A stretch of 64,000 nucleotides of DNA from Clostridium sp. (lineage in GTDB: Bacteria > Bacillota > Clostridia > Clostridiales > Clostridiaceae): assembly GCF_022482905.1 (NCBI RefSeq), contig NZ_JAKVOI010000001.1, positions 3,411,958-3,475,957 on the forward strand, written 5' to 3'. Below the pieces are notes generated by a model. The model was not told where the DNA came from and did not search any database. It was given only the letters and a program-made list of their open reading frames with translations. Below, piece after piece: positions 1-64,000 of the stretch; position 1 is the first letter of the stretch, and every line of letters starts with the position of its first letter. The translations under genes and the position numbers were made by a program.

Positions 1-2
1 TA

Positions 3-2567
3 TGCTACGATGGATTAAAAAAACGATATGCCAGCATAACTGATGATTTAATAAACAGGCTTGAATACGAGCTTGGAGTAATAAAACAAATGGGATATGT
101 GGACTATTTTCTCATAGTCTGGGATTTTATAAGATTTGCAAGACAAAATGGAATAATGACGGGACCTGGAAGGGGAAGTGGTGCAGGTTCAATAGTTGCA
201 TATACACTGGGAATAACTAAGATAGATCCAATAAAGTATAACCTCATATTTGAGCGCTTTTTGAATCCCGAAAGAGTATCCATGCCTGATATTGACAGTG
301 ATTTCTGTTATGAAAGGCGTGGTGAGGTAATAGATTATGTAGTAGAAAAGTATGGGAAAAACAACGTTTCACAGATTATAACTTTTGGAACTATGGCGGC
401 AAGAGCATGTATAAGAGATGTGGGAAGAGCTATGAACTATCCTTATGGTGAAGTAGACAGGATAGCAAAGATGATACCAGCCATATTGAATATAACTATA
501 GACAAGGCACTGGATATAAACCCTGAATTCAAGGAAGCCTATGATGGTGAACCCAGAACAAGAGAACTTATAGATGTGGCAAGATCCCTTGAAGGTCTTC
601 CGAGGCATACTTCCACCCATGCTGCAGGAGTGGTAATAGCATCTCAGCCTCTTGTAAATTATGTACCCCTCCAAAAAAATGATGATAATGTAGTAACACA
701 GTTTACAATGGGTACATTGGAGGAACTGGGGCTTCTAAAAATGGATTTTCTGGGGCTTCGTACCCTGACCGTACTTAGAGATGCAGTTGCAATGATAAGG
801 CAGAATAGAAATGTAGAGATAGATCTGGATAATATAAATTATGATGACAAAGCTGTTTACAACATGATAGGAGAGGGAAAGACGGTAGGAGTATTTCAGC
901 TTGAATCTCCCGGAATGACCGTATTCATGAAGGAATTGAAGCCTGATTCCCTGGAGGATATAATAGCAGGAATAAGCTTGTATAGACCGGGTCCCATGTC
1001 AGAAATACCAAAGTATATAAGAAATAAGAATAACCCTGATGATATAGAATACATAACTCCAGAGCTTGAACACATTCTTTCGGTAACCTATGGATGTATG
1101 GTATACCAGGAACAGGTAATGCAGATAGTAAGGGATCTTGCAGGATATTCCATGGGCAGAAGTGATCTTGTGAGACGTGCCATGTCCAAGAAAAAGCACC
1201 ATGTAATGGAAGAAGAAAGGCACAATTTTGTATATGGAATAGTAGATGAAGCGGGTAAAGTTCTTGTTCCGGGATGTATAAGGAACGGGATATCAGATAA
1301 GATTGCAAATCAAATATTTGATTCCATGATAGATTTTGCATCCTATGCTTTTAACAAGTCACATGCCGCCGCATATGCAGTGGTTGCATTTCAGACGGCC
1401 TATTTGATGTATTATTATCCGGTAGAATTTACGGCAGCCATGCTCAACAGTGTAAAGGGTGACAGTGAAAAAGTTGCCTACTACATAAGATTTGCCAAGG
1501 ATATAAATATAGATACGCTTCCGCCTGACATAAATGAAAGCTATGCAAAATTCACAGTTGAGAACAATAGTATAAGATTTGGGCTCTCTGCACTTAAAAA
1601 TGTAGGAGAAAATGCAATAGACAGTATAGTGAAATCACGAAAAAAACACGAAAAATTTAAGGACCTTATGGATTTTTACAACAATATAGAAATAACGTCT
1701 GTAAACAAGAGGGTCATAGAGAGCTTGATCAAATCGGGGGCTTTTGACTGTTTCGGTGTATACAGGTCCCAGCTTATAGAAGTATATGAAAAACTGCTGG
1801 ACAGTGCAAGTAATTCGAAAAAAAGGAATATAGACGGACAGGTGAGCCTTTTTTCAACCATAGATGACAGAAGTATCAGGATACACTACCCGAATATAAA
1901 GGAATTCAAAAAGAAGGATAAACTTGCAATGGAAAAGGAAATGACGGGACTTTACCTGTCAGGGCATCCGCTTGATGAATATGAAAAGACGCTGAAACTT
2001 CAAACAAGTGTAAAGGTTTCGGATATACTCATGGATAAGACACTTGAGGAGGGAATGCTTTCGGAAGCCAAAGTCAAGGATGGAGACAAAGTTATAATTG
2101 GAGGAATATTGGTTGAAGTTTCCAAAAAAATAACAAAGAATAATGACATGATGGCGTTTGCCAGGCTGGAGGATTTGTATGCTTCCATAGATATAATAAT
2201 ATTTCCGAAGACTTTTCAGAAGTTCAAGAACTTCATTTATGAGGACTCCATGCTCATCGTAAAGGGCAGGGTAAGTGTCAGAGAAGAAGAAGAGCCAAAG
2301 GTTTTATGTGAGACTTTGGAGCCGCTTGTAAGAATTGACACTGAAAAATTATATATTTTGATAGAGAATGAGGTAGAATTGAAAGATGCCACTTTGAAAT
2401 TTAAATCCATTATAGAAGGATATAAGGGGAATATTCCTGTATATATATGTATAAAACATGGAAGAAAGAAATTCAGATTGAGCAGTGAATTGTGGATCAA
2501 GGATGAGGAGAATGTTATTGACGATATAAGAAATATTTTTGGAGAAAAAAATGTAAAACTGATCTGA
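3..2567 (+). CDS. dnaE: DNA polymerase III alpha subunit, 5' truncated by window edge
   Basis: Replicative DNA polymerase catalytic subunit. The reading frame is open to the left edge (854 residues visible, usual family length about 1,150-1,200), so the N-terminal PHP domain lies outside the window. The palm carries the family motif PDIDSDF at about bases 285-305, whose first two Asp are the expected metal ligands, preceded by the GPGRGSGAGS segment. Further on are the finger region (YQEQVMQI, FNKSHAAAYA), helix-hairpin-helix region and a C-terminal OB fold (residues roughly 670-760 of the visible part). There is no internal 3'-5' exonuclease, so it is DnaE rather than PolC. It is followed by pfkA and pyk, a neighbourhood common in clostridia and bacilli. 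Stop is TGA at 2565-2567. Confidence 0.97.
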   Translation, partial: CYDGLKKRYASITDDLINRLEYELGVIKQMGYVDYFLIVWDFIRFARQNGIMTGPGRGSGAGSIVAYTLGITKIDPIKYNLIFERFLNPERVSMPDIDSDFCYERRGEVIDYVVEKYGKNNVSQIITFGTMAARACIRDVGRAMNYPYGEVDRIAKMIPAILNITIDKALDINPEFKEAYDGEPRTRELIDVARSLEGLPRHTSTHAAGVVIASQPLVNYVPLQKNDDNVVTQFTMGTLEELGLLKMDFLGLRTLTVLRDAVAMIRQNRNVEIDLDNINYDDKAVYNMIGEGKTVGVFQLESPGMTVFMKELKPDSLEDIIAGISLYRPGPMSEIPKYIRNKNNPDDIEYITPELEHILSVTYGCMVYQEQVMQIVRDLAGYSMGRSDLVRRAMSKKKHHVMEEERHNFVYGIVDEAGKVLVPGCIRNGISDKIANQIFDSMIDFASYAFNKSHAAAYAVVAFQTAYLMYYYPVEFTAAMLNSVKGDSEKVAYYIRFAKDINIDTLPPDINESYAKFTVENNSIRFGLSALKNVGENAIDSIVKSRKKHEKFKDLMDFYNNIEITSVNKRVIESLIKSGAFDCFGVYRSQLIEVYEKLLDSASNSKKRNIDGQVSLFSTIDDRSIRIHYPNIKEFKKKDKLAMEKEMTGLYLSGHPLDEYEKTLKLQTSVKVSDILMDKTLEEGMLSEAKVKDGDKVIIGGILVEVSKKITKNNDMMAFARLEDLYASIDIIIFPKTFQKFKNFIYEDSMLIVKGRVSVREEEEPKVLCETLEPLVRIDTEKLYILIENEVELKDATLKFKSIIEGYKGNIPVYICIKHGRKKFRLSSELWIKDEENVIDDIRNIFGEKNVKLI

Positions 2568-2696
2568 ATAATTTAAAAAACTAATGGTTAAAATTTTAAG
2601 TAGAGAAAGTAAAATAGCCTTATAATGTAGTATAATTTATGTTATAATAAATTTTATAAGATGATTGAAAATGAGCGTGATTATTATAATACGTGT

Positions 2697-2712
2697 GGGA
2701 CAAAAATGTCCC
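2697..2712 (+). promoter_or_regulatory. Hairpin in the pfkA leader
   Basis: A perfect six-base-pair inverted repeat (GGGACA, AAAA loop, TGTCCC) sits about 10 bases upstream of the pfkA Shine-Dalgarno. Several TATAAT-like hexamers lie just upstream (2620-2690). No U-tract follows, so it is not a terminator; a role in mRNA stability or translation is only a guess. Confidence 0.4.
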
Positions 2713-2736
2713 TGTGGTCATGGGAGGTATAAATGT

Positions 2737-3693
2737 ATGAGAACAATAGCTGTATTAACAAGTGGTGGAGATGCTCCTGGTATGAATGCCGCTATAAGGG
2801 CAGTTGTAAGAGCAGGATTAGATAAAAAATTTAATGTGATGGGTATACTTAGAGGATATAGCGGACTGATAAGCGGTGAAATAATACCAATGGACAGGAA
2901 GAGTGTGGCAGATATAATTCAAAGAGGCGGAACAATTTTAAGAACTGCACGCTGTGAAGAATTTAAAACGGAAGAAGGAAGAAAAAGAGGAGCCAATATA
3001 CTTAAAACTTTTGGTATAGATGGATTGGTTGTAATTGGAGGAGATGGTTCTTTTAGAGGAGCCCAGCTGTTATCAAAACTCGGCATAGATACTATAGGAA
3101 TACCTGGAACTATAGATAATGATCTGGCTTATACGGATTATAGTATAGGTTTTGATACTGCTACAAATACTGTACTTGATGCCATAAATAAGTTAAGAGA
3201 TACTTCCACATCACATGAAAGGGTAAGTATAGTTGAAGTCATGGGAAGAAACTGTGGAGATATTGCCCTTTATTGTGGACTGGCAGGAGGAGCTGAAAAT
3301 ATAATTATTCCTGAAAAAGGATATGAGCAGGATAAACTTTGCAGAACCATACTTGAAGGGAAAATGAATGGTAAGATGCATAATTTAATAGTACTTGCAG
3401 AAGGAATTGGCGGGGCAGAAGAACTTGCAAAGCATGTTGAAGAAATAACAGGAATAGAGACAAGGGCTACAAAGCTTGGACATATTCAAAGAGGTGGAAG
3501 CCCGACATGTCAGGATAGAATTTTAGCTTCAAGGTTTGCTTTTAGAGCTGTAGAACTGTTGGAAGAAGGCAAGTCATCAAGAGTTGTGGGAATTAGAGGA
3601 GGAAAAATAGTAGATTTTGATATTGATGAAGCTTTAGAACAAACCAAACAATTTGATGACAAATTGTTTGAAATAGCCAATGCATTATCATAA
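2737..3693 (+). CDS. pfkA: ATP-dependent 6-phosphofructokinase
   Basis: Phosphorylates fructose 6-phosphate to fructose 1,6-bisphosphate, the committed step of glycolysis. The N-terminus [19 protein letters not shown] is the classical ATP-binding start of bacterial PFK; the catalytic segment IPGTIDNDL and the [10 protein letters not shown] segment (substrate binding) are intact. At 318 residues it has the standard length. An in-frame extension to 2665 exists, but the ATG at 2737 has a GGGAGGT ribosome-binding site at 2722-2728 and gives the conserved N-terminus, so I chose it. Followed 45 bases downstream by pyk, presumably co-transcribed. Confidence 0.97.
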
Positions 3694-3738
3694 TAGTTTT
3701 CTGATATTAATAAAAATTATTGTTTAAGGAGAGTAATT

Positions 3739-5496
3739 ATGCAAAAGACTAAGATGATTTTTACAATAGGACCTGCTAGCGATACGGAAGAAGTAGTGTC
3801 AAAACTTATTGAAGCTGGTATGAGTGCTTCAAGACATAACTTTTCTCATGGAAACCATGAGGAACACAGAGAAAGAATAAATATGATAAAAAAGCTTAGA
3901 AAAAAGTATAATAAGTCTATAGCAATTATATTGGATACAAAAGGACCTGAAATAAGAACCGGAGATTTTAATAAGGATAAGATTGAATTAGAAGAAGGAC
4001 AGAAATTCACAGTATATTGCGGCGAAGAAATTGTAGGTGACAATACAAAATGTTATATAACCTATGATGGGCTTTGTAAAGATGTAAAAAAAGGTGACAG
4101 CATACTTATAGATGATGGATTAGTAGGTATGGAAGTAGAAAGTGTAGATGGAAACAAAATTAACTGCATAGTCAAGAACAGCGGTGTAGTCAGCAATCAT
4201 AAAGGAGTTAATGTACCGGGTGTTGCTATCAATCTTCCAGCTACTACTAAAAAAGATGAAGAAGACTTGAAATTTGGATGCGAAGTTGGAGTGGATATTA
4301 TATCGGCATCTTTTATAAGAAAGGCTTCAGATGTTTTGACTATAAGAAAGATTCTTGAATCCAACGGTGGAAAGGACATACAGATATTTTCCAAAGTGGA
4401 GAGCCAGGAAGGTGTAGACAATATAGATGAAATAATAAAATTTTCTGATGGAATAATGGTGGCAAGAGGAGATATGGGAGTTGAAATCCCAATAGAAAAA
4501 GTTCCACTGATTCAGAAAACTATAATTGCAAAATGCAACAAGGCAGGCAAACCTGTTATAACAGCTACACAGATGCTTGATTCAATGATAAGAAATCCAA
4601 GACCAACAAGAGCAGAAGCATCTGATATAGCAAATGCTATATTTGATGGAACGGATGCAATAATGCTCAGTGGAGAGTCTGCAAATGGAAAGTACCCTGT
4701 AGAAGCAGCTCAGACCATGGCAAGAATAGCACAGTCTGCAGAGGAAAAAATCAATTATGAAGAATTACTTGAAAAAAAGAAAGAAGCTCATATACAAAAT
4801 GTTGCAAATGCTATCAGTTATGCAGCATGTGCAACTGCTTCCGAGTTAAAGGCAACTGCCATAATTACTGCTACCCAAAGCGGTCATACTGCTAGAATGG
4901 TTTCTAAATACAGATCATCTTGCCCGGTTATTGCGGTAACTCCAAATGAAGGTGTTGCAAGAAGTCTGGCTTTAAATTGGGGAGTATTTCCCATACTTTC
5001 AAAGAAATTTGACTCTACAGATGAGTTGATAGAAAGTTCCGTACAGATATCCTTGAATACAGGCTATGTAAAAAAAGGTGATCTGGTAGTAATAGCTGCC
5101 GGCATACCTGTAAGCTATTCAGGTACTACAAATATGCTGAAAGTTCATGTAGTAGGTGATATATTGGTTAGAGGTACAGGCGCTGGAAGCAGACCTGGAT
5201 ATGGAACTGTAAGAATAGTCAATAGTCCAAAACAGGCAGAAGAAGTTGTGGAGAAGGATGACATACTGGTAGTTAAAAATTTAAGCAAGGATTATATATC
5301 TGTGCTTGACAGAGTTGCAGGAGTCATAGCTGAAGATGGAGGACTTACCTCACATATGGCAATTGAATGTATAACCAATGAAATTCCTATTATATGCAGG
5401 GCAGGTGGTGCTACTGGCGTACTAAAAACCGGTGCATTTATAACCATGGATGCCACAAGAGGGATTGTCTATAACGGCAGAACGAATATTATGTAG
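3739..5496 (+). CDS. pyk: Pyruvate kinase with C-terminal PEP-utilizer domain
   Basis: Transfers phosphate from phosphoenolpyruvate to ADP, the last step of glycolysis. The barrel carries the RxNxSHG start region (SRHNFSHG), the DTKGPEIRTG segment, the catalytic FSKVESQEG lysine region, and MVARGDMGVEIP. At 585 residues it is about 110 longer than the minimal enzyme: the extra C-terminal part (from about residue 480, GTGAGSRPGYG) is a PEP-utilizer-type phosphohistidine-like domain with the GGLTSHMAI motif, as in Bacillus and many clostridial pyruvate kinases. RBS AAGGAGAG precedes the ATG. A strong hairpin terminator follows. Confidence 0.97.
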   Translation: MQKTKMIFTIGPASDTEEVVSKLIEAGMSASRHNFSHGNHEEHRERINMIKKLRKKYNKSIAIILDTKGPEIRTGDFNKDKIELEEGQKFTVYCGEEIVGDNTKCYITYDGLCKDVKKGDSILIDDGLVGMEVESVDGNKINCIVKNSGVVSNHKGVNVPGVAINLPATTKKDEEDLKFGCEVGVDIISASFIRKASDVLTIRKILESNGGKDIQIFSKVESQEGVDNIDEIIKFSDGIMVARGDMGVEIPIEKVPLIQKTIIAKCNKAGKPVITATQMLDSMIRNPRPTRAEASDIANAIFDGTDAIMLSGESANGKYPVEAAQTMARIAQSAEEKINYEELLEKKKEAHIQNVANAISYAACATASELKATAIITATQSGHTARMVSKYRSSCPVIAVTPNEGVARSLALNWGVFPILSKKFDSTDELIESSVQISLNTGYVKKGDLVVIAAGIPVSYSGTTNMLKVHVVGDILVRGTGAGSRPGYGTVRIVNSPKQAEEVVEKDDILVVKNLSKDYISVLDRVAGVIAEDGGLTSHMAIECITNEIPIICRAGGATGVLKTGAFITMDATRGIVYNGRTNIM

Positions 5497-5510
5497 TCTT
5501 GAACTTATTA

Positions 5511-5556
5511 AGAGATGATTTTAATTGACGTTAAAATTGTCTCTTGTTTATTTTGT
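5511..5556 (+). terminator. Rho-independent terminator of pfkA-pyk
   Basis: A hairpin with arms AGAGATGATTTTAA and TTAAAATTGTCTCT around a short loop is followed by TGTTTATTTTG. It ends the glycolytic operon 15 bases after the pyk stop. Confidence 0.85.
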
Positions 5557-5580
5557 TAACTTAAATTTAACAAATGTTCC

Positions 5581-5610
5581 TTGAAATATTATATGAAATT
5601 AATGTATAAT
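5581..5610 (+). promoter_or_regulatory. Sigma-70-type promoter for the rlmD leader
   Basis: TTGAAA (5581-5586) and TATAAT (5605-5610) are separated by 18 bases. A start near 5617 would give a roughly 80-base RNA to the terminator at 5671-5698. Confidence 0.75.
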
Positions 5611-5616
5611 TAAATA

Positions 5617-5698
5617 ATATATGGATAGAATTATTTAATAAGAAAAAAAGGCAACTGATTCTATATTTCTGCACCTTCACAATAGGTGCTATTTTTTT
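5617..5698 (+). ncRNA. Short leader RNA with terminator upstream of rlmD
   Basis: Between a good promoter and the rlmD start lies a compact leader. ATAGAAT near 5634 can pair with ATTCTAT near 5659, and GCACCT (5671-5676) pairs with AGGTGC (5684-5689), followed by ATTTTTTT, a textbook intrinsic terminator. Only about 30 bases separate the terminator from the gene, so the terminator must be read through for expression from this promoter. This suggests attenuation or a small RNA; I do not recognise a known riboswitch class. Confidence 0.5.
5671..5698 (+). terminator. Intrinsic terminator in the rlmD leader
   Basis: Six-base-pair GC-rich stem GCACCT/AGGTGC with a seven-base loop, then a run of seven T after an A. 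It lies after the promoter at 5581-5610 and before the coding region, so it is a premature (regulatory) terminator for the leader transcript. Confidence 0.8.
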
Positions 5699-5730
5699 GG
5701 ATAATTTATAGATTGGGTAGGTGTTAACTA

Positions 5731-7110
5731 TTGAAAAATTTGGTGGAAAAGAATAAGGAATATATTATAAATATAGATAATATGGGATACGATGGGAGTG
5801 GAGTAGGCAGAATAAATGGATTTACCATATTTGTAGAGGGTGCTTTGACCGGTGAAAAGGTAAGAATAAAAGTAGTGAAGGTGAAGAGTAATTTTGCTTT
5901 TGGAAAGGTACTTGAAATAATTGAGTCATCTAAATACAGGAGGGAGCCTGTCTGCAGCATATATAAAAGATGCGGGGGATGCCAGCTCCAGCATATTTCT
6001 TATGAAGGACAGTTGAAATTCAAGAAAAAGAGAGTTGAAGATTCTCTTGAGAGAATAGGAAAACTTGATCTGACGGATGTAAAAATACATGACACCATAG
6101 GCATGAAGGTACCATACAGATATAGGAATAAGGTGCAACTGCCTGTAGAAAGAAGTAGAGGAGAAATAAATATCGGATTCTATGTCAGAAGAACTCATGA
6201 TATTATAAATATGGACTGCTGCTATATACAAAATGAGACTGCAGACAAAGTAGCTGAACTTTTTAGGCAATGGTTAGCGTCATATAACGTATCATGTTAT
6301 GATGAATCGGCTAAAAAAGAAGGTATAAGGCATATAGTCATTAGAAAGGCTTTTTCAACTGGTGAAGTGATGATTATAATTGTAACTTCATCTGCAGATA
6401 TACTACATAAAGATGAATTGATAAAGTCGATGTGTCAGAATATAAATGGATTGAAGAGCATAATTCAAAATATAAATAGTTCCAAAACTAATGTGGTATT
6501 GGGTAAGGAAAATATAACTCTTTGGGGCAGTGATACTATAAATGACTATATCGGAAATTTCAGGTTCAGTATATCACCGCTTGCTTTTTTTCAGGTAAAT
6601 CCTGTCCAGACGGAGGCTCTCTACAATAAAGTGCTGGAATATGCAGAACTAAAAGGAAATGAAACTGTATTCGATGCATACTGTGGAACGGGAACCATAT
6701 CACTGTTCTTATCCTGCAGGGCAAAAAAGGTTTATGGAGTAGAGGTGGTTGAGCAGGCCATAGAGAATGCAAAAAAGAATGCATTGGACAATAAAGTGGA
6801 CAATGTGGAATTCATAGTTGGAAAATCAGAAGCAGTTATACCTGATCTGGTAGACAGTGGTATAAAGGCGGATGTAGTTGTAGTTGATCCACCAAGAAAG
6901 GGATGTGACAGAACTCTTCTCGCTTCAATTGCAAAGATGTGTCCCGGGAAAATAGTATATGTTTCCTGCGATCCTGGAACGCTTGCAAGAGATCTTGGGA
7001 TTATGGAGGAACTTGGATACAGGACAGTGGAAGTTCAGACTGTTGATATGTTTTGTCAAACTGCACCTGTGGAGTGTGTTGTGAAGCTAGTGGCATCTGA
7101 ACTTAGCTGA
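5731..7110 (+). CDS. rlmD: 23S rRNA (uracil-5-)-methyltransferase, RlmD/RumA family
   Basis: SAM-dependent m5U methyltransferase of the TrmA/RumA family. The N-terminal TRAM domain (about residues 5-62), a cysteine cluster ([14 protein letters not shown], about residues 75-88) that binds a 4Fe-4S cluster in the family, the SAM-binding [14 protein letters not shown] segment, the DPPRKG motif and the catalytic-cysteine motif [11 protein letters not shown] are all present in 459 residues. The start is a TTG at 5731 behind GGGTAGGTG; the next ATG would cut into the TRAM domain. The family in Firmicutes methylates U747 and/or U1939; which site is hit cannot be told from sequence alone. Confidence 0.93.
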
Positions 7111-7415
7111 AAGCCCGCATTACGAAGAGTAGCGGAGTAATGTGTTCCTTTATATCATTTATAGATTTAACTCCATAAAAAGTCGACTTGGATTTAAAAT
7201 CTTGTACAGAATATATAATCTGACCTTTAAAATTATTAACAACATTTTCCTTATACTTTTAGTATAAACTTTAGTTATGCAAAATAAAAATTAAATATGG
7301 CTCACTATTCCTAGTTTTAATGTTAGAATGATGGTGCCAAAGATCCAGGTTGTTTCATATTATGTAAATTGATGAACATTATTAGTTCATTAATATAAAA
7401 ACAGAGGAGTATAAA
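7111..7415 (+). other. Intergenic region between rlmD and the C1 peptidase gene
   Basis: About 300 AT-rich bases without a convincing gene. It holds a weak stem right after rlmD (CATTAC...GTAATG, 7119-7142) and an inverted repeat just before the peptidase ribosome-binding site, ATGAAC (7372-7377) and GTTCAT (7385-7390), which could be an operator. No clear promoter pair was found. Confidence 0.4.
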
Positions 7416-8171
7416 ATGGTAAAAAGAAGTTATAAATTAAAACCTGATAAGCAAGATATGAGGGACAAAATTTATTATGCTTCTACTATAAAACAAATTT
7501 CAAGTCTTCCCAAAACAGTAGATCTCAGAAAATATATGTCGCCAATAGTAGATCAAGGAGAGCTGGGAAGTTGTACGGCTAATGCCATTGTTTCAGGACT
7601 GCGAGAGTATCTCGAAAATATATCAAATGAACCATATAAACAACTAAGCCGTTTATATTTATATTGGTGGGAAAGGTTTATAGAAGATACTGTAAATGAA
7701 GATAGCGGGGCTTATATTAGAGATGGGATGAAAGTTCTTAAACAACTTGGAGCATCTTTTGAAACCGACTATCCTTATGGTACTAGCAAATTCACAGATG
7801 AGCCAACCCCAAGGGCTGTATTAAATGGTGTATCATATACAATTGAAGAATATAAACGAGTAAAAAATTTAGATACCTTAAAAATAGCTCTAGCTGAAAA
7901 ATTACCAGTAGTAACAGGGATAAAAGTATATTCAAGCTTTGAATCAGATGATGTTGCAAATACTGGAATAGTTCCAATACCAGATATATCTAAAGAACAA
8001 TTGTTAGGTGGACATGCGATATTAGCAGTTGGATATAATGATAATAAAAATCAAGTTATTATGCGTAATTCTTGGGGAGAAGATTGGGGAGACAAAGGAT
8101 ATTTTTACCTTCCTTATGAATATTTCACTGACCCTAATAATTATGTTACAGATATGTGGACTGGAAAGTAG
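7416..8171 (+). CDS. C1-family (papain-like) cysteine peptidase
   Basis: A 251-residue papain-fold protease. The oxyanion Gln and catalytic Cys are in VDQGELGSCTANA (Gln47, Cys53), the catalytic His in GGHAILAVGYN (His200) and the Asn in RNSWGEDWGDKGY (Asn218), so the active site is complete. It has neither a signal peptide nor an inhibitory propeptide: the mature-type domain begins within about 35 residues. It is therefore predicted to be a cytoplasmic enzyme, or one exported by an unusual route. ATG start with RBS AGAGGAG. It is monocistronic, ending in a hairpin terminator. Related free-standing C1A peptidases occur scattered in clostridia and phage-like regions; the substrate is unknown. 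Confidence 0.85.
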   Translation: MVKRSYKLKPDKQDMRDKIYYASTIKQISSLPKTVDLRKYMSPIVDQGELGSCTANAIVSGLREYLENISNEPYKQLSRLYLYWWERFIEDTVNEDSGAYIRDGMKVLKQLGASFETDYPYGTSKFTDEPTPRAVLNGVSYTIEEYKRVKNLDTLKIALAEKLPVVTGIKVYSSFESDDVANTGIVPIPDISKEQLLGGHAILAVGYNDNKNQVIMRNSWGEDWGDKGYFYLPYEYFTDPNNYVTDMWTGK

Positions 8172-8190
8172 TTTTAATTTAAAATAAATT

Positions 8191-8226
8191 AAGAGCTTTG
8201 GAGAGATCCGGAGCTCTTTTATTTTT
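8191..8226 (+). terminator. Terminator after the C1 peptidase gene
   Basis: AAGAGCT and AGCTCTT arms enclose an inner GGAGAGATCC segment; followed by TTATTTTT. Confidence 0.75.
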
Positions 8227-8292
8227 ACTTCAAGGGAAAATATGGTAAAATTAAAGTATAAAGATGAATTTTATAAATTAGGAGATGTATTA

Positions 8293-8601
8293 ATGTTATA
8301 TTTAAATTATTTAAGTGGAATAATTATGATTATTGTCGGAGGTGTATGTAAGGTATATCCGCCTAAGCATATAAATCATTCTTTAGGTTATAGAACACCA
8401 TTTGCAATGAAAAATATTAATACATGGAATGAAGCTAATAAATTTGCTGGCATGGTTCTTGTGTGTGTCGGAATAATATCTTTATTGATAACTACATTTT
8501 TCATTGCACTGGGTGAAGTTAATAGCAGCACACCAGCAAAAATATCTGTTATTTTGCTTATAATTTCTATACCGTACACATGCAAAAAAATAATTGAATA
8601 G
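8293..8601 (+). CDS. SdpI-family small membrane protein
   Basis: A 102-residue protein with three predicted membrane segments (about residues 4-24, 50-72, 80-98). The loop LGYRTPFAMKNINTWNEAN is the signature of the SdpI/YhfL family, whose founding member SdpI gives immunity to the SdpC toxin in Bacillus subtilis. No sdpABC operon is visible here, so immunity function is only possible, not shown. The in-frame codon at 8242 would lengthen it by 17 residues, but GGAG at 8281-8284 lies eight bases before the ATG at 8293, which also starts at the first membrane helix. Confidence 0.75.
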   Translation: MLYLNYLSGIIMIIVGGVCKVYPPKHINHSLGYRTPFAMKNINTWNEANKFAGMVLVCVGIISLLITTFFIALGEVNSSTPAKISVILLIISIPYTCKKIIE

Positions 8602-8910
8602 TTTTATTGGATGTATTCTATTTAACTAAGTATTAATATGATTTTAACAGAATAAAGATAAAATAAAATTGCAAATAGTAAAAGTTTGCCGCAATAATCC
8701 CTATATGTATAGTAAGCATTTTATGATAGCGCTTCGGATGCTTACTTTTTTTTATCCATATAATATTTGCACGCAAGCAATTGAAAATTAAAGCTTATTA
8801 AGCAGGTTAGAGTATCAAAAAGACTGGTACTTGTTGCCAAATTTTTATTTTAGCAGGATATTGTTATTATTTATAGAAGTTTAATAGATATAAAGATTGA
8901 GGAGGAAATA
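8602..8910 (+). other. Intergenic region with one strong terminator
   Basis: AT-rich spacer. The only clear element is the hairpin at 8712-8753. It sits about 110 bases beyond the SdpI-like gene, so the 3' untranslated region is long or an unrecognised short transcript ends there. The remaining 150 bases before the next gene show no obvious structure. Confidence 0.4.
8712..8753 (+). terminator. Strong intrinsic terminator
   Basis: GTAAGCAT (8712-8719) pairs with ATGCTTAC (8738-8745), followed by eight T. Confidence 0.88.
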
Positions 8911-9189
8911 ATGTATATGGATAAAGAAGATTTAAAGCAAGAAATATTAGACATATTAGAAAAACATAATTATATAAGTGGGTTGAGCGAATGCCAAATG
9001 GCTACTTTAAAATTCCTTTTAAAAATAGATGACGCTTCCCTAATTTATGATGCTTTATGTGAACTTCAAGAAGAGGATAAGGTGATAAAAAGTTTTGAGC
9101 AATTTGCTGGTAATCCGAATCAGAAAATTAATACATCAAGATGGTATTTGAAACAACAGGGGAAAGAAAAACATAAGAGCACAGATTAA
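8911..9189 (+). CDS. Hypothetical 92-residue protein
   Basis: Not recognised. The ATG has an excellent ribosome-binding site (GAGGAGG, 8899-8905) and the frame ends normally. The protein is highly charged, soluble and predicted largely helical, with an N-terminal stretch (LKQEILDILEKHNYISG) and a following helix-turn-helix-like pattern (ALCELQEEDKVIKSFEQFAG) reminiscent of small winged-helix proteins; that is a weak impression only. No cysteine pairs, no membrane segments. It is followed by a long inverted repeat and a terminator. Confidence 0.6.
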   Translation: MYMDKEDLKQEILDILEKHNYISGLSECQMATLKFLLKIDDASLIYDALCELQEEDKVIKSFEQFAGNPNQKINTSRWYLKQQGKEKHKSTD

Positions 9190-9190
9190 T

Positions 9191-9236
9191 TTGTATGTAA
9201 AAATAACCCTGGTACAAGGACTCTTTTTACATACAA
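9191..9236. repeat. 13-bp perfect inverted repeat
   Basis: TTGTATGTAAAAA (9191-9203) and TTTTTACATACAA (9224-9236) are exact reverse complements around a 20-base loop. It begins two bases after the stop of the upstream gene. The run of T lies inside the second arm, so it may work as a terminator, or be the remnant of a small mobile element. Confidence 0.7.
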
Positions 9237-9259
9237 AACAAATGATGTATAAAATATAT

Positions 9260-9291
9260 AACTCCAGCTTAATTTCAAGCTGGAGTTAATT
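9260..9291. terminator. Bidirectional terminator
   Basis: AACTCCAGCTT (9260-9270) and AAGCTGGAGTT (9277-9287) form an 11-bp perfect stem with a six-base loop, flanked by TATATAT on one side and AATTTT on the other. It separates convergent genes. Confidence 0.8.
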
Positions 9292-9306
9292 TTACATGAA
9301 TTTTAA

Positions 9307-9549
9307 TTATTTTTTACAATTATATACTGATCCATTGCAAAGAGATTGGATAAGTTTTGAGCAATTGTAATTTGCGCCATTAGTAGTTACACAATTATTT
9401 GATTTTATTGATTTACAGGCTGTATTATAAGCTGCACAAGTTTTATTGTTTATAGTGCTTGCATGAACTGTTGCAGCTATACCTGTATTTAAGAATAACG
9501 GTGCTGCGATTATCATAGATGAAAGTAATTTATGTTTTATTTTTAACAT
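9307..9549 (-). CDS. Small secreted cysteine-rich protein (80 residues)
   Basis: Not recognised as a known family. Residues 1-31 form a clear Sec signal peptide (basic MLKIKHK, hydrophobic core, Ala-rich end with likely cleavage after VHA). The mature part of about 49 residues has six cysteines (TC, AC, NC, NC, LC, NC) in an Asn/Lys-rich background, a pattern compatible with three disulfides. The ribosome-binding site AGGAGG is seven bases from the ATG, so translation is well supported. It is alone on its strand between two terminators/promoter regions. It could be an antimicrobial, signalling or surface peptide; there is no processing or immunity gene directly adjacent, although an SdpI-like gene lies 700 bases away. 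Confidence 0.72.
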   Translation of the reverse strand: MLKIKHKLLSSMIIAAPLFLNTGIAATVHASTINNKTCAAYNTACKSIKSNNCVTTNGANYNCSKLIQSLCNGSVYNCKK

Positions 9550-10051
9550 TTTAAATCCTCCTAAATTTTGTTATTTTGTTTTTAGCTCATTTTTATATTA
9601 ATGTCATTGAAATGAGTTTTAAAGTACAACTAATAACTTATGCTTATCAGCTCCTTAATTATATTTTGGGGAATTTAGGCTTGTATATATTCTAACAGTA
9701 TTTAAGAGTTATATCATTATTAAATTAATGGTAATAGTAGTATTAATTTAGTTAAAAAGAAACTCATTTATTTTCTGGAATAATTAAACTTACATGAATC
9801 TGTAATGGCAGCCAGACAATTGGTTAGAGTTGTATATTTTAACTAAATATATCCTTCTCAGATAAAATAAGTTTGCTTTATACGTTAATATGTGTTAACA
9901 TAAATTCATAGCTTAAATGATTGGTGATTAATTTAAATGAAAATATGTTTCAATGGGTACTTATGCTTATAATATGTATGTTATGAAATTTTATTTGATA
10001 GGTTTGTTACAAATAGTTTAAGAAATAAAATTTTAGGAGGTACTTATTATA
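9550..10051 (+). other. Divergent intergenic region of about 500 bases
   Basis: AT-rich region serving two divergent genes. Just before the cold-shock gene there is TATAAT at 9968-9973 with a TG two bases upstream, giving a probable 5' untranslated region of about 70 bases. I see no convincing ORF, tRNA or repeat in the rest. Confidence 0.4.
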
Positions 10052-10249
10052 ATGACAGGTACAGTTAAATGGTTTAATGGAGAAAAAGGATTTGGATTTA
10101 TTACAGGAGAAAATGGAGAAGATATTTTTGCACATTTTTCACAAATAAATTCAGATGGTTATAAGACACTTGATGAAGGTCAAAAAGTTTCTTATGATGA
10201 AGGTAAGGGACAAAAGGGACCACAAGCAGAAAATATAACAGTTCTTTAA
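10052..10249 (+). CDS. CspA-family cold-shock protein
   Basis: A 65-residue single-stranded nucleic-acid-binding OB fold. RNP1 (KGFGFIT) and RNP2 (DIFAHF) are intact, and the N-terminus [15 protein letters not shown] is typical. RBS TAGGAGG with an AT-rich spacer. Acts as an RNA chaperone; the AT-rich leader may contribute to its regulation, but no cold-box element is evident. Ends in a strong terminator. Confidence 0.96.
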
Positions 10250-10264
10250 TCAGTGAATATTTTA

Positions 10265-10298
10265 TTCCTTAGATAGTTTTCTGTCTAAGGAATTTTTT
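10265..10298 (+). terminator. Terminator after the cold-shock gene
   Basis: TTCCTTAGA (10265-10273) pairs with TCTAAGGAA (10284-10292), followed by TTTTTT. Confidence 0.9.
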
Positions 10299-10341
10299 AA
10301 AATTATTGTACTATTGATAAGATAATGTCATAAATTTTTCT

Positions 10342-10369
10342 TTGAAAATTAAATAGTATAGTGTATAAT
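10342..10369 (+). promoter_or_regulatory. Promoter of the fluoride riboswitch-crcB unit
   Basis: TTGAAA (10342-10347), 16-base spacer, TATAAT (10364-10369). The predicted start (about 10376) lies directly at a hairpin TAGCTTGG/CCAAGCTA (10380-10398). Confidence 0.75.
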
Positions 10370-10403
10370 AAATTCATTATAGCTTGGCTTCCAAGCTATT
10401 TTA

Positions 10404-10449
10404 GGTGATGGGGTTCACCTTTAACTGCAGTATGCTGATGACTCCTGTA
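10404..10449 (+). ncRNA. Fluoride riboswitch (crcB motif)
   Basis: The sequence carries all hallmarks of the class: GGTGATGGGGTTCACC hairpin, the AACTGC junction, and GCTGATGACTCCTG. The pseudoknot can form between GGGGT in the first loop and ACTCC (10441-10445). Downstream, TAAAATA (10451-10457) pairs with TATTTTA (10466-10472), which places ACTCC opposite the GGGGGG ribosome-binding site (10473-10478). Without fluoride CTCC can mask the ribosome-binding site; with fluoride it is taken by the pseudoknot. No terminator lies between aptamer and gene, so control is probably translational. The gene behind it is crcB. Confidence 0.95.
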
Positions 10450-10485
10450 TTAAAATAAAAATTACTATTTTAGGGGGGAATGAAA

Positions 10486-10860
10486 GTGCAGAGATTACTG
10501 TATGTTGGAATTGGTGGACTTATTGGTTCATGTCTAAGATATGTTATATCGATAAATTCACCTAAATTATTTGGAGGACCACTACCATATGGAACATTAA
10601 TTGTGAATGTAGTTGGAGGAATTTTAATAGGTTTTATAATGCAGTTAAGCATAACAACTGATTTGATTTCTCCAAATTTAAGATTGTTTCTTACAACTGG
10701 GATGATGGGAGGACTTACCACATTTTCTACTTTTAGTTATGAAACTATAGCTTTTCTCAGTGGGAGCAAATATCTACTGGGAATTCTGAATATTTCTCTA
10801 AATTTGTTTTTAAGCCTTTTTGGAGTTATAGCAGGCAAGTATCTGGCAAATATAATTTGA
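10486..10860 (+). CDS. crcB: Fluoride exporter CrcB/Fluc
   Basis: Small four-helix membrane protein that forms dual-topology dimers and passes fluoride out of the cell. The family motifs GGLIGSCLRY, PYGTLIVNVVGG (pore Asn) and GGLTTFSTFS are intact in 124 residues. An ATG at 10480 is in frame, but only one base separates it from the GGGGGG ribosome-binding site; the GTG at 10486 is seven bases away, so I prefer GTG. Single copy here (some Firmicutes have two tandem copies). Confidence 0.95.
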   Translation: MQRLLYVGIGGLIGSCLRYVISINSPKLFGGPLPYGTLIVNVVGGILIGFIMQLSITTDLISPNLRLFLTTGMMGGLTTFSTFSYETIAFLSGSKYLLGILNISLNLFLSLFGVIAGKYLANII

Positions 10861-10884
10861 CAACAAGTAATGTGGTATAAAAAC

Positions 10885-10918
10885 GCCGTATTATTCCCTT
10901 GAATAATACGGCATTTTT
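10885..10918. terminator. Bidirectional terminator between crcB and the holin gene
   Basis: GCCGTATTATTC (10885-10896) and GAATAATACGGC (10901-10912) form a perfect 12-bp stem with a four-base loop. It has TTTTTAT on the plus side and AAAA (T-run on minus) on the other, so it serves both convergent genes. Confidence 0.92.
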
Positions 10919-10949
10919 ATAGTAGCCGGGTATTTGCAATATATTGTTT

Positions 10950-11501
10950 TTACTGAACTGTTTTGCCAGCATAACCTTGTATGCTGTAAATAGCTTGCTT
11001 CAACTGTGTATTTTCCGCCTGAGCTGCTGCAAGCTCCTGCTGTATTTTTGCAACCTGTGCATTCTTTTCTGCTTCTGCAGGAGTAGAATGTCCAAGGTCA
11101 TTGACTGCTTCCTGGATAAAATCATCAATTAGCTTTTTTTGATTATCCGTTGGGGCTATGCCTATTTCTTTAAGTGCATCATATACGGTTTGCTGTGCGG
11201 CTTTGAATTTCTCTTCATTGTTAGTTAAACTTCCTGCGTGATAGAGTTGTTCAGCTGCTTTTACCCCTGCTGCTGCCTTTTTTTCAATCCAGTCTACAAG
11301 TGTTGCTGCGGATTTTAAAGCTGGAATGGCCTTTGCCGCCTGGATAAGTGGTTCTGCCGCCTGAAGTACATCACCTGTGGTATTGAGTATTTCTTCCGTA
11401 TTGATTTTCTTATTTTTCAGATAAGGTACCAGTCCAAAAATTGCACCAATTACGCCTACTAGAATGCCGCCTATTGCTATAATATCATTTATATTAACCA
11501 T
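10950..11501 (-). CDS. Orphan phage holin, LLH family
   Basis: A 183-residue protein with one N-terminal membrane segment (about residues 5-27, IIAIGGILVGVIGAIFGLV), then long Ala/Gln-rich amphipathic and coiled-coil helices up to a C-terminal coiled coil (QQELAAAQAENTQLKQAI). This matches the LLH-type phage holin family. RBS GGAGGT is ten bases before the ATG. No endolysin, tail or packaging gene is nearby, so it is an isolated copy: a prophage leftover, or a holin-like protein used for another export task. Confidence 0.7.
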   Translation of the reverse strand: MVNINDIIAIGGILVGVIGAIFGLVPYLKNKKINTEEILNTTGDVLQAAEPLIQAAKAIPALKSAATLVDWIEKKAAAGVKAAEQLYHAGSLTNNEEKFKAAQQTVYDALKEIGIAPTDNQKKLIDDFIQEAVNDLGHSTPAEAEKNAQVAKIQQELAAAQAENTQLKQAIYSIQGYAGKTVQ

Positions 11502-11731
11502 TTTTTATTTACCTCCATGTTTTTTGTCTGAGTTATTGACTTAATATATAATATAATATTTTTCAGACTGCGATCTTGTTCCAGAAATAAAAGAAGTATG
11601 GCGGGAAAAGAGGCTGGGTGTAATTTATCGCAAAAATTATGTATAATATAAATATGTATTTTAGCAGATTTAGGCAAGTCCTAATGGATTTGCTCTTGTG
11701 TAACAAATATAATTTAAGGAGGATTGAACAT

Positions 11732-12931
11732 ATGTATTGTGTTAGAAAAGTAGAAGAAGATCTTTATTGGGTTGGAGGTAATGATCATAGGCTTGCCCTA
11801 TTTGAAAATATTCACCCGATTCCAAGGGGAGTTTCCTATAATTCTTATGTACTTTTAGATGAAAAGACTGTACTTTTTGATACAGCAGACTGGGCAGTTT
11901 GTCGCCAATTCCTTGAAAATGTGGAAGCAGTTCTTCATGGCAGGACTTTGGACTATATGGTAATCAACCATGTAGAACCAGACCATGCAGACAGCATTAA
12001 TGAGATTCTTCTTCGTTATCCTGAGGTAAAAATCATATGCACACAAAAAGCATCTACAATTATGAAGCAGTTCGGCTTCAAGGTAGATGATAAGGTAATT
12101 GAAGTCAAAGAAGGTGATACGCAGTCTTTTGGAAAACATAAAGTTGCATTTGTAACTGCTCCCATGGTGCATTGGCCGGAAGTTATGGTTACATATGATA
12201 CTACCAGTGGTGTATTGTTTTCTGCCGATGCATTTGGTACCTTTGGTGCATTGGACGGCAAACTGTTTAATGATGAGATGGACTTTGACAGAGACTGGCT
12301 GGAAGATGCCAGAAGGTATTATACAAATATTGTAGGCAAATATGGACCTCAAGTTCAGACACTTCTCAAGAAAGCCAGTAAACTGGATATCAAGACTATT
12401 TGTCCACTGCATGGACCGGTATGGCGTAATAACCTGGGATATTTTATTGAAAAGTATGACAAGTGGAGCAGTTATGAACCTGAGGAAAAAGGTGTAATGA
12501 TAGTTTATGGGTCAATGTATGGAAGTACAGAGGCTGCGGCGTCCAATCTGGCGGCAAGGCTGGTGGAGAAAGGAATACACAATCTAGTTATGTATGATGT
12601 TTCAAAAACACATGTATCCTATTTGATCTCCGAAACATTCAAATACAGCCATATAGTACTTGCATCTGTAACATATAATATGAACATTTATCCACCAATG
12701 CTCAACTATATTATGGATATGAAGGCATTGAACCTTCAAAAACGTACTTTTGCTATTATAGAAAATGGATCATGGGCTCCTCAGTCAGGTAAATTGATTA
12801 GGGAACTTCTTGGTGGAATGAAAGATATGAACATCCTGGATAAAGGTGTGTCATTGAAATCCAGTATGAAGGAAAATGACATAAGTTCAGTGGAAGATCT
12901 TTCAGAGAGTATTATACAGTCAATAAAATAA
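11732..12931 (+). CDS. fprA: A-type flavoprotein (flavodiiron protein)
   Basis: Reduces O2 to water and/or NO to N2O; protects strict anaerobes. The N-terminal metallo-beta-lactamase-like domain has the di-iron motif NHVEPDHADS, then His in MVHWPE and LHGPVW, with an Asp in SADAFG. The C-terminal flavodoxin domain begins at about residue 252 (MIVYGSMYGSTE, FMN phosphate loop). At 399 residues it is the minimal class A form without rubredoxin extension. Start chosen at 11732: AAGGAGG (11716-11722) lies nine bases upstream; the longer in-frame form from 11639 lacks support. Confidence 0.96.
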   Translation: MYCVRKVEEDLYWVGGNDHRLALFENIHPIPRGVSYNSYVLLDEKTVLFDTADWAVCRQFLENVEAVLHGRTLDYMVINHVEPDHADSINEILLRYPEVKIICTQKASTIMKQFGFKVDDKVIEVKEGDTQSFGKHKVAFVTAPMVHWPEVMVTYDTTSGVLFSADAFGTFGALDGKLFNDEMDFDRDWLEDARRYYTNIVGKYGPQVQTLLKKASKLDIKTICPLHGPVWRNNLGYFIEKYDKWSSYEPEEKGVMIVYGSMYGSTEAAASNLAARLVEKGIHNLVMYDVSKTHVSYLISETFKYSHIVLASVTYNMNIYPPMLNYIMDMKALNLQKRTFAIIENGSWAPQSGKLIRELLGGMKDMNILDKGVSLKSSMKENDISSVEDLSESIIQSIK

Positions 12932-12959
12932 TTCTAGAAAGTGTAAGTAATTATATGAC

Positions 12960-12992
12960 GGCTCATGTGTAAAAATCATGAGCCTGTTTTTT
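12960..12992 (+). terminator. Terminator after fprA
   Basis: GGCTCATG (12960-12967) and CATGAGCC (12977-12984), followed by TGTTTTTT; it abuts the stop of the convergent aminotransferase gene. Confidence 0.88.
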
Positions 12993-14157
12993 ACTCATCT
13001 GCAATTCTGCTTGATTTTATGTTTTCTATAGCTTGTCTTATTTTATTTTCGTTCTGAACAAGAGCAAAACGAACAAATCCTTCACCATGTTCTCCAAAGC
13101 TGATGCCGGGAACTACTATTACACCTGTTCTTTCCATAAGGGCGAAAGTAAATTCCATGGATGATGTGTACCTGCCGGGAACAGGAGCCCATACAAACAT
13201 GCTTCCACCTGTGCTGTCAATATGCCAGCCAATCTCACACAGTCCATTTATCAACAAATTTCTTCTCTTCATATAGGTATCCTTCACAAATTTCACATAA
13301 TCCTGTGAACCTTCAAGTGCTTCGACAGCCGCTTTTTGAAAAGGGAGAAACATGCCGTAATCAATATGTGACTTAAGTACTTTTAGCTGTTTTATTACTT
13401 CCCGATTTCCAAGGGCAAAAGCTATTCTGCAGCCGGGTATACTGTAGGTTTTTGACAGGGAATTGAATTCAACTCCTATATCTTTTGCACCTGGTATTGA
13501 TAAAAAACTGATACCCTCTGAACCGTCAAATACGAGTTCACTATATGCATTGTCATGAAGTACAAGTATATTGTATTTTTTTGCAAACTCAACTAACCTT
13601 ATGTAGAAAGAACGGGGCGCGGAAGCAGCAGTTGGATTATTCGGATAGGATATGACCATAAGTTTGGCCTTCTTAGCTGTTTCACTATCTATTTTATCGA
13701 AGTCTACAAGGTATTTATTTTCTTTCAGTAACGGCATTTTAACTATTTTTGCACCTGCGAGATAAGGTCCAACACTGAATATGGGGTATCCTGGATCTGG
13801 TGTAAGTACAATATCGCCTTCATCTATGAGTGAAAGAGACAGCTGTGCGAAACCACTCTGGGAACCAAGAAGTGATGTTATCTCATCTTTTTCAAGATTA
13901 ACACCATATCTTCTCATATACCACTTTTTAACCGAATTTATTAGTTCATCCGTATCATTTACAGCATATACGTAATTCTCTGGCTTTTTGGCTTCTTCTG
14001 CCAGGGCTTCTATTATATTGGGTGCAGGTGGTATATCAGGAGTACCTATGCTGAAATCGATTATTTCTTTTCCCTGGGATTGTAGCTCCTGTTTTTTGAG
14101 ATTCAACTGTGAAAATATAGCTGAAGTAAGTTTTCCTGTTCTTTTAGAAGAAATCAT
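12991..14157 (-). CDS. PLP-dependent class I/II aminotransferase
   Basis: A 388-residue fold-type I aminotransferase. Landmarks are the substrate segment DFSIGTPDIPP, the cofactor loop GSQSGFAQL, the YPNNPTA motif, the Asp/Tyr pair in HDNAYSEL, the Schiff-base lysine in NSLSKTYSIPGCRIAF, and the C-terminal Arg in FVRFALV. The sequence resembles the LL-diaminopimelate aminotransferase/alanine aminotransferase group that is often annotated generically; the amino donor and acceptor cannot be assigned. RBS GGGGAGG before the ATG. Single gene, no biosynthetic neighbours. Confidence 0.88.
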   Translation of the reverse strand: MISSKRTGKLTSAIFSQLNLKKQELQSQGKEIIDFSIGTPDIPPAPNIIEALAEEAKKPENYVYAVNDTDELINSVKKWYMRRYGVNLEKDEITSLLGSQSGFAQLSLSLIDEGDIVLTPDPGYPIFSVGPYLAGAKIVKMPLLKENKYLVDFDKIDSETAKKAKLMVISYPNNPTAASAPRSFYIRLVEFAKKYNILVLHDNAYSELVFDGSEGISFLSIPGAKDIGVEFNSLSKTYSIPGCRIAFALGNREVIKQLKVLKSHIDYGMFLPFQKAAVEALEGSQDYVKFVKDTYMKRRNLLINGLCEIGWHIDSTGGSMFVWAPVPGRYTSSMEFTFALMERTGVIVVPGISFGEHGEGFVRFALVQNENKIRQAIENIKSSRIADE

Positions 14158-14281
14158 TATTAATCCTCCCCATAATTGTTGTTTTTATTAATATTATAGC
14201 ATTAAAAGCAGTTTTAAGATTCTATGGTATAATTATTGTATTCAGATTTTAAAACTTATAGGTGAATTAGGAGAAAAAGTC

Positions 14282-14893
14282 ATGGGAAATAAATTTTATG
14301 CAGTACGGAAGGGAAGAAAGACGGGAATTTGTACAACGTGGGATGAATGCAGAAAATATGTTAAAGGGTATTCTGGTGCCGAATATAAAAGCTTTACCGA
14401 CAAAAAGGAAGCGGAATCCTATTTAAACGGGAGGACATATCGGGATTGTCAAAATAGAGTTGAAAATACATGTACTGAAACTGAAGCTGTCGCCTATGTA
14501 GATGGAAGTTTCAACAGTGAAACAAAAGAATTTTCCTATGGAGCTGTTGTATTCTGGAAAGACAGTGAATATCATTTTTCAGATAAATTTAACGACAGTA
14601 AATTGGCGGAAATGCACAATGTTGCAGGGGAGTTGAAGGGTTCTGAAAGGGCAATGGAATTTGCACTGGAAAATAAAATAAATAAGTTGGTTATCTATCA
14701 TGACTATGAAGGAATAGCCAAATGGTGCACAGGTGAATGGAAGACAAAAAAAGAGGGAACCAGGGCTTATAAAGACTTTTATGACAGTATAAGTCAAAAG
14801 ATAAAGATAGAGTTTGTAAAAGTCAAGGGACATTCGGGCGATAAATACAATGATCTGGCAGATAAACTTGCAAAAAAAGCCATATTTAAGTAA
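14282..14893 (+). CDS. rnhA: Ribonuclease HI with N-terminal RNA/DNA-hybrid-binding domain
   Basis: Cleaves RNA in RNA-DNA hybrids. Residues 1-50 (KFYAVRKGRKTGICTTWDEC, continuing to SYLNG) are the Cauli_VI/hybrid-binding domain; the catalytic RNase H domain begins near residue 68 with Asp in AYVDGSF, Glu in NVAGELKG, Asp in IYHDYEG and the last Asp in YNDLADKLAKKA, so all four acidic residues are present. 203 residues. RBS AGGAG. The stop lies 50 bases from the convergent BcsB-like gene; no strong terminator is visible between them. Confidence 0.93.
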   Translation: MGNKFYAVRKGRKTGICTTWDECRKYVKGYSGAEYKSFTDKKEAESYLNGRTYRDCQNRVENTCTETEAVAYVDGSFNSETKEFSYGAVVFWKDSEYHFSDKFNDSKLAEMHNVAGELKGSERAMEFALENKINKLVIYHDYEGIAKWCTGEWKTKKEGTRAYKDFYDSISQKIKIEFVKVKGHSGDKYNDLADKLAKKAIFK

Positions 14894-14942
14894 ATCTCAT
14901 GGTAGTATTTTTATAAAATTTAAAGGAGAAAAATATTATATT

Positions 14943-17090
14943 TTAATTTTTATCGTCGGTAATTTCTTTTTCAGAAAGCTCATGTGCTTCTTTCACTTTC
15001 TTGGCGGCATCTTCAAACTCGTTACTCTTTTTTCTCAATCTTATAACCATTACTATACACAAAATTATAAGCACCACTGCAGCTAAAAGTGTCCACCATG
15101 GAAATCCTGTTTTGCTCTCAGCATATTCTACAGCAGAGGCGAACGTAAGAGGGACTTCTGCAGTTTTTTCCTCCGGTACAGAGCTATTGACAAAACCTAG
15201 TTTGTTGTCAATTACAGATACTTGTCCGCCTATGTTGTCAAGTTTGCCTCTGTCTTTTAAAAGTGTATTGAATGCCTTGAGATTTGACTTGTTGTCATAC
15301 ATTACTACATAAACACTTTTATAAAAATTCCAGGGAGACCTGACTACCTGAACTACGGTTTTGTTCTTAAGTGTCTCAGGGACTTCATTTATTTCATTCT
15401 TTACCTTTGAATTTCCGCTTGCATCAGGATATATTGGAAGAATTTTTTTAAGCTTATCTGGAAAATTTATATCCTTAAAACGTCCTATAAAAATCATATC
15501 TCTATTTTTGTAGTCATCCGGGAGATTAGTAGTCTCCTTTGTTACACTGAAATCCATGACTTTCCCAAGATTTTGACCTATCCTGCCTGCAATTAAAACA
15601 GCTGTGTTTAGTTTATCTGAATCTATGTTTTTGTCAAATGACATGAGAATTCCATCCGGTTTTTGACCGCCATACTTACTTACATAGGGAAAATTTTCAA
15701 GAGAGGGTTGTATACCATATTTCCCGGGTATAAAACATACCTGTGAATCCGAATTTATATAAGTCCAGGCACTGTCAGAATAATCTTTTGAGCAATCAAC
15801 TTTTCCTATGTAATTGTAGACGTCAATGTCGACTTTTATAATAGAATTTTTCAAAGCACTGTCGGGTATTCTGAGCTTAAGGCTGCCATTATCTGAATTT
15901 GAGTCCGAAAGTTTGGAATTTCCTGCAAGTTTGCCATCTATATATACAGTCAATAGTGACTTGTCCGGAATTAGTATTTTTGAGTGCTTAAATTTCAAAT
16001 TTATGTAGGACCCAGGCAGGGCTTTAATTCCACCAATCTGTGAAAATATAAAACTTGTTTTCTGGTGAAAAGCGCCTGCAAGATTTACGTCTGAATAACC
16101 GAAGTCTGAAAATTTGTAAAGTCCCTTTTTATTCTGGGAGAATTTGTTGTATTTTTGCTTTAAATTAGAATTTACAACAAGATTATTCTGTTTTATTTGT
16201 TTTATAATTTTGTCATTTGAAATGAAATCAGAAGCTTTGTCAATTCCAGAATTATCTTTACCACTTATAATAGTTCTGTAGTAGGGCTGGTTTGCTGAAG
16301 TACCGTAAATTGACAAGAATCCCTGATTTGGTTTTAATTTTTCTAGGCTTTTATTGAAACTACTATAAAGTGCAATAAAAATAGAATTTGAATTAAGTTT
16401 AGTATTTATATTTCCCTGCACTGTACTATAATTTAAAGTGTTTCTATCAGGATAAAGTCCACCGATGGAAGAACTTATTTTAAGTACATTTGAAACTAAA
16501 TCTGTATTATTTACATCCGGCAATACAAACTCAGCAGAAAGTAGTTTATTATTGCCATATTCGTCAAAGTAGCAGCTGTAAAAATTAGACAAGTCAGGAA
16601 AATGATAATTTTTATCAGATAAATGTACTTTTGAGTCTTTGTATATTATAACCCAGTTTGCAGGGTTGTCTATATCGGCACAATCTCCAAGTATAGATCT
16701 GTGGTTAGTTTCAATTTTTATTTCGTTAATACTGCCTACATTGAGCCTTGCCAAAGGTATGGCAACCTTCCAACTTGTAGATTTGTCTATTTTCATAAGC
16801 CACTTAGTGCTTACAGGTGCTCCGTTAACACTTAAAGTCATGCTGGAATGGTTGCCAATTAAAGTATTCGAGATAGAATAATGTATGTTTACGTAACAAT
16901 TATCATCAAGTGAAGCACTTTTTGGAATATAAAAATAATAGGAAGAAGTATTTCTAGGCATATTAAAATTTTGATTTTGGTTAAAAAGATTTATATCGTA
17001 AATTTTACCTGAGGCTAACACTGCACCCGATTTTTCAAATACTATTATAGCAAGTGCAACGAATACTATAAAAATAAATTTTTTTTTCAC
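14943..17090 (-). CDS. BcsB-like cellulose synthase accessory protein
   Basis: A 715-residue exported, membrane-anchored protein: signal peptide at 1-27, one C-terminal membrane helix (about 680-702, WWTLLAAVVLIILCIVMVI) and a basic cytoplasmic tail. The extracytoplasmic part fits the BcsB family, with two jelly-roll/flavodoxin-like halves (SYYFYIPKSASLDDNCYVNIHY split here by family repeats; LVVAGRIG-like segment near 500-520). In BcsA-BcsB synthases this subunit guides the nascent polysaccharide out of the synthase. It starts with GTG behind AGGAGGT, 13 bases after the synthase gene, and is the last gene of the operon. No BcsC/BcsZ or cellulase gene is adjacent. Confidence 0.82.
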   Translation of the reverse strand: MKKKFIFIVFVALAIIVFEKSGAVLASGKIYDINLFNQNQNFNMPRNTSSYYFYIPKSASLDDNCYVNIHYSISNTLIGNHSSMTLSVNGAPVSTKWLMKIDKSTSWKVAIPLARLNVGSINEIKIETNHRSILGDCADIDNPANWVIIYKDSKVHLSDKNYHFPDLSNFYSCYFDEYGNNKLLSAEFVLPDVNNTDLVSNVLKISSSIGGLYPDRNTLNYSTVQGNINTKLNSNSIFIALYSSFNKSLEKLKPNQGFLSIYGTSANQPYYRTIISGKDNSGIDKASDFISNDKIIKQIKQNNLVVNSNLKQKYNKFSQNKKGLYKFSDFGYSDVNLAGAFHQKTSFIFSQIGGIKALPGSYINLKFKHSKILIPDKSLLTVYIDGKLAGNSKLSDSNSDNGSLKLRIPDSALKNSIIKVDIDVYNYIGKVDCSKDYSDSAWTYINSDSQVCFIPGKYGIQPSLENFPYVSKYGGQKPDGILMSFDKNIDSDKLNTAVLIAGRIGQNLGKVMDFSVTKETTNLPDDYKNRDMIFIGRFKDINFPDKLKKILPIYPDASGNSKVKNEINEVPETLKNKTVVQVVRSPWNFYKSVYVVMYDNKSNLKAFNTLLKDRGKLDNIGGQVSVIDNKLGFVNSSVPEEKTAEVPLTFASAVEYAESKTGFPWWTLLAAVVLIILCIVMVIRLRKKSNEFEDAAKKVKEAHELSEKEITDDKN

Positions 17091-17103
17091 TTCTTAATAC
17101 CTC

Positions 17104-19353
17104 CTAAACATTTAATTTTTCTTTCTGCTTATTGTTAAGAGTAGTGTCTTTTCTTGATGAAACAAGGCCATGGCTTGTCTTTTCCCAGTAAAAAGGATTT
17201 TTTATAAGCTGGAATAACGCCTTATAGGCAGCAACACTCATTAAAAACCAGTACAGTGGGGTTAAAAGGGCATATTTTATAAGTCCATAGGAGAAAGGCT
17301 GTTTTTCCTTAAGGGCACAGTCTCTTATGACCCAGTACATTCCAATCGTATTTGTATATGTAAACATAAAATTTCCAAAGAAAAATTGTATAGAGGCAAT
17401 ATAATAAAATATTCCCGGAAAAAGGGAACTTATCCAGACAGCACTTGTCATATACCACCATGCCATCATAATCCAGAAAAATGGATTTACAATAGGAAGA
17501 AGCGGTGTCCCGAGGACCATTGCCTGATATCCTACAAATCCCCTAAATCCAAGAGATTTATAAAGGCTGACTGGGTGCCTCATGTGAACGAGCCATGTCT
17601 GCATATAACCTTTTATCCATCTGGATCTCTGTCTTATCCAGTTTCCAAGTTTTGAGTTTGCTTCTTCCCAGGTACGGGAATCAACTACTGCAGTTTTATA
17701 ACCTTTCTTGAAAAGACGTACCCCAAGATCTGCATCTTCAGTAACATTAAACGGGTCCCAGGCTCCAACTTCCCTTAAGAAATTTACTTTAAAATGGTTT
17801 GACGTACCTCCTAGAGGTATCGGAGTTTTAAGCTGCATTATTCCAACAAGGAGAAGTTCAAACCACATGCTGTATTCCTGAGTAAACCATTTGGTAAGTA
17901 TATTCTGACTGCTGTTGAAATAATTGAGCTTTGCCTGTATACAGGCGAAATCTTTAGGAAGCTTTTTATAGGAGAGATATACCTTTTTAAGCTGGTCAGG
18001 CTCAGGCCTGTCTTCTGCATCATAGATTACAAGATATTCCCCTCTTGCCCTTATAAGACCGTAGTTGCAGGCCTTAGGTTTTGTCTTAGGTTTGCAGTCA
18101 GGTACAATTATAATTCTGTAATTAAGGGGAAGATCCATATTGTTTAATACCTCGAGTGTTTCTATGTCATCCTTTTCAAGTAGTATGCACACATCGAGTT
18201 TGTATTGTGGATAATCCATTTTTCGAAGATTTTTTATAAGTTTTCCTATTACTTCTTTTTCTTTATACACAGGTATAAGTATCGTATATACAGGGAGCTC
18301 CTTTTCGTCTATTTCATCAAGCTCCTCTTCTGTAAATCTAAGTTGTGCGTCTCTGTTTGAGCCTTTAAGCACTATAAAAAGTTTAAGGAGTGTCATAACT
18401 GCATAAATCAGCTGGAAGAATAGATTTATCAGAAAAAATGCCCCTCGGTAATTTGAAATTATCATAACTAGAAGCAGAAGTAGTACTACTAAAATTATGA
18501 TCTGCTGGTTTCTCGAAAATGTAACTATAGCAGAGTTTTCCGGTTGATTGTCATAAAGTTCAAAAACACTTTTTTCAGTTTGTGTATAACCGTAAACATG
18601 TTCCCAGAAATTATCTATTTCCATCATAGTTGCAAGCACTTGTTCAACTGGCTTATTCAAATAAGATTCAATTTTATCAATATCGGATTTTGGCAGTATA
18701 TCTTTTACTGCAAGAAGATAAGAGTTTTCTCTCTCATTTATTATTATGGCATTGTATTTTAGTGCAACATCGTAGGGAACTCTCCAGGAATTTTTAAAGT
18801 TGAGTTTTCTCCCGATCCTTCCTACACTGTTTTGTGTAGAAAGATCTCTATACAGATCTTCCGGAGTTATATATTTTAAAAATACAAGTATCTCCCCAAG
18901 TCTTCCACCGCTTTTCCTCTGAAGTTCCAGTGCGTTTTCAAGCTGATCCTCCGTTATTTTACCGCTTTCAACAAGCCTTTCACCTATGGGGATTTTCTTT
19001 TTTTTATTTCCCACTTTAAGAAAATTATCCAGTCTGGATTTACCGATAAATTTTAAATAGACAAGTATATCTCCTATTCTGCCGCCGTTTTCCTCCTGGT
19101 ATCTTATAGCTTTTTCAAGCTTTTCCCGGGTTATAATGTTATTTTCCAGCAGTTTTTCTCCAAGTCTTGAATATCTACTGTTATTTACAAAATTTTTAAG
19201 TTCATTCTCTGTTATAAACCCTTTTTTTACAAGTACTTCTCCAATTAGGCCTCCTTGTTTTTTTTGATATTCAAGTGCAATATCAAGTTCATCCCTGGTT
19301 ATGTATCCCATCTTAAGTAGTCTGTTTCCAATTTTATTTAAATTGTTTTCCAT
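17104..19353 (-). CDS. GT2 polysaccharide synthase with N-terminal MshEN-like repeats
   Basis: A 749-residue processive glycosyltransferase. The N-terminal 250 residues contain tandem copies of the GspE/MshEN-type unit: residues about 8-55, 63-110 and 123-170, each with the pattern (R)(L/I)GE-x-L...IT...L..A(L/I).YQ...GG.(I/L)G(E/D).LV, then a fourth degenerate part. MshEN units of this kind are high-affinity c-di-GMP receptors. Two membrane helices follow (about 284-330), then a GT2 domain with DAED (445-448), TED (538-540) and Q575RSRW579, and C-terminal membrane helices. The layout resembles NfrB with the domain order reversed. GTG at 19362 overlaps the ribosome-binding site, so ATG at 19353 behind GAGGTG is chosen. 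Confidence 0.85.
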   Translation of the reverse strand: MENNLNKIGNRLLKMGYITRDELDIALEYQKKQGGLIGEVLVKKGFITENELKNFVNNSRYSRLGEKLLENNIITREKLEKAIRYQEENGGRIGDILVYLKFIGKSRLDNFLKVGNKKKKIPIGERLVESGKITEDQLENALELQRKSGGRLGEILVFLKYITPEDLYRDLSTQNSVGRIGRKLNFKNSWRVPYDVALKYNAIIINERENSYLLAVKDILPKSDIDKIESYLNKPVEQVLATMMEIDNFWEHVYGYTQTEKSVFELYDNQPENSAIVTFSRNQQIIILVVLLLLLVMIISNYRGAFFLINLFFQLIYAVMTLLKLFIVLKGSNRDAQLRFTEEELDEIDEKELPVYTILIPVYKEKEVIGKLIKNLRKMDYPQYKLDVCILLEKDDIETLEVLNNMDLPLNYRIIIVPDCKPKTKPKACNYGLIRARGEYLVIYDAEDRPEPDQLKKVYLSYKKLPKDFACIQAKLNYFNSSQNILTKWFTQEYSMWFELLLVGIMQLKTPIPLGGTSNHFKVNFLREVGAWDPFNVTEDADLGVRLFKKGYKTAVVDSRTWEEANSKLGNWIRQRSRWIKGYMQTWLVHMRHPVSLYKSLGFRGFVGYQAMVLGTPLLPIVNPFFWIMMAWWYMTSAVWISSLFPGIFYYIASIQFFFGNFMFTYTNTIGMYWVIRDCALKEKQPFSYGLIKYALLTPLYWFLMSVAAYKALFQLIKNPFYWEKTSHGLVSSRKDTTLNNKQKEKLNV

Positions 19354-19365
19354 TAAAATCACACC

Positions 19366-20922
19366 TCAATCCGTAACTTTAAATATTTTAAATCCATCAA
19401 ATTCCTTGTATAAAATACACCAATCTTCACCGTGCTTGTACAAATTAGGATATACCCTGTTAAAAGAGTCAAGAGAACCTAAATTTGAATCAGGATCTGG
19501 AACCAATATATATTGGATACCGTATTTAACTGGATTTCTTAAATATTTATTAAAATTTAAACTGCTGCTTACAATAAGATTTCCGACATTATTAACATTC
19601 AATATTATTCCAGAAGTTAAAAATGAATCCATTATAACTTTATAATCAGAAAGATTGTTGTTTATACAATCTGAAATTTCATCATATTCATTACTTACAA
19701 GTACATAATGTTCTTCTACTCCGATTACGGGACTTGAAAGTGCTTTGGCTGCAAATACAGAGGAAGTTATAAGTGAAAATATAAAGATCCAGAAGACAGC
19801 AGGTCTAAAAAATTTTTTAACCTCATGCATTTCATATGGAATAAATGAAATTGTTATAGGAAGTGCATAAGAGAAAAAACGCAGCCACCCGTAGGAACTC
19901 CCTTTAACAAGCATCATAAAATGGAAAACTATCATGGATATAACAACTGCAAAAAGCATAAAAAAGTCACTTTTTAAAAATCTTTTCGTGGCAATTCTTT
20001 CAATAATGACACCCAATAAAGGTATAATAAACGGCAGAGACCTTATAGCCACATATTTTATTATGCCTAAAGTTGAACCGATAGGTTTTGAAAGCTGACT
20101 TTGAACTGTATTTGAATAAACTGAATTTAAAAAATAAAATGGATTTCCAGTAATAGACCAGTTTAAAAATATCCATATGAGAATTCCGTATGCTATAGGT
20201 GCATACAGGACAACTGCAGTTCCCTCTGAATAATAGTACCGTTCATGTTTTTTACTAGCTGGGATAAATTTCTTTTCATTTTTATTGAAAAATATATTTA
20301 TGAGAACAGCAAGGCCAATTCCAGCTGCAAAGGGAATTGCCTCATACCTGCAAAAAAATGCGAAGGCAAGGGAAAATGCTATTTTTACAATGTATTCAGG
20401 ACTCCCTTCGCTCATCCAAAGTGTCATATTTATAACTGAATAAATTGCAAACACAAAGAATATCTGTTCGCTCATTCCATTCATTCCATAAAAGAATATA
20501 AACGGGTTCAGTACATAAAGCAGTATTATAGGCAGTGAATATTTTTTCCCTATCCCGAATCTAGTAAATACTTTGAAAAGCATAACGGCATTAAATGCAG
20601 CAGACGCAGCGGTAACTATGCTTCCAGATATTCCACTGGATACAATAGGCCTCCAGATTTTTGAAAGTTCTACAAAGGGAAGCTGGAGCATACTCGGGAG
20701 TGGGTTCCAGACAAATCCTACAGATGCAAGCCTAAGAGGTTTTATGTAGAGTACGTAAAATGTATTTGCAGTCCTGCTGAAGGCATCATTCAAAAGTATG
20801 CCTTTAAAGTATCCAAGATAAATACCACCTGCAAGCTCTAATATAAATATTATTAAAAATGTTCTAAACGAGTCTTTTGAAGATAATTTTGGAAATATAA
20901 CTTTGTTGTAGCTTTTTACCAT
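19366..20922 (-). CDS. Polytopic membrane protein, GT39/ArnT-like
   Basis: A 518-residue protein with around ten predicted membrane helices and a C-terminal soluble part of about 120 residues. The first extracytoplasmic loop holds an acidic/aromatic region (LNDAFSRTANTFYVLY) similar to the first loop of GT-C glycosyltransferases such as ArnT/PMT, where an Asp is catalytic. This suggests it transfers a lipid-linked sugar, possibly one produced by the neighbouring GT2-GtrA protein. Family assignment is by topology and context, not by a diagnostic motif. It has AAGGAG 11 bases before the ATG and sits 21 bases after the upstream gene. Confidence 0.65.
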   Translation of the reverse strand: MVKSYNKVIFPKLSSKDSFRTFLIIFILELAGGIYLGYFKGILLNDAFSRTANTFYVLYIKPLRLASVGFVWNPLPSMLQLPFVELSKIWRPIVSSGISGSIVTAASAAFNAVMLFKVFTRFGIGKKYSLPIILLYVLNPFIFFYGMNGMSEQIFFVFAIYSVINMTLWMSEGSPEYIVKIAFSLAFAFFCRYEAIPFAAGIGLAVLINIFFNKNEKKFIPASKKHERYYYSEGTAVVLYAPIAYGILIWIFLNWSITGNPFYFLNSVYSNTVQSQLSKPIGSTLGIIKYVAIRSLPFIIPLLGVIIERIATKRFLKSDFFMLFAVVISMIVFHFMMLVKGSSYGWLRFFSYALPITISFIPYEMHEVKKFFRPAVFWIFIFSLITSSVFAAKALSSPVIGVEEHYVLVSNEYDEISDCINNNLSDYKVIMDSFLTSGIILNVNNVGNLIVSSSLNFNKYLRNPVKYGIQYILVPDPDSNLGSLDSFNRVYPNLYKHGEDWCILYKEFDGFKIFKVTD

Positions 20923-20943
20923 AATTTTAAAAATCTCCTTGAA

Positions 20944-22005
20944 TTATTTTCTCCATGTCCACAGTCGGTTTATATTGTAATTCCATAGTATAGAAGCACA
21001 AATTCCAGATAAGTTTGCAGTATTGTAGTTTACTTTAAATTTATAATTTAGAAATATCAGTACTGCAACATCTATAATTATTCCAATTATAGATACAGAT
21101 ATAAATTTAAAAGCCTCGTAAAATACTTTTTTACTTTTTTTATCTTTCCATGTAATGTTTCTGTTCAATGTAAAATTTCCTATCATGGCAGTCAGTGCAG
21201 ACAGCGTTCCCGAAATAGTCACGGAAAGACCAAAGTATATCAAAATATTATATACTATCATATTTACAATGACACCAGAAAATCCTACAAGTGAAAAAGC
21301 AAATATTCTCCTATCATCACTGCTTGAGAGAACCAGCCTAAAAATATGTCTTAAATAGTTGAATTGCTCTTTAAAAGACATCTTTGATTTTCCATACTGT
21401 CTTTTTTCAAATTTGTACGGGATTTCTTTTATATTTTTGTAATTTCCACGTACAAGGATTTCTATAAGTATTTTCCATCCAATAGGATCCAGAGAAATAC
21501 CATCAAGTATATTTTTATTAAAGGCAAAAAATCCTCCTGTGGGATCGGTTATACATCTGAGTTCTTTTAAAAAGAATTTTCCTATAAATAAGGCAGTGTG
21601 AGAAATAAGTTTTCTAAAAATATTAAGCCCATATTCATCTCCACCTGACAAGTGTCTGCTCGGAATTACAATGTCATAGCCATTTTTTAGGTATTTTACC
21701 ATTCCCGGAATAATTTCTGGAGGATGCTGCATGTCTGAATCCATGACTACGATAAGTTTTCCAAGACTCATATTTATCCCTGAAACAACTGCAGTTGCAA
21801 GTCCTCTCTGGTTTTCTCTATGTAAATATTTTATATTTTTATATTTATGTATTAGTTTTTCTATATAGGTTACTGTGTCATCTGTACTGTCATCTACAAA
21901 TATAACCTCGTAATCTAAAATGCCATAAATTACATGTTTTAGTCTATTTGCAATTTTTACAACATTTATTCCTTCATTAAAAGTAGGTATTACTATACTT
22001 ACCAT
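20944..22005 (-). CDS. GT2 polyprenyl-phosphate glycosyltransferase fused to GtrA domain
   Basis: First gene of the exopolysaccharide operon. Residues 1-220 form a DPM1-type GT2 domain (MVSIVIPTFNEG, FVDDSTDDT, VVMDSDMQHPPE, PTGGFFAFN), which transfers a sugar to polyprenyl phosphate. Residues about 230-350 form a four-helix GtrA-like domain, usually thought to flip the lipid-linked sugar. An upstream extension to 22065 is open, but GGGGTGG lies just before the ATG at 22005, which yields the canonical N-terminus; 353 residues. It follows 33 bases after the terminator of the c-di-GMP-II riboswitch. Confidence 0.88.
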   Translation of the reverse strand: MVSIVIPTFNEGINVVKIANRLKHVIYGILDYEVIFVDDSTDDTVTYIEKLIHKYKNIKYLHRENQRGLATAVVSGINMSLGKLIVVMDSDMQHPPEIIPGMVKYLKNGYDIVIPSRHLSGGDEYGLNIFRKLISHTALFIGKFFLKELRCITDPTGGFFAFNKNILDGISLDPIGWKILIEILVRGNYKNIKEIPYKFEKRQYGKSKMSFKEQFNYLRHIFRLVLSSSDDRRIFAFSLVGFSGVIVNMIVYNILIYFGLSVTISGTLSALTAMIGNFTLNRNITWKDKKSKKVFYEAFKFISVSIIGIIIDVAVLIFLNYKFKVNYNTANLSGICASILWNYNINRLWTWRK

Positions 22006-22037
22006 GAAACCACCCCACATAATTACATATAAAGCTG

Positions 22038-22073
22038 AAAAAAACAGCAGCCGACCTGACTTCAAAAGTCGGC
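22038..22073 (-). terminator. Riboswitch expression-platform terminator
   Basis: On the minus strand GCCGAC (22073-22068) and GTCGGC (22055-22050) form a stem with an inner extension, followed by TGCTG and seven T (22044-22038). Its first arm overlaps the 3' end of the aptamer (GGCC), so aptamer and terminator folding compete. Confidence 0.85.
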
Positions 22074-22135
22074 CGGTTGCACTACTAGCTCACTATATAA
22101 AAAGTGCCCAAAATAATTATATAGATCAGCTTCCA
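22070..22135 (-). ncRNA. c-di-GMP-II riboswitch (GEMM-II)
   Basis: Read on the minus strand, the segment carries GGAAGC at the 5' end, then TTTTGGGCACT, a variable hairpin (TTTTATATAGTGAG), and CTAGTAGTGCAACCGGCC. This matches the conserved core of the class-II c-di-GMP aptamer known from Clostridium (GGAAA...TTGGGCACT...TTAGTAGTGCAACCGACC). GGGCACT pairs with AGTGC, and the pseudoknot partner CAACC is present. An intrinsic terminator starts at its 3' edge, then the exopolysaccharide operon follows. Because the terminator arm overlaps the aptamer end, ligand binding most simply turns expression on; direction is inferred. Confidence 0.93.
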
Positions 22136-22142
22136 ACATAAA

Positions 22143-22417
22143 CTATTTTTATAGTATAGTATATTTACAAATCTTAAAATATATTCCAGGAGGGCGAAAG
22201 ATGATCTGTTGCAGAGATTGAATATGTATGGTATTATATAATTGTTTTCAAATGAATGGAGGGTTGCTTAAGAATGCGTATTAGATTCCGATTTACCTTA
22301 TTTAACTAATTTAATAGTGGTTAAAGGCTCTGCTTATGTGTAGAGTAATCGGGATTGATCTGCCTATTTTTAAGAAAATCTTATTAATAATGATAGATGT
22401 TATATTATAATAGAAAG
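22143..22417 (+). other. Divergent region between riboswitch and hflX leader
   Basis: AT-rich. It contains a short plus-strand reading frame at 22274-22309 (11 codons, peptide MRIRFRFTLFN) behind GGAGGG at 22258-22263 and a TATAAT at 22237-22242. The minus-strand promoter for the riboswitch should lie near 22150-22190 (TATACT-like boxes). No longer gene fits. Confidence 0.35.
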
Positions 22418-22523
22418 TTGTAGAAATATGCTCATGGAAGTTTAGTATGTTGATTTTCTGCGTATTTTTAAGACTGAACATATTTTCCGATTATTGGCAC
22501 AGGCAGCAGTCCTGTGTTTTTTT
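22418..22523 (+). promoter_or_regulatory. hflX leader with candidate attenuator
   Basis: A TATAAT at 22406-22411 points to a start near 22418. The leader has a five-codon frame (ATG 22428, stop 22443-22445), a terminator hairpin CACAGG (22498-22503)/CCTGTG (22511-22516) with seven T, and an alternative pairing GACTG (22472-22476)/CAGTC (22507-22511) that would break the terminator. Such an arrangement fits ribosome-sensing attenuation, as described for hflX homologues in Listeria. Confidence 0.5.
22498..22523 (+). terminator. Intrinsic terminator in the hflX leader
   Basis: CACAGG/CCTGTG stem, seven-base loop, TTTTTTT. It lies only 26 bases before the hflX start. Confidence 0.82.
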
Positions 22524-22548
22524 ATTTCAATAAAATGGAGGGATATAT

Positions 22549-23826
22549 ATGGAAGAAAGAGAAAAGGCGATAATAGCAGGTATAAATATTAAGGAAGAGG
22601 ATAATTTTGAAAATTCCATGGAAGAACTGTCTAACCTGGCAGACGCATGCGGCATAGAAGTAGCAGGCAGAATCACCCAGAAGTTGAATCAAATAAACTC
22701 ATCCCATTATCTTGGCAAGGGTAAAATTGATGAATTGTTGAAATTAATTGATGAAAAAAATGTAGATACTGTTATTTTTAATGATGAACTCACACCCTCA
22801 CAAATTCGAAATCTTGAGGATATTCTAGACTGCAGGATAATAGACCGAACTTCCGTAATCCTGGATATTTTTGCCCTGAGGGCAAGGACACGAGAGGCAC
22901 AGCTTCAGGTGGAAATAGCTAAACTACAGTATATGCTTCCTCGGTTAGCAGGTTCTGGCGAATCAATGGACCGACAGGGGGGAAGATCCGGACTTAAAAA
23001 CAGGGGGGCTGGCGAGACAAAACTTGAACTTGACCACAGAAAAATAGAGAGCAGAATAAGTAGCTTGAACAAGGAACTGCAGACTCTTGTAAGTCAACGC
23101 CAGAATCAGCGGAAAAGACGTAAAAAAAAGGATATACCGGTGGTCGCATTGGTAGGATATACGAATGCAGGGAAATCAACCGTTATGAACGCCATGCTGG
23201 ATTTGTTCAATTTTTCGTATGATAAGCAGGTATTTGAAAAAGATATGCTGTTTGCAACTTTGGAGACTTCTGTTAGAAGAATTGACCTGCCGGACAACAA
23301 ATCATTCCTTCTTACGGATACAGTGGGATTTATAAGTAAATTGCCCCATTACCTCGTAAAAGCATTTCGCTCTACGTTGGAGGAAGTATCCGAGGCCGAC
23401 ATGCTGATTCATGTTGTCGATTATTCAAATCCCAATTATATTGAACATATGGATGTCACGAAAACAACTTTGAAGGAACTTGGGGCGGATGATATTCCGG
23501 TTGTCTATTGTTATAACAAGGTGGATATGCTGAATGATGATGTCCCTGAAAATGGAGAGAACAGCATATATATTTCGGCAAAGAAGAGAATAGGTATAGA
23601 GGATATGCTGAATGTTATTCGCAGCAAGATTTTCGGTGGATATGTTAATTGTAACATGATGATTCCATACGATAAAGGGAGCATGGTGTCATACTTAAAT
23701 GAAAATGCAAATGTAAAGTCCACCAGATATAAGAGTGATGGCGTACTTGTATCTGTAGAATGTAAAGAATCCGACTACAAAAAATATAAAGAATATGTAT
23801 GCGGTATTGATAATAATAATGTATAA
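22549..23826 (+). CDS. hflX: GTPase HflX
   Basis: Ribosome-binding GTPase that splits stalled 70S ribosomes. Residues 1-180 are the HflX N-terminal domain (SHYLGKGKIDEL, DELTPSQIRNLE, DRTSVILDIFALRA..EAQLQVE, GGRSGLKNRGAGETKLELDRR-like segment), followed by the G domain: G1 GYTNAGKST, G3 DTVGF, G4 NKVD, G5 SAKK. 425 residues. Start ATG with RBS GGAGGG. The preceding leader contains a terminator, suggesting induction when translation is disturbed. Confidence 0.96.
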   Translation: MEEREKAIIAGINIKEEDNFENSMEELSNLADACGIEVAGRITQKLNQINSSHYLGKGKIDELLKLIDEKNVDTVIFNDELTPSQIRNLEDILDCRIIDRTSVILDIFALRARTREAQLQVEIAKLQYMLPRLAGSGESMDRQGGRSGLKNRGAGETKLELDHRKIESRISSLNKELQTLVSQRQNQRKRRKKKDIPVVALVGYTNAGKSTVMNAMLDLFNFSYDKQVFEKDMLFATLETSVRRIDLPDNKSFLLTDTVGFISKLPHYLVKAFRSTLEEVSEADMLIHVVDYSNPNYIEHMDVTKTTLKELGADDIPVVYCYNKVDMLNDDVPENGENSIYISAKKRIGIEDMLNVIRSKIFGGYVNCNMMIPYDKGSMVSYLNENANVKSTRYKSDGVLVSVECKESDYKKYKEYVCGIDNNNV

Positions 23827-23859
23827 TTATCAGTAAAAAAAGTTGGAGGAATGTTTATT

Positions 23860-24141
23860 ATGGGCTGCAGGGAAGTAAAAGTAAGATTAAAGAAAAATGT
23901 GACCAAAGAGGAATTTTGGAAAGCTACTTATAACAGCAATTCTAATCTGGGGATAAGACTTGTTCAAAACTTTGATGAGATGAAACAAGAGTATTTAAGT
24001 GGTAAAATATATGAACATGGGTCTCTTGGAGTAATAATACCTGTATCATACTATAATAGAAAGAATGAAACAATAGATGAAGATGTTATTGAATACGGGT
24101 ATGTGAAGGATATGAAAGATATATGGGAAATAGTAGAATGA
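23860..24141 (+). CDS. Hypothetical 93-residue protein
   Basis: Not recognised. A small soluble protein, mixed alpha/beta by appearance, with a basic N-terminus (MGCREVKVRLKKN) and acidic C-terminus (DMKDIWEIVE). An in-frame ATG at 23851 lies one base from the GGAGG (23845-23849); the ATG at 23860 is ten bases away and is preferred. Its stop overlaps the start of the DUF434 gene (ATGA), so the two are translationally coupled and probably act together. Confidence 0.65.
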   Translation: MGCREVKVRLKKNVTKEEFWKATYNSNSNLGIRLVQNFDEMKQEYLSGKIYEHGSLGVIIPVSYYNRKNETIDEDVIEYGYVKDMKDIWEIVE

Positions 24142-24857
24142 AATCAGTTAAAAGAGGTTGTGATCCACAGGATGACAGGTGGTTTTCAAAAGAAGCACTG
24201 CTGAGAATGCAAAAGGCGCAGGAAGAGATACAATGGCTTCTTGACAGAAATTATAACAGCCACTCTATTATAGAGATGGTTGGAAATCATTATCAGTTTT
24301 CTGCCAGGCAGAGAAATGCACTAATACGCTCTACAGCTTCAAGCAAAAAGATTGAAGCGAGAAGGGCAAAATGTATATTTCCAGATTTGACCAATACCGA
24401 TTTAATATATATAGATGGATTCAACCTGATTATTACATTGGAAACAGCATTTTCAGGATCTCCCATTATACTATGCAGTGATGGTGCTGTGAGAGATCTG
24501 GCAGGACTTAGGGGAACTTATAGAATTATTGACAAAACAGGTTATGCAATGAATACAATAGGAAAAGAACTTGATGATGTGCATATCTCTCATGTGATAT
24601 TTTTATTGGACAGAGGTGTCTCAAATTCAGGGCGATTAAGAAAATTCATACTGGAGAATTCCGAAAATTGGAATATCAATGTTGAAGTGAGGCTCATGGA
24701 TTCTGTTGATTGCTTTCTATACAAAAAATACTGTGTAGTTACAAGTGATTCAATAATAATTGATGAATGTTACAGCTGGTATAACCTTGCGAGAAAAATT
24801 ATACAGGATTATATTCCACATGCCAATATCATAAATTTGTGCGGAAGTTTTAAATGA
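24138..24857 (+). CDS. DUF434 domain protein
   Basis: A 239-residue protein whose N-terminal 55 residues (GCDPQDDRWFSKEALLRMQKA... LLDRNY) match the DUF434 family, with a longer C-terminal domain starting at YIDGFNLIITLE that has a PIN/NYN-like look (acidic residues in IDGFN, LLDRG, TSDSIIID). That could make it a nuclease, but the assignment is by eye only. The start at 24138 forms an ATGA overlap with the preceding stop; a longer form from 24123 is possible. No function is known for the family. Confidence 0.75.
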   Translation: MKSVKRGCDPQDDRWFSKEALLRMQKAQEEIQWLLDRNYNSHSIIEMVGNHYQFSARQRNALIRSTASSKKIEARRAKCIFPDLTNTDLIYIDGFNLIITLETAFSGSPIILCSDGAVRDLAGLRGTYRIIDKTGYAMNTIGKELDDVHISHVIFLLDRGVSNSGRLRKFILENSENWNINVEVRLMDSVDCFLYKKYCVVTSDSIIIDECYSWYNLARKIIQDYIPHANIINLCGSFK

Positions 24858-24927
24858 CATTTATGGCATATCTACTCTAATGTAACACATATAATATAAA
24901 TAAGTATTAAGGGCGAGGTATTTGTAG

Positions 24928-25737
24928 ATGTATTATATTGAAGTAGAGGAAGGTATAAAAATTCTGGTGGATGATCTGAATCCTCGTGGGAAAGATGTCA
25001 TATTCCTTATTCATGGATGGCCTCTGAACCATAAAATGTTTGAATATCAGCTTGATTTGCTTCCTGAATATGGTTATAGGTGTATAAGTATTGATCTAAG
25101 GGGATTTGGAAGTTCAGATAAACCCTGGAAAGGATACTCTTATGACAGACTGTCTGATGACGTAAGGGTTATTATTGAAACACTTGAATTGAAAAACATA
25201 ACTCTTGTAGGTTTCTCAATGGGAGCTGCAGTGGCAATCAGATATATGTCACGATACTATAGCTATAATGTATCAAAACTTGTACTGATGTCTCCAGCTG
25301 CACCATCTTTTACCAGACGCAAAGGATATCCTTATGGCATGGATGTCAATGGAGTTGAGGATTTAATCAGGCAGGCCCGTGAAAATAGACCTGAAATGAT
25401 GGCTGGTATTGGAAAAATATTCTTTGCAGGAAATACAACGGACAATTTTATGAACTGGTTTCAGAATCTTGGCCTGGAGGCTTCAGGACATTCGACCATA
25501 GAAACTGCCAGATCACTTAAAGATGAGGATCTCAGATCTGAGATCAACAAGATTAATGTAACAACAGGTATATTCCATGGTAAAATGGACAAGATATGCC
25601 CATTTGAATTTGCAGAAGAATTGAACAGGGGTATAAAAAATTCTCAGCTTTATCCATTTGAATTCAGCGGACATGGAATTTTCCATGATGAACTGGGAAA
25701 GTTTAATTCCGAGCTCCTTAAATTTATAAAAGGCTGA
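24928..25737 (+). CDS. Alpha/beta-fold hydrolase
   Basis: A 269-residue serine hydrolase. The oxyanion motif FLIHGWPLN, the segment IDLRGFGSSDKP, the nucleophile elbow GFSMGA (Ser at about residue 98), an acid in GKMDKICP and the His in SGHGIFHDE complete the triad. It resembles the arylesterase/haloperoxidase branch; substrate unknown. No signal peptide. It ends two bases before the stop of convergent cls, leaving no room for a terminator. Confidence 0.88.
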   Translation: MYYIEVEEGIKILVDDLNPRGKDVIFLIHGWPLNHKMFEYQLDLLPEYGYRCISIDLRGFGSSDKPWKGYSYDRLSDDVRVIIETLELKNITLVGFSMGAAVAIRYMSRYYSYNVSKLVLMSPAAPSFTRRKGYPYGMDVNGVEDLIRQARENRPEMMAGIGKIFFAGNTTDNFMNWFQNLGLEASGHSTIETARSLKDEDLRSEINKINVTTGIFHGKMDKICPFEFAEELNRGIKNSQLYPFEFSGHGIFHDELGKFNSELLKFIKG

Positions 25738-25739
25738 TA

Positions 25740-27263
25740 TTATGCCAGTGGTGCAAACAGTCTGAGGATAGATTCCAGAATTTTTTTTAAGAAACTTCGT
25801 CTTTCCCAGACTTCCTTATGCACTTTTTTCGATACCATTTTGGTTTTAATGAAATCTCTATAAATTTCATTTATTGCAGGTGTATCATACATATAGGTTG
25901 CACATTCAAAATGTAGGAATAAACTTCTATAGTCCATATTTATTGTTCCAATTACAGCACATTCATCATCGGATACGAAATTTTTACTATGGATGAATCC
26001 AGGCATATACTCATATATTTCCACTCCGGAATCAAGCAGTTTGTCATAATGTGATCTTGTTAGAATCTGAATAATTTTTTTATCCGGGATATGGGGGGTT
26101 ATTATTTTTACATCAACCCCTCTTTTGGCTGCCAGGGAAAGAGCCAAAATCATTTCGTAGCTTATTATCAAATAAGGAGTTGTAATATAGATATAATTTT
26201 TGGCGCTGTTTATTATATTTAAATATATATCCTCGGCTGTACTGTCGAGTCTTTCCGGTCCACTAGCATATGGAATTACTATACCTTCATTCAACATCAT
26301 TTTTTGTGCCAATTTATATCTTTTGATGTCTTCCTTTTTATGAGTTATCGATTGCCACATTTTTAGAAACATCACTGTAAAACTATAAACGGCATCACCT
26401 TCTATGCATACGGCGGAATCCTTCCAGTAACCGTATTTTCTATACAGGTTTATGTATTCATCGCCAATATTGATTCCTCCATTGAAGGCAACTCTTCCGT
26501 CTACTATAACTAGTTTTCTGTGGTCTCTGTAGTTTAGCATAACATTTAAAATAAGTTTCATAGGGTTGAAAATCTTGAATTTTATATTGTTTTCTCTGAG
26601 TATTTTTCTAAATTTGGGAGGAAGAACAAATAGTGAGCCGATATAGTCGACTAAAATTCTGACTTCTACGCCGCTCCTGGATTTTTTCTTCAGTATTTCG
26701 AGAATTTTGTCCCACATTATGCCCTTTGAAATTATAAAATATTCAATGAAAATAAATTTTTGGGCACTTTTCAATTCCTTTATAAGTCTTTTATACATAA
26801 GTTCTCCCGAGGGAAAGTATTCAATTTTTGTATTTGTATAAGCAGGATATCCGCTGATGTTTTTTATAAGTCTTGTTTCATTGTATCGTGCTTTATTCTC
26901 GATTTTAATAGAATGCAACAGTGAAAAATCCTCTTTAGGAAATACTCCTTTCTCAAAACTTATTCTGTTGATCTTACTAAAATTACGTAGTATCCCAATT
27001 CTGGATACGATGTAAATAATTACGCCTATTACTGGGATCAGGAGTATCAATGCTATCCAGCTGATCTTGTAGGAAGTATTTTCGTCCTTGTAATTGAGAT
27101 GAATTACTGCAATGGCACTTATAATTTCAAATGCTATGAAATAGTATATGAAGAATATATTAAATACATTATAAACAAGGGTTATGGCTATAAATTGAAA
27201 TATTACCCAAAATGTAAAGACTATAAATTTAAGAATTGAAATAAATGATTTTCTTTCTCCCAT
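25740..27263 (-). CDS. cls: Cardiolipin synthase
   Basis: Membrane phospholipase-D superfamily enzyme making cardiolipin from two phosphatidylglycerols. Two N-terminal membrane helices (about residues 10-60) precede two HKD motifs: HRKLVIVDGRVAFNGG (about 220) and HSKNFVSDDECAVIGTINMD (about 400). 507 residues, typical of bacterial ClsA/B type. A GTG at 27272 overlaps the AGGTG ribosome-binding site, so the ATG at 27263 is chosen. The zinc-ribbon gene lies 30 bases upstream in the same direction. Confidence 0.95.
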   Translation of the reverse strand: MGERKSFISILKFIVFTFWVIFQFIAITLVYNVFNIFFIYYFIAFEIISAIAVIHLNYKDENTSYKISWIALILLIPVIGVIIYIVSRIGILRNFSKINRISFEKGVFPKEDFSLLHSIKIENKARYNETRLIKNISGYPAYTNTKIEYFPSGELMYKRLIKELKSAQKFIFIEYFIISKGIMWDKILEILKKKSRSGVEVRILVDYIGSLFVLPPKFRKILRENNIKFKIFNPMKLILNVMLNYRDHRKLVIVDGRVAFNGGINIGDEYINLYRKYGYWKDSAVCIEGDAVYSFTVMFLKMWQSITHKKEDIKRYKLAQKMMLNEGIVIPYASGPERLDSTAEDIYLNIINSAKNYIYITTPYLIISYEMILALSLAAKRGVDVKIITPHIPDKKIIQILTRSHYDKLLDSGVEIYEYMPGFIHSKNFVSDDECAVIGTINMDYRSLFLHFECATYMYDTPAINEIYRDFIKTKMVSKKVHKEVWERRSFLKKILESILRLFAPLA

Positions 27264-27295
27264 AATAAACACCTGCCTTTACATTTTACTTTAGT

Positions 27296-27688
27296 TTATG
27301 ATTTTCCCTTAAAAGAAGTGCCACAGTTCCTGCAAGTTATAGTTATTTTCCCTTTATGCCTTGGAACTCTCATTTTTTGCGAACAATTGGGACATTTAAA
27401 TATCTTATAATACCTTCGTTGATTTGATGAGGTTTTGAATCCGGAGAACATCCTTTCCAGTGGTGCTATAAAGTTTTCATATGACTGCAGTTCATGATGT
27501 CTCTTGTATTTATTTTTTGAGAGACATCTCCATGTGCTGTATACAATACAGACAAAACCAAAAGTAGAACTGCCCCTTGATCTGAAAATTGAAAGAATGA
27601 ATCCTATTATATAAAGATGTTTTGAAAGTTTGTCGACACCATAGCAATCTCTAAAGTAATATGACAATTTATTTAAAAAGTTATTCAA
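27296..27688 (-). CDS. Small membrane protein with C-terminal zinc ribbon
   Basis: A 130-residue protein. One hydrophobic segment (HLYIIGFILSIF and following, about residues 26-48) is followed by a basic linker and a zinc-ribbon with two Cys pairs (CPNCSQKMRVPRHKGKITIT then CRNCG). It resembles small clostridial proteins of unknown role found near cls. The first GTG (27697) overlaps AGGAG, whereas the TTG at 27688 is eight bases away and is preferred; this start is uncertain. Probably co-transcribed with cls. Confidence 0.72.
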   Translation of the reverse strand: MNNFLNKLSYYFRDCYGVDKLSKHLYIIGFILSIFRSRGSSTFGFVCIVYSTWRCLSKNKYKRHHELQSYENFIAPLERMFSGFKTSSNQRRYYKIFKCPNCSQKMRVPRHKGKITITCRNCGTSFKGKS

Positions 27689-27697
27689 ATTTACCAC

Positions 27698-28151
27698 TCC
27701 TGTAAATGAATTTCTAGATAATTATACAATAAAATTTTAATCTTTGCATTTAATTTATTTAGTACAAAAAATTTTAAAATATATTTTTTATTGCAATTTA
27801 TGAATTTTTATACATCAACAAAATAGCTATTATAATTCAATTTTAAATATATTTTGAAATATATTAATTATTTTAGGCATTTATTGTAATAAAGTTATTA
27901 ATAATTATACATATTGTAATTACTTGATACCGTTGACATAAGCATAAATTTATGATAATATCATAAAAAATGTATGGGAAAATTGAAATTTATTTAAAAA
28001 GTCAAAATTGAATTTGTAGGTTATTGATTGTTAAGATTATTCTTAATATTGCAAGTTTTATTTCTTGTGCTTATATTAGATAGTTTTCTTGGATATTTTT
28101 AATGGCTAATCCAAGTTTCTATATTTATAATAATTTGATGGGAGGACTATT
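27698..28151 (+). other. Long AT-rich divergent intergenic region
   Basis: About 450 bases, over 75% A+T. A TTGACA at 27933-27938 with a GATAAT/TAATAT at 27954-27962 is a plausible promoter for oppA, leaving a leader of about 185 bases in which I see no known riboswitch. No ORF of interest. Confidence 0.45.
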
Positions 28152-29795
28152 ATGTTAAAAGGAAAATCAAGAATTTCCTCAATTGTATTGTCGCTTGTGC
28201 TTGTTGGTTCGATATTCGCAGGTTGTGGAAATTCTACCAGCAAAGGAAGCGATAAAAGTACCATAAAGGTAAATATAAGTGCCGATCCTAAGTCAATTGA
28301 TCCGGGGTTGTGCAATACTATTGAGGGAGCTCATGTTATTGAAAATGCATTTGAAGGACTTACCGATATGGACGGACAAGGAAAAATTCAGCCAGGTGTT
28401 GCCGAAAAATGGGATGTATCAAGTGATGGACTTACCTATACTTTTCATTTGAGGAAAAATGCAAAGTGGTCAGATGGAAAAGCAGTTACCGCTAAAGATT
28501 TTGAGTACGCATGGAAAAGGGCCCTGAATCCTAAAACTGCTTCTGAATATGCCTATCAGCTGTACTATTTAAAAAATGGACAAGCATATAACGAGGGAAA
28601 AGTTGGAGCAGACCAGGTAGGAATTAAAGCAAAAGATGACTATACTCTAGTTGCAAATCTTCAGGATCCTACTCCATATTTTTTATACCTTACATCTTTT
28701 ACAACTTATAAACCTATAAGAAAGGATGCAGTTGACAAAAGCCCGGATGCATGGGCAACAAAAGCAGATACGTACATATCAAACGGACCTTACAAGATGG
28801 TTGAATACAAACAGAAGGATAGTTTGAATTTTGAAAAAAATCCTAATTACTGGGATGCTAAAAATGTTAAAATTGAAAGAGTAGAGTTTAAGACTTTGGA
28901 AAATGCGAGCAGCTATTATGCTGCATTCAAAACAGGGGATCTGGATTTGATTGACAAACCGCCTGCTACGGAAACCCCTAATTTGCTAAAGAATGGAACG
29001 GCTAAAGCATATCCTTATTTTGGAGTATATTATTATATGGCAAATGTTTCTCCACAGGCTGCAAGTGTAAATCCTGAGGCAGCTAAAGTATTAGGTAATG
29101 TAAAAGTTAGAAAAGCGTTGAGTCTTGCTATTGATAGAAGCGCAATAGTAAAAGATGTCACAAAATCTGGTGAGAAACCTGCAACTTCTTTTGTACCTGG
29201 TGTTGTGAGTGATTCCAATGGTGGAGAATTTAAAAATAAGGAATATCTTCCTGAGAAAGCTGACATAGCACAGGCTAGAAAGCTTTTAGCTGAAGCTGGA
29301 TATCCTGACGGAAAGGGATTTCCTACTCTTGAGGTACTGTATAATACCGATCAGACCAATCAAAATATAGCACAGGCAGTACAGGATATGTGGAAGAAAA
29401 ATTTAAAGATAAATATTACTCTCAGAAATGTTGAAAGGAAAATTCAGATATCTGAACTATTAAAGCACAATTTTGTTGTTGGTGGCAGCAGATGGATAGC
29501 GGACTACAATGACCCTATGACTTTTCTTGATATGTTTACTACGACGGGAGGAAACAATATGCCGGGGTATTCAAATCCAAGCTATGACAAGTTAATTGGT
29601 CAGGCCAAATCAGAACCAGACACTTCAAAAAGGGCAAAACTAATACATCAGGCGGAGGATATACTCATGAATGATGCACCTGTAATTCCTATTTATGAAT
29701 ATTCAGAGGTTGTTTGTATAAACAAGAAGCTTAAAGGTGTTCAAATAACTCCTATAGGATCTTTTATATTGAAAGGAGCCAGTTTGCAAGAATAA
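28152..29795 (+). CDS. oppA: Oligopeptide ABC transporter substrate-binding lipoprotein
   Basis: A 547-residue SBP_bac_5 family lipoprotein: lipobox at GSIFAGC (Cys about 25), Ser/Lys-rich linker, then the peptide-binding fold with the family signature AENAFEGLT-like segment and AEKWDVSSDGLTYTFHLRKN. It would capture oligopeptides for import; no permease or ATPase genes are adjacent, so partners must be encoded elsewhere (orphan binding protein). RBS GGGAGG. Followed by a structured region and terminator. Confidence 0.9.
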   Translation: MLKGKSRISSIVLSLVLVGSIFAGCGNSTSKGSDKSTIKVNISADPKSIDPGLCNTIEGAHVIENAFEGLTDMDGQGKIQPGVAEKWDVSSDGLTYTFHLRKNAKWSDGKAVTAKDFEYAWKRALNPKTASEYAYQLYYLKNGQAYNEGKVGADQVGIKAKDDYTLVANLQDPTPYFLYLTSFTTYKPIRKDAVDKSPDAWATKADTYISNGPYKMVEYKQKDSLNFEKNPNYWDAKNVKIERVEFKTLENASSYYAAFKTGDLDLIDKPPATETPNLLKNGTAKAYPYFGVYYYMANVSPQAASVNPEAAKVLGNVKVRKALSLAIDRSAIVKDVTKSGEKPATSFVPGVVSDSNGGEFKNKEYLPEKADIAQARKLLAEAGYPDGKGFPTLEVLYNTDQTNQNIAQAVQDMWKKNLKINITLRNVERKIQISELLKHNFVVGGSRWIADYNDPMTFLDMFTTTGGNNMPGYSNPSYDKLIGQAKSEPDTSKRAKLIHQAEDILMNDAPVIPIYEYSEVVCINKKLKGVQITPIGSFILKGASLQE

Positions 29796-29813
29796 AAAAT
29801 TCATGGAAGAATA

Positions 29814-29871
29814 ATATTGACCCGTTTACGGGTGAGGTAGTAAAGTGTGCTAGTAGCACTGCCAGCAATAT
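29814..29871 (+). ncRNA. Unrecognised structured RNA element downstream of oppA
   Basis: ATATTG (29814-29819) can pair with CAATAT (29866-29871), enclosing a perfect hairpin ACCCGT/ACGGGT (29820-29833) and a second one GTGCTA/TAGCAC (29847-29859), which has an alternative GGTAGT/ACTGCC pairing. This three-way-junction-like fold is directly followed by an intrinsic terminator. It could be a 3'-UTR element of oppA, a small RNA, or a leader for the LevR-like gene. I cannot match it to a known class. Confidence 0.45.
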
Positions 29872-29875
29872 GGGG

Positions 29876-29916
29876 CTGTCGTACTAAAAAAATTAGTGCG
29901 ACAGTTTTTTTTATTT
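29876..29916 (+). terminator. Terminator between oppA and the LevR-like gene
   Basis: CTGTCGTACTAA (29876-29887) pairs with TTAGTGCGACAG (29893-29904) with one G.U, followed by eight T and ATTT. Confidence 0.88.
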
Positions 29917-29996
29917 GAATTGTTACCTGAAATAAGTTAATTGTATAATGTTATATATAAGTTGAAATATATTTTAATGCAGAAAGGGGATTGAAG

Positions 29997-32777
29997 ATGA
30001 AGAGAATTGATAGAATACACAATTATCTGATAGAGAGAACCCTTCAACTTGATATAAACAGTTTAAAAGGAAAAGTCGGATTCAGTGCCAAGGAAATATC
30101 CGATGAACTTGGAATATTGAGAAACAATGTAAGTATGGAATTGAACATACTTTTGAAGCAGGACAAGGTAATAAAGATTATAGGCAGGCCAGTGTTGTTT
30201 ATAGATAAAAGTTCTTTGGAAGATAAGCTTCAATATAATATAGAAAAAGGACCGCTGGAAGTTGACAGCATAGACAGTATTATAAAGGATAATGGTCATT
30301 TCGGTGGGAAAAAGTCTCCTTTCGACAATCTGATAGGATTTGAGACTGGACTCAAGAACCAGGTGGAGCAGGCTAAGGCAGCCATACTTTATCCGCCCAA
30401 TGGTCTTCACACGCTTATTGTGGGACAGACAGGAGTCGGTAAAACTTTATTTGCAAACATGATGTATAATTATGCCAGGTATGTTAAAAGATTTGATGAC
30501 AATTCCCCATTTGTAATATTTAACTGTGCCGACTATTATAATAATTCACAGCTCCTTATATCCCATATATTCGGTCATCTGAAGGGTGCTTTTACCGGTG
30601 CCGACAAAGAAAAGGAAGGACTTGTCGAGAGGGCGGATGGGGGAATGCTGTTCTTGGATGAAATCCACAGGCTTCCACCTGAAGGACAGGAAATGATATT
30701 TTATTTCATGGATACAGGAACCTATAACAAACTTGGTGAAACTGAGAGAAGGAGAAAATCAAATGTATTTATAGTATGTGCCACCACAGAAGACCCGGAT
30801 TCATCTCTACTGAGAACATTTGTAAGAAGAATTCCAATAATAATAAGTATACCAAGTCTTAATGAGAGGCCGGCAGAAGACAAAATAAACATACTTAAAT
30901 ATCTAATATCAAATGAAGCACACAGAATCAACAAGCCCATAAAAATTGAGGAAAATGCAGTAAAGGCACTTATAGGAAGTGTATCCTATGGAAATATAGG
31001 ACAGATGAAATCAAATATACAGCTTGTATGTGCAAAGGGTTTTCTAAACAGTATAGAAAACAGTGAATATGTGGAAATTGATTTCAAGTTACTTCCTCCG
31101 GATATAAAAAAAGGATTGTTTCTGCTTGGTGCCAGAAGAAATGAAATGGAGGAGATATCTAAATATGTAAATTCACAGCTTATAGTAGCACCGGAAGGGT
31201 ATAAGGTGCTTATAGATGAGGATCCTTATGAACCTCCGTTCAATCTGTATAAGATTATAGAAGACAAGGCCATAATACTGAAAGATGAAGGACTTGATGA
31301 TGATTCTATAAAAGATTTCATAGCAACTGATATAAATGTTCACATAAAGGGATTTTATGACAAGTTTAAAGACGGTGAAAAAGACAGAAAAAAGATATTG
31401 AAGGTAGTAGATGAGAATGTACTGGAATTTGCAGATGAGATAAGAATTCTTGTTCAAAAAAGACTGGACAGAAAATTGTCGGACAGGTTCCTGTATGCTC
31501 TTAGCCTGCATTTAAGTGCGTTTTTCAAAAGAATTGAAAGCGGAAGACCGGTAAAATATACTAATATATCAAGTATAATAAAGGATAATCCACGAGAATA
31601 CGATGTTTCTCTGGAAATAAAAAAGCTTATAGAAAAAAGATATAGTATATCGGTTCCGAAGATGGAAGTCATATATCTCACTCTTCTTTTAAGTTCTATC
31701 CAGGATGAGCAGAATGATGGGAATGTGGCCATTATAGTAGCCGCCCATGGAAATAGTACTGCTACAAGCATGGTGAATGTAGCAAAAAAACTCCTTGGAG
31801 ATTGCAATATGCAGGCAATAGATATGCCTCTGGAAGTAAACCCCGAAGATATATTGGACAAAATGATAAAAAGGGTTCAGGAAATAGATATGGGAAAAGG
31901 TGTGCTCCTTCTGGTCGATATGGGTTCGCTGGCAAATTTTGATACTGTAATAATTGAAAAGACGGGTATAGATATAAAGACCATAGATATGGTATCTACT
32001 CCGCTTGTGCTGGAGGCTGTAAGAAAGGCCAATATATTTGATATGGACCTTGACAGAATATATGAGTCGCTGAAAGGCTTCAGAGGATATAGTATGAGTT
32101 TGAAGGAAAAAGGGAATCAGCATGCGAACAGAGCTTTTGTCACTATTTGTTCAAGTGGAGAGGGTACGGCGGTAAAGCTTGAGGAACTGGTTGAAGATGT
32201 AATACACAATATAACTGATGAACGTATAGATGTAATACCTGTAGGATTGAAAAATCTGAAGGACAGTATAAAAACCATTCAAAACAAATATGAGGTCATG
32301 GCTTGTATTGGTATTGTAAATCCAAAGATGGACATACCTTTTATATCTCTGGAATCACTTATAAATGGATGTGGAGAAAAGATAATAGGTGATATTGTGG
32401 CAAGTAATACTGCAGTTGAAGTAAATGAAGGTAAAAGTGTTGTTGTGGAGGATTTGTGCAGGGATAGCCTGGGTGAGTTCCTAACTTATTTGAATCCATC
32501 CAAAATAATAAGTGTATTAATAGATTTTATCAGTGTATTGGAAAAAAGGATGAATACACATTTTAAGAATTCTCTATGCATAAAGCTTATAGTACATACA
32601 GGGTGTGCACTTGAAAGGATGATAGTGAAAGAAGGACTTATATATAGGGATGATAAAAGCGGACTTGATGTAGAACTTGTTAATATATTGAAGGATGAAG
32701 CCGGTATATTCAAGTCAACATTGAATATAGAACTGACTGATGATGAAATTTATTATATATCGGAGATGCTGAGATGA
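29997..32777 (+). CDS. LevR-type sigma-54 activator with PTS regulatory domains
   Basis: A 926-residue transcription activator. In order: N-terminal winged-helix DNA-binding domain (about 1-70), AAA+ domain with Walker A GQTGVGKT (about 142), GAFTGA loop for sigma-54 contact (about 198) and Walker B GGMLFLDEI; PRD1 (about 430-545); an EIIA-Man-like domain with AAHG (His about 583); an EIIB-Gat-like domain (ICSSGEGT, Cys about 716); and PRD2 with HTGCALERM (about 875). PTS components phosphorylate these domains to tune activity. It lies 200 bases upstream of a -24/-12 promoter driving mannose-family PTS genes, its obvious target. ATG at 29997 behind AAAGGGGA; a TTG two codons earlier is less likely. 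Confidence 0.95.
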   Translation: MKRIDRIHNYLIERTLQLDINSLKGKVGFSAKEISDELGILRNNVSMELNILLKQDKVIKIIGRPVLFIDKSSLEDKLQYNIEKGPLEVDSIDSIIKDNGHFGGKKSPFDNLIGFETGLKNQVEQAKAAILYPPNGLHTLIVGQTGVGKTLFANMMYNYARYVKRFDDNSPFVIFNCADYYNNSQLLISHIFGHLKGAFTGADKEKEGLVERADGGMLFLDEIHRLPPEGQEMIFYFMDTGTYNKLGETERRRKSNVFIVCATTEDPDSSLLRTFVRRIPIIISIPSLNERPAEDKINILKYLISNEAHRINKPIKIEENAVKALIGSVSYGNIGQMKSNIQLVCAKGFLNSIENSEYVEIDFKLLPPDIKKGLFLLGARRNEMEEISKYVNSQLIVAPEGYKVLIDEDPYEPPFNLYKIIEDKAIILKDEGLDDDSIKDFIATDINVHIKGFYDKFKDGEKDRKKILKVVDENVLEFADEIRILVQKRLDRKLSDRFLYALSLHLSAFFKRIESGRPVKYTNISSIIKDNPREYDVSLEIKKLIEKRYSISVPKMEVIYLTLLLSSIQDEQNDGNVAIIVAAHGNSTATSMVNVAKKLLGDCNMQAIDMPLEVNPEDILDKMIKRVQEIDMGKGVLLLVDMGSLANFDTVIIEKTGIDIKTIDMVSTPLVLEAVRKANIFDMDLDRIYESLKGFRGYSMSLKEKGNQHANRAFVTICSSGEGTAVKLEELVEDVIHNITDERIDVIPVGLKNLKDSIKTIQNKYEVMACIGIVNPKMDIPFISLESLINGCGEKIIGDIVASNTAVEVNEGKSVVVEDLCRDSLGEFLTYLNPSKIISVLIDFISVLEKRMNTHFKNSLCIKLIVHTGCALERMIVKEGLIYRDDKSGLDVELVNILKDEAGIFKSTLNIELTDDEIYYISEMLR

Positions 32778-32831
32778 ATTTCTTGATTTCCACAAGTGTA
32801 TTAATATAGAAATATTAGAGTATTAAAAATA

Positions 32832-32882
32832 AAGCTTCTCATTTCATAGCGATATTTACAAATGCTGTGAAATGAGGAGCTT
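32832..32882 (+). repeat. 19-bp inverted repeat upstream of the sigma-54 promoter
   Basis: AAGCTTCTCATTTCATAGC (32832-32850) pairs fully (two G.U) with GCTGTGAAATGAGGAGCTT (32864-32882). No T-run follows. It is 55 bases after the activator stop and about 60-105 bases upstream of the predicted sigma-54 start, the right place for an upstream activating sequence; it could alternatively be a poor terminator. Confidence 0.6.
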
Positions 32883-32911
32883 ATATTATCTCGTACTTTT
32901 AATACACTAGT

Positions 32912-32928
32912 TTGGCATGACAATTGCA
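32912..32928 (+). promoter_or_regulatory. Sigma-54 (-24/-12) promoter of the PTS operon
   Basis: TTGGCATGACAATTGCA matches the consensus TGGCAC-N5-TTGCW. GG (32914-32915) and GC (32926-32927) are exactly 12 bases apart. The start site would be about 32939, 35 bases before the IIA gene. The LevR-type activator gene is immediately upstream. Confidence 0.92.
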
Positions 32929-32973
32929 TTATATATAAGTGTAATTAAAGCACTAGGATTTGGAGGAGATATT

Positions 32974-33399
32974 ATGGTAGCTATTATTATAGGGACTCAT
33001 GGGAAGTTTTCAAAAGAGATTTTAAGATCTGCAGAAATGATATTTGGAAGTCAGGAAAATGTTGCGGCGGTAACATTTGAACCTGGTGAAAATGTTGAAG
33101 ATCTTGTGAGTAGGTATAAGAGTGAAATGGAAGAGCTGGACTGCAGTGATGGAGTTTTGTTTATGGTGGATCTGTTCGGTGGAAGTCCTTTTAATGCAGC
33201 AAGCAATATAGTTGTTTCATCTGAAAAAAACATGGATGTAGTGACGGGGATAAATATGCCGATGCTTTTGGAAGTATTCAGTACTAGAAGTTCCTCGACT
33301 CTGGAAGAAATATTGAATACAGCCAGAAAATCAGGACTCGAGGGAATAAAGTCCTTAAAAGAAAGCTTATCTGAAAATATAGAGGAGGATGATTTATAA
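32974..33399 (+). CDS. PTS mannose-family IIA component
   Basis: 141-residue EIIA domain; phospho-accepting His is His9 in IIIGTHGKFS, and the DLFGGSPFNAA motif is typical. Receives phosphate from HPr and passes it to IIB. Upstream in-frame codons to 32917 lie inside the sigma-54 promoter, so the ATG at 32974 behind GGAGGAG is right. First gene of the four-gene PTS operon. Confidence 0.95.
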   Translation: MVAIIIGTHGKFSKEILRSAEMIFGSQENVAAVTFEPGENVEDLVSRYKSEMEELDCSDGVLFMVDLFGGSPFNAASNIVVSSEKNMDVVTGINMPMLLEVFSTRSSSTLEEILNTARKSGLEGIKSLKESLSENIEEDDL

Positions 33400-33882
33400 A
33401 TGATGAATATAGTTTTGGCAAGAATAGATGACAGATTGATACACGGACAGGTTGCTACTGTTTGGGCCAAGGAAACAAAATGTGAAAGAATAATAGTATG
33501 CAATGATGACGTAGCCAAGGACAGTATAAGAAAGACACTTCTTGTGCAGGTAGCACCTCCTGGAATAAAGGCAAATGTTGTGGGAGTTGAAAAGGCAGTA
33601 AGGGTATATAAAAATCCAAAATATGAGGGAGTAAAGGTATTATACCTGTTTACCAATCCTACTGATATACTCCGAATGGTTGAAGGTGGAGTTGATATAA
33701 AAAGTGTAAATATTGGAGGAATGTCATTTAAAGAGGGGAAAAAACAGATAAATGGAGTTGTATCCGTAAATGAGAAGGATATAGAAGCATTTAAAAAACT
33801 TCATGAAAAAGGTATAGAACTTGAAATAAGAAAAGTCAGCAAGGATACCAAAGTAGATTTAATGACTTTGATAGATAGATAA
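33400..33882 (+). CDS. PTS mannose/fructose/sorbose-family IIB component
   Basis: 160 residues; phospho-accepting His in ARIDDRLIHGQVATVW (His15). The VNIGGMSF segment is typical of the family. It begins right after the IIA stop (two ATGs in a row; the second may be used), so IIA and IIB are separate proteins rather than a fused IIAB. Cytoplasmic, handing phosphate to sugar bound by IIC-IID. Confidence 0.95.
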   Translation: MMNIVLARIDDRLIHGQVATVWAKETKCERIIVCNDDVAKDSIRKTLLVQVAPPGIKANVVGVEKAVRVYKNPKYEGVKVLYLFTNPTDILRMVEGGVDIKSVNIGGMSFKEGKKQINGVVSVNEKDIEAFKKLHEKGIELEIRKVSKDTKVDLMTLIDR

Positions 33883-33906
33883 TTATTTTAAAAAGGAGAT
33901 GTTATT

Positions 33907-34713
33907 ATGACTATTAATGCTGTACAAATGGTGCTGATACTAATTGTTGCATGTATTTCCGGCATGGGCAGTGTACTTGATGAATTTCAGACACACAGGC
34001 CACTGATAGCATGTACACTAATTGGACTTATTCTTGGAGATGTAAAAACAGGTATAATTATAGGTGGTACTCTGGAGATGATGGCTCTTGGCTGGATGAA
34101 TATAGGTGCGGCAATGGCACCTGATACGGCGATGGCAAGTATCATATCTACAATTCTTGTAATAGGAGGCAAACAGAGCATAGGGACAGGTATAGCCATA
34201 GCAATGCCACTTGCGGCTGCAGGCCAGGTGTTGACTATATTTGCAAGGACAATTACTGTAGCATTCCAGCACAGGGCTGATACTTATGCAAAAAATGGAA
34301 ACCTCCATGGAATCGATTTAATGCACATAGGCTCTCTTGCAGTACAGGCAGCACGTGTTGCCATACCTTCAATGCTGGTTGCAGCATTTATAGGAACTGA
34401 TGCAGTTCAAACATTTTTGAATGCAATTCCAAAAGTTGTAACAGGAGGTCTTCAGGTTGCCGGTGGCTTCATAGTTGTTGTAGGTTATGCCATGGTTATA
34501 AATATGATGGAGGCAAAATATCTCATGGGATTCTTCTTTCTGGGATTTGTAATAGCTGCATTTACTCAGTTTAATCTTGTAGCATTTGGCGTTATAGGTG
34601 CAGTGTTTGCAATAATATATATCCAGTTGAATCCAAAATACAATATGCCTAAAACAGTGGTTGTTTCAAGTGGAGGGTCAGATGATGAACTGGACGATGA
34701 ACTTGATGACTAA
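33907..34713 (+). CDS. PTS mannose/fructose/sorbose-family IIC component
   Basis: 268-residue membrane component with seven to eight predicted helices, family segments TLIGLILGD, GGTLEMMALGWMNIGAAMAPD and an acidic C-terminus (DDELDDELDD). Forms the sugar channel with IID. RBS AAAGGAG. Confidence 0.94.
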   Translation: MTINAVQMVLILIVACISGMGSVLDEFQTHRPLIACTLIGLILGDVKTGIIIGGTLEMMALGWMNIGAAMAPDTAMASIISTILVIGGKQSIGTGIAIAMPLAAAGQVLTIFARTITVAFQHRADTYAKNGNLHGIDLMHIGSLAVQAARVAIPSMLVAAFIGTDAVQTFLNAIPKVVTGGLQVAGGFIVVVGYAMVINMMEAKYLMGFFFLGFVIAAFTQFNLVAFGVIGAVFAIIYIQLNPKYNMPKTVVVSSGGSDDELDDELDD

Positions 34714-34735
34714 TATTTAGAAGGGGGAATTTATC

Positions 34736-35617
34736 ATGAGTGAAAATAAAATTGTTGAAAAGAATATTAATGTTCCTAAAAACGACAGGGGAAAAAGCGA
34801 AAAGAAGCACCTTACAAAAAAGGATCTGATAAATGTATTTATACGTTCAAATTTTCATCAGGCTTCCTGGAATTACGAAAGAATGCAGGCGCTTGGATAC
34901 TGTTTTGCAATGGTACCCGTTATAAGAAGGCTTTACAAGGGAAAAGACAAAGTTAATGCAATAAAAAGACATCTGGAGTTTTTTAATACCCAGCCTTTTG
35001 CAACTGCTCCCATACTTGGTGTTACAGCTGCCATGGAAGAACAGAAGGCAAATGGAGCAGATATAGATGATGCGGCAATAAACGGTGTAAAAGTAGGACT
35101 CATGGGACCGCTCGCAGGAGTTGGAGATCCTATATTCTGGGGAACACTCAGACCTGTCGTTGCAGCACTTGGTGCATCGCTTGCACTTACCGGAAGCATA
35201 GGGGGACCGATATTGTTCTTCCTTGTATTCAATGCAGTTCGACTTGCAGTCAGGTGGTATGGAGTAAAATATGGTTATGTAAAGGGAACAGATATTGTAA
35301 GTGATATGAGTGGAAACAGGCTTCAGAAACTTACAGAAGGGGCTTCCATACTAGGGTTGTTTGTAATGGGGGCGCTTGTATCGAAGTGGACAACAGTCAA
35401 TATACCAGTCGTAGTTTCGAGGATAACCCAGCAAAATGGCAAGGTTGTGGTAACAACTGTTCAAAATATACTTGATCAGCTGATGCCTGGACTTGTTCCT
35501 CTCATAATGACATTTATATGTATGAGTCTTCTCAAGAAAAAGATAAACGCTATATGGATAATATTTGGACTCTTTGGAATAGGTATACTTGGATATGCAG
35601 CGGGAATATTGAAATAA
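34736..35617 (+). CDS. PTS mannose/fructose/sorbose-family IID component
   Basis: 293 residues. After a charged N-terminal 30 residues the family core begins (LTKKDLINVFIRSNFHQASWNYERMQALGY, abbreviated: RSNF..QASWNYERMQ), with MGPLAGVGDPIFWGT and C-terminal membrane helices. Last gene of the PTS operon; followed by a hairpin. Confidence 0.94.
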   Translation: MSENKIVEKNINVPKNDRGKSEKKHLTKKDLINVFIRSNFHQASWNYERMQALGYCFAMVPVIRRLYKGKDKVNAIKRHLEFFNTQPFATAPILGVTAAMEEQKANGADIDDAAINGVKVGLMGPLAGVGDPIFWGTLRPVVAALGASLALTGSIGGPILFFLVFNAVRLAVRWYGVKYGYVKGTDIVSDMSGNRLQKLTEGASILGLFVMGALVSKWTTVNIPVVVSRITQQNGKVVVTTVQNILDQLMPGLVPLIMTFICMSLLKKKINAIWIIFGLFGIGILGYAAGILK

Positions 35618-35634
35618 AATGTGAATATTGAAAA

Positions 35635-35679
35635 TAGAGGCTTTTTCCATCAATAATATCGACGGAAAAAGCTTCTATA
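35635..35679 (+). terminator. Terminator of the PTS operon
   Basis: TAGAGGCTTTTTCC and GGAAAAAGCTTCTA form a long stem (one G.U), followed by TATTTAT. Confidence 0.75.
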
Positions 35680-35694
35680 TTTATAAAAAAAGTA

Positions 35695-35722
35695 TTGAAT
35701 TTACGAAAGTATATGATATAAT
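35695..35722 (+). promoter_or_regulatory. Promoter of the GntR-family gene
   Basis: TTGAAT (35695-35700), 16-base spacer, TATAAT (35717-35722). Confidence 0.72.
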
Positions 35723-35732
35723 TTATTTATAA

Positions 35733-35752
35733 CTACCATACAAGTATGGTAG
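35733..35752 (+). promoter_or_regulatory. Perfect 20-bp palindrome, probable GntR operator
   Basis: CTACCATAC and GTATGGTAG are perfect inverted 9-mers around AA. It covers about +4 to +24 of the predicted GntR transcript, where a bound repressor would block transcription; FCD-type GntR proteins bind such short palindromes. Autoregulation is inferred. Confidence 0.7.
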
Positions 35753-35774
35753 CAAGACAATAAGGGAGATAATT

Positions 35775-36446
35775 ATGGCTTTTGAAACAGGCAAAAATTT
35801 AACAGGCAAAAAATTATATCAGATTTTAAAAGAGGATATTATACAGCTTCATCTCAAGCCTGGCCTCAGTATTTCTGAAAAGGGTATTTCTGAAAAATTC
35901 AATATAAGCAGAACTCCTGTAAGGGAAGCATTCCTGCTTTTATCCCAGGAAGGACTGCTTGATATTTATCCCCAGAAAGGTACATTTGTATCATTGATTG
36001 ATCTAGATGAAGTAGAGGAAGCCAGATTTTTGCGTGAGCATATTGAAAGAGCTGTAGTCAGGCTTGCATGTAAACAGTTTCCTGAAGAAAAATTTATAGC
36101 CTTGGAAATGAACTTGAAAATGCAGAAGATATCCATTGAAAAAAGTGATTATACAAAGGCGTTTAAATTGGATGAGCAGTTTCATAAAACCATTTTTGAA
36201 GGATGTAACAAGGAAAGGACATGGAATACCATATGCCAGGTTGAAATGGATTTTCAACGTATACGTATGCTAACCCTTTCTTCTAATTTAAAGGTTGATG
36301 ATGTATATTTTCAACATAGGACTATAATGGAAGCTATAAAGAATAAGAAGCCTGAAGATGCTGATGAAATTATGAAAAATCATCTAAACATGGTTAATTA
36401 TAATTTAAAAGACGTAAAAAAGAGATATCCTCAATATTTTAAATGA
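35775..36446 (+). CDS. GntR-family (FadR/FCD) transcriptional regulator
   Basis: 223 residues: N-terminal winged helix (KLYQILKEDIIQLHLKPG, EKFNISRTPVREAFLLL, QKGTFVSLI) and C-terminal FCD ligand-binding domain with acidic/His residues (ARFLREHIERAVV; DEQFHKTIFEG; HRTIMEAI) that bind metal and a carboxylate ligand in relatives such as UxuR/ExuR. Its place directly upstream of uxuB-uxuA-uxaC makes it the probable hexuronate repressor, with fructuronate or a similar acid as inducer (inference). Confidence 0.92.
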   Translation: MAFETGKNLTGKKLYQILKEDIIQLHLKPGLSISEKGISEKFNISRTPVREAFLLLSQEGLLDIYPQKGTFVSLIDLDEVEEARFLREHIERAVVRLACKQFPEEKFIALEMNLKMQKISIEKSDYTKAFKLDEQFHKTIFEGCNKERTWNTICQVEMDFQRIRMLTLSSNLKVDDVYFQHRTIMEAIKNKKPEDADEIMKNHLNMVNYNLKDVKKRYPQYFK

Positions 36447-36470
36447 TGTCTGTATAAAATGGGGGTGTAA

Positions 36471-36500
36471 CTTGACATTTTCCGGCAAGAATATGTCAAG
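36471..36500 (+). promoter_or_regulatory. Inverted repeat next to the uxuB promoter
   Basis: CTTGACAT (36471-36478) and ATGTCAAG (36493-36500) are perfect 8-mers around 14 bases. They abut a possible promoter, TTGAAA (36502-36507), 16 bases, TATATA (36524-36529). Different in sequence from the palindrome before the GntR gene, so it may be bound by another regulator or form an RNA hairpin from an upstream start. Confidence 0.5.
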
Positions 36501-36501
36501 C

Positions 36502-36529
36502 TTGAAAAAACCCTCTGATAAAATATATA
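36502..36529 (+). promoter_or_regulatory. Possible promoter of uxuB-uxuA
   Basis: TTGAAA (36502-36507), 16-base spacer, TATATA (36524-36529). A perfect Shine-Dalgarno GGAGGTGA (36559-36566) and an eight-codon TTG frame (36572-36598) lie in the leader before uxuB. Confidence 0.5.
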
Positions 36530-36632
36530 ACTACTTTTATTTTAACACAATCTTTGATGGAGGTGAAGCCTTTGAAAAGGGTTGACTTGATCTTTTAACA
36601 TTCATTGAATTTATAAGGAGGCAGTGTAAAAT

Positions 36633-38246
36633 ATGATTGAATTAAAAAAGGATGCCTTGAAGAATACGGCAGCATGGAAAGCAGCTGCAATCAAGCTTCC
36701 GAATTTCGATTATGAGGAAATGTGCAAAAATACCAGGGAAAATCCAATTTGGGTACATTTTGGCTCGGGAAATATATTCAGAGGATTTGTGGCAGCACTT
36801 CAGCAGAAGCTGCTGGATTCAGGTAAATCGAAAACAGGAATAATTGCTGTTGAGACTTATGACTATGAAATTATAGATAAAATATACAAGCCACATGATA
36901 ATCTGAGTCTTCAGGTTATTATGAAACCTGATGGCAGCATTGACAATACTGTCATTGCCAGTATTGGGGACAGTATAGCTGCAGATGCAGAAAGAACAGA
37001 AAACTGGAAAACACTGAGTGACGTGTTTTCAAAATCTTCGCTTCAGATGGCAAGCTTTACTATAACAGAAAAGGGATACAATCTGAAAAAGCTGTCGGGA
37101 GAGTTTACGGATGAAGTAAATAGAGACATAAAAAATGGACCTGCAAAACCGAGCAGTGTAATGGCAAAAGTTTCAGCACTTTTATATAGAAGATTTAAGA
37201 CTGGACAACTTCCAATTGCTGTAGTCAGCATGGACAACTGTTCACACAATGGAGAAAAGCTCTACAACTCCATAAACACAATTGCAGGCAAATGGGCTGA
37301 AAACAAACTTGTTGAAAGTGAATTCGTAGATTATATAAATGATGTCAATAAAGTTGCATTCCCATGGAGCATGATAGACAAGATAACCCCAAGGCCTTCA
37401 AAGACAGTAGAGGAAAAACTTGAGAAGCTTGGAATCAAGGATATAAAGCCAATCATAACAGGCAAGAATACCTATATAGCCCCATTTGTAAATGCCGAAG
37501 GACCTCAGTATCTTGTAATTGAAGATACCTTCCCGAATGGAAGACCTGAACTTCAGGAGGCAGGAGTGTATTTTACAGACAGGGAAACCGTTGAAAAGGT
37601 TGAGAGGATGAAGGTATGTACATGCCTTAACCCACTCCACACATCAATGGCAGTATTCGGATGCATGCTTGGATATAATTTGATTGCAGATGAAATGAAG
37701 GACGAGGATATAGTAAAGCTTATAAACAAGATAGGATACGAGGAAGGTATGCCCGTAGTTTCAAATCCGGGAATAATAGCACCTGAGGATTTTATAAGGG
37801 AAGTTATAGAAGTAAGACTCCCGAATCCCTATATACCCGACACACCTCAGAGAATAGCAACTGATACGTCACAGAAAGTCGGCATAAGGTTTGGGGAGAC
37901 AATAAAGGCATATGTTGAAAGAGAAGATCTTGACGTAAAGTCTCTGAAATATATACCACTTGTCATTGCAGGGTGGTGCAGATATATGCTGGGAGTTGAT
38001 GATAGAGGGGAAGCTTTTGAGGTAAGTTCCGATCCGCTTCTTGATAATCTAAAAGGCTATCTTTCAGAAGTGAAGCTTGGGGAAAAGTATAAAGCCGGGA
38101 CCTTGAAACCAATATTGTCGAACAGTGGAATATTTGGACTTGATCTCTACAGGATAGGACTTGGAAATAGAATAGAAGAGTATTTTGCTGAAATGACAGG
38201 CGGAAAAAACTCAGTTAGAAATACAATTCAAAAATATTTAAAATAA
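36633..38246 (+). CDS. uxuB: Fructuronate reductase (D-mannonate oxidoreductase)
   Basis: NAD-dependent reduction of D-fructuronate to D-mannonate. A 537-residue member of the long-chain mannitol dehydrogenase family: N-terminal Rossmann region (WVHFGSGNIFRGFVAALQQK, shortened: HFGSGNIFRGF) and C-terminal helical domain with the conserved KxxxxNxxH-type segment (CLNPLHTSMAVFGCMLGY). The next two genes give the neighbouring pathway steps, which selects fructuronate over mannitol or tagaturonate. RBS AAGGAGG. Confidence 0.92.
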   Translation: MIELKKDALKNTAAWKAAAIKLPNFDYEEMCKNTRENPIWVHFGSGNIFRGFVAALQQKLLDSGKSKTGIIAVETYDYEIIDKIYKPHDNLSLQVIMKPDGSIDNTVIASIGDSIAADAERTENWKTLSDVFSKSSLQMASFTITEKGYNLKKLSGEFTDEVNRDIKNGPAKPSSVMAKVSALLYRRFKTGQLPIAVVSMDNCSHNGEKLYNSINTIAGKWAENKLVESEFVDYINDVNKVAFPWSMIDKITPRPSKTVEEKLEKLGIKDIKPIITGKNTYIAPFVNAEGPQYLVIEDTFPNGRPELQEAGVYFTDRETVEKVERMKVCTCLNPLHTSMAVFGCMLGYNLIADEMKDEDIVKLINKIGYEEGMPVVSNPGIIAPEDFIREVIEVRLPNPYIPDTPQRIATDTSQKVGIRFGETIKAYVEREDLDVKSLKYIPLVIAGWCRYMLGVDDRGEAFEVSSDPLLDNLKGYLSEVKLGEKYKAGTLKPILSNSGIFGLDLYRIGLGNRIEEYFAEMTGGKNSVRNTIQKYLK

Positions 38247-38274
38247 TTAGTTATTGTTGGAAAGGGATGTTTTT

Positions 38275-39357
38275 ATGAAAATGACATTTAGGTGGTTTGG
38301 TGAAAATGATGACAGTGTTACATTGGATCAGATACGCCAGATACCTGGAATTACAGGAATAGTGGGATTTCTGTCCGATATCCCCGCAGGAGAGGTGTGG
38401 CCTCTTGACAGGATACTCGACTATAAAAAGAATATAGAGAATCATGGACTGGAGCTTGAAGTTATAGAAAGTGTAAATATCCATGAAGATATAAAACTGG
38501 GGCTGCCGTCAAGAGACAAGTATATAGAAAATTACAAAGAAACGATCAAGAATTTAGGACAAGCTGGTATAAAAGTAATATGTTATAATTTCATGCCAGT
38601 GTTTGACTGGCTCAGAACTGACCTTGCATACAAGCTCCCTGATGGATCTGAAGTATTGTACTACGATGATGACAAATTGAAAGGATTGGAGCCTATAAAG
38701 CTTGTGGAGGACACCGAGAAGAGTTCAAATGGTTTTTCCCTTCCCGGCTGGGAACCTGAGAGACTCAAAGAGTTAAAAAAGGTACTTGATTTGTACAAGG
38801 AAGTAGATGAAGAAAAGCTGTTTGAAAATTACAAGTATTTTCTTGAGGCCATAATACCTACATGTGAAAAATATGATATCAAAATGGCTGTCCATCCGGA
38901 TGATCCTGCATGGAATGTATTTGGACTTCCAAGGATAGTACATTCCAAAGAAAATCTGGATAGGATACTGAGTCTTGTAGATAGTCCTTACAATGGTATT
39001 ACACTTTGCAGTGGATCACTTGGCTCCAGTACTAAAAACAATATACCTGAACTTATAAGATATTTCGGCGCCAAAGGCAGAATACATTTTGCACATGTAA
39101 GAAATATAAAAATACTGTCTGAAAAACACTTCCATGAGGTGTCCCATTTGTCCACAGACGGAAGCTTTGACATGTTTGAAATAATGAAAGCACTTCATGA
39201 TGTTGGATTTGATGGATATATAAGACCTGATCATGGAAGAATGATATGGGGTGAAAAGGCAAGGCCTGGATACGGACTGTATGACAGAGCTCTTGGAGCA
39301 ACATATTTGAATGGACTCTGGGAAGCTATTGAAAAAATGGATAGTAGAAATCAGTAA
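38275..39357 (+). CDS. uxuA: Mannonate dehydratase
   Basis: Dehydrates D-mannonate to 2-keto-3-deoxy-D-gluconate; metal-dependent TIM barrel. N-terminus MKMTFRWFGENDDSVTL and the segments MAVHPDDPAWNVFGLPRI and HVRNIK, YIRPDHGRMIWGE (metal ligands His/Asp/Cys region TLCSGSLG) match UxuA. 360 residues. The in-frame TTG at 38254 would add seven residues; the ATG at 38275 behind AAAGGGATG gives the conserved start. Confidence 0.96.
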   Translation: MKMTFRWFGENDDSVTLDQIRQIPGITGIVGFLSDIPAGEVWPLDRILDYKKNIENHGLELEVIESVNIHEDIKLGLPSRDKYIENYKETIKNLGQAGIKVICYNFMPVFDWLRTDLAYKLPDGSEVLYYDDDKLKGLEPIKLVEDTEKSSNGFSLPGWEPERLKELKKVLDLYKEVDEEKLFENYKYFLEAIIPTCEKYDIKMAVHPDDPAWNVFGLPRIVHSKENLDRILSLVDSPYNGITLCSGSLGSSTKNNIPELIRYFGAKGRIHFAHVRNIKILSEKHFHEVSHLSTDGSFDMFEIMKALHDVGFDGYIRPDHGRMIWGEKARPGYGLYDRALGATYLNGLWEAIEKMDSRNQ

Positions 39358-39364
39358 AAAAATA

Positions 39365-39432
39365 GACATTTTCCTCATAGTCGATCATGTTGAACATTAG
39401 GAATTTTGTATGATCAATTATGAGGAAGTGTC
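39365..39432 (+). repeat. Long imperfect hairpin between uxuA and uxaC
   Basis: GACATTTTCCTCATA...GATCAT pairs with ATGATC...TATGAGGAAGTGTC with few mismatches around a loop of about 20 bases. No T-run follows (CAATAAAAA), so it is not a classical terminator. It may modulate the uxuA/uxaC mRNA ratio. Confidence 0.55.
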
Positions 39433-39498
39433 CAATAAAAATATATACAAGTTTTAATATAACATAAATTAATTTAATTAACAATTAGGAGGAAAATG

Positions 39499-40908
39499 AT
39501 GGTAAAATTTATGAATGAAAATTTTTTGTTGTCCAATAATACTGCTGTGAACTTATATAATAATTACGCAAAAAAAATGCCTATTATAGACTACCATTGC
39601 CATATAGATCCAAAAGAAATTTACGATAATAAAAAATTTAGAAATATAACTGAAATTTGGCTGTATGGGGATCACTATAAATGGAGGGTCATGAGGGCGA
39701 ATGGCATAGATGAAAAATATATTACTGGGAATGCATCCGACTATGGTAAATTTATAGCTTGGGCAAAAACTGTACCAATGATAATAGGAAATCCTATTTA
39801 TAACTGGACTCATCTTGAACTTCAAAGATTTTTTGGGATATATGATTTATTGAACGAAAAAACTGCACCTGTTATATGGGAAAAAGCCAATGAAATGTTA
39901 AGTAAAGATGATTTTAGAACAAGACAATTGATAAAGAAATCCAACGTTGAAACCATATGTACTACGGATGATCCGGTTGATTCCTTGGAATATCACAAAA
40001 AAATTAATGAAGATAAGGATTTTGCCGTAAGTGTGTTCCCGACCTTTAGGCCGGATAAAGGAATGAATATAGATTCAGATGATTTTATTCCATGGATTAA
40101 GAAACTTGAACATGTGTCTAAAGTAGATATTTATGATTATGATGGGTTTTTGAAAGCTATTGAATCAAGGATAGAATTCTTCAATTCTGCTGGTTGTAAA
40201 ATATCTGACCATGGCTTGGATAAAGTGGTATATACAGAAAGTACGAAAGAAGAAGTGGAAGATATATTCTTAAAGAAAATTAAAGGTGCAAAATTGGCAC
40301 AGGAAGAAGTGAATAAATATAGAACATATACACTTAAATCACTAGGCGGAATCTACAGTAAATTTGAATGGGCAATGCAGCTTCATATGTCTGCAGTTAG
40401 AAATAATAATACAAGAATGCTTAAAGCAATTGGACCCAACACTGGGTTTGACTCTATAAGGGATGACAATATAGCATATTCTGTTTCGAAAATTTTGGAT
40501 TCACTGGAAAAAGAAAATAGTCTCCCTAAAACTATATTATATTCATTAAATCCAACAGATAATTATACCTTGAGTACAATGGCCGGAAATTTTCAAGGTG
40601 ATGGTATTCCAGGGAAAATTCAATTTGGGGCAGCATGGTGGTTCAATGATAATAAAGATGGAATGATTGATCAAATGAAATCGTTAGCTAATACGGGACT
40701 GCTTAGCAGATTTGTAGGTATGTTGACGGACTCCAGAAGTTTTCTATCATATACAAGGCATGAATATTTTCGTAGAATATTTTGTAATTTTATTGGCAAT
40801 TTAGTTGAAAACGGTGAAGTGCCAGAAGATATGGAATTATTGAAAGATGTGGTACAAGGAGTATGCTATAACAATGCAAAAAATTATTTCGGGTTTGGAA
40901 ATAAATAG
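39499..40908 (+). CDS. uxaC: Glucuronate (uronate) isomerase
   Basis: Isomerises D-glucuronate to D-fructuronate (and galacturonate to tagaturonate). The amidohydrolase-fold N-terminus has IDYHCHIDPKEIYDN, and later EWAMQLHMSAVRNNN and GAAWWFNDNKDGM are family landmarks. 469 residues. Two ATGs in a row: the second at 39499 is six bases from AGGAGG. Codon use is more AT-rich than uxuAB, and the gap upstream is 140 bases with a hairpin, so this gene and the transporter may have been added separately. Confidence 0.96.
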   Translation: MVKFMNENFLLSNNTAVNLYNNYAKKMPIIDYHCHIDPKEIYDNKKFRNITEIWLYGDHYKWRVMRANGIDEKYITGNASDYGKFIAWAKTVPMIIGNPIYNWTHLELQRFFGIYDLLNEKTAPVIWEKANEMLSKDDFRTRQLIKKSNVETICTTDDPVDSLEYHKKINEDKDFAVSVFPTFRPDKGMNIDSDDFIPWIKKLEHVSKVDIYDYDGFLKAIESRIEFFNSAGCKISDHGLDKVVYTESTKEEVEDIFLKKIKGAKLAQEEVNKYRTYTLKSLGGIYSKFEWAMQLHMSAVRNNNTRMLKAIGPNTGFDSIRDDNIAYSVSKILDSLEKENSLPKTILYSLNPTDNYTLSTMAGNFQGDGIPGKIQFGAAWWFNDNKDGMIDQMKSLANTGLLSRFVGMLTDSRSFLSYTRHEYFRRIFCNFIGNLVENGEVPEDMELLKDVVQGVCYNNAKNYFGFGNK

Positions 40909-40925
40909 AAAGGGGGGGCTTTAAC

Positions 40926-42422
40926 ATGTCGAGAAGGGATAAGAAGGTTACTATACCTGTAGGTATTGGATATGGACTTGTTGATTTGATGGGGGGTGGA
41001 GCTTTTACTATTATCGGTACTTTCCTATTGTTTTTTTATACCACTTTCGCAGGATTGTCTCCTGTACAGGGTGCTTCTATTATTGCCATTGCACGTATCG
41101 TAGATGCAGTTGCAAGTTTGCTTATGGGAAGTATAACAGATAATTTTTATAAATCTAAATTAGGAAAGAAATTTGGAAGACGTCGTTTCTTCTTGCTCAT
41201 AGGGGCACCTTTAATGGCTGATTATATATTACTATGGATAACAGGAATGAATTATTGGTTTTATCTAGGTACATATATAATGTTTGAAATTATTGCTTCT
41301 ATGGTACTGATTCCATGGGAAACACTTCCTGCTGAAATGACAAAAGATTTTAATGACAGGACAAAGATATCAACATCAAGAATGTTTATTTCAGCTACAG
41401 GAACTTTTTTAGCAACATTTGTTCCAGGCCAGCTGATCAGATATTTTGGACAAACTAATGCATATGCATATTTTATTAATGGATTGATTTTTGCTATATT
41501 GTATGGTATTTGTATATTTATAGCATATAAAGTAACATGGGAGAGAGAAATAACACCTGCTATGAAGAAAGAGATGCTGCAGACTTCAAATGAAAATAAA
41601 GGATTCATCTATTTGATAAAAACAATTGTTAAAGTATCAGGCGATTATATATCTACCTTGAAAATAAAAAGTTTTAGAAAGCATCTTATTATATATCTTT
41701 TATCGTTTACGGCTAAGGATACGTTTAATGCCGTGTTTGTGTATTTCTGTGTATACGATTTGAAGGTCTCGGCTTCACTTGCTGCTAATTTGTTGTCTCT
41801 CAGTATTGTAGGTATACCTATGACTATTTTAGGCGGCTTTTTAATGATAAAAATTGGGCCTGCAAATTTATACAAGATGTCTTATTCGACTATGATCATC
41901 TGCTTATTGGCCTTTTATGAAGTATATGTATATGATGCAGGATCCAAAACTTTAATTTTATTTTTAATTGCTGCAGTATATCAAATGGGAAGAAGTTTGC
42001 TTGAATTTACTCCCTGGAATGTATTTCCGTTCATACCGGATGTAGATGAAATGGTTACAAGGCAGAGACGAGAGGGACTTTTTGCGGCAGTCATGACTTT
42101 TACAAGAAAGAGTAGTGTAGCTATAGCTACATTTGTTGTAGGAGTTATACTTCAATCTTCTGGATTCGTTAAAGGGAATACGGTGCAGCCGCCACAGGTA
42201 ATGCATACAATTGCATATATACTTGTTATTGGATGTACTGTAATGCTCCTGTTATCCATAGTAATGGCATTTACATTCAAACTTAACAAACAAACACATC
42301 TTATATTGGTAAAAGAAATCGACCGTTTAAAAAACAATGGTTCTAAAACGGATGTTGAGCCAAAAACAAGAGAAGTTGTTGAGAATCTTACTGGATATAA
42401 ATATGAAGATGTCTGGAAATAA
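40926..42422 (+). CDS. GPH-family sugar/hexuronide:cation symporter
   Basis: 498-residue MFS-type transporter with 12 predicted helices, of the glycoside-pentoside-hexuronide:cation family (KVTIPVGIGYGLVDLMGGGAF, shortened: GYGLVDLMGGGAF; DRTKISTSRM; conserved GKKFGRRRFFLL loop). It probably imports glucuronate or a glucuronide for the uxaC-uxuB-uxuA pathway. Eighteen bases after uxaC with RBS AAGGGGGGG, so same operon. Confidence 0.92.
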   Translation: MSRRDKKVTIPVGIGYGLVDLMGGGAFTIIGTFLLFFYTTFAGLSPVQGASIIAIARIVDAVASLLMGSITDNFYKSKLGKKFGRRRFFLLIGAPLMADYILLWITGMNYWFYLGTYIMFEIIASMVLIPWETLPAEMTKDFNDRTKISTSRMFISATGTFLATFVPGQLIRYFGQTNAYAYFINGLIFAILYGICIFIAYKVTWEREITPAMKKEMLQTSNENKGFIYLIKTIVKVSGDYISTLKIKSFRKHLIIYLLSFTAKDTFNAVFVYFCVYDLKVSASLAANLLSLSIVGIPMTILGGFLMIKIGPANLYKMSYSTMIICLLAFYEVYVYDAGSKTLILFLIAAVYQMGRSLLEFTPWNVFPFIPDVDEMVTRQRREGLFAAVMTFTRKSSVAIATFVVGVILQSSGFVKGNTVQPPQVMHTIAYILVIGCTVMLLLSIVMAFTFKLNKQTHLILVKEIDRLKNNGSKTDVEPKTREVVENLTGYKYEDVWK

Positions 42423-42435
42423 TACAAAGTTACAA

Positions 42436-42466
42436 ACAAGTCATCCTTTAAAGGATGACTTGTTTA
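42436..42466 (+). terminator. Terminator of the uxaC-symporter unit
   Basis: AACAAGTCATCCTTT and AAAGGATGACTTGTT form an almost loopless 15-bp palindrome; T-run short (TTTAAT). Confidence 0.75.
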
Positions 42467-42534
42467 ATAACCTTCTGATATATGATATACTTTTTATATA
42501 AATCAAAATAGATTTTTAAAGAGGTGCTTTACTT

Positions 42535-43053
42535 ATGATAAGAAGGTTTGGAAAGTATGAGCCTGATATAGATGAAAGTTGTTTTGTAGCTGACAGTGCA
42601 GATATTATCGGAAAAGTTAAATTGTGTGAAGATGTGAATGTCTGGTTTGGAGCAGTAGTCAGGGGAGATTCAAATAATATATGCATAGGAAGAAAGACCA
42701 ACGTACAGGATAACTGCACAATTCATGTTGACCCGCATAGTCCTGTACACATAGGAGAATGTGTAACTATAGGACATAATGCAGTAATTCACGGTTGTGA
42801 GATAGGAAATTCTACTTTGATAGGCATGGGTTCTATCGTGATGAATGGGGCGGTTATAGGGAGTAAAAGCATAATAGGTGCAGGAAGTATTGTAACTGAA
42901 AATAAAATAATACCTTCTGGAGTATTGTGTGTCGGAGCCCCTGCGAGAATTGTAAGAAAACTTACAGATGAAGAAAGATTAAAACTTGGAAGTGAAGCAG
43001 AGCATTATGTTGAGAATTCCAGAAGTTATGGTGATTTCAATATAAACAAATAG
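42535..43053 (+). CDS. Gamma-class carbonic anhydrase family protein
   Basis: 172-residue left-handed beta-helix hexapeptide protein (IIGKVKLCEDVNVWFGAVVR; VQDNCTIHVD; HIGECVTIGHNAVIHGCEIG). The three zinc-binding His of the YrdA/PaaY/gamma-CA family are seen in IHVD, GHNAVIHG. Whether it hydrates CO2 or acts as an acyltransferase-like scaffold is unresolved for this family. RBS AGAGGTG. Confidence 0.93.
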   Translation: MIRRFGKYEPDIDESCFVADSADIIGKVKLCEDVNVWFGAVVRGDSNNICIGRKTNVQDNCTIHVDPHSPVHIGECVTIGHNAVIHGCEIGNSTLIGMGSIVMNGAVIGSKSIIGAGSIVTENKIIPSGVLCVGAPARIVRKLTDEERLKLGSEAEHYVENSRSYGDFNINK

Positions 43054-43101
43054 AATTGACTCCCCTAATTGGTTAGATAAAGATTTTAAGGGGGATTTTA
43101 A

Positions 43102-43587
43102 ATGAACAAGGTTAAATTTTTCTATGATGTTATAAGTGCAGCCAGGGATAAAAAGAAGATCAGGGGCATGGTTAGCATGAAGGGAATAAAAAATAATCTT
43201 GAAGTATTTAACAATATGAATGTTATGTATAACGGATTTCATATTAGTGAGTATCCTGATATTAAATTGGGTAAAATGTCAACTGTTTTCAAGGTGTTGA
43301 AGAACATGGAAATTGAGCAAAGGCAGGATAAAAGTTATATGGTTTCCATGGATTTACACAGAATTTCCAGGGACATAAGAAAATTGATATTCAAAGTGAT
43401 CGATGATAATTGCAGATATGGAAAAAACGGTGAAAGTGAATTCTTGAAAAAATTTCAGGAGAACGAAAATCTTCGGTTTGATGTAAAAATGGTTGTCAGC
43501 AGCAAGTATGAAGTTGAAAGTATTGTAAACAAAATACTTGATGTATCTTCCAATGAAGAAATTGATGTAAATTTCAAAATTGAATAG
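43102..43587 (+). CDS. Hypothetical 161-residue protein
   Basis: Not recognised. Soluble, basic N-terminus (FYDVISAARDKKKIRGMVSM), acidic C-terminus, no cysteine pair, no membrane segment. RBS AGGGGG and a normal ATG make it a real gene. It follows the carbonic-anhydrase gene by 48 bases and precedes the endopeptidase by 70 bases, so it may belong to either unit. Confidence 0.65.
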   Translation: MNKVKFFYDVISAARDKKKIRGMVSMKGIKNNLEVFNNMNVMYNGFHISEYPDIKLGKMSTVFKVLKNMEIEQRQDKSYMVSMDLHRISRDIRKLIFKVIDDNCRYGKNGESEFLKKFQENENLRFDVKMVVSSKYEVESIVNKILDVSSNEEIDVNFKIE

Positions 43588-43657
43588 AGTGATTTTTATC
43601 ACATAAGTGGTGAATTGTGCATAAATATAGTATAGCACTAATATTGGGAGATACAAT

Positions 43658-44929
43658 ATGCCGGTTTTAAGGATAGGTGATTCGGGAAATCAGGTAATGA
43701 GAATACAGTCGGTTTTAAAAAAACTGGGATATTATGAAGGAAATGTGGACGGAATATTTGGTGCACAGACGGAAAATGCCGTGAGAAAGTTTCAGATAAA
43801 AAATGGTCTTGTTCCTGATGGAATAGTAGGTGAAAATACCCGTAGGGTCATGGAAAGATTTATAGAGGGATTTGATAATTATACAATAAGACAAGGAGAT
43901 ACTCTCTATAATATAGCCAGGATGTATGGTACCCAGATAAATAGAATAATAATAGCCAATCCCCAGATACAGCCATTTGGAGTGATACCTGGAACTACAA
44001 TAAAAGTTCCGTACAATATCGACATAGTAGATACAGATATAAATTATACCTATGATATAATGGAGAGCGATATCTTTGCATTAAAGGCACGATATCCATT
44101 TTTGAATATTGGTACTGCGGGAAAAAGTGTACTTGGAAGGGAACTTTACTATATAAGACTTGGAACAGGGTCCAATGAGGTTTTTTATAATGCATCCCAT
44201 CATTCCTTGGAGTGGATAACAACGCTGCTCCTCATGAAATTTGCAGAGAATTTCCTGAAGGCATATACGGAAGAAAGTAATATAAGAGGATATGATATAG
44301 AAGATATATGGGAAAGGAGCAGTATATATATTGTTCCCATGGTAAATCCGGATGGAGTTGAACTGGTTCTGGGTGGGCTCACCAGAGAAAATCCATATTA
44401 TGAAGACCTCATAAGATGGAACAATGGGAGTGAGAATTTTTCAAGAGACTGGCAGGCAAATAATAGGGGCGTAGATATAAACCACAATTATAATGCAGGC
44501 TGGCAGATTTCAAAAGATCTGGAGGAGTCATATGGAGTTTATGGTCCAGGTCCAACCAGATATTCTGGGCCATATCCAGTTTCAGAGCCTGAGACACAAG
44601 CTGTGGTGAATTTTACTAAAAAACACAATTTCAGACTTGCTCTGGCATATCACAGCCAGGGAGAGATTATATACTGGCAATATGACAACCTTACGCCTTC
44701 AGAGTCGAGAGCCATAGTGGAACAATTTGCAGATGTAAGTGGCTACACTCCGCAGGAGGCTGCTGGAATAACTTCATATTCAGGATATAAGGACTGGTTT
44801 ATACAGGACTTTGGAAGACCAGGTTTTACCATTGAAGTCGGCAGGGGTGTAAATCCGCTTCCAATAAGCCAGTTCCCTGAAATATATGAAAATAATGAGG
44901 AACTTCTCGTTCTTGCGTCAATTGTATAA
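43658..44929 (+). CDS. M14 gamma-D-glutamyl-L-diamino acid endopeptidase with PG-binding and LysM domains
   Basis: 423-residue cell-wall enzyme. Peptidoglycan-binding domain (about 4-62, VMRIQSVLKKLGYYEGNVDG type), LysM (about 75-118, YTIRQGDTLYNIARMYGTQ), then M14 zinc carboxypeptidase domain: zinc ligands HxxE in SHHSLEW and His in ALAYHSQGE, catalytic Glu in FTIEVGRG. Same domain order as the sporulation endopeptidase ENP1 of Lysinibacillus sphaericus. No signal peptide, which fits a sporulation enzyme made inside the forespore or mother cell. RBS GGGAG. Confidence 0.92.
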   Translation: MPVLRIGDSGNQVMRIQSVLKKLGYYEGNVDGIFGAQTENAVRKFQIKNGLVPDGIVGENTRRVMERFIEGFDNYTIRQGDTLYNIARMYGTQINRIIIANPQIQPFGVIPGTTIKVPYNIDIVDTDINYTYDIMESDIFALKARYPFLNIGTAGKSVLGRELYYIRLGTGSNEVFYNASHHSLEWITTLLLMKFAENFLKAYTEESNIRGYDIEDIWERSSIYIVPMVNPDGVELVLGGLTRENPYYEDLIRWNNGSENFSRDWQANNRGVDINHNYNAGWQISKDLEESYGVYGPGPTRYSGPYPVSEPETQAVVNFTKKHNFRLALAYHSQGEIIYWQYDNLTPSESRAIVEQFADVSGYTPQEAAGITSYSGYKDWFIQDFGRPGFTIEVGRGVNPLPISQFPEIYENNEELLVLASIV

Positions 44930-44945
44930 TAAGTATGTATCCTAT

Positions 44946-44997
44946 GAAAAAACACTATTCCAATGTATAAATACAGCATTGTCAGTAGTGTTTTTTA
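44946..44997. terminator. Bidirectional terminator
   Basis: AAAAAACACTA and TAGTGTTTTTT flank an inner CAATG/CATTG stem; A-run on the left and T-run on the right serve both convergent genes. Confidence 0.85.
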
Positions 44998-45417
44998 TTT
45001 GTATATGTCAACTAGGAGACCACTTATATCATCTATGGTTGAGGCTATGTTCAAATTTTCTTTCTGTTCGTTCATTAGCATGCTTGTAAGTTCTTCAAGT
45101 TTATTGTCTATAGTTTCAACTGTAATAAAATATTGTGTCTGCCAGAAGCTTATATCCTTTTTTACACTGTACATATAATTCAATACGGATTTCAAATATT
45201 CCTTTATCATCTTTTTATAAACTCTGACATCCGAGTAACATTTGGTAATTGACAGCCTATTGCCTCTTTTTTTGATATCATCGAACATATTTTTCAACTG
45301 TTCTTCAGATTTCTTTTCCATCTGGGAATTGAAACTCTGTGAAAAATCTTTTTTTGTTTTTATATTTATATTTTTAGAGGAAGTAGTAGAAGATCTTCCT
45401 ATTCTAGAAATTTCCAT
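44995..45417 (-). CDS. YaaR family (DUF327) protein
   Basis: 140 residues, all helical after a disordered 30-residue start (MEISRIGRSSTTSSKNINI). The core (RLSITKCYSDVRVYKKMIKEYL, shortened: L..T..Y.D.R.YK..IKEYL) and QTQYFITVETIDNKLEEL are typical of the DUF327/YaaR family, whose function is unknown. AGGGAGGTG is the ribosome-binding site. Confidence 0.85.
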   Translation of the reverse strand: MEISRIGRSSTTSSKNINIKTKKDFSQSFNSQMEKKSEEQLKNMFDDIKKRGNRLSITKCYSDVRVYKKMIKEYLKSVLNYMYSVKKDISFWQTQYFITVETIDNKLEELTSMLMNEQKENLNIASTIDDISGLLVDIYK

Positions 45418-45644
45418 AAGACACCTCCCTTAGCCTGTTACATATATTATATAGGATATCAATATAAAAATATAGGTATTTTATATTAAAAAATATAATA
45501 ATTATGAATAAGCTTTTATATACTATATATTGAGTTTTATTATTCCATATAGTATAATTTTATACAAATATACAGTAATTGAGATGTATAAGAATAGATT
45601 ATATTCAAAAAATAACTCTAATAGAAAGAAAGCAGGGTGGTATT

Positions 45645-48257
45645 ATGTGGCTTGATAAAAGCAGTCAAGAAGTAATAAATGAAGTGGGTTCGAATCTGCA
45701 GAACGGGTTGACTGGCCATGAGGCAGCTGAAAGGCTCGAAAAATTTGGACAGAACAGACTCAAGGACACGAAAAAAAAATCGACTTTTGGACTATTTTTT
45801 GAACAGGTAAATGATCCCCTTATATATGTATTGCTGGCAGCTGCACTTGTTTCGGCCTTTCTCAAGGAAATAAGCGATGCTGTAATCATAGGAATTATTA
45901 TAGTACTCAATGCTGTCATAGGAATGCTTCAGGAGTCAAAAGCGGAAAAGGCACTTGAATCACTGAAAAAGCTCACAACACCAAAGGCTGTTGTGAAAAG
46001 GGATGGACAGCTTTTTGAGATTCCTTCCGAAAATATTGTAGTAGGTGATATAGTAATACTGGATGCAGGAAGATATGTACCATGTGATATCAGATTGTTA
46101 GAAACTGCAAGTCTGAAGATAGACGAATCTGCACTTACAGGAGAATCGGTACCATCTGAAAAATCGCCGGAAGCCATTTCAAATAGTGGGAATGTGGCAC
46201 TTGGAGATCAGAAGAATATGGCATTTATGTCCACACTTGTAACTTACGGGAGAGGAACGGGTGTTGCTGTAGCTTCAGGTATGAATACCGAGATAGGAAG
46301 AATAGCAGGTATGCTTGAGAGTGATGAAAAAAATCTTACCCCTCTCCAGAAAAAACTTGCCAGGCTTGGGGTTGTGCTTGGTATAGCAGCTGTAGGAATA
46401 TGTTTGCTTATATTTATAATAGGCATGATACAGGGAAGAGATCTATTCGAAATGCTTCTGACGGCTATAAGCCTGGCTGTTGCCGCCATACCTGAAGGCC
46501 TTCCTGCAATAGTCACCATAGTTCTCGCCATGGGTGTGCAGAGAATGATAAAGGAAAATGCCATTATAAGAAAGCTGCCTGCAGTTGAAACCCTGGGGGC
46601 TGTAAATATTATATGTTCCGACAAGACTGGTACTCTTACACAGAACAAAATGACGGTGACGAAATTTTATACAGACAATAAAACTCAAGATATATCCAGC
46701 CTGGATATAAACAATGTGTCCGAGAAAATACTTCTTGAAAATATGATGCTGTGCAATGATGCCACCTATACCGAGGATTCCAAAACAGGTGATCCAACTG
46801 AAATAGCCCTTCTGGAAGTAGGAGGCAGATTCAATATGTTCAAGGATGCTGAAGATAATCTGCATAAAAGGACACATGAAATACCTTTCGACTCTGAAAG
46901 AAAGTTGATGACTACTGTAAACAAATATGGAGATATAAAAAGAGTGATTACCAAAGGAGCGGTAGACAATCTTGTCAATATATGCAGTAGTGTTGTTTTA
47001 GAGGGAAAGATTGTTCCAATTACTGATGAAATAAAATCAAATATACTGTCTGCTTCAAATGACATGTCGGATGAGGCATTAAGAGTTCTTGCAACAGCTT
47101 TTAAAGACATTCAATCCCGGGAACATGCGGACATGGATTCCCTGGAAAATGATTTGACCTTTGTAGGACTTTATGGAATGATAGATCCTCCAAGGGAAAA
47201 TGTAAAGAAGTCAATAGAAGAATGCAAATCTTCTGGTATAAGGACTGTAATGATAACAGGCGATCACAAGAATACGGCTTTTGCCATAGCTAAAGATCTC
47301 GGAATAGCAGAGGATGAATCACAGGCCATATTGGGAGCTGAATTTGACAGAATGAGCGAAGAGGACATATCCGGGAGTATAGATAATTTGCGGGTTTTTG
47401 CAAGGGTGTCTCCCGAGCACAAAGTAAAAATAGTAAAATCACTTCAGAAAAAGGGAAACATAGTTTCAATGACAGGCGATGGAGTAAATGATGCACCTTC
47501 ACTGAAGGCTGCAGATATAGGAGTTGCAATGGGGATAACTGGAACAGATGTTGCAAAGGGCGCTTCGGATATGATACTTACAGACGATAATTTTTCTACT
47601 ATTGTGTCTGCGGTAAAAGAAGGAAGGAACATATACAACAATATAAAAAAATCAATAAGTTTTCTACTTTCCTGTAATATAGGCGAAATAGTAGCACTTT
47701 TTATCGGCATAATTATTGGATGGCCTGCAATCTTAAGACCCATACATCTTCTGTGGATCAATCTTATAACAGACAGTCTTCCAGCTTTATCACTGGGAGT
47801 TGATTCTGGAGATCCCGATATAATGAAAGAAAAACCGAGGGATTCAGGAAAAGGACTTTTTTCAGGAAAGAATGGAATGATTCTTGTGCTGGATGGGTTT
47901 ATAATCGGAATTACGACTCTTGTTGCTTTTCACGTAGGAACTGTGAGATATCCTGATTCTCTAATGCATGCACAGACCATGGCATTTGTAGTTCTGAGTG
48001 TATCCCAGTTGTTTTATACTCTGAGTATGAGACATCACAGCAAGTCAATATTTGAAGTCGGAATTTTTACAAACAAGTATTTGATAGGATCAATATTGAT
48101 TGGAATACTTCTTCAGAATATAGTAATTTCCGTACCGGTTCTGTCATCCCTGTTCAAGGTATACAGACTTACCGTGAATGACTGGATTTTTGTAATTCTC
48201 CTTTCACTCATACCATTGATTTTAAATGAAATTTTCAAGATATTTAGAAGAAAATAG
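45645..48257 (+). CDS. P-type (IIA, Ca2+-transporting) ATPase
   Basis: 870-residue cation pump. N-terminal cation-ATPase domain, ALTGESVP actuator motif (TGES), AIPEGLPAIVTIVLAMG in TM4 (PEGLP, type IIA), phosphorylation site CSDKTGTLTQNKM, hinge TGDGVNDAPSLKAADIG, and ten predicted helices. The TM6 segment NLITDSLPALSLG has the N..TD of Ca2+ pumps. An in-frame start at 45579 exists, but GGGTGG precedes the ATG at 45645 and gives the typical short N-terminus. Confidence 0.93.
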   Translation: MWLDKSSQEVINEVGSNLQNGLTGHEAAERLEKFGQNRLKDTKKKSTFGLFFEQVNDPLIYVLLAAALVSAFLKEISDAVIIGIIIVLNAVIGMLQESKAEKALESLKKLTTPKAVVKRDGQLFEIPSENIVVGDIVILDAGRYVPCDIRLLETASLKIDESALTGESVPSEKSPEAISNSGNVALGDQKNMAFMSTLVTYGRGTGVAVASGMNTEIGRIAGMLESDEKNLTPLQKKLARLGVVLGIAAVGICLLIFIIGMIQGRDLFEMLLTAISLAVAAIPEGLPAIVTIVLAMGVQRMIKENAIIRKLPAVETLGAVNIICSDKTGTLTQNKMTVTKFYTDNKTQDISSLDINNVSEKILLENMMLCNDATYTEDSKTGDPTEIALLEVGGRFNMFKDAEDNLHKRTHEIPFDSERKLMTTVNKYGDIKRVITKGAVDNLVNICSSVVLEGKIVPITDEIKSNILSASNDMSDEALRVLATAFKDIQSREHADMDSLENDLTFVGLYGMIDPPRENVKKSIEECKSSGIRTVMITGDHKNTAFAIAKDLGIAEDESQAILGAEFDRMSEEDISGSIDNLRVFARVSPEHKVKIVKSLQKKGNIVSMTGDGVNDAPSLKAADIGVAMGITGTDVAKGASDMILTDDNFSTIVSAVKEGRNIYNNIKKSISFLLSCNIGEIVALFIGIIIGWPAILRPIHLLWINLITDSLPALSLGVDSGDPDIMKEKPRDSGKGLFSGKNGMILVLDGFIIGITTLVAFHVGTVRYPDSLMHAQTMAFVVLSVSQLFYTLSMRHHSKSIFEVGIFTNKYLIGSILIGILLQNIVISVPVLSSLFKVYRLTVNDWIFVILLSLIPLILNEIFKIFRRK

Positions 48258-48260
48258 AGT

Positions 48261-49115
48261 TTACCTGAATTTGATCTTTATATTGCTTCTGTCACAGAAG
48301 ATACTTCTATTACGCACTATTACATCACCCTGGTGATCTGTTCTCAAAACTATTACATTGTTTTTCAGCAGCCTTTTTATAACGGATGCATTTGGAGTTC
48401 TTCCATTGCTCGTTATAACGGCTGCTTTTGGTTTTATCATGCCTAGAAGCGTGCTGTCCGTGCTTGTATTGATGCCATGGTGTGGAACTTTCAAAATATC
48501 ACATTCCTTTAATAAACCTGATTCAATCATGTCATTTTCTTCTCTCTTTTCACAGTCCCCTGCAAACAGATAGGATATACCGCCTATTTTGCCCTGAAGA
48601 ACTATTGAATTGTTATTTTCATCTGAATTGGAATTTGATGTTTTTTTGTTCTTGATTACGGGTGCGATGGCTTTGAGATGCAATTTTGGAGAGTTTATAC
48701 TCCAGCCCTTGTCTATATATTCCACAGGAATATTCAATTTTGAAAGTGATCTGGATAGAACATGTTTAATATCATTTTTATTGTTCGGAAGGTATATTCT
48801 GGATACTTCTACTGATTTGGCAATTTTAATCAGTCCACCATAATGATCATCATGGTAGTGAGTGATTATTATTCCATTTAATCTACCCACCTTGTTTAGA
48901 TTTAGATACCGCAATATCCTTTTGGTATAATAAGCCTGACCGGTATCTATCAGATAGTTTTTATTACCTGTCTTTACGAGTATGCAGTCACTTTGACCCG
49001 TGTACAGGAAATGTACCTCCGGACCTCCAAGATTTGCATATGTTATGTTCCAGTTAAACATACTAATACACATAATTAATATAAAAGTGAATATAAATAT
49101 TAGTCTGTTTTTCAT
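48261..49115 (-). CDS. Secreted MBL-fold hydrolase, ComEC/Rec2 C-terminal type
   Basis: 284 residues with a signal peptide or N-terminal anchor (1-26). The metallo-beta-lactamase motif THYHDDHYGG and FLYTGQSDCILVK, LIDTG are intact; later His in VPHHGI. Similar to the C-terminal domain of ComEC but free-standing and exported. It may act on extracellular nucleic acids or phosphodiesters; unproved. RBS GGAGG. Confidence 0.88.
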   Translation of the reverse strand: MKNRLIFIFTFILIMCISMFNWNITYANLGGPEVHFLYTGQSDCILVKTGNKNYLIDTGQAYYTKRILRYLNLNKVGRLNGIIITHYHDDHYGGLIKIAKSVEVSRIYLPNNKNDIKHVLSRSLSKLNIPVEYIDKGWSINSPKLHLKAIAPVIKNKKTSNSNSDENNNSIVLQGKIGGISYLFAGDCEKREENDMIESGLLKECDILKVPHHGINTSTDSTLLGMIKPKAAVITSNGRTPNASVIKRLLKNNVIVLRTDHQGDVIVRNRSIFCDRSNIKIKFR

Positions 49116-49148
49116 TTGAAATGCCTCCAGTAATAAAAACTACTATTT

Positions 49149-50000
49149 TTATTTTATTAGTTTTGTACCTGATTTATCCTGAACTATGAGCTTTCTCTTC
49201 ATGAGACCTCCGAGGGCATTTTTAAAATAATTTTTACTTTCATGAAATACTTCTTTTATTTCATCAGGTGAACTTTTGTCATTGTATTTCATAAATCCGC
49301 CGTTATCCTTCAAATATTTGAGTATAGTATCTTCAAGTGAAAGTCTTTCCCTTGAAGGTCTCTGTCTTGTAGAAAGCACAGGTTTCCCATCATCATAAAA
49401 CTTCTTGATTCTGAGATTTATTTTTTGTCCTGGAACTAGTTCCGTAAAATATTCATTTTTTAAAATGATTCCCCTGTATTTATTGTCTATTGCAATCATG
49501 GCATTTCCATTTTTCTGGAACCCATATATTATACCGGAGATTTCATCGCCAATTTTATAACCACTTTCTGCATCCATGTTGATCAGATATTTGTCAATAT
49601 TGGTTGTAGCTGCCAGTCTGCCAGTCTTGTCAACATATATATAGAAAAGATAATGAGCCTCAGGAATCAATTTGTATTTCTGTTCTGCCATAGGTACAAA
49701 TACATCTCTTTCAAGACCTATATCTATAAAACTTCCGAAACTGGCATTGGAAACTACTTTCAAATAGGCTATATCCTCTACTTTTGCAAGCGGAGTTTTC
49801 ATTGTAGCTATCAATCTGTCCTTTGAATCCCTGTATATAAATGAATGAATTTCATCTCCAATTTTAATTTCATCTTTTAATATACTTCCATTTGGAAGAA
49901 GTATATCATCGTCTGTATTTCCTGTATTGGCATCAAGGTAATAGCCAAAGGATGCTTTTCTGACTATCGTTAAATCGTTAAATTCTCCTAATCTTATCAA
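49149..50000 (-). CDS. cvfB: CvfB/YitL-type S1-domain RNA-binding protein
   Basis: 283 residues with tandem S1-like units (SFGYYLDANTG; NASFGSFIDIGLERDVFVP; GIIYGFQKNGNAMIAIDNKYRG, the last shortened in function) and a C-terminal winged helix (ILKYLKDNGGFMKYNDKSSP), the layout of staphylococcal CvfB. Binds RNA; affects virulence regulators in Staphylococcus. The start is TTG with AGGAG eight bases before it. Confidence 0.92.
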   Translation of the reverse strand: MIRLGEFNDLTIVRKASFGYYLDANTGNTDDDILLPNGSILKDEIKIGDEIHSFIYRDSKDRLIATMKTPLAKVEDIAYLKVVSNASFGSFIDIGLERDVFVPMAEQKYKLIPEAHYLFYIYVDKTGRLAATTNIDKYLINMDAESGYKIGDEISGIIYGFQKNGNAMIAIDNKYRGIILKNEYFTELVPGQKINLRIKKFYDDGKPVLSTRQRPSRERLSLEDTILKYLKDNGGFMKYNDKSSPDEIKEVFHESKNYFKNALGGLMKRKLIVQDKSGTKLIK

Positions 50001-50076
50001 TGTTATTTCTCCTTCAAATTGTATTTTATAATTGTTCTAAAACAATTATATAGCAATAATCAAGGGAATCATATAT

Positions 50077-51192
50077 TTATTTTTCAAAATTGGTCTTTCT
50101 AGAGGAACCTTCTATGCTTATATTGACTTCCACCTCGAGGGAACTTTGTTCGAGGGGATTCTGAATTTTGATTCTTGGATATTTTCTTTCAAAGCACTGT
50201 TGTATGTGGAATATATCCATTTTCTTCAGCTTGTATTTTTCAAATACATTGTGGCAGCTGTCTCTGATATTTTTTTCAGCTTCCTGCTTCAATTTTGTTA
50301 CAGTTGCGTCGTCCATGAGAAACTGGTTTTCAGCTTCTGCTACGGATGTTTTGATGTTTATTATCTTTTTTACCAATATGTTTTTATTATTATTGTAGTA
50401 AATCTTGGTATGAGTTTTGCTCCTTAGTATTTCAAGGGTTATATAATTGTCAGGTATAGTTGGATTGGTTACTTCCAATGACCCTCCATTTATATCGTCT
50501 ACAAGAAAATTGTATCCCAGACCATCCTGCTTTTTTAGAATATCTACAAGCTTGCAATCTTTTATTATTGCTCCTCCGTTAAGTGCCAATTTGGGTTCGG
50601 GCTGGTCTGATTTCAACTCTATCATGGTCAATACGGAAGTATGCTGTTGTGTGTATATACTGTTTAGAAAATCATTTAATGTAGCTGTTACAGACCTTGA
50701 AGATGCAGGTATATTTCTTATTACATCATTTATAAAGACACCTATGTATTCCTGTTCCTTCAACTTTGTATTTATGAATTTTTCGGGATCTCCTTTCAAA
50801 ATAGCTATATAACTTCTCAGTACAAATTCCTGATCCCTTGAAAATATATCTATAAAATCACACATGTTTTTTTGGGCGGCATTTTCAGTAAATATTATTG
50901 CCCTTGTCTGGGTATAGTTCAATTTATAGCTTGATGACAGATCTATATCCCTCAGGGTTTCAAATATTGTCTTTCTCGATCCCCTGAACAATATTCTCTG
51001 TCCGCCGCCCACAGTTCCTGAAGGCGTCTTTTCAGGTTTGAAACTTTCTACGTAGACCACTGGATTTCCACAATGGTCTGTGTCGATTACAACGGCAGTC
51101 GCAAATAATTGTTTGTCAAGATCATTATAGTTGAAGCATCCAACCAGGAATATATTGCAAACTATGAAAAATAAACAGAGCATTTTTTTCAT
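50077..51192 (-). CDS. Ger(x)C-family spore germination lipoprotein
   Basis: 371-residue C-subunit of a GerA-type nutrient receptor: lipobox FLVGC (Cys about 19) followed by NYNDLDKQLFATAVVID, family domains to the end. Anchored on the outside of the spore inner membrane. Its ATG overlaps the stop of the upstream A-subunit gene (ATGA), so the two are coupled. Confidence 0.93.
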   Translation of the reverse strand: MKKMLCLFFIVCNIFLVGCFNYNDLDKQLFATAVVIDTDHCGNPVVYVESFKPEKTPSGTVGGGQRILFRGSRKTIFETLRDIDLSSSYKLNYTQTRAIIFTENAAQKNMCDFIDIFSRDQEFVLRSYIAILKGDPEKFINTKLKEQEYIGVFINDVIRNIPASSRSVTATLNDFLNSIYTQQHTSVLTMIELKSDQPEPKLALNGGAIIKDCKLVDILKKQDGLGYNFLVDDINGGSLEVTNPTIPDNYITLEILRSKTHTKIYYNNNKNILVKKIINIKTSVAEAENQFLMDDATVTKLKQEAEKNIRDSCHNVFEKYKLKKMDIFHIQQCFERKYPRIKIQNPLEQSSLEVEVNISIEGSSRKTNFEK

Positions 51193-52589
51193 GTTTTATC
51201 ATCTCCGTTTAGGTTGTTGTTGGAAATAGTATTCAAATCGTTTCTGTATAAAATATCATTGTACTTTAGCTGCTTGCCTGTTCCAAGAGGAAGAAGGAAA
51301 GGATATCCGCAGCTGTCCAGAGAGGCCAGGTGGGATATCAGCATAAACAGACCCATAAAAAATCCCATTATTCCTATAAGTGAAGATGAAAATAGTATGA
51401 TTACACACCATACGAGCATTCCGCCATACAATTTGGGAACCAGGAATGAGCATATTGAAGCCAGGGCTATTATTATTACTGTAGACTGGGAGGTAAGGCC
51501 TGCACTTACAGCTGATTGGCCAAGTATCAATGCTCCGACTATGCTCATGGATTGACCTATTGGCTGAGGCAGACGTATTCCGGCTTCCCTTAGAAGTTGA
51601 AAGAAAAACAGCATTATGAATACTTCCAATATTGTGGGAAATGGTACATAAGCTCTGGAAACAGCAAGCCTGAATGTGAATTCTATTGGTATGAGTGAAA
51701 AATGATAAGTCGTGAGAGCAACATACAATCCCGGCAGAAGTATACTGATTCCAAAGGCAATAAACCGTATTATCCTTATTATATTGGCATATATTTTATT
51801 CAGATAATAGTCATCGGGAACTTGAAAGTTCTCTATGAAAAAATAGGGTGCGGTTATGCAGAAAGGAGTACCGTCTACAAGTATGGCTGCTCTTCCCTGA
51901 AGTATCTTTGATGATGTGACGTCGGCCTTTTCACTGTAGTCAACAGTATCAAAAGGTGTTTTTTTGCTTTTTAGTTGCTCTTCTATATAATTTGAATCAA
52001 GTACGAAGTTTACATCCATATTCTTAATCGTGGCCTCCAGTCTGGATATAAGACTTTCAGGGGCTTTGTTTTCCATGTATATGAGAGCTGTGATTGTGTT
52101 GCTGTCCTTTCCTATATTAAAGAATTTTACTTTGAGTTCCGGGTTCTTTATCCTTCGCCTTATAAGTGAAATATTGTCCATGATGGACTCGTTGAATCCT
52201 TCCTTTGGTCCTTTTAATACAGCTTCTGTTATAGGTATCTCTATACCTCGTTTTGAGAATCCCTTTGCTTCACAAAAGAGTGCATTTTCCATATTATCAA
52301 ATATTATTACCACATCTCCGGACAAAATATGTATGATGGCATCATCCTTTGATTTTACATCTCCTATTGAATTTCCGTATAGAACCTTTTCCTTTATTAT
52401 ATTTGAATTTATGGTTTTTTTATCCATCCTCATAAGGGGAGCAATCAAGTATTCACTTATGAATTTGGAATTGCATAAATTGTCTATGAACAGCAGATAT
52501 ATATTCCCGCATATGGAATTTATGGTACGTTTCTTGAAATCTGAGCTGTTTTTTAATTTGTCGCAGATATAGTTTAAATAATCATTCAT
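51189..52589 (-). CDS. GerAA-family spore germination protein
   Basis: 466-residue A-subunit: soluble N-terminal domain (about 1-240, with NPELKVKFF-like R-R-I-K-N-P motif) and five or so C-terminal membrane helices (FPTILEVFIMLFFFQLLREAG; IRLPQPIGQSMSIVGALILG, abbreviated signature). RBS GGGTGA. Divergent from the B-subunit gene, with about 105 bases between the two starts. Confidence 0.93.
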   Translation of the reverse strand: MNDYLNYICDKLKNSSDFKKRTINSICGNIYLLFIDNLCNSKFISEYLIAPLMRMDKKTINSNIIKEKVLYGNSIGDVKSKDDAIIHILSGDVVIIFDNMENALFCEAKGFSKRGIEIPITEAVLKGPKEGFNESIMDNISLIRRRIKNPELKVKFFNIGKDSNTITALIYMENKAPESLISRLEATIKNMDVNFVLDSNYIEEQLKSKKTPFDTVDYSEKADVTSSKILQGRAAILVDGTPFCITAPYFFIENFQVPDDYYLNKIYANIIRIIRFIAFGISILLPGLYVALTTYHFSLIPIEFTFRLAVSRAYVPFPTILEVFIMLFFFQLLREAGIRLPQPIGQSMSIVGALILGQSAVSAGLTSQSTVIIIALASICSFLVPKLYGGMLVWCVIILFSSSLIGIMGFFMGLFMLISHLASLDSCGYPFLLPLGTGKQLKYNDILYRNDLNTISNNNLNGDDKT

Positions 52590-52695
52590 AAATAATCACC
52601 CATAGTTAGTGTTTCTATTTAATTTGGATAACATTCATCTTTTGGTCAATAATATTATTGTAAACATTAGATATGATTTGGAATGGAGAAATTTT

Positions 52696-53781
52696 ATGGA
52701 TAAGTTGAATTTTAAGCATATATTCTTTTTGATATGTGCAGTTTCCATAGCCTCCCAGAAGACTTATCCTGAAATATTCATTAATCTTTCAGGAAGGGAC
52801 AGCTGGGTGGCTGATATAGCAGCCTGTGTAATAATGATCCTATATTTTGATTATATAGTAAATATATGGGTCAAAAACAAATGTAAAAGTATAATTGATG
52901 TATTTGACGGGGCATTTGGAAAACTTCTGGGAAGATGTTTGCTGGCAATATTTGTATTGGGAATGTTCCTGTCACTGGTGGAATCGGCATCGGTAGAATC
53001 CAGTGTCATGCATACCAACATGTTTATAGAAAGCCCAGTATGGTACATAGCACTATTTGTAGTGCTTCCGGGCCTATATATTGTAAAAAATGGAAAACAG
53101 TCTGTAATGATTGTAATAATAATTTCCATGGTGATATCCGTATTTAACGGAATCAATTTATCAATACTCACACAACAGTATAAAGATTACAGGAGGCTGT
53201 TTCCAATTTTCCAAAATGGATTGAATATTAACTTTTTTACATCCATAGTAAAGACTGTAGGAATGTATTCATCAATTTCCATTGTTATTCCACTTTTATC
53301 CCAGTTAAAAACAGATAAAAAACTGAGAAAGTATGCATTCCTTTCAAATTTATTTATAGCACAGATGGTTATAGTGTCTACAATTGGGCTGCTTGCGACT
53401 TTTAATTCCGAAAGAGCCAGTACACTTGTATATGGAAAATTGATTCAGACACAGCTTGTAACCTATTTTGGATTTATTGCCAGCGGAGAATTTTATGTAA
53501 TATTTCAGACTATAGCCTCCTGGTTTGCAAAATATATAGCATCATTTTTTTCAATCATGGTTATATTGAAGGAACTGAGGCCGGGATATAAACTTCCGTC
53601 ACTTAAAATTCAAATTGTATTGACTCTCATAGTGTACATAATTTCGTATTTTTCAGCCAGAAAGCTCCTGGTTCTATTTAAACTTCTGAACATATATATT
53701 TATATATGCATTGTTCTATTCTTCATACTTCCAATCGCAGCCTTCACCATCTTTAATTTTAAGAACAAAGTCAGGAATTGA
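52696..53781 (+). CDS. GerAB-family germination permease
   Basis: 361-residue APC-fold B-subunit with ten predicted helices; it holds the nutrient-binding site in the receptor. The longer frame from 52609 has no ribosome-binding site; ATG at 52696 behind TGGAG fits. It points away from its presumed A and C partners, which is unusual: most ger loci are co-directional. The end overlaps the convergent ModD-like gene by 11 bases. Confidence 0.9.
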   Translation: MDKLNFKHIFFLICAVSIASQKTYPEIFINLSGRDSWVADIAACVIMILYFDYIVNIWVKNKCKSIIDVFDGAFGKLLGRCLLAIFVLGMFLSLVESASVESSVMHTNMFIESPVWYIALFVVLPGLYIVKNGKQSVMIVIIISMVISVFNGINLSILTQQYKDYRRLFPIFQNGLNINFFTSIVKTVGMYSSISIVIPLLSQLKTDKKLRKYAFLSNLFIAQMVIVSTIGLLATFNSERASTLVYGKLIQTQLVTYFGFIASGEFYVIFQTIASWFAKYIASFFSIMVILKELRPGYKLPSLKIQIVLTLIVYIISYFSARKLLVLFKLLNIYIYICIVLFFILPIAAFTIFNFKNKVRN

Positions 53782-54619
53782 AAGGTTCTATTTTACAGCC
53801 GATGTCAATGGGTTTTGAATAGTAGACAGAAGTAGTTACAATGGCATCAGCTCCTGATTCAGCATAATCTTCAATGTTGGTTTCATTTATTCCGCCGGCA
53901 GCCAGTATGATTACGGATGGATTTATGCTTTTAAGTGCGGCTACATATGTTTTCAAAATTTCTGAAGGAATCTTGTCGAATTGGATTCCATCAATGCCGT
54001 TTTTACAGAGTGTAATTGCATTATCAAGCGTTTCAACTTCTGCAAGTATCTTTTTTTCACAGGCTTTGTGCTTTATTTCAGGAAGAAGTTTGATCAGCCC
54101 ATCTATACCGCTTAGAAAGTTCATATGCTGTTTGAAAATCAGTATGGTTTCCGACAATCCCAGCCTGTGTGGAAATCCTCCCCCTGATATAACTGCCTTT
54201 ATGGACAGCTCTTTTGTTCCGGGTATATTTTTCCTCGTTGTCAATATGGATATATCAGGATTTACTTTCGAAGCCCTTTGGAGCAGCCTGTTTGTCTTTG
54301 TAGCTATTCCGGAGCTGTAGTCGATAATATTCTGACATATCTTCCAGGCTGTATGCAGGTTTTCAGCGCTTCCCCTGCCTTCGAGAAATATTTCATCCTT
54401 TTTTATAGGGCTTCCGGAAGGTTTTGCTGCTATTACCTCTATGTTTAACCTGTCGAATATTCGTGTGCATTCTTCAGTACCGCATAATACGGCATCTTCT
54501 CTGGAAAAAAACCGTATGGAACCAGTTATATTTCCGATTCCAAGAATCAAGGTAGTCAGGTCCATATAAGGTGAATCTTCTTTAATTAATTTTTCTATTA
54601 GTTCATCTGAAATATACAT
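53771..54619 (-). CDS. modD: ModD-like / nicotinate-nucleotide pyrophosphorylase family protein
   Basis: 282 residues of the NadC/ModD phosphoribosyltransferase fold: DLTTLILGIG, SGIATKTNRLLQRA, TTRKNIPGTK, GGFPHRLGLSE, and VETLDNAI, ILAAGGINETN near the C-terminus. The TRK.IPGTK...GG..HR..L pattern and the lack of nadA/nadB neighbours favour ModD over NadC, but no molybdenum transport genes lie nearby, so the role is uncertain. RBS GGAGG before the ATG. Confidence 0.82.
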   Translation of the reverse strand: MYISDELIEKLIKEDSPYMDLTTLILGIGNITGSIRFFSREDAVLCGTEECTRIFDRLNIEVIAAKPSGSPIKKDEIFLEGRGSAENLHTAWKICQNIIDYSSGIATKTNRLLQRASKVNPDISILTTRKNIPGTKELSIKAVISGGGFPHRLGLSETILIFKQHMNFLSGIDGLIKLLPEIKHKACEKKILAEVETLDNAITLCKNGIDGIQFDKIPSEILKTYVAALKSINPSVIILAAGGINETNIEDYAESGADAIVTTSVYYSKPIDIGCKIEPFNS

Positions 54620-54729
54620 TTTTACATACCTCCATTAAAGCTATTATATTAGATTTATCTGAATTTGATAATGGTAATATTCATAAAAAATATATTTTTT
54701 GCAGATAATATGCCAAAGGGGTGGATAAT

Positions 54730-56466
54730 ATGAAAAAACGTAAAAATGCATTTGAAAAACTTATGTCACTTATTACATATAAAGAAAAAAAGAAAGTCAG
54801 GGAGTTTGTCATACCTGAGGTAAATGAAAAGGATGAAAAGACTGCAGAGAACAATTGCAGTGGTCCGGATTCCGATGTAAATATGAACAGATTTGATGAT
54901 GAGAATTATGTAAAATTAAGTGATGGAGATAAAATACCGGATGGTATTGAGAAAAATGTGCAGCTTATGGAAAAGATATTATATTGTCCTAAAAACAAGG
55001 GCATAAATATAAAAAGAATTAGAATTGGAGATAAATACAATGGAATTATGGTATATCTGAGAGGAATGGTAGACAATACTATGATAGATACCTTTATAAT
55101 GAGGCCGCTTTTGAGTTATAGAATTGACGATAAAAAAAATTGTCATATTCACAATAATGGCAGTGACAATGAGATAGATTTCATATTTGATCAGGTAATA
55201 CAAACCAGCAGAAATAAAAAATGCAACAATGTAAAAAATATCGTGGATGAAATCCTGGAGGGAAATACAGCTCTTTACATAGATGGGGCAAGCAATTACC
55301 TGATATGTTATACCAAAGGATTTGAAAAGAGAAATGTGGATAAACCTCAGATTGAAGGAGCTGTAAAAGCCTCCCAGGAAGCATTCAATGAAGATCTGGA
55401 TACCAACATAACCCTAATAAGAAGAATTATAAAGAACAGGAATTTGATAAGTGAAAAATTGAGAATTGGCAAGAACAATAATATTGACTGTGCAGTAATG
55501 TATATGGAAGGAATAGTGAATCCTGCCATAGTAGATGAAGTGAAAAGGAGGATCAACAGCATAGACACAGATGCCATACTTGGAAGCGGTATGCTGGAGC
55601 AGTATATTGAGGACAACAGCTGGTCTATTGTACCAACTGTACTCTCTACGGAAAGACCGGACAGAACAGCACACTATATTATGGAGGGCAAGGTGGCAAT
55701 TATAAGTTTTGCCACTCCTTTTGCAATAATTGTACCAAGTACATTTTCACTGATGTTTCATACCGCAGAAGATGATTTTTTGAAATGGCAGTATACCCTG
55801 TTCTTGAGAATTATAAGGATAATGGGAATGTTTGTAGCTGTAATGTTTCCAGGGCTTTATATATCCATTGTGAATTTTCATCAGGAAATGATACCTACCT
55901 CTATTCTCATTGCCATTGCAACTGCAAGAGAGGACGTACCATTCCCGACTATTCTGGAGATATTTTTTATGGAAGCGGCTTTTGGGCTGATAACGGAAGC
56001 AGGGGTCAGAATACCAGGTATCATAGGAAATACAATTGGAATAGTAGGTGCTCTCATACTTGGCCAGGCAGCTGTTGAAGCAAGTATAATAAGTCCCGTG
56101 CTCATAATAGTTGTTGCATTTACAATACTGGGCAATTATTCCATACCGGATTTCAGTCTCAGCTATGGAGTCAGGATATTCAGGGTTATTTTTATAGTAC
56201 TTGGGGCCATGCTTGGTTTTTTGGGTATATCAATTGGAATAGTAGTGACTGCTACAATGCTTGTAAGCCTGAAGTCATTCGGAGTGCCATTTTTATCGAT
56301 TATGGCACCTAAAACCAGAAAAGCCAGTGATACTGTTTTGAGCAAACCATTGTGGAGGCAGGAAATGAGGCCGGATCCTATAAATCCTTTGAACTTGAGA
56401 AAACAACCTAAAATATCTAAAAAATGGACCAAGGAAGATGCAGATTATAATGAGGATAAATTATGA
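54730..56466 (+). CDS. GerAA-family spore germination protein (second locus)
   Basis: 578-residue A-subunit, longer than usual because of a 90-residue charged N-terminal extension (MKKRKNAFEKLMSLITYKEK onward). The rest has the usual soluble domain and five membrane helices (AREDVPFPTILEIFFMEAAFG core). A GTG at 54721 overlaps the GGGGTGG ribosome-binding site, so the ATG at 54730 is preferred. Confidence 0.93.
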   Translation: MKKRKNAFEKLMSLITYKEKKKVREFVIPEVNEKDEKTAENNCSGPDSDVNMNRFDDENYVKLSDGDKIPDGIEKNVQLMEKILYCPKNKGINIKRIRIGDKYNGIMVYLRGMVDNTMIDTFIMRPLLSYRIDDKKNCHIHNNGSDNEIDFIFDQVIQTSRNKKCNNVKNIVDEILEGNTALYIDGASNYLICYTKGFEKRNVDKPQIEGAVKASQEAFNEDLDTNITLIRRIIKNRNLISEKLRIGKNNNIDCAVMYMEGIVNPAIVDEVKRRINSIDTDAILGSGMLEQYIEDNSWSIVPTVLSTERPDRTAHYIMEGKVAIISFATPFAIIVPSTFSLMFHTAEDDFLKWQYTLFLRIIRIMGMFVAVMFPGLYISIVNFHQEMIPTSILIAIATAREDVPFPTILEIFFMEAAFGLITEAGVRIPGIIGNTIGIVGALILGQAAVEASIISPVLIIVVAFTILGNYSIPDFSLSYGVRIFRVIFIVLGAMLGFLGISIGIVVTATMLVSLKSFGVPFLSIMAPKTRKASDTVLSKPLWRQEMRPDPINPLNLRKQPKISKKWTKEDADYNEDKL

Positions 56467-57572
56467 TTAGGGAAGGCAATATAGGATTATATGAAACTGT
56501 ATGTATTGTCATGATTTTTCTTTTGGATAAAATATTCTACACGAGTACGGCTGTAATAGTCTATAAGTTTGGTACAGCTGCATGGTACTGTACGGTTATG
56601 TCCTGTATTTTAAGTATTCTGTTTTTCCTGATCATATGTATTCTCATGAGAAAATTTCCCGGGCATAATATTATAGAAATATTTGAGCTGGTATTGGGAA
56701 AATTTATCGGGAAAATCACAGGAATTGCATTTTGTATATACTTTACTTTCTATACAAGTGCCAACTTGAGGGAGTTTGTAGACATGATAAAGAGCTATAA
56801 CCTTCCGCGGACGCCAGCAAGTCTTATAATAATAATTATTCTGATTCTGACAGCTGTAATTGTATGTCTTGGATTTGAAACAATAGGAAGATTATGTGCA
56901 GTTGTATTTTTACCGGTAATATTTGGAATTGTAATTATATTCTTGATGGCTTCACCAAATTATAATATGAGCAATCTTGCACCCTATCTGGGATATGGAA
57001 TATTGAATACATTAAAGGGCGCAGTGGTGAGAAGTTCTGCATACAGTGAAGTAGTAATATTGTTTTTTATTGTAAATTCCATACATGGAATTGATATTGT
57101 AAAAAGGGCGGGAATTATAAGTCTTGTCCTGGCTGGAACAATATTTGGGCTTACAACCCTATGTTATTTGATGACATTTACCTATGGTGCGGGGAGTGAA
57201 AACATATCGGGATTGTTTGAACTCAGCAGGGTAATTTATTTCAGCCGTTTTATTGAAAGGGTGGAATCCTTATTTCTTGTAACCTGGATTGTTCCAACTA
57301 TACTGAATACAGCAGTAGGTTTTTACATGGCTGTTAGTATATATTGCCAGGTGTTTGATATAAAGAATCACATACCGCCTACAGTATCATTTCTCATTTT
57401 GCTCTTTGTAGGGGCTGTACTCCCTGAAAATTTCTCACAGCTTCTTGAGTTGGAACTTGTGTTTATAAGAGAGTACAGTTTTATATTGAATTATTTGATA
57501 CCGGTATTTGTCCTAATAGTATCCATTGTCATGAAAAAGGGAGGTAGGAAGTCAGATGTACAGAAAAATTAG
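56463..57572 (+). CDS. GerAB-family germination permease (second locus)
   Basis: 369 residues, ten predicted helices, APC fold. ATG overlaps the stop of the A-subunit (ATGA), indicating coupling. Substrate not predictable. Confidence 0.93.
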   Translation: MIREGNIGLYETVCIVMIFLLDKIFYTSTAVIVYKFGTAAWYCTVMSCILSILFFLIICILMRKFPGHNIIEIFELVLGKFIGKITGIAFCIYFTFYTSANLREFVDMIKSYNLPRTPASLIIIIILILTAVIVCLGFETIGRLCAVVFLPVIFGIVIIFLMASPNYNMSNLAPYLGYGILNTLKGAVVRSSAYSEVVILFFIVNSIHGIDIVKRAGIISLVLAGTIFGLTTLCYLMTFTYGAGSENISGLFELSRVIYFSRFIERVESLFLVTWIVPTILNTAVGFYMAVSIYCQVFDIKNHIPPTVSFLILLFVGAVLPENFSQLLELELVFIREYSFILNYLIPVFVLIVSIVMKKGGRKSDVQKN

Positions 57573-58830
57573 TATCTTTACAGTGCTTGTTTTTATGACG
57601 GCCTTTTTTTTGACAGGATGCTATGACTCCATGGAAATTGACCATAAAGTATATCCAATATTAATTGGAATAGACAAAGGAGTGAATAATAAACTATTTA
57701 TAACTTTTCAGTACCCCGGCTATGGAAGGGGAGTGCAAAATGCTGGCCCCAGTCAGGAAAATTCAAGAGGAAATGTGAGTTCAATAGAGGCGCCCAGTAT
57801 TATAGAAGCTTGTGATTTATTGAATACGGAGGTTTCAAGGGAGGTAACACTACAGCATGTCAAGGCCTTCGTGTTTTCAGAAGATATTGCGGAACAGGGA
57901 ATAGGTGAATATATTGCCGCTATACAGAGGTACAGGGAGATAAGAAGCACTGTAAGCATAATGGTTACAAGGGGAAAAGCGGAAGATTTTATAAAAGTCA
58001 ATAGATCCAGCATAGGGCCAAGTATTTCAAAAATGATGGAATTGATATTGTCCCAGTCCCGAAATACCAGCTATTTCCCGGAGGAAAGATTTTTTGAATT
58101 CTATAGAAATGCCATTTCAACTTATGAGCAGCCTATAGCAGCTTATGCAGGGGTAAATGATTTTCACCAGGTTCAGGATAGAGGACCCGGGAAAGGTGGT
58201 TCTTCAGTGGTACCAGCCAAGGGATTCAAGGCTGGAGATGTACCTATAAAAAATACAAATGGGAGGCAGATTGCGGGTACTGCAGTATTTGACGGTGACA
58301 AAATGGTAGGATATCTGGATACTTATGAAACAAGATATTACCTTATGGTAACAGGAAGATTCAAGTCAGGCATTATTACAGTTGATGATCCCAGAAAAAA
58401 AAATCATCCAATAGTAACATATGTTGTGATGAACAAGAGACCTGTAGTGAAGGCGGAATTTCAAAATGGTAAACCTGTAATAAATGTGAACTTGGAAATT
58501 GAAGCGGATATTGAGTCGATACACAGCAGAATCAACTATGAAAGAATCAATATGGTAGGAGACCTGAACAATTATATAAGTCAGTTTATTCTGGATGGAA
58601 TCTGCAATACCATAAAGAAAACGCAGATAAAATACAATACGGATATATTTGGATTCGGCCATGCAGTCTCGAAAAATTTTAAAACCATACAGGAGTGGGA
58701 GGATTACAATTGGCTTAGTCACTATAAGGAAGCCAAAATAAATGTGAATCTCGACTTCAAAATCAGAAAGATGGGAACCAAGATAGGTTCCAAGGAGATC
58801 TGGGATTCGAAGGGAAGGACTACAAAGTGA
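57556..58830 (+). CDS. Ger(x)C-family germination lipoprotein (second locus)
   Basis: 424 residues with lipobox FLTGC (Cys about 22) followed by YDSMEIDHKVYPILIGID. A Gly/Pro-rich insertion near residues 200-230 (GPGKGGSSVVPAKG) makes it longer than the other C-subunit. Overlaps the B-subunit end by 17 bases and is itself overlapped by the small gene that follows. Confidence 0.93.
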   Translation: MYRKISIFTVLVFMTAFFLTGCYDSMEIDHKVYPILIGIDKGVNNKLFITFQYPGYGRGVQNAGPSQENSRGNVSSIEAPSIIEACDLLNTEVSREVTLQHVKAFVFSEDIAEQGIGEYIAAIQRYREIRSTVSIMVTRGKAEDFIKVNRSSIGPSISKMMELILSQSRNTSYFPEERFFEFYRNAISTYEQPIAAYAGVNDFHQVQDRGPGKGGSSVVPAKGFKAGDVPIKNTNGRQIAGTAVFDGDKMVGYLDTYETRYYLMVTGRFKSGIITVDDPRKKNHPIVTYVVMNKRPVVKAEFQNGKPVINVNLEIEADIESIHSRINYERINMVGDLNNYISQFILDGICNTIKKTQIKYNTDIFGFGHAVSKNFKTIQEWEDYNWLSHYKEAKINVNLDFKIRKMGTKIGSKEIWDSKGRTTK

Positions 58831-58994
58831 GATATATAATTTCATTGTTGATTATAGCTGCAAATTACTATACCTTCAGCTATGGTGTATTTATGTACAA
58901 AAATGAAGGCAACAGACTTGGAGCCTTTGGGGCATATGCAATTTCCATAATTGTATCAATTATATCAATCATAATTTTATTTGTAAGATGGTAG
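58827..58994 (+). CDS. Small two-helix membrane protein of the ger operon (GerD-subunit-like)
   Basis: A 55-codon frame starting with GTG at 58827, overlapping the C-subunit stop (GTGA) with GGGAAGG eight bases before it. The peptide has a first hydrophobic segment (YIISLLIIAANYYTFSYGVF), a short charged loop (MYKNEGNRLG) and a second (AISIIVSIISIIILF), ending in VRW. Size, topology and place match the small D proteins encoded with GerK/GerU-type receptors of Bacillus that modulate germination rate. Homology is inferred from context, not sequence. Confidence 0.7.
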   Translation: MRYIISLLIIAANYYTFSYGVFMYKNEGNRLGAFGAYAISIIVSIISIIILFVRW

Positions 58995-59081
58995 AAATTT
59001 ATGAGTTGTTATTCTCATACAATTCTCTATAATGATAATATACGGATGAATTTAATGAAAAAACTTTAGGGAGGAAATTTT

Positions 59082-61007
59082 ATGTCATCAATGGGTTTAA
59101 TAAGAGTATCGTCTGCATGTCCTGTAACCAATGTTGGAGATGTGGATTTTAATCTGAAAAATATAAAATTTTGTATAGATAAAGCAGTATCTAAAAATGC
59201 AAAGCTTGTGGTTTTTCCCGAGTTGTGTGTAACTTCATATACATGTGCGGACCTTTTCCTGCAGAAAATACTTATTGACAAATCAAGAGGTGCATTGAAA
59301 AACATATGCAGTTATTCCATGAACAAGGATATATTGATTGCTGTAGGTGCACCTCTCGAGTATAATTACAGCCTGTATAATTGTGCTTTTGTAATATTCA
59401 ATGGCAGTATACTTGGAGTTGTACCAAAAAGTTATATCCCGAATTATGAAGAATTTTATGAGAGAAGATGGTTCAGCTCTGGAAGGGATATAGTGGATGA
59501 AAAGATAGACCTATATTTTCAAGAGGAAATACCCTTCGGGGTGAACATGATCTTTTCCTGCGGGGATTTCAGATTCGGATTTGAAATCTGTGAAGATCTA
59601 TGGAGTGTGGTTCCTCCAAGCAGTTATCTTTGCCTTATGGGTGCAAATATAATAGGTAATTTGTCTGCCTCAAATGATATAGTAAGTAAATCCGACTACA
59701 GGAAGGAACTGGTAAAATCCCAGAGTGCAAGATGTATGTGTTCATACATATATGCATCCTCGGGGGTATTTGAATCCTCTACGGATCTTGTCTTCGGAGG
59801 AGAATTGCTGATAGCTGAAAACGGCAGCATGAACAGTTGCAACAACAGGTTTCAGAGAAAAAATGAAATTATAACTTCCATTGTGGACATAGAAAGGCTG
59901 AATATGCAGAGATTGAAAAATATAAGCTTCAGGGATGCTGCAAATACTGTACCATGGAAGGTGAGAAATATAAAATTTGAGTTTGAAGACACCTCCTATG
60001 GAAAATGTGACAAGATTATTTCCAGATATCCTTTCGTACCTTCTGACAGAATGCAGATGGAGGATAGGTGCAGGGAGATATTCAACATACAGATTTCCGG
60101 ACTTGGAAAGAGGGTTGAGCATACAGGACTCGAAAAAGCCGTTATAGGTATTTCCGGAGGACTGGACTCTACACTGGCACTTCTAGTTGTAGTAAAAACC
60201 TTTGACATGCTCCATATATCCAGAAAAAACATAATAACCGTTACCCTGCCAGGGTTTGGGACTACTGACAGAACTTATAATAATGCAGTTGAACTCTGCA
60301 GAAATCTTCACACTGATTTAAGGGAGATAAATATAGTTGATGCCTGCCTTCAGCATTTCAAGGATATAGGCCATGACAGGGAAATACATGATGTAACTTA
60401 TGAAAATGTACAGGCAAGGGAGAGAACACAGATATTGATGGATATTGCAAACAAGGAGGGTGGACTTGCCATAGGCACCGGGGATCTGTCGGAACTTGCA
60501 CTTGGATGGTGCACATATAATGGGGATCATATGTCCATGTATGGTGTAAACTGTTCAGTGCCTAAAACACTTGTGAGATATCTTGTAGGGTATGTGGCGC
60601 AAAGAGAAGTATCTGATGAAATATCACGTATTTTAACAGATATACTTGAAACTCCTGTAAGTCCGGAACTTCTGCCGAAAGACATCAGTGGAAAGATATC
60701 CCAGAAAACAGAAGATATAATTGGTCCCTATGAGCTTCATGATTTCTTTCTCTATTACTTTGTAAGAAATAATTTTGAACCGGATAAGATATTCTTTCTT
60801 GCAAAGGAGGCCTTCAGGGAATGTTATTCCGAGGATACCATAAAAAAATGGCTCAAGGTTTTCGTAAGAAGATTTTTTACGCAGCAGTTCAAACGATCTG
60901 CCATTCCTGACGGGCCGAAGGTTGGTACAGTAAGCCTGTCACCACGGGGAGACTGGAGAATGCCCTCAGATGCAAGTGTTGAATTGTGGCTCAGAGATAT
61001 AGAGTAG
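59082..61007 (+). CDS. nadE: Glutamine-dependent NAD+ synthetase
   Basis: 641 residues with two domains. The N-terminal nitrilase-type glutaminase has Glu in VVFPELCVTSY, Lys in PKSYIPNY and Cys in FEICEDLWS; the C-terminal NAD synthetase has the ATP pyrophosphatase loop GISGGLDSTLALL. Amidates nicotinate adenine dinucleotide to NAD+. RBS GGGAGG. Ends in a hairpin. Confidence 0.97.
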   Translation: MSSMGLIRVSSACPVTNVGDVDFNLKNIKFCIDKAVSKNAKLVVFPELCVTSYTCADLFLQKILIDKSRGALKNICSYSMNKDILIAVGAPLEYNYSLYNCAFVIFNGSILGVVPKSYIPNYEEFYERRWFSSGRDIVDEKIDLYFQEEIPFGVNMIFSCGDFRFGFEICEDLWSVVPPSSYLCLMGANIIGNLSASNDIVSKSDYRKELVKSQSARCMCSYIYASSGVFESSTDLVFGGELLIAENGSMNSCNNRFQRKNEIITSIVDIERLNMQRLKNISFRDAANTVPWKVRNIKFEFEDTSYGKCDKIISRYPFVPSDRMQMEDRCREIFNIQISGLGKRVEHTGLEKAVIGISGGLDSTLALLVVVKTFDMLHISRKNIITVTLPGFGTTDRTYNNAVELCRNLHTDLREINIVDACLQHFKDIGHDREIHDVTYENVQARERTQILMDIANKEGGLAIGTGDLSELALGWCTYNGDHMSMYGVNCSVPKTLVRYLVGYVAQREVSDEISRILTDILETPVSPELLPKDISGKISQKTEDIIGPYELHDFFLYYFVRNNFEPDKIFFLAKEAFRECYSEDTIKKWLKVFVRRFFTQQFKRSAIPDGPKVGTVSLSPRGDWRMPSDASVELWLRDIE

Positions 61008-61012
61008 ATGAT

Positions 61013-61046
61013 AAAGTCTATCGGGGTTAATCCTTCGATAGACTTT
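61013..61046. terminator. Terminator between nadE and the ClC gene
   Basis: AAAGTCTATCG (61013-61023) and CGATAGACTTT (61036-61046) form a perfect 11-bp stem between convergent genes. Confidence 0.8.
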
Positions 61047-61052
61047 CTGTAC

Positions 61053-62366
61053 CTAATTCCCGGTGAAAAATCTTCTCACTATATGTTCTTTGATATCACT
61101 TATTTCTATATCCTTGTCAACTGATACAGATGGTGTCTTGGAATATATAACGAGTTGAGTTGGATAAATACTTTTATGTCCGACTATTATATAGCTTATT
61201 CCTATTGCTATGGCTGAATATATTCCGACCTGGTTCCCAAAAAGTTCCATGGCGATTATAATGGAGGAAATAGGAATATTGGAACAGGCAGCTAAAAATG
61301 ATGTCATGCCCAATGCAGAATAAAAGGCTGCATTTGAACCAGTAATCTGTGCCCAGGCATTCCCAAAGGAGGACCCAATAAAAAGCATGGGAGTCAGAAT
61401 TCCGCCACTTCCGCCGGATCCTAATGTTAAAGCAGTTACCAGTGACTTGTTTATAAATAGAGAATTGCTGAATTTTTCACCTGAAACAATTCTGGTTATA
61501 ATTCCATCACCTATTCCAAGGGACTGAAAGGAATTAAACATATAAGTTATTCCTATTATTAAAATACCCCCTATAATTCCTTTTAATGGAACATATATAT
61601 TGATTTGTTTAAAGAACTTTTCAACATATTTAACTAAGTTTATAAAAAGTATGGCTAAAAATCCAATTATAATACCAAAGACAAATACTTCTAAAAATGC
61701 AGTTATCTGGTTATTGGGCAGATATTTTATAGTAAAAATCAGAGGCTTGTTTCCCATGTATAGTCCAATATAGTAACTTACAAAAGAAGATATGAGGGAA
61801 GGAACAAGAGCTATGTAAGAAATTTTCCCTATGTATAAGACTTCGCAGGCAAATATTGCAGCACCTACAGGAGCATTGAATATGGATACAAACCCAGCGC
61901 TTATTCCGCATACAACAAGGCGACGTCTGTCTATTATATTCATTTTAGTTATCTGTCCTATGAAAGATGAAATTGCACCGCCTATCTGTGTTGCCGGTCC
62001 TTCAAGTCCAACTGAGCCTCCGAAAATTATAGTTATAAATGTAGTTAAAAGTTTTACAGGAACTACATTTATATTCATATTTCCATTATTTTTATTTACA
62101 CTTTCAATGACTTTTTCTGTACCATGACCCTTTGCATCAGGGGCAAGTTTAAGTATTATAAAACTACTCAAGAATAATGCTAATGGAAGAAATAAGTAAT
62201 AAAATTTAAACTTTGAGGTAAAATCAACACCGATTACTATAATTTTTATGAACAATGTCATGAAGGACCCTACCAATAAACCTATTATTACAGATAAAAA
62301 AGTCCATTTTAATGTACTTGCAATGAAAATTGATTCATTAATGAAAAGTTTTCTGGAAGATTTCAT
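61053..62366 (-). CDS. ClC-family chloride channel/antiporter
   Basis: 437 residues with the ClC double-barrel fold: GSVGLEGPATQ (gating glutamate), GSGGSGGILTPMLFIGS selectivity segment, and PISSIIIAMELFG. No CBS domains. The gating Glu suggests an H+/Cl- antiporter rather than a channel, but the internal proton Glu cannot be assigned by eye. RBS AGAGGTGA. Confidence 0.93.
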   Translation of the reverse strand: MKSSRKLFINESIFIASTLKWTFLSVIIGLLVGSFMTLFIKIIVIGVDFTSKFKFYYLFLPLALFLSSFIILKLAPDAKGHGTEKVIESVNKNNGNMNINVVPVKLLTTFITIIFGGSVGLEGPATQIGGAISSFIGQITKMNIIDRRRLVVCGISAGFVSIFNAPVGAAIFACEVLYIGKISYIALVPSLISSFVSYYIGLYMGNKPLIFTIKYLPNNQITAFLEVFVFGIIIGFLAILFINLVKYVEKFFKQINIYVPLKGIIGGILIIGITYMFNSFQSLGIGDGIITRIVSGEKFSNSLFINKSLVTALTLGSGGSGGILTPMLFIGSSFGNAWAQITGSNAAFYSALGMTSFLAACSNIPISSIIIAMELFGNQVGIYSAIAIGISYIIVGHKSIYPTQLVIYSKTPSVSVDKDIEISDIKEHIVRRFFTGN

Positions 62367-62481
62367 ATAAAGTCACCTCTTAATTATATTATATCATTTT
62401 CAAATATGATCACATATTTAGTTTAAGTTTAATATGTATGTTATAATGTTTATAGAACAATGGTGGGATGGAGGTGATTTT

Positions 62482-62916
62482 GTGGCGGTTCTTGTAATGT
62501 GGATTGCAATAGGAGTTATAGCCTTGGTAGTAGATATGTTGACAAGTGCCTTCCTATTTGTCTGGTTTACAATAGGTGCGATTTGTGCAATTATAGCCAA
62601 TGCACTGGGTTATTCTATAGTAATTCAGTTTACGGTATTTATAGTTGTAAGTATAATATTGGTAGCAGTATGTTATCCTATCATCAGAAAAAATATAAAG
62701 AAAAGTGTAAAACCGACTCCACTCAGGGAGAAGACCTACAGGGGAAGAAAGATAGTTATAGATGAAGAAATGGAAAAAAACAATGCGGTAAAGCTGGATG
62801 GAGTATTGTGGAATATTGAAAATCAAGACATGAAACTGAAAAAAGGTGACATAATAGAAATATTGGGCATGAATGGAACCAGAGTATTAATAAAAAAGGG
62901 AGATGATTCCAAATGA
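62482..62916 (+). CDS. NfeD-family membrane protein
   Basis: 144 residues: two or three N-terminal helices (about 3-75) and a C-terminal OB-fold domain (GRKIVIDEEMEKNNAVKLDG onward) typical of short NfeD proteins, which partner SPFH proteins. An ATG at 62434 is in frame, but GGAGGTGA (62470-62477) points to the GTG at 62482. ATGA overlap with the next gene. Confidence 0.88.
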   Translation: MAVLVMWIAIGVIALVVDMLTSAFLFVWFTIGAICAIIANALGYSIVIQFTVFIVVSIILVAVCYPIIRKNIKKSVKPTPLREKTYRGRKIVIDEEMEKNNAVKLDGVLWNIENQDMKLKKGDIIEILGMNGTRVLIKKGDDSK

Positions 62917-63875
62917 TCACAGGTATTATTTTATTGGTGATACTCATACTTGTATTGATTGCTGTTGTATCCTCCGTTAAGGTTGTAAATACCGGATATG
63001 TAAGTATAATAGAGAGATTCGGACAGTATCACAGAACACTGCAGCCGGGATGGCATTTTATAATTCCATTTGCCGACTATATGAGGAGAAAGGTATCTAC
63101 AAAACAGCAGATACTTGATATTGAACCACAGGCAGTTATAACAAAGGACAATGTAAAGATATCAATAGACAATGTAATTTTCTTTAGAATATTGAATCCA
63201 AAAGATGCCATATACAATATAGAGGATTATAGAGCAGGTATAATATTTTCAACTATAACCAATATGAGAAATATAGTGGGAGATATGACTCTTGATGAAG
63301 TGCTGTCGGGAAGAGACAAGATAAATGCGGAGCTTCTCAAAGTGGTGGACGATATAACAGATGCCTACGGAATAAAAATTCTCTCTGTCGAAATAAAAAA
63401 TATAATACCACCTGCGGAAATACAGCAGGCCATGGAAAAACAGATGAGGGCTGAAAGAGACAAGAGAGCTGTAATACTTCAGGCAGAAGGACAGAAACAG
63501 AGTGAAATAGCAAGGGCTGAAGGTGAAAAGCAGGCAAAGATACTTCAGGCGGAAGCCGAAAAAGAGGCAAATATAAGAAGGGCAGAAGGATCAAGGCAGT
63601 CCCAGATACTTGAGGCAGAGGGTAAGTCCAATGCTATAAAACAGGTTGCCGAAGCGGAATCCAAGGCTATTGGTCTGGTCAATAGGGCAATAATAGATTC
63701 GGGTACGGATGAAAAGGTAATAGCATTGAAGCAGATAGAAGCACTTAAAGAAATGGCAAAGAATCCTGCGAACAAGCTTATATTGCCAAATGAATCCATA
63801 TCATCTCTTGGTAATATGGCGGCAATTGCAGACATACTCCAGAAAGATTCCCCGGGTAAAGTTGCTGAAAAGTAA
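62913..63875 (+). CDS. SPFH/Band 7 (stomatin/QmcA-like) membrane protein
   Basis: 320 residues. N-terminal membrane helix (about 2-22), SPFH domain with NTGYVSIIERFGQYHRTLQP core, then Ala/Glu-rich coiled-coil repeats (ILQAEAEKEANIRRAEG) to the end. Forms membrane microdomain scaffolds with NfeD. Both genes are translationally coupled. Confidence 0.95.
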   Translation: MITGIILLVILILVLIAVVSSVKVVNTGYVSIIERFGQYHRTLQPGWHFIIPFADYMRRKVSTKQQILDIEPQAVITKDNVKISIDNVIFFRILNPKDAIYNIEDYRAGIIFSTITNMRNIVGDMTLDEVLSGRDKINAELLKVVDDITDAYGIKILSVEIKNIIPPAEIQQAMEKQMRAERDKRAVILQAEGQKQSEIARAEGEKQAKILQAEAEKEANIRRAEGSRQSQILEAEGKSNAIKQVAEAESKAIGLVNRAIIDSGTDEKVIALKQIEALKEMAKNPANKLILPNESISSLGNMAAIADILQKDSPGKVAEK

Positions 63876-63932
63876 GGTTTAATTTTAATGATATTGAATT
63901 GTTATAGATTATCGATTTCTTAAGCATAAAAA

Positions 63933-63961
63933 TTGATAAATATTTAAAAATATGCTATAAT
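63933..63961 (+). promoter_or_regulatory. Promoter near the right edge
   Basis: TTGATA (63933-63938), 17-base spacer, TATAAT (63956-63961). It should drive a gene beyond the window. Confidence 0.7.
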
Positions 63962-64000
63962 AATAGTCAATAATTTAATATTGTGCCTAAGTAATTTAAA

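Follow-up and report, generated by a model that had tools for sequence, protein, structure and literature searches.

Probable double reading of c-di-GMP by a riboswitch and an MshEN-bearing synthase in a putative clostridial exopolysaccharide operon

The cellulose synthase BcsA-PilZ/BcsB is a c-di-GMP-activated synthase with a BcsB-type subunit. In E. coli, c-di-GMP is described as acting at two levels of one polysaccharide pathway, on transcription of the wec operon and on the activity of the synthase NfrB, whose MshEN domain binds the messenger through residues that matter for N4 infection (PMC8669469). A Gram-positive case is PssA-E of Listeria, with the BcsB-like PssD and the receptor PssE; Listeria is described as being without identifiable c-di-GMP-sensing riboswitches (PMC4125290). 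MshEN domains have been reported fused to glycosyltransferases, several tested sequences bind c-di-GMP, and losses of the Gly and Leu residues abolish binding or cut it strongly (PMC5013675). At the RNA level, the class II c-di-GMP switches of C. difficile are transcriptional ON switches with one exception, which acts on translation, while class I switches are OFF; the class II targets listed are two surface proteins, CmrRST and a pilin operon, and the terms "cellulose", "PilB" and word-initial "polysaccharide" were not found in the available text of that paper (PMC11477304).

The window analysed here, a stretch of 64,000 nucleotides from a Clostridium sp., encodes on its minus strand a full-length c-di-GMP-II (GEMM-II) riboswitch aptamer at 22062..22143 (Rfam RF01786, model positions 1-84, 66.8 bits against a gathering cut-off of 53.5, E 9.4e-13 in a covariance search over the window) and, at 22048..22075 on the same strand, an intrinsic terminator as expression platform (10-pair stem and U-run, -15.2 kcal/mol). 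Both elements had been proposed in the original prediction, which placed them at 22038-22135 and named a GEMM-II score below threshold as its refutation; the score was above it and the elements are real, with the predicted range a few bases off. The 5′ arm of the terminator is the 3′ strand of P1, with 10 of the arm's bases lying within the aptamer, so that a ligand-held P1 and the terminator would be mutually exclusive, as judged by sequence and fold energy only. This leader layout is that of a predicted ON switch. In all four clostridial leaders the arm overlaps the aptamer end by 6-10 bases, and the letters of the terminator vary among species while its arms remain complementary; in six other leaders examined the arm begins at the AACC core. 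A terminator scan of the window gave 4 terminator-like sites as compared to 4.9 in shuffles, and it is therefore the overlap with the aptamer, and not the scan alone, that gives the terminator its weight. In a promoter scan, no call was made immediately ahead of the aptamer.

Behind the aptamer follow four tightly spaced minus-strand genes (gaps of 21, 3 and 13 nt in the ORF table of the window). The original prediction had likewise counted four co-directional genes, the last of which lies outside the range 17104-22135 that it gave. Gene 1 (20944..22005) encodes a GT2 with a GtrA/DPMS membrane domain (PF00535, 2.6e-29; PF04138, 4.1e-23) and is a predicted polyprenyl-phosphate-sugar synthase. 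Its start was set to the ATG at 22005, which is preceded by GGGGTGG; the TTG at 22065 chosen by the ORF tool falls within the aptamer and was rejected. Gene 2 (19366..20922) encodes a membrane protein that is weakly PMT/GT-C-like, with a PF13231 match below the cut-off (E 6.4e-4, 20.4 bits against 26.1). Its relatives at loci L025 (2.3e-4) and L145 (2.3e-5) also stayed under the cut-off for this profile, which had no match in the relatives at L021 and L055. Gene 3 (17104..19362) encodes a GT2 polysaccharide synthase that carries three MshEN modules at its N terminus (PF05157 and GT2 families), and the TED and QxxRW motifs are invariant across eight aligned synthases including that of the window. 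The product of gene 4 (14943..17090) is a BcsB-like synthase subunit (PF03170, 2.1e-33, 116 bits against a cut-off of 21) with a signal peptide and a C-terminal membrane helix as judged by eye; against the six listed BcsB models of NCBIfam it stayed below every cut-off. The source genome has nine GGDEF matches.

MshEN-type repeats in the third product, as originally predicted, were recovered. The NCBIfam c-di-GMP_motif model (NF053729) matched three stretches with 175.3 bits against a cut-off of 38 (E 1.4e-52), and PF05157 scored 29.9 against 23.1 bits. The modules are arranged in tandem at residues 10-62, 66-118 and 125-177, and each consists of two 24-residue motifs with a 5-residue spacer (24+5+24). 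Each half keeps 8 to 10 of 10 checked positions when Arg or Lys is accepted at the first. None of the three modules is complete, some halves being without the first Arg/Lys, the turn Gly or the last Gln: the second half of module 1 has neither Arg nor Gln, neither half of module 2 has the turn Gly and its second half is also without Gln, and module 3 has Pro in place of Arg in its first half and no turn Gly in its second, with both Gln kept. The Gly of the RLG triplet is present in all halves and the Leu positions are hydrophobic (Leu, Ile or Val). Relatives of the synthase have 2 to 4 matched stretches. By score, RNA and protein sensor are both members of their families, and both are predicted to bind c-di-GMP.

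The locus resembles the NfrB system in combining a GT2 synthase with MshEN and in the proposed dual c-di-GMP control of one polysaccharide pathway (PMC8669469), but MshEN is C-terminal in NfrB and N-terminal in the clostridial synthase, the partner is NfrA in E. coli and BcsB-like in Clostridium, and the transcriptional tier of E. coli runs via a protein and on another operon, with "riboswitch" absent from the available text of that study (PMC8669469). The synthase is not NfrB (equivalog 85.7 vs 1170 bits; MshEN precedes GT2) and also not BcsA (TIGR03030 54.8 vs 699.1 bits; no PilZ match). With the cellulose system it shares the BcsB-type subunit, whereas the receptor there is PilZ and not MshEN; in Listeria the receptor is a degenerate GGDEF (PMC4125290). 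C. difficile has class II aptamers in common with it, mostly transcriptional ON switches, one of them on a type IV pilus operon (PMC11477304). In the titles and abstract starts of the open-access papers listed, no description was found of a c-di-GMP riboswitch heading an MshEN-synthase operon, which agrees with the original statement that no clostridial system with this pairing was known; the design is, however, less singular than this suggests, given NfrB and the PilZ-BcsA and MshEN-PilB loci described below. At the level of sequence, the parts are known and their combination is new.

We consider it probable that the making of a single exopolysaccharide is controlled by two readings of the same c-di-GMP signal, by an ON riboswitch and by an MshEN-gated synthase. 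Both sensors, the P1/terminator overlap, the operon layout and the conservation are present in the DNA; we infer binding, the direction of both switches, and the polymer and its chemistry. At low c-di-GMP the leader would fold into the terminator, using the P1 3′ strand together with the bases immediately preceding it, and transcription would stop ahead of the operon; at high c-di-GMP a held P1 would block the terminator and allow the four genes to be transcribed. The N-terminal MshEN modules would then need c-di-GMP before the GT2 domain polymerises, and the BcsB-like subunit would aid polymer exit. On the outer side of the membrane, the GtrA-type GT2 and the GT-C-like protein together probably attach to the polymer a sugar delivered on a lipid carrier. 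Since ManC-like genes occur in related operons, one of the sugars may be mannose.

The product is probably a matrix-type surface sugar polymer. PMT-like and DPMS-like genes are usual in protein or wall glycosylation; together with the synthase of C. akagii, which sits within a cluster containing pilin-like genes (by eye), this leaves a minor but real chance that the control is as proposed while the product is a surface protein or pilus glycosylation or a cell-wall glycan instead of a free matrix polymer. The BcsB-like partner argues against this, as do the TED and QxxRW motifs, which mark processive synthases, and the ManC-, BcsB-, PMT- and DPMS-like genes that recur near the synthase in many Bacillota loci among the best 80 of 571 relatives. 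Another explanation, which we think improbable, is that only the RNA tier is live and that the MshEN repeats have lost c-di-GMP binding and serve as a structural or oligomerisation module. The key residues missing from each module and the variable number of matched stretches among relatives would fit, but the profile score is far above the cut-off, module 3 keeps both Gln, and every half retains the RLG Gly and hydrophobic residues at the Leu positions, the Gly and Leu losses being those for which absent or sharply reduced binding is reported (PMC5013675). It is highly improbable that the leader works in reverse, with c-di-GMP favouring termination and the two tiers opposed to give a pulse or ceiling. 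Although the c-di-GMP switches of C. difficile include both ON and OFF types, its class II switches are ON and its class I switches OFF, the single class II exception being translational (PMC11477304), and here the P1 3′ strand itself forms the terminator arm.

The double reading we favour is accompanied by conservation of the pairing. An aptamer precedes the same operon in another Clostridium species (54.6 bits), C. carboxidivorans (65.7 bits) and C. drakei (65.8 bits), and since the source genome has only three RF01786-type aptamers in 3.57 Mb, the pairing is not due to chance. In C. carboxidivorans and C. drakei, the second and third of these species, the operon begins with a ManC-like gene and has a different gene order. 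The aptamer of the first of these species exceeds the cut-off by just 1.1 bits, has AA in place of the usual GG at the P1 base, and is followed by a weak terminator (-6.6 kcal/mol). By covariance search, four of eight Clostridiaceae genomes with the synthase had no aptamer, and a GEMM-II-like aptamer lay directly ahead of the operon in 6 of 88 searched sources (85 distinct). The named loci among these were the best 80 of 571 synthase relatives, and at least five (L071, L079, L080, L097, L099) have less than 2.5 kb upstream of the match, where a farther aptamer would be missed. Absence at the operon is not for want of riboswitches, since class I aptamers scored over the cut-off in 41 of 47 genomes and class II aptamers in 14 (stricter filters; L034 and L052 not counted).

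Similar arrangements were found elsewhere. In Sporolactobacillaceae, a GEMM-II-like aptamer with a recoded pseudoknot (three of five pairs swapped and compensated) and a score under the cut-off lies ahead of MshEN-GT2 operons, and all four places found with this form precede synthases with a c-di-GMP-type domain (MshEN-GT2 or PilZ-BcsA). These synthases sit apart on a tree of 59 synthases, which carries a long-branch warning for L066, L074 and L051 and omits duplicates (L013, L014, L016), short rows (L039, L064), L029, in which no long ORF had been labelled, and every locus in the range L077-L100. In Clostridiaceae, GEMM-II heads PilZ-BcsA genes (L195, L203) and MshEN-PilB genes (L184, L201); the logic is the same, a c-di-GMP riboswitch ahead of a gene whose product itself has a c-di-GMP-type domain, but the machine is a cellulose-type synthase or a pilus/secretion ATPase. 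These come from a GEMM-II sample of 60 places picked from the upper part of the matches listed, with some tandem neighbours skipped and hence a bias to strong scores. Four of its stretches measure under 5 kb. The Pfam tally covers 58 of the 60, as in the full-length L160 and L165 the ORF caller found none of 80 aa with a start past nt 70. The sample was probed for relatives of MshEN-GT2, the L144 BcsA and the BcsB-like protein, and other c-di-GMP receptors may occur in it. We lean slightly towards reading these cases (GEMM-II with MshEN-GT2 in Clostridium, recoded GEMM-II with MshEN-GT2 or PilZ-BcsA in Sporolactobacillaceae, GEMM-II with PilZ-BcsA or MshEN-PilB in Clostridiaceae) as a recurrent, repeatedly evolved Bacillota design of RNA and protein double reading, with the Sporolactobacillaceae form as a candidate separate GEMM-II subfamily below the Rfam cut-off. 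They point to a possible new aptamer subfamily, and also to an MshEN-GT2 polysaccharide system that is widely distributed within Bacillota and occurs outside them too, with C. carboxidivorans and C. drakei among its carriers.

Some further matches were set aside. Tandem c-di-GMP-I-GGC aptamers of Cohnella (L047) are separated from the synthase operon by a minus-strand ORF and head another gene, and a c-di-GMP-I aptamer of an Acetobacterium MAG (L025, 72.5 bits) lies at the end of a contig, some 620 nt ahead of a first ORF that opens with a transposase domain; both were treated as unclear and do not count as support. Weak matches at L084 (15.1 bits, E 0.25), L100 (16.6 bits, E 0.99) and window positions 25720-25771 (14.5 bits, E 0.42) were regarded as noise.

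The locus would be a natural compact circuit in which a single messenger controls whether an enzyme is made and also whether it works, and each gate can be removed separately, so that the gain of layered c-di-GMP control, in leak, timing or steepness, would be directly measurable. The main gain would be low leak, damping of short pulses and instant shut-off when the signal falls, and not a steep dose curve. A simple product of two hyperbolic sensors, with sites assumed equal and independent, gave a Hill coefficient of 1.19, and on this model a steep AND response was rejected as the main benefit. Of the original prediction of one messenger acting on two tiers with a sharp AND-type response, the tiers agree with family scores, ON layout and conserved pairing, but the sharpness as stated is not supported. 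In this model the leak is about tenfold lower, short pulses are answered less, and rapid shut-off is due to the protein tier alone. For a sharp response, one of the tiers would have to be cooperative: when the protein sensor was given n = 2, the modelled Hill coefficient was 1.56 to 2.00 over the three affinity ratios tried.

The operon on the minus strand is headed by a c-di-GMP-II riboswitch aptamer (GEMM-II, 22143-22062, minus), which scored 66.8 bits against the Rfam cut-off of 53.5, and a terminator (22075-22048, minus) consisting of a 10-pair stem and U-run. An ATG start at 22005, preceded by GGGGTGG, opens the first of four genes spaced by 21, 3 and 13 nt. These encode a GT2 protein whose membrane domain is of the GtrA/DPMS type, a protein that matches PMT only weakly and below cut-off, a GT2 synthase with an MshEN N-terminal part (19362-17104, minus) and a BcsB-like subunit. 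Since the RNase H gene next downstream (14282-14893) lies on the plus strand, the operon ends there. A fluoride riboswitch was also found in the window (10395-10454, plus; 52.2 bits against 34). The terminator 5′ arm is formed by the P1 3′ strand of the aptamer and the bases directly preceding it, so that 10 arm bases lie within the aptamer. The overlap is likewise 10 bases each in C. carboxidivorans and C. drakei and is weaker in another species of the genus, G001 (6 bases, terminator of -6.6 kcal/mol). Terminator sequence varies among the four clostridial species while complementarity of both arms is kept. Because the P1 3′ strand is common to aptamer and terminator arm, a ligand-held P1 and the terminator would be mutually exclusive, and judged from its sequence the leader is arranged as a transcriptional ON switch would be. 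The predicted direction is the one that the excerpt of PMC11477304 reports, with one exception, for C. difficile class II switches.

The second tier is the synthase itself, in which we identified three tandem modules of 24+5+24 residues (10-62, 66-118 and 125-177). The NCBIfam c-di-GMP motif matched three stretches with 175.3 bits (cut-off 38), and the best Pfam MshEN stretch was residues 193-260. Each half-motif retains 8 to 10 of 10 checked positions, with either Arg or Lys allowed at the first, and none of the three modules is complete: they lack the initial Arg/Lys, the Gly of the turn or the final Gln. The RLG glycine is present in all half-motifs and the Leu positions are occupied by Leu, Ile or Val; it is losses of the RLG-Gly and the Leu positions that are reported, in the excerpt of PMC5013675, to abolish or strongly cut c-di-GMP binding. 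TED and QxxRW of the GT2 domain were invariant in an alignment of eight synthases, window included. Apart from the synthase, only one MshEN-bearing ORF was found in the same genome (near 1576.4 kb; 484 aa, 39.6 bits).

Of 200 Clostridiaceae genomes, 108 have GEMM-II at E up to 1e-7, and 101 have it above the cut-off. The synthase occurs in 8 of 206 Clostridiaceae genomes; the aptamer heads the operon in four of these eight, window included. The operons of C. carboxidivorans and C. drakei begin with the gene of a ManC-like nucleotidyltransferase (in C. carboxidivorans 290.8 bits, below the equivalog cut-off of 372.95), and their PMT and DPMS genes have exchanged places relative to the window; thus the aptamer tracks the operon head and not a single gene. 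No aptamer was found at the synthase operons of C. akagii, G149, G086 and G090, neither at the Rfam gathering score nor with custom models at E up to 1. In C. akagii (L016/L051), MshEN-GT2 and PMT-like genes lie, as read by eye, within a pilin-like/pilus-assembly-like cluster.

A named-genome scan yielded 571 relatives, of which the best 80 were taken as loci; two custom aptamer models, derived from 26 class II and 20 class I sequences, were searched against 88 sources (85 distinct). In these sources, two Sporolactobacillus loci, L052 (49.3 bits) and L055 (30.3 bits), carried a class II-like aptamer directly upstream of the synthase operon in addition to the four clostridial operons; in the Rfam search both stayed below the cut-off. 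In what we take, from the published class II structure, to be the pseudoknot, GCACU/AGUGC is replaced by GUGCC/GGCAC in both; three of five pairs are altered on both sides with pairing retained. A pattern for this recoded form matched 3 of 26 genomes of the family of L055 and one of 398 of its class (its own genome), whereas the 391 genomes sampled from the class of the window had none; a reversed control pattern gave no match among the rows listed. Together with L052 the pattern gave four recoded places, in all of which the terminator begins at the aptamer core, and in three of which an MshEN-GT2 synthase follows. At the fourth (L144, genome G262; core near 590-630) the aptamer lies about 330 nt upstream of a PilZ-bearing synthase of the cellulose type; next come a gene without match and MBOAT, AlgX-like and GH5 genes, in what looks like an acetylated-cellulose operon. 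At L053, L054 and L057, three further Sporolactobacillus loci with the synthase, the recoded aptamer was absent.

In a phylogeny of 59 synthases, those with the riboswitch occupy two separate places, the Clostridium group (support 99/95) and the Sporolactobacillaceae (100/100), the three aptamer-bearing members of the latter clustering at only 94/67. Aptamer-less Desulforamulus and Desulfosporosinus synthases are nested inside the Clostridium group (100/99), which requires an additional gain or loss there. Most synthase-bearing genomes have c-di-GMP riboswitches at other sites: above cut-off, class I was present in 41 of 47 and class II in 14 of 47. A Cohnella locus (L047, 4551-4749) has two near-identical tandem c-di-GMP-I-GGC aptamers, 117 nt apart, before the gene of an apparent secreted protein, and an Acetobacterium MAG (L025) has a c-di-GMP-I aptamer at the contig end (16-103), followed by an ORF in which a transposase domain runs on into a PMT-like gene (726-3413).

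By domain content, the double-sensor design appears not to be limited to the MshEN-GT2 synthase. Among 60 Clostridiaceae GEMM-II places, drawn from the higher-ranking part of the list and each taken with up to 5 kb of downstream sequence, the aptamer heads a PilZ-bearing cellulose-type synthase at two (L195, L203) and an MshEN-bearing T2SSE/PilB-type ATPase at one (L184); at one more (L201) such an ATPase is the second gene. Chemoreceptor signalling domains were matched by 11 and response regulators by 9 of the 58 first genes scanned, which makes the double-sensor cases a minority of GEMM-II targets. The other two GEMM-II aptamers of the window's own genome (L019 and L020, near 445.9 kb and 908.5 kb) lie upstream of chemoreceptor genes (an sCache MCP; a periplasmic-binding protein, then an MCP).

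The pairing of a c-di-GMP riboswitch with an MshEN synthase was not described among the full-text literature matches listed. The nearest precedent among them is NfrB, where c-di-GMP is said, in the excerpt of PMC8669469, to act at two levels, affecting both the transcription of wec and the synthase. We therefore rate the arrangement as new and recurrent, with sensors and effector types that are known.

The original prediction of a sharp AND-type response does not follow from this anatomy unless one tier is cooperative: in a simple model of the RNA and protein tiers as two equal hyperbolic gates, multiplied, the Hill value was 1.19. Modelled basal output fell from 0.09 for either tier alone to 0.01 with both, and a pulse of 0.1 protein lifetime gave an output of 0.02 with both tiers versus 0.08. 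When a two-lifetime pulse had been over for half a lifetime, the RNA tier by itself still gave a modelled output of 0.52, against 0.09 for the protein tier by itself and 0.05 for the two combined, so that the fast shut-off would be due to the protein tier.
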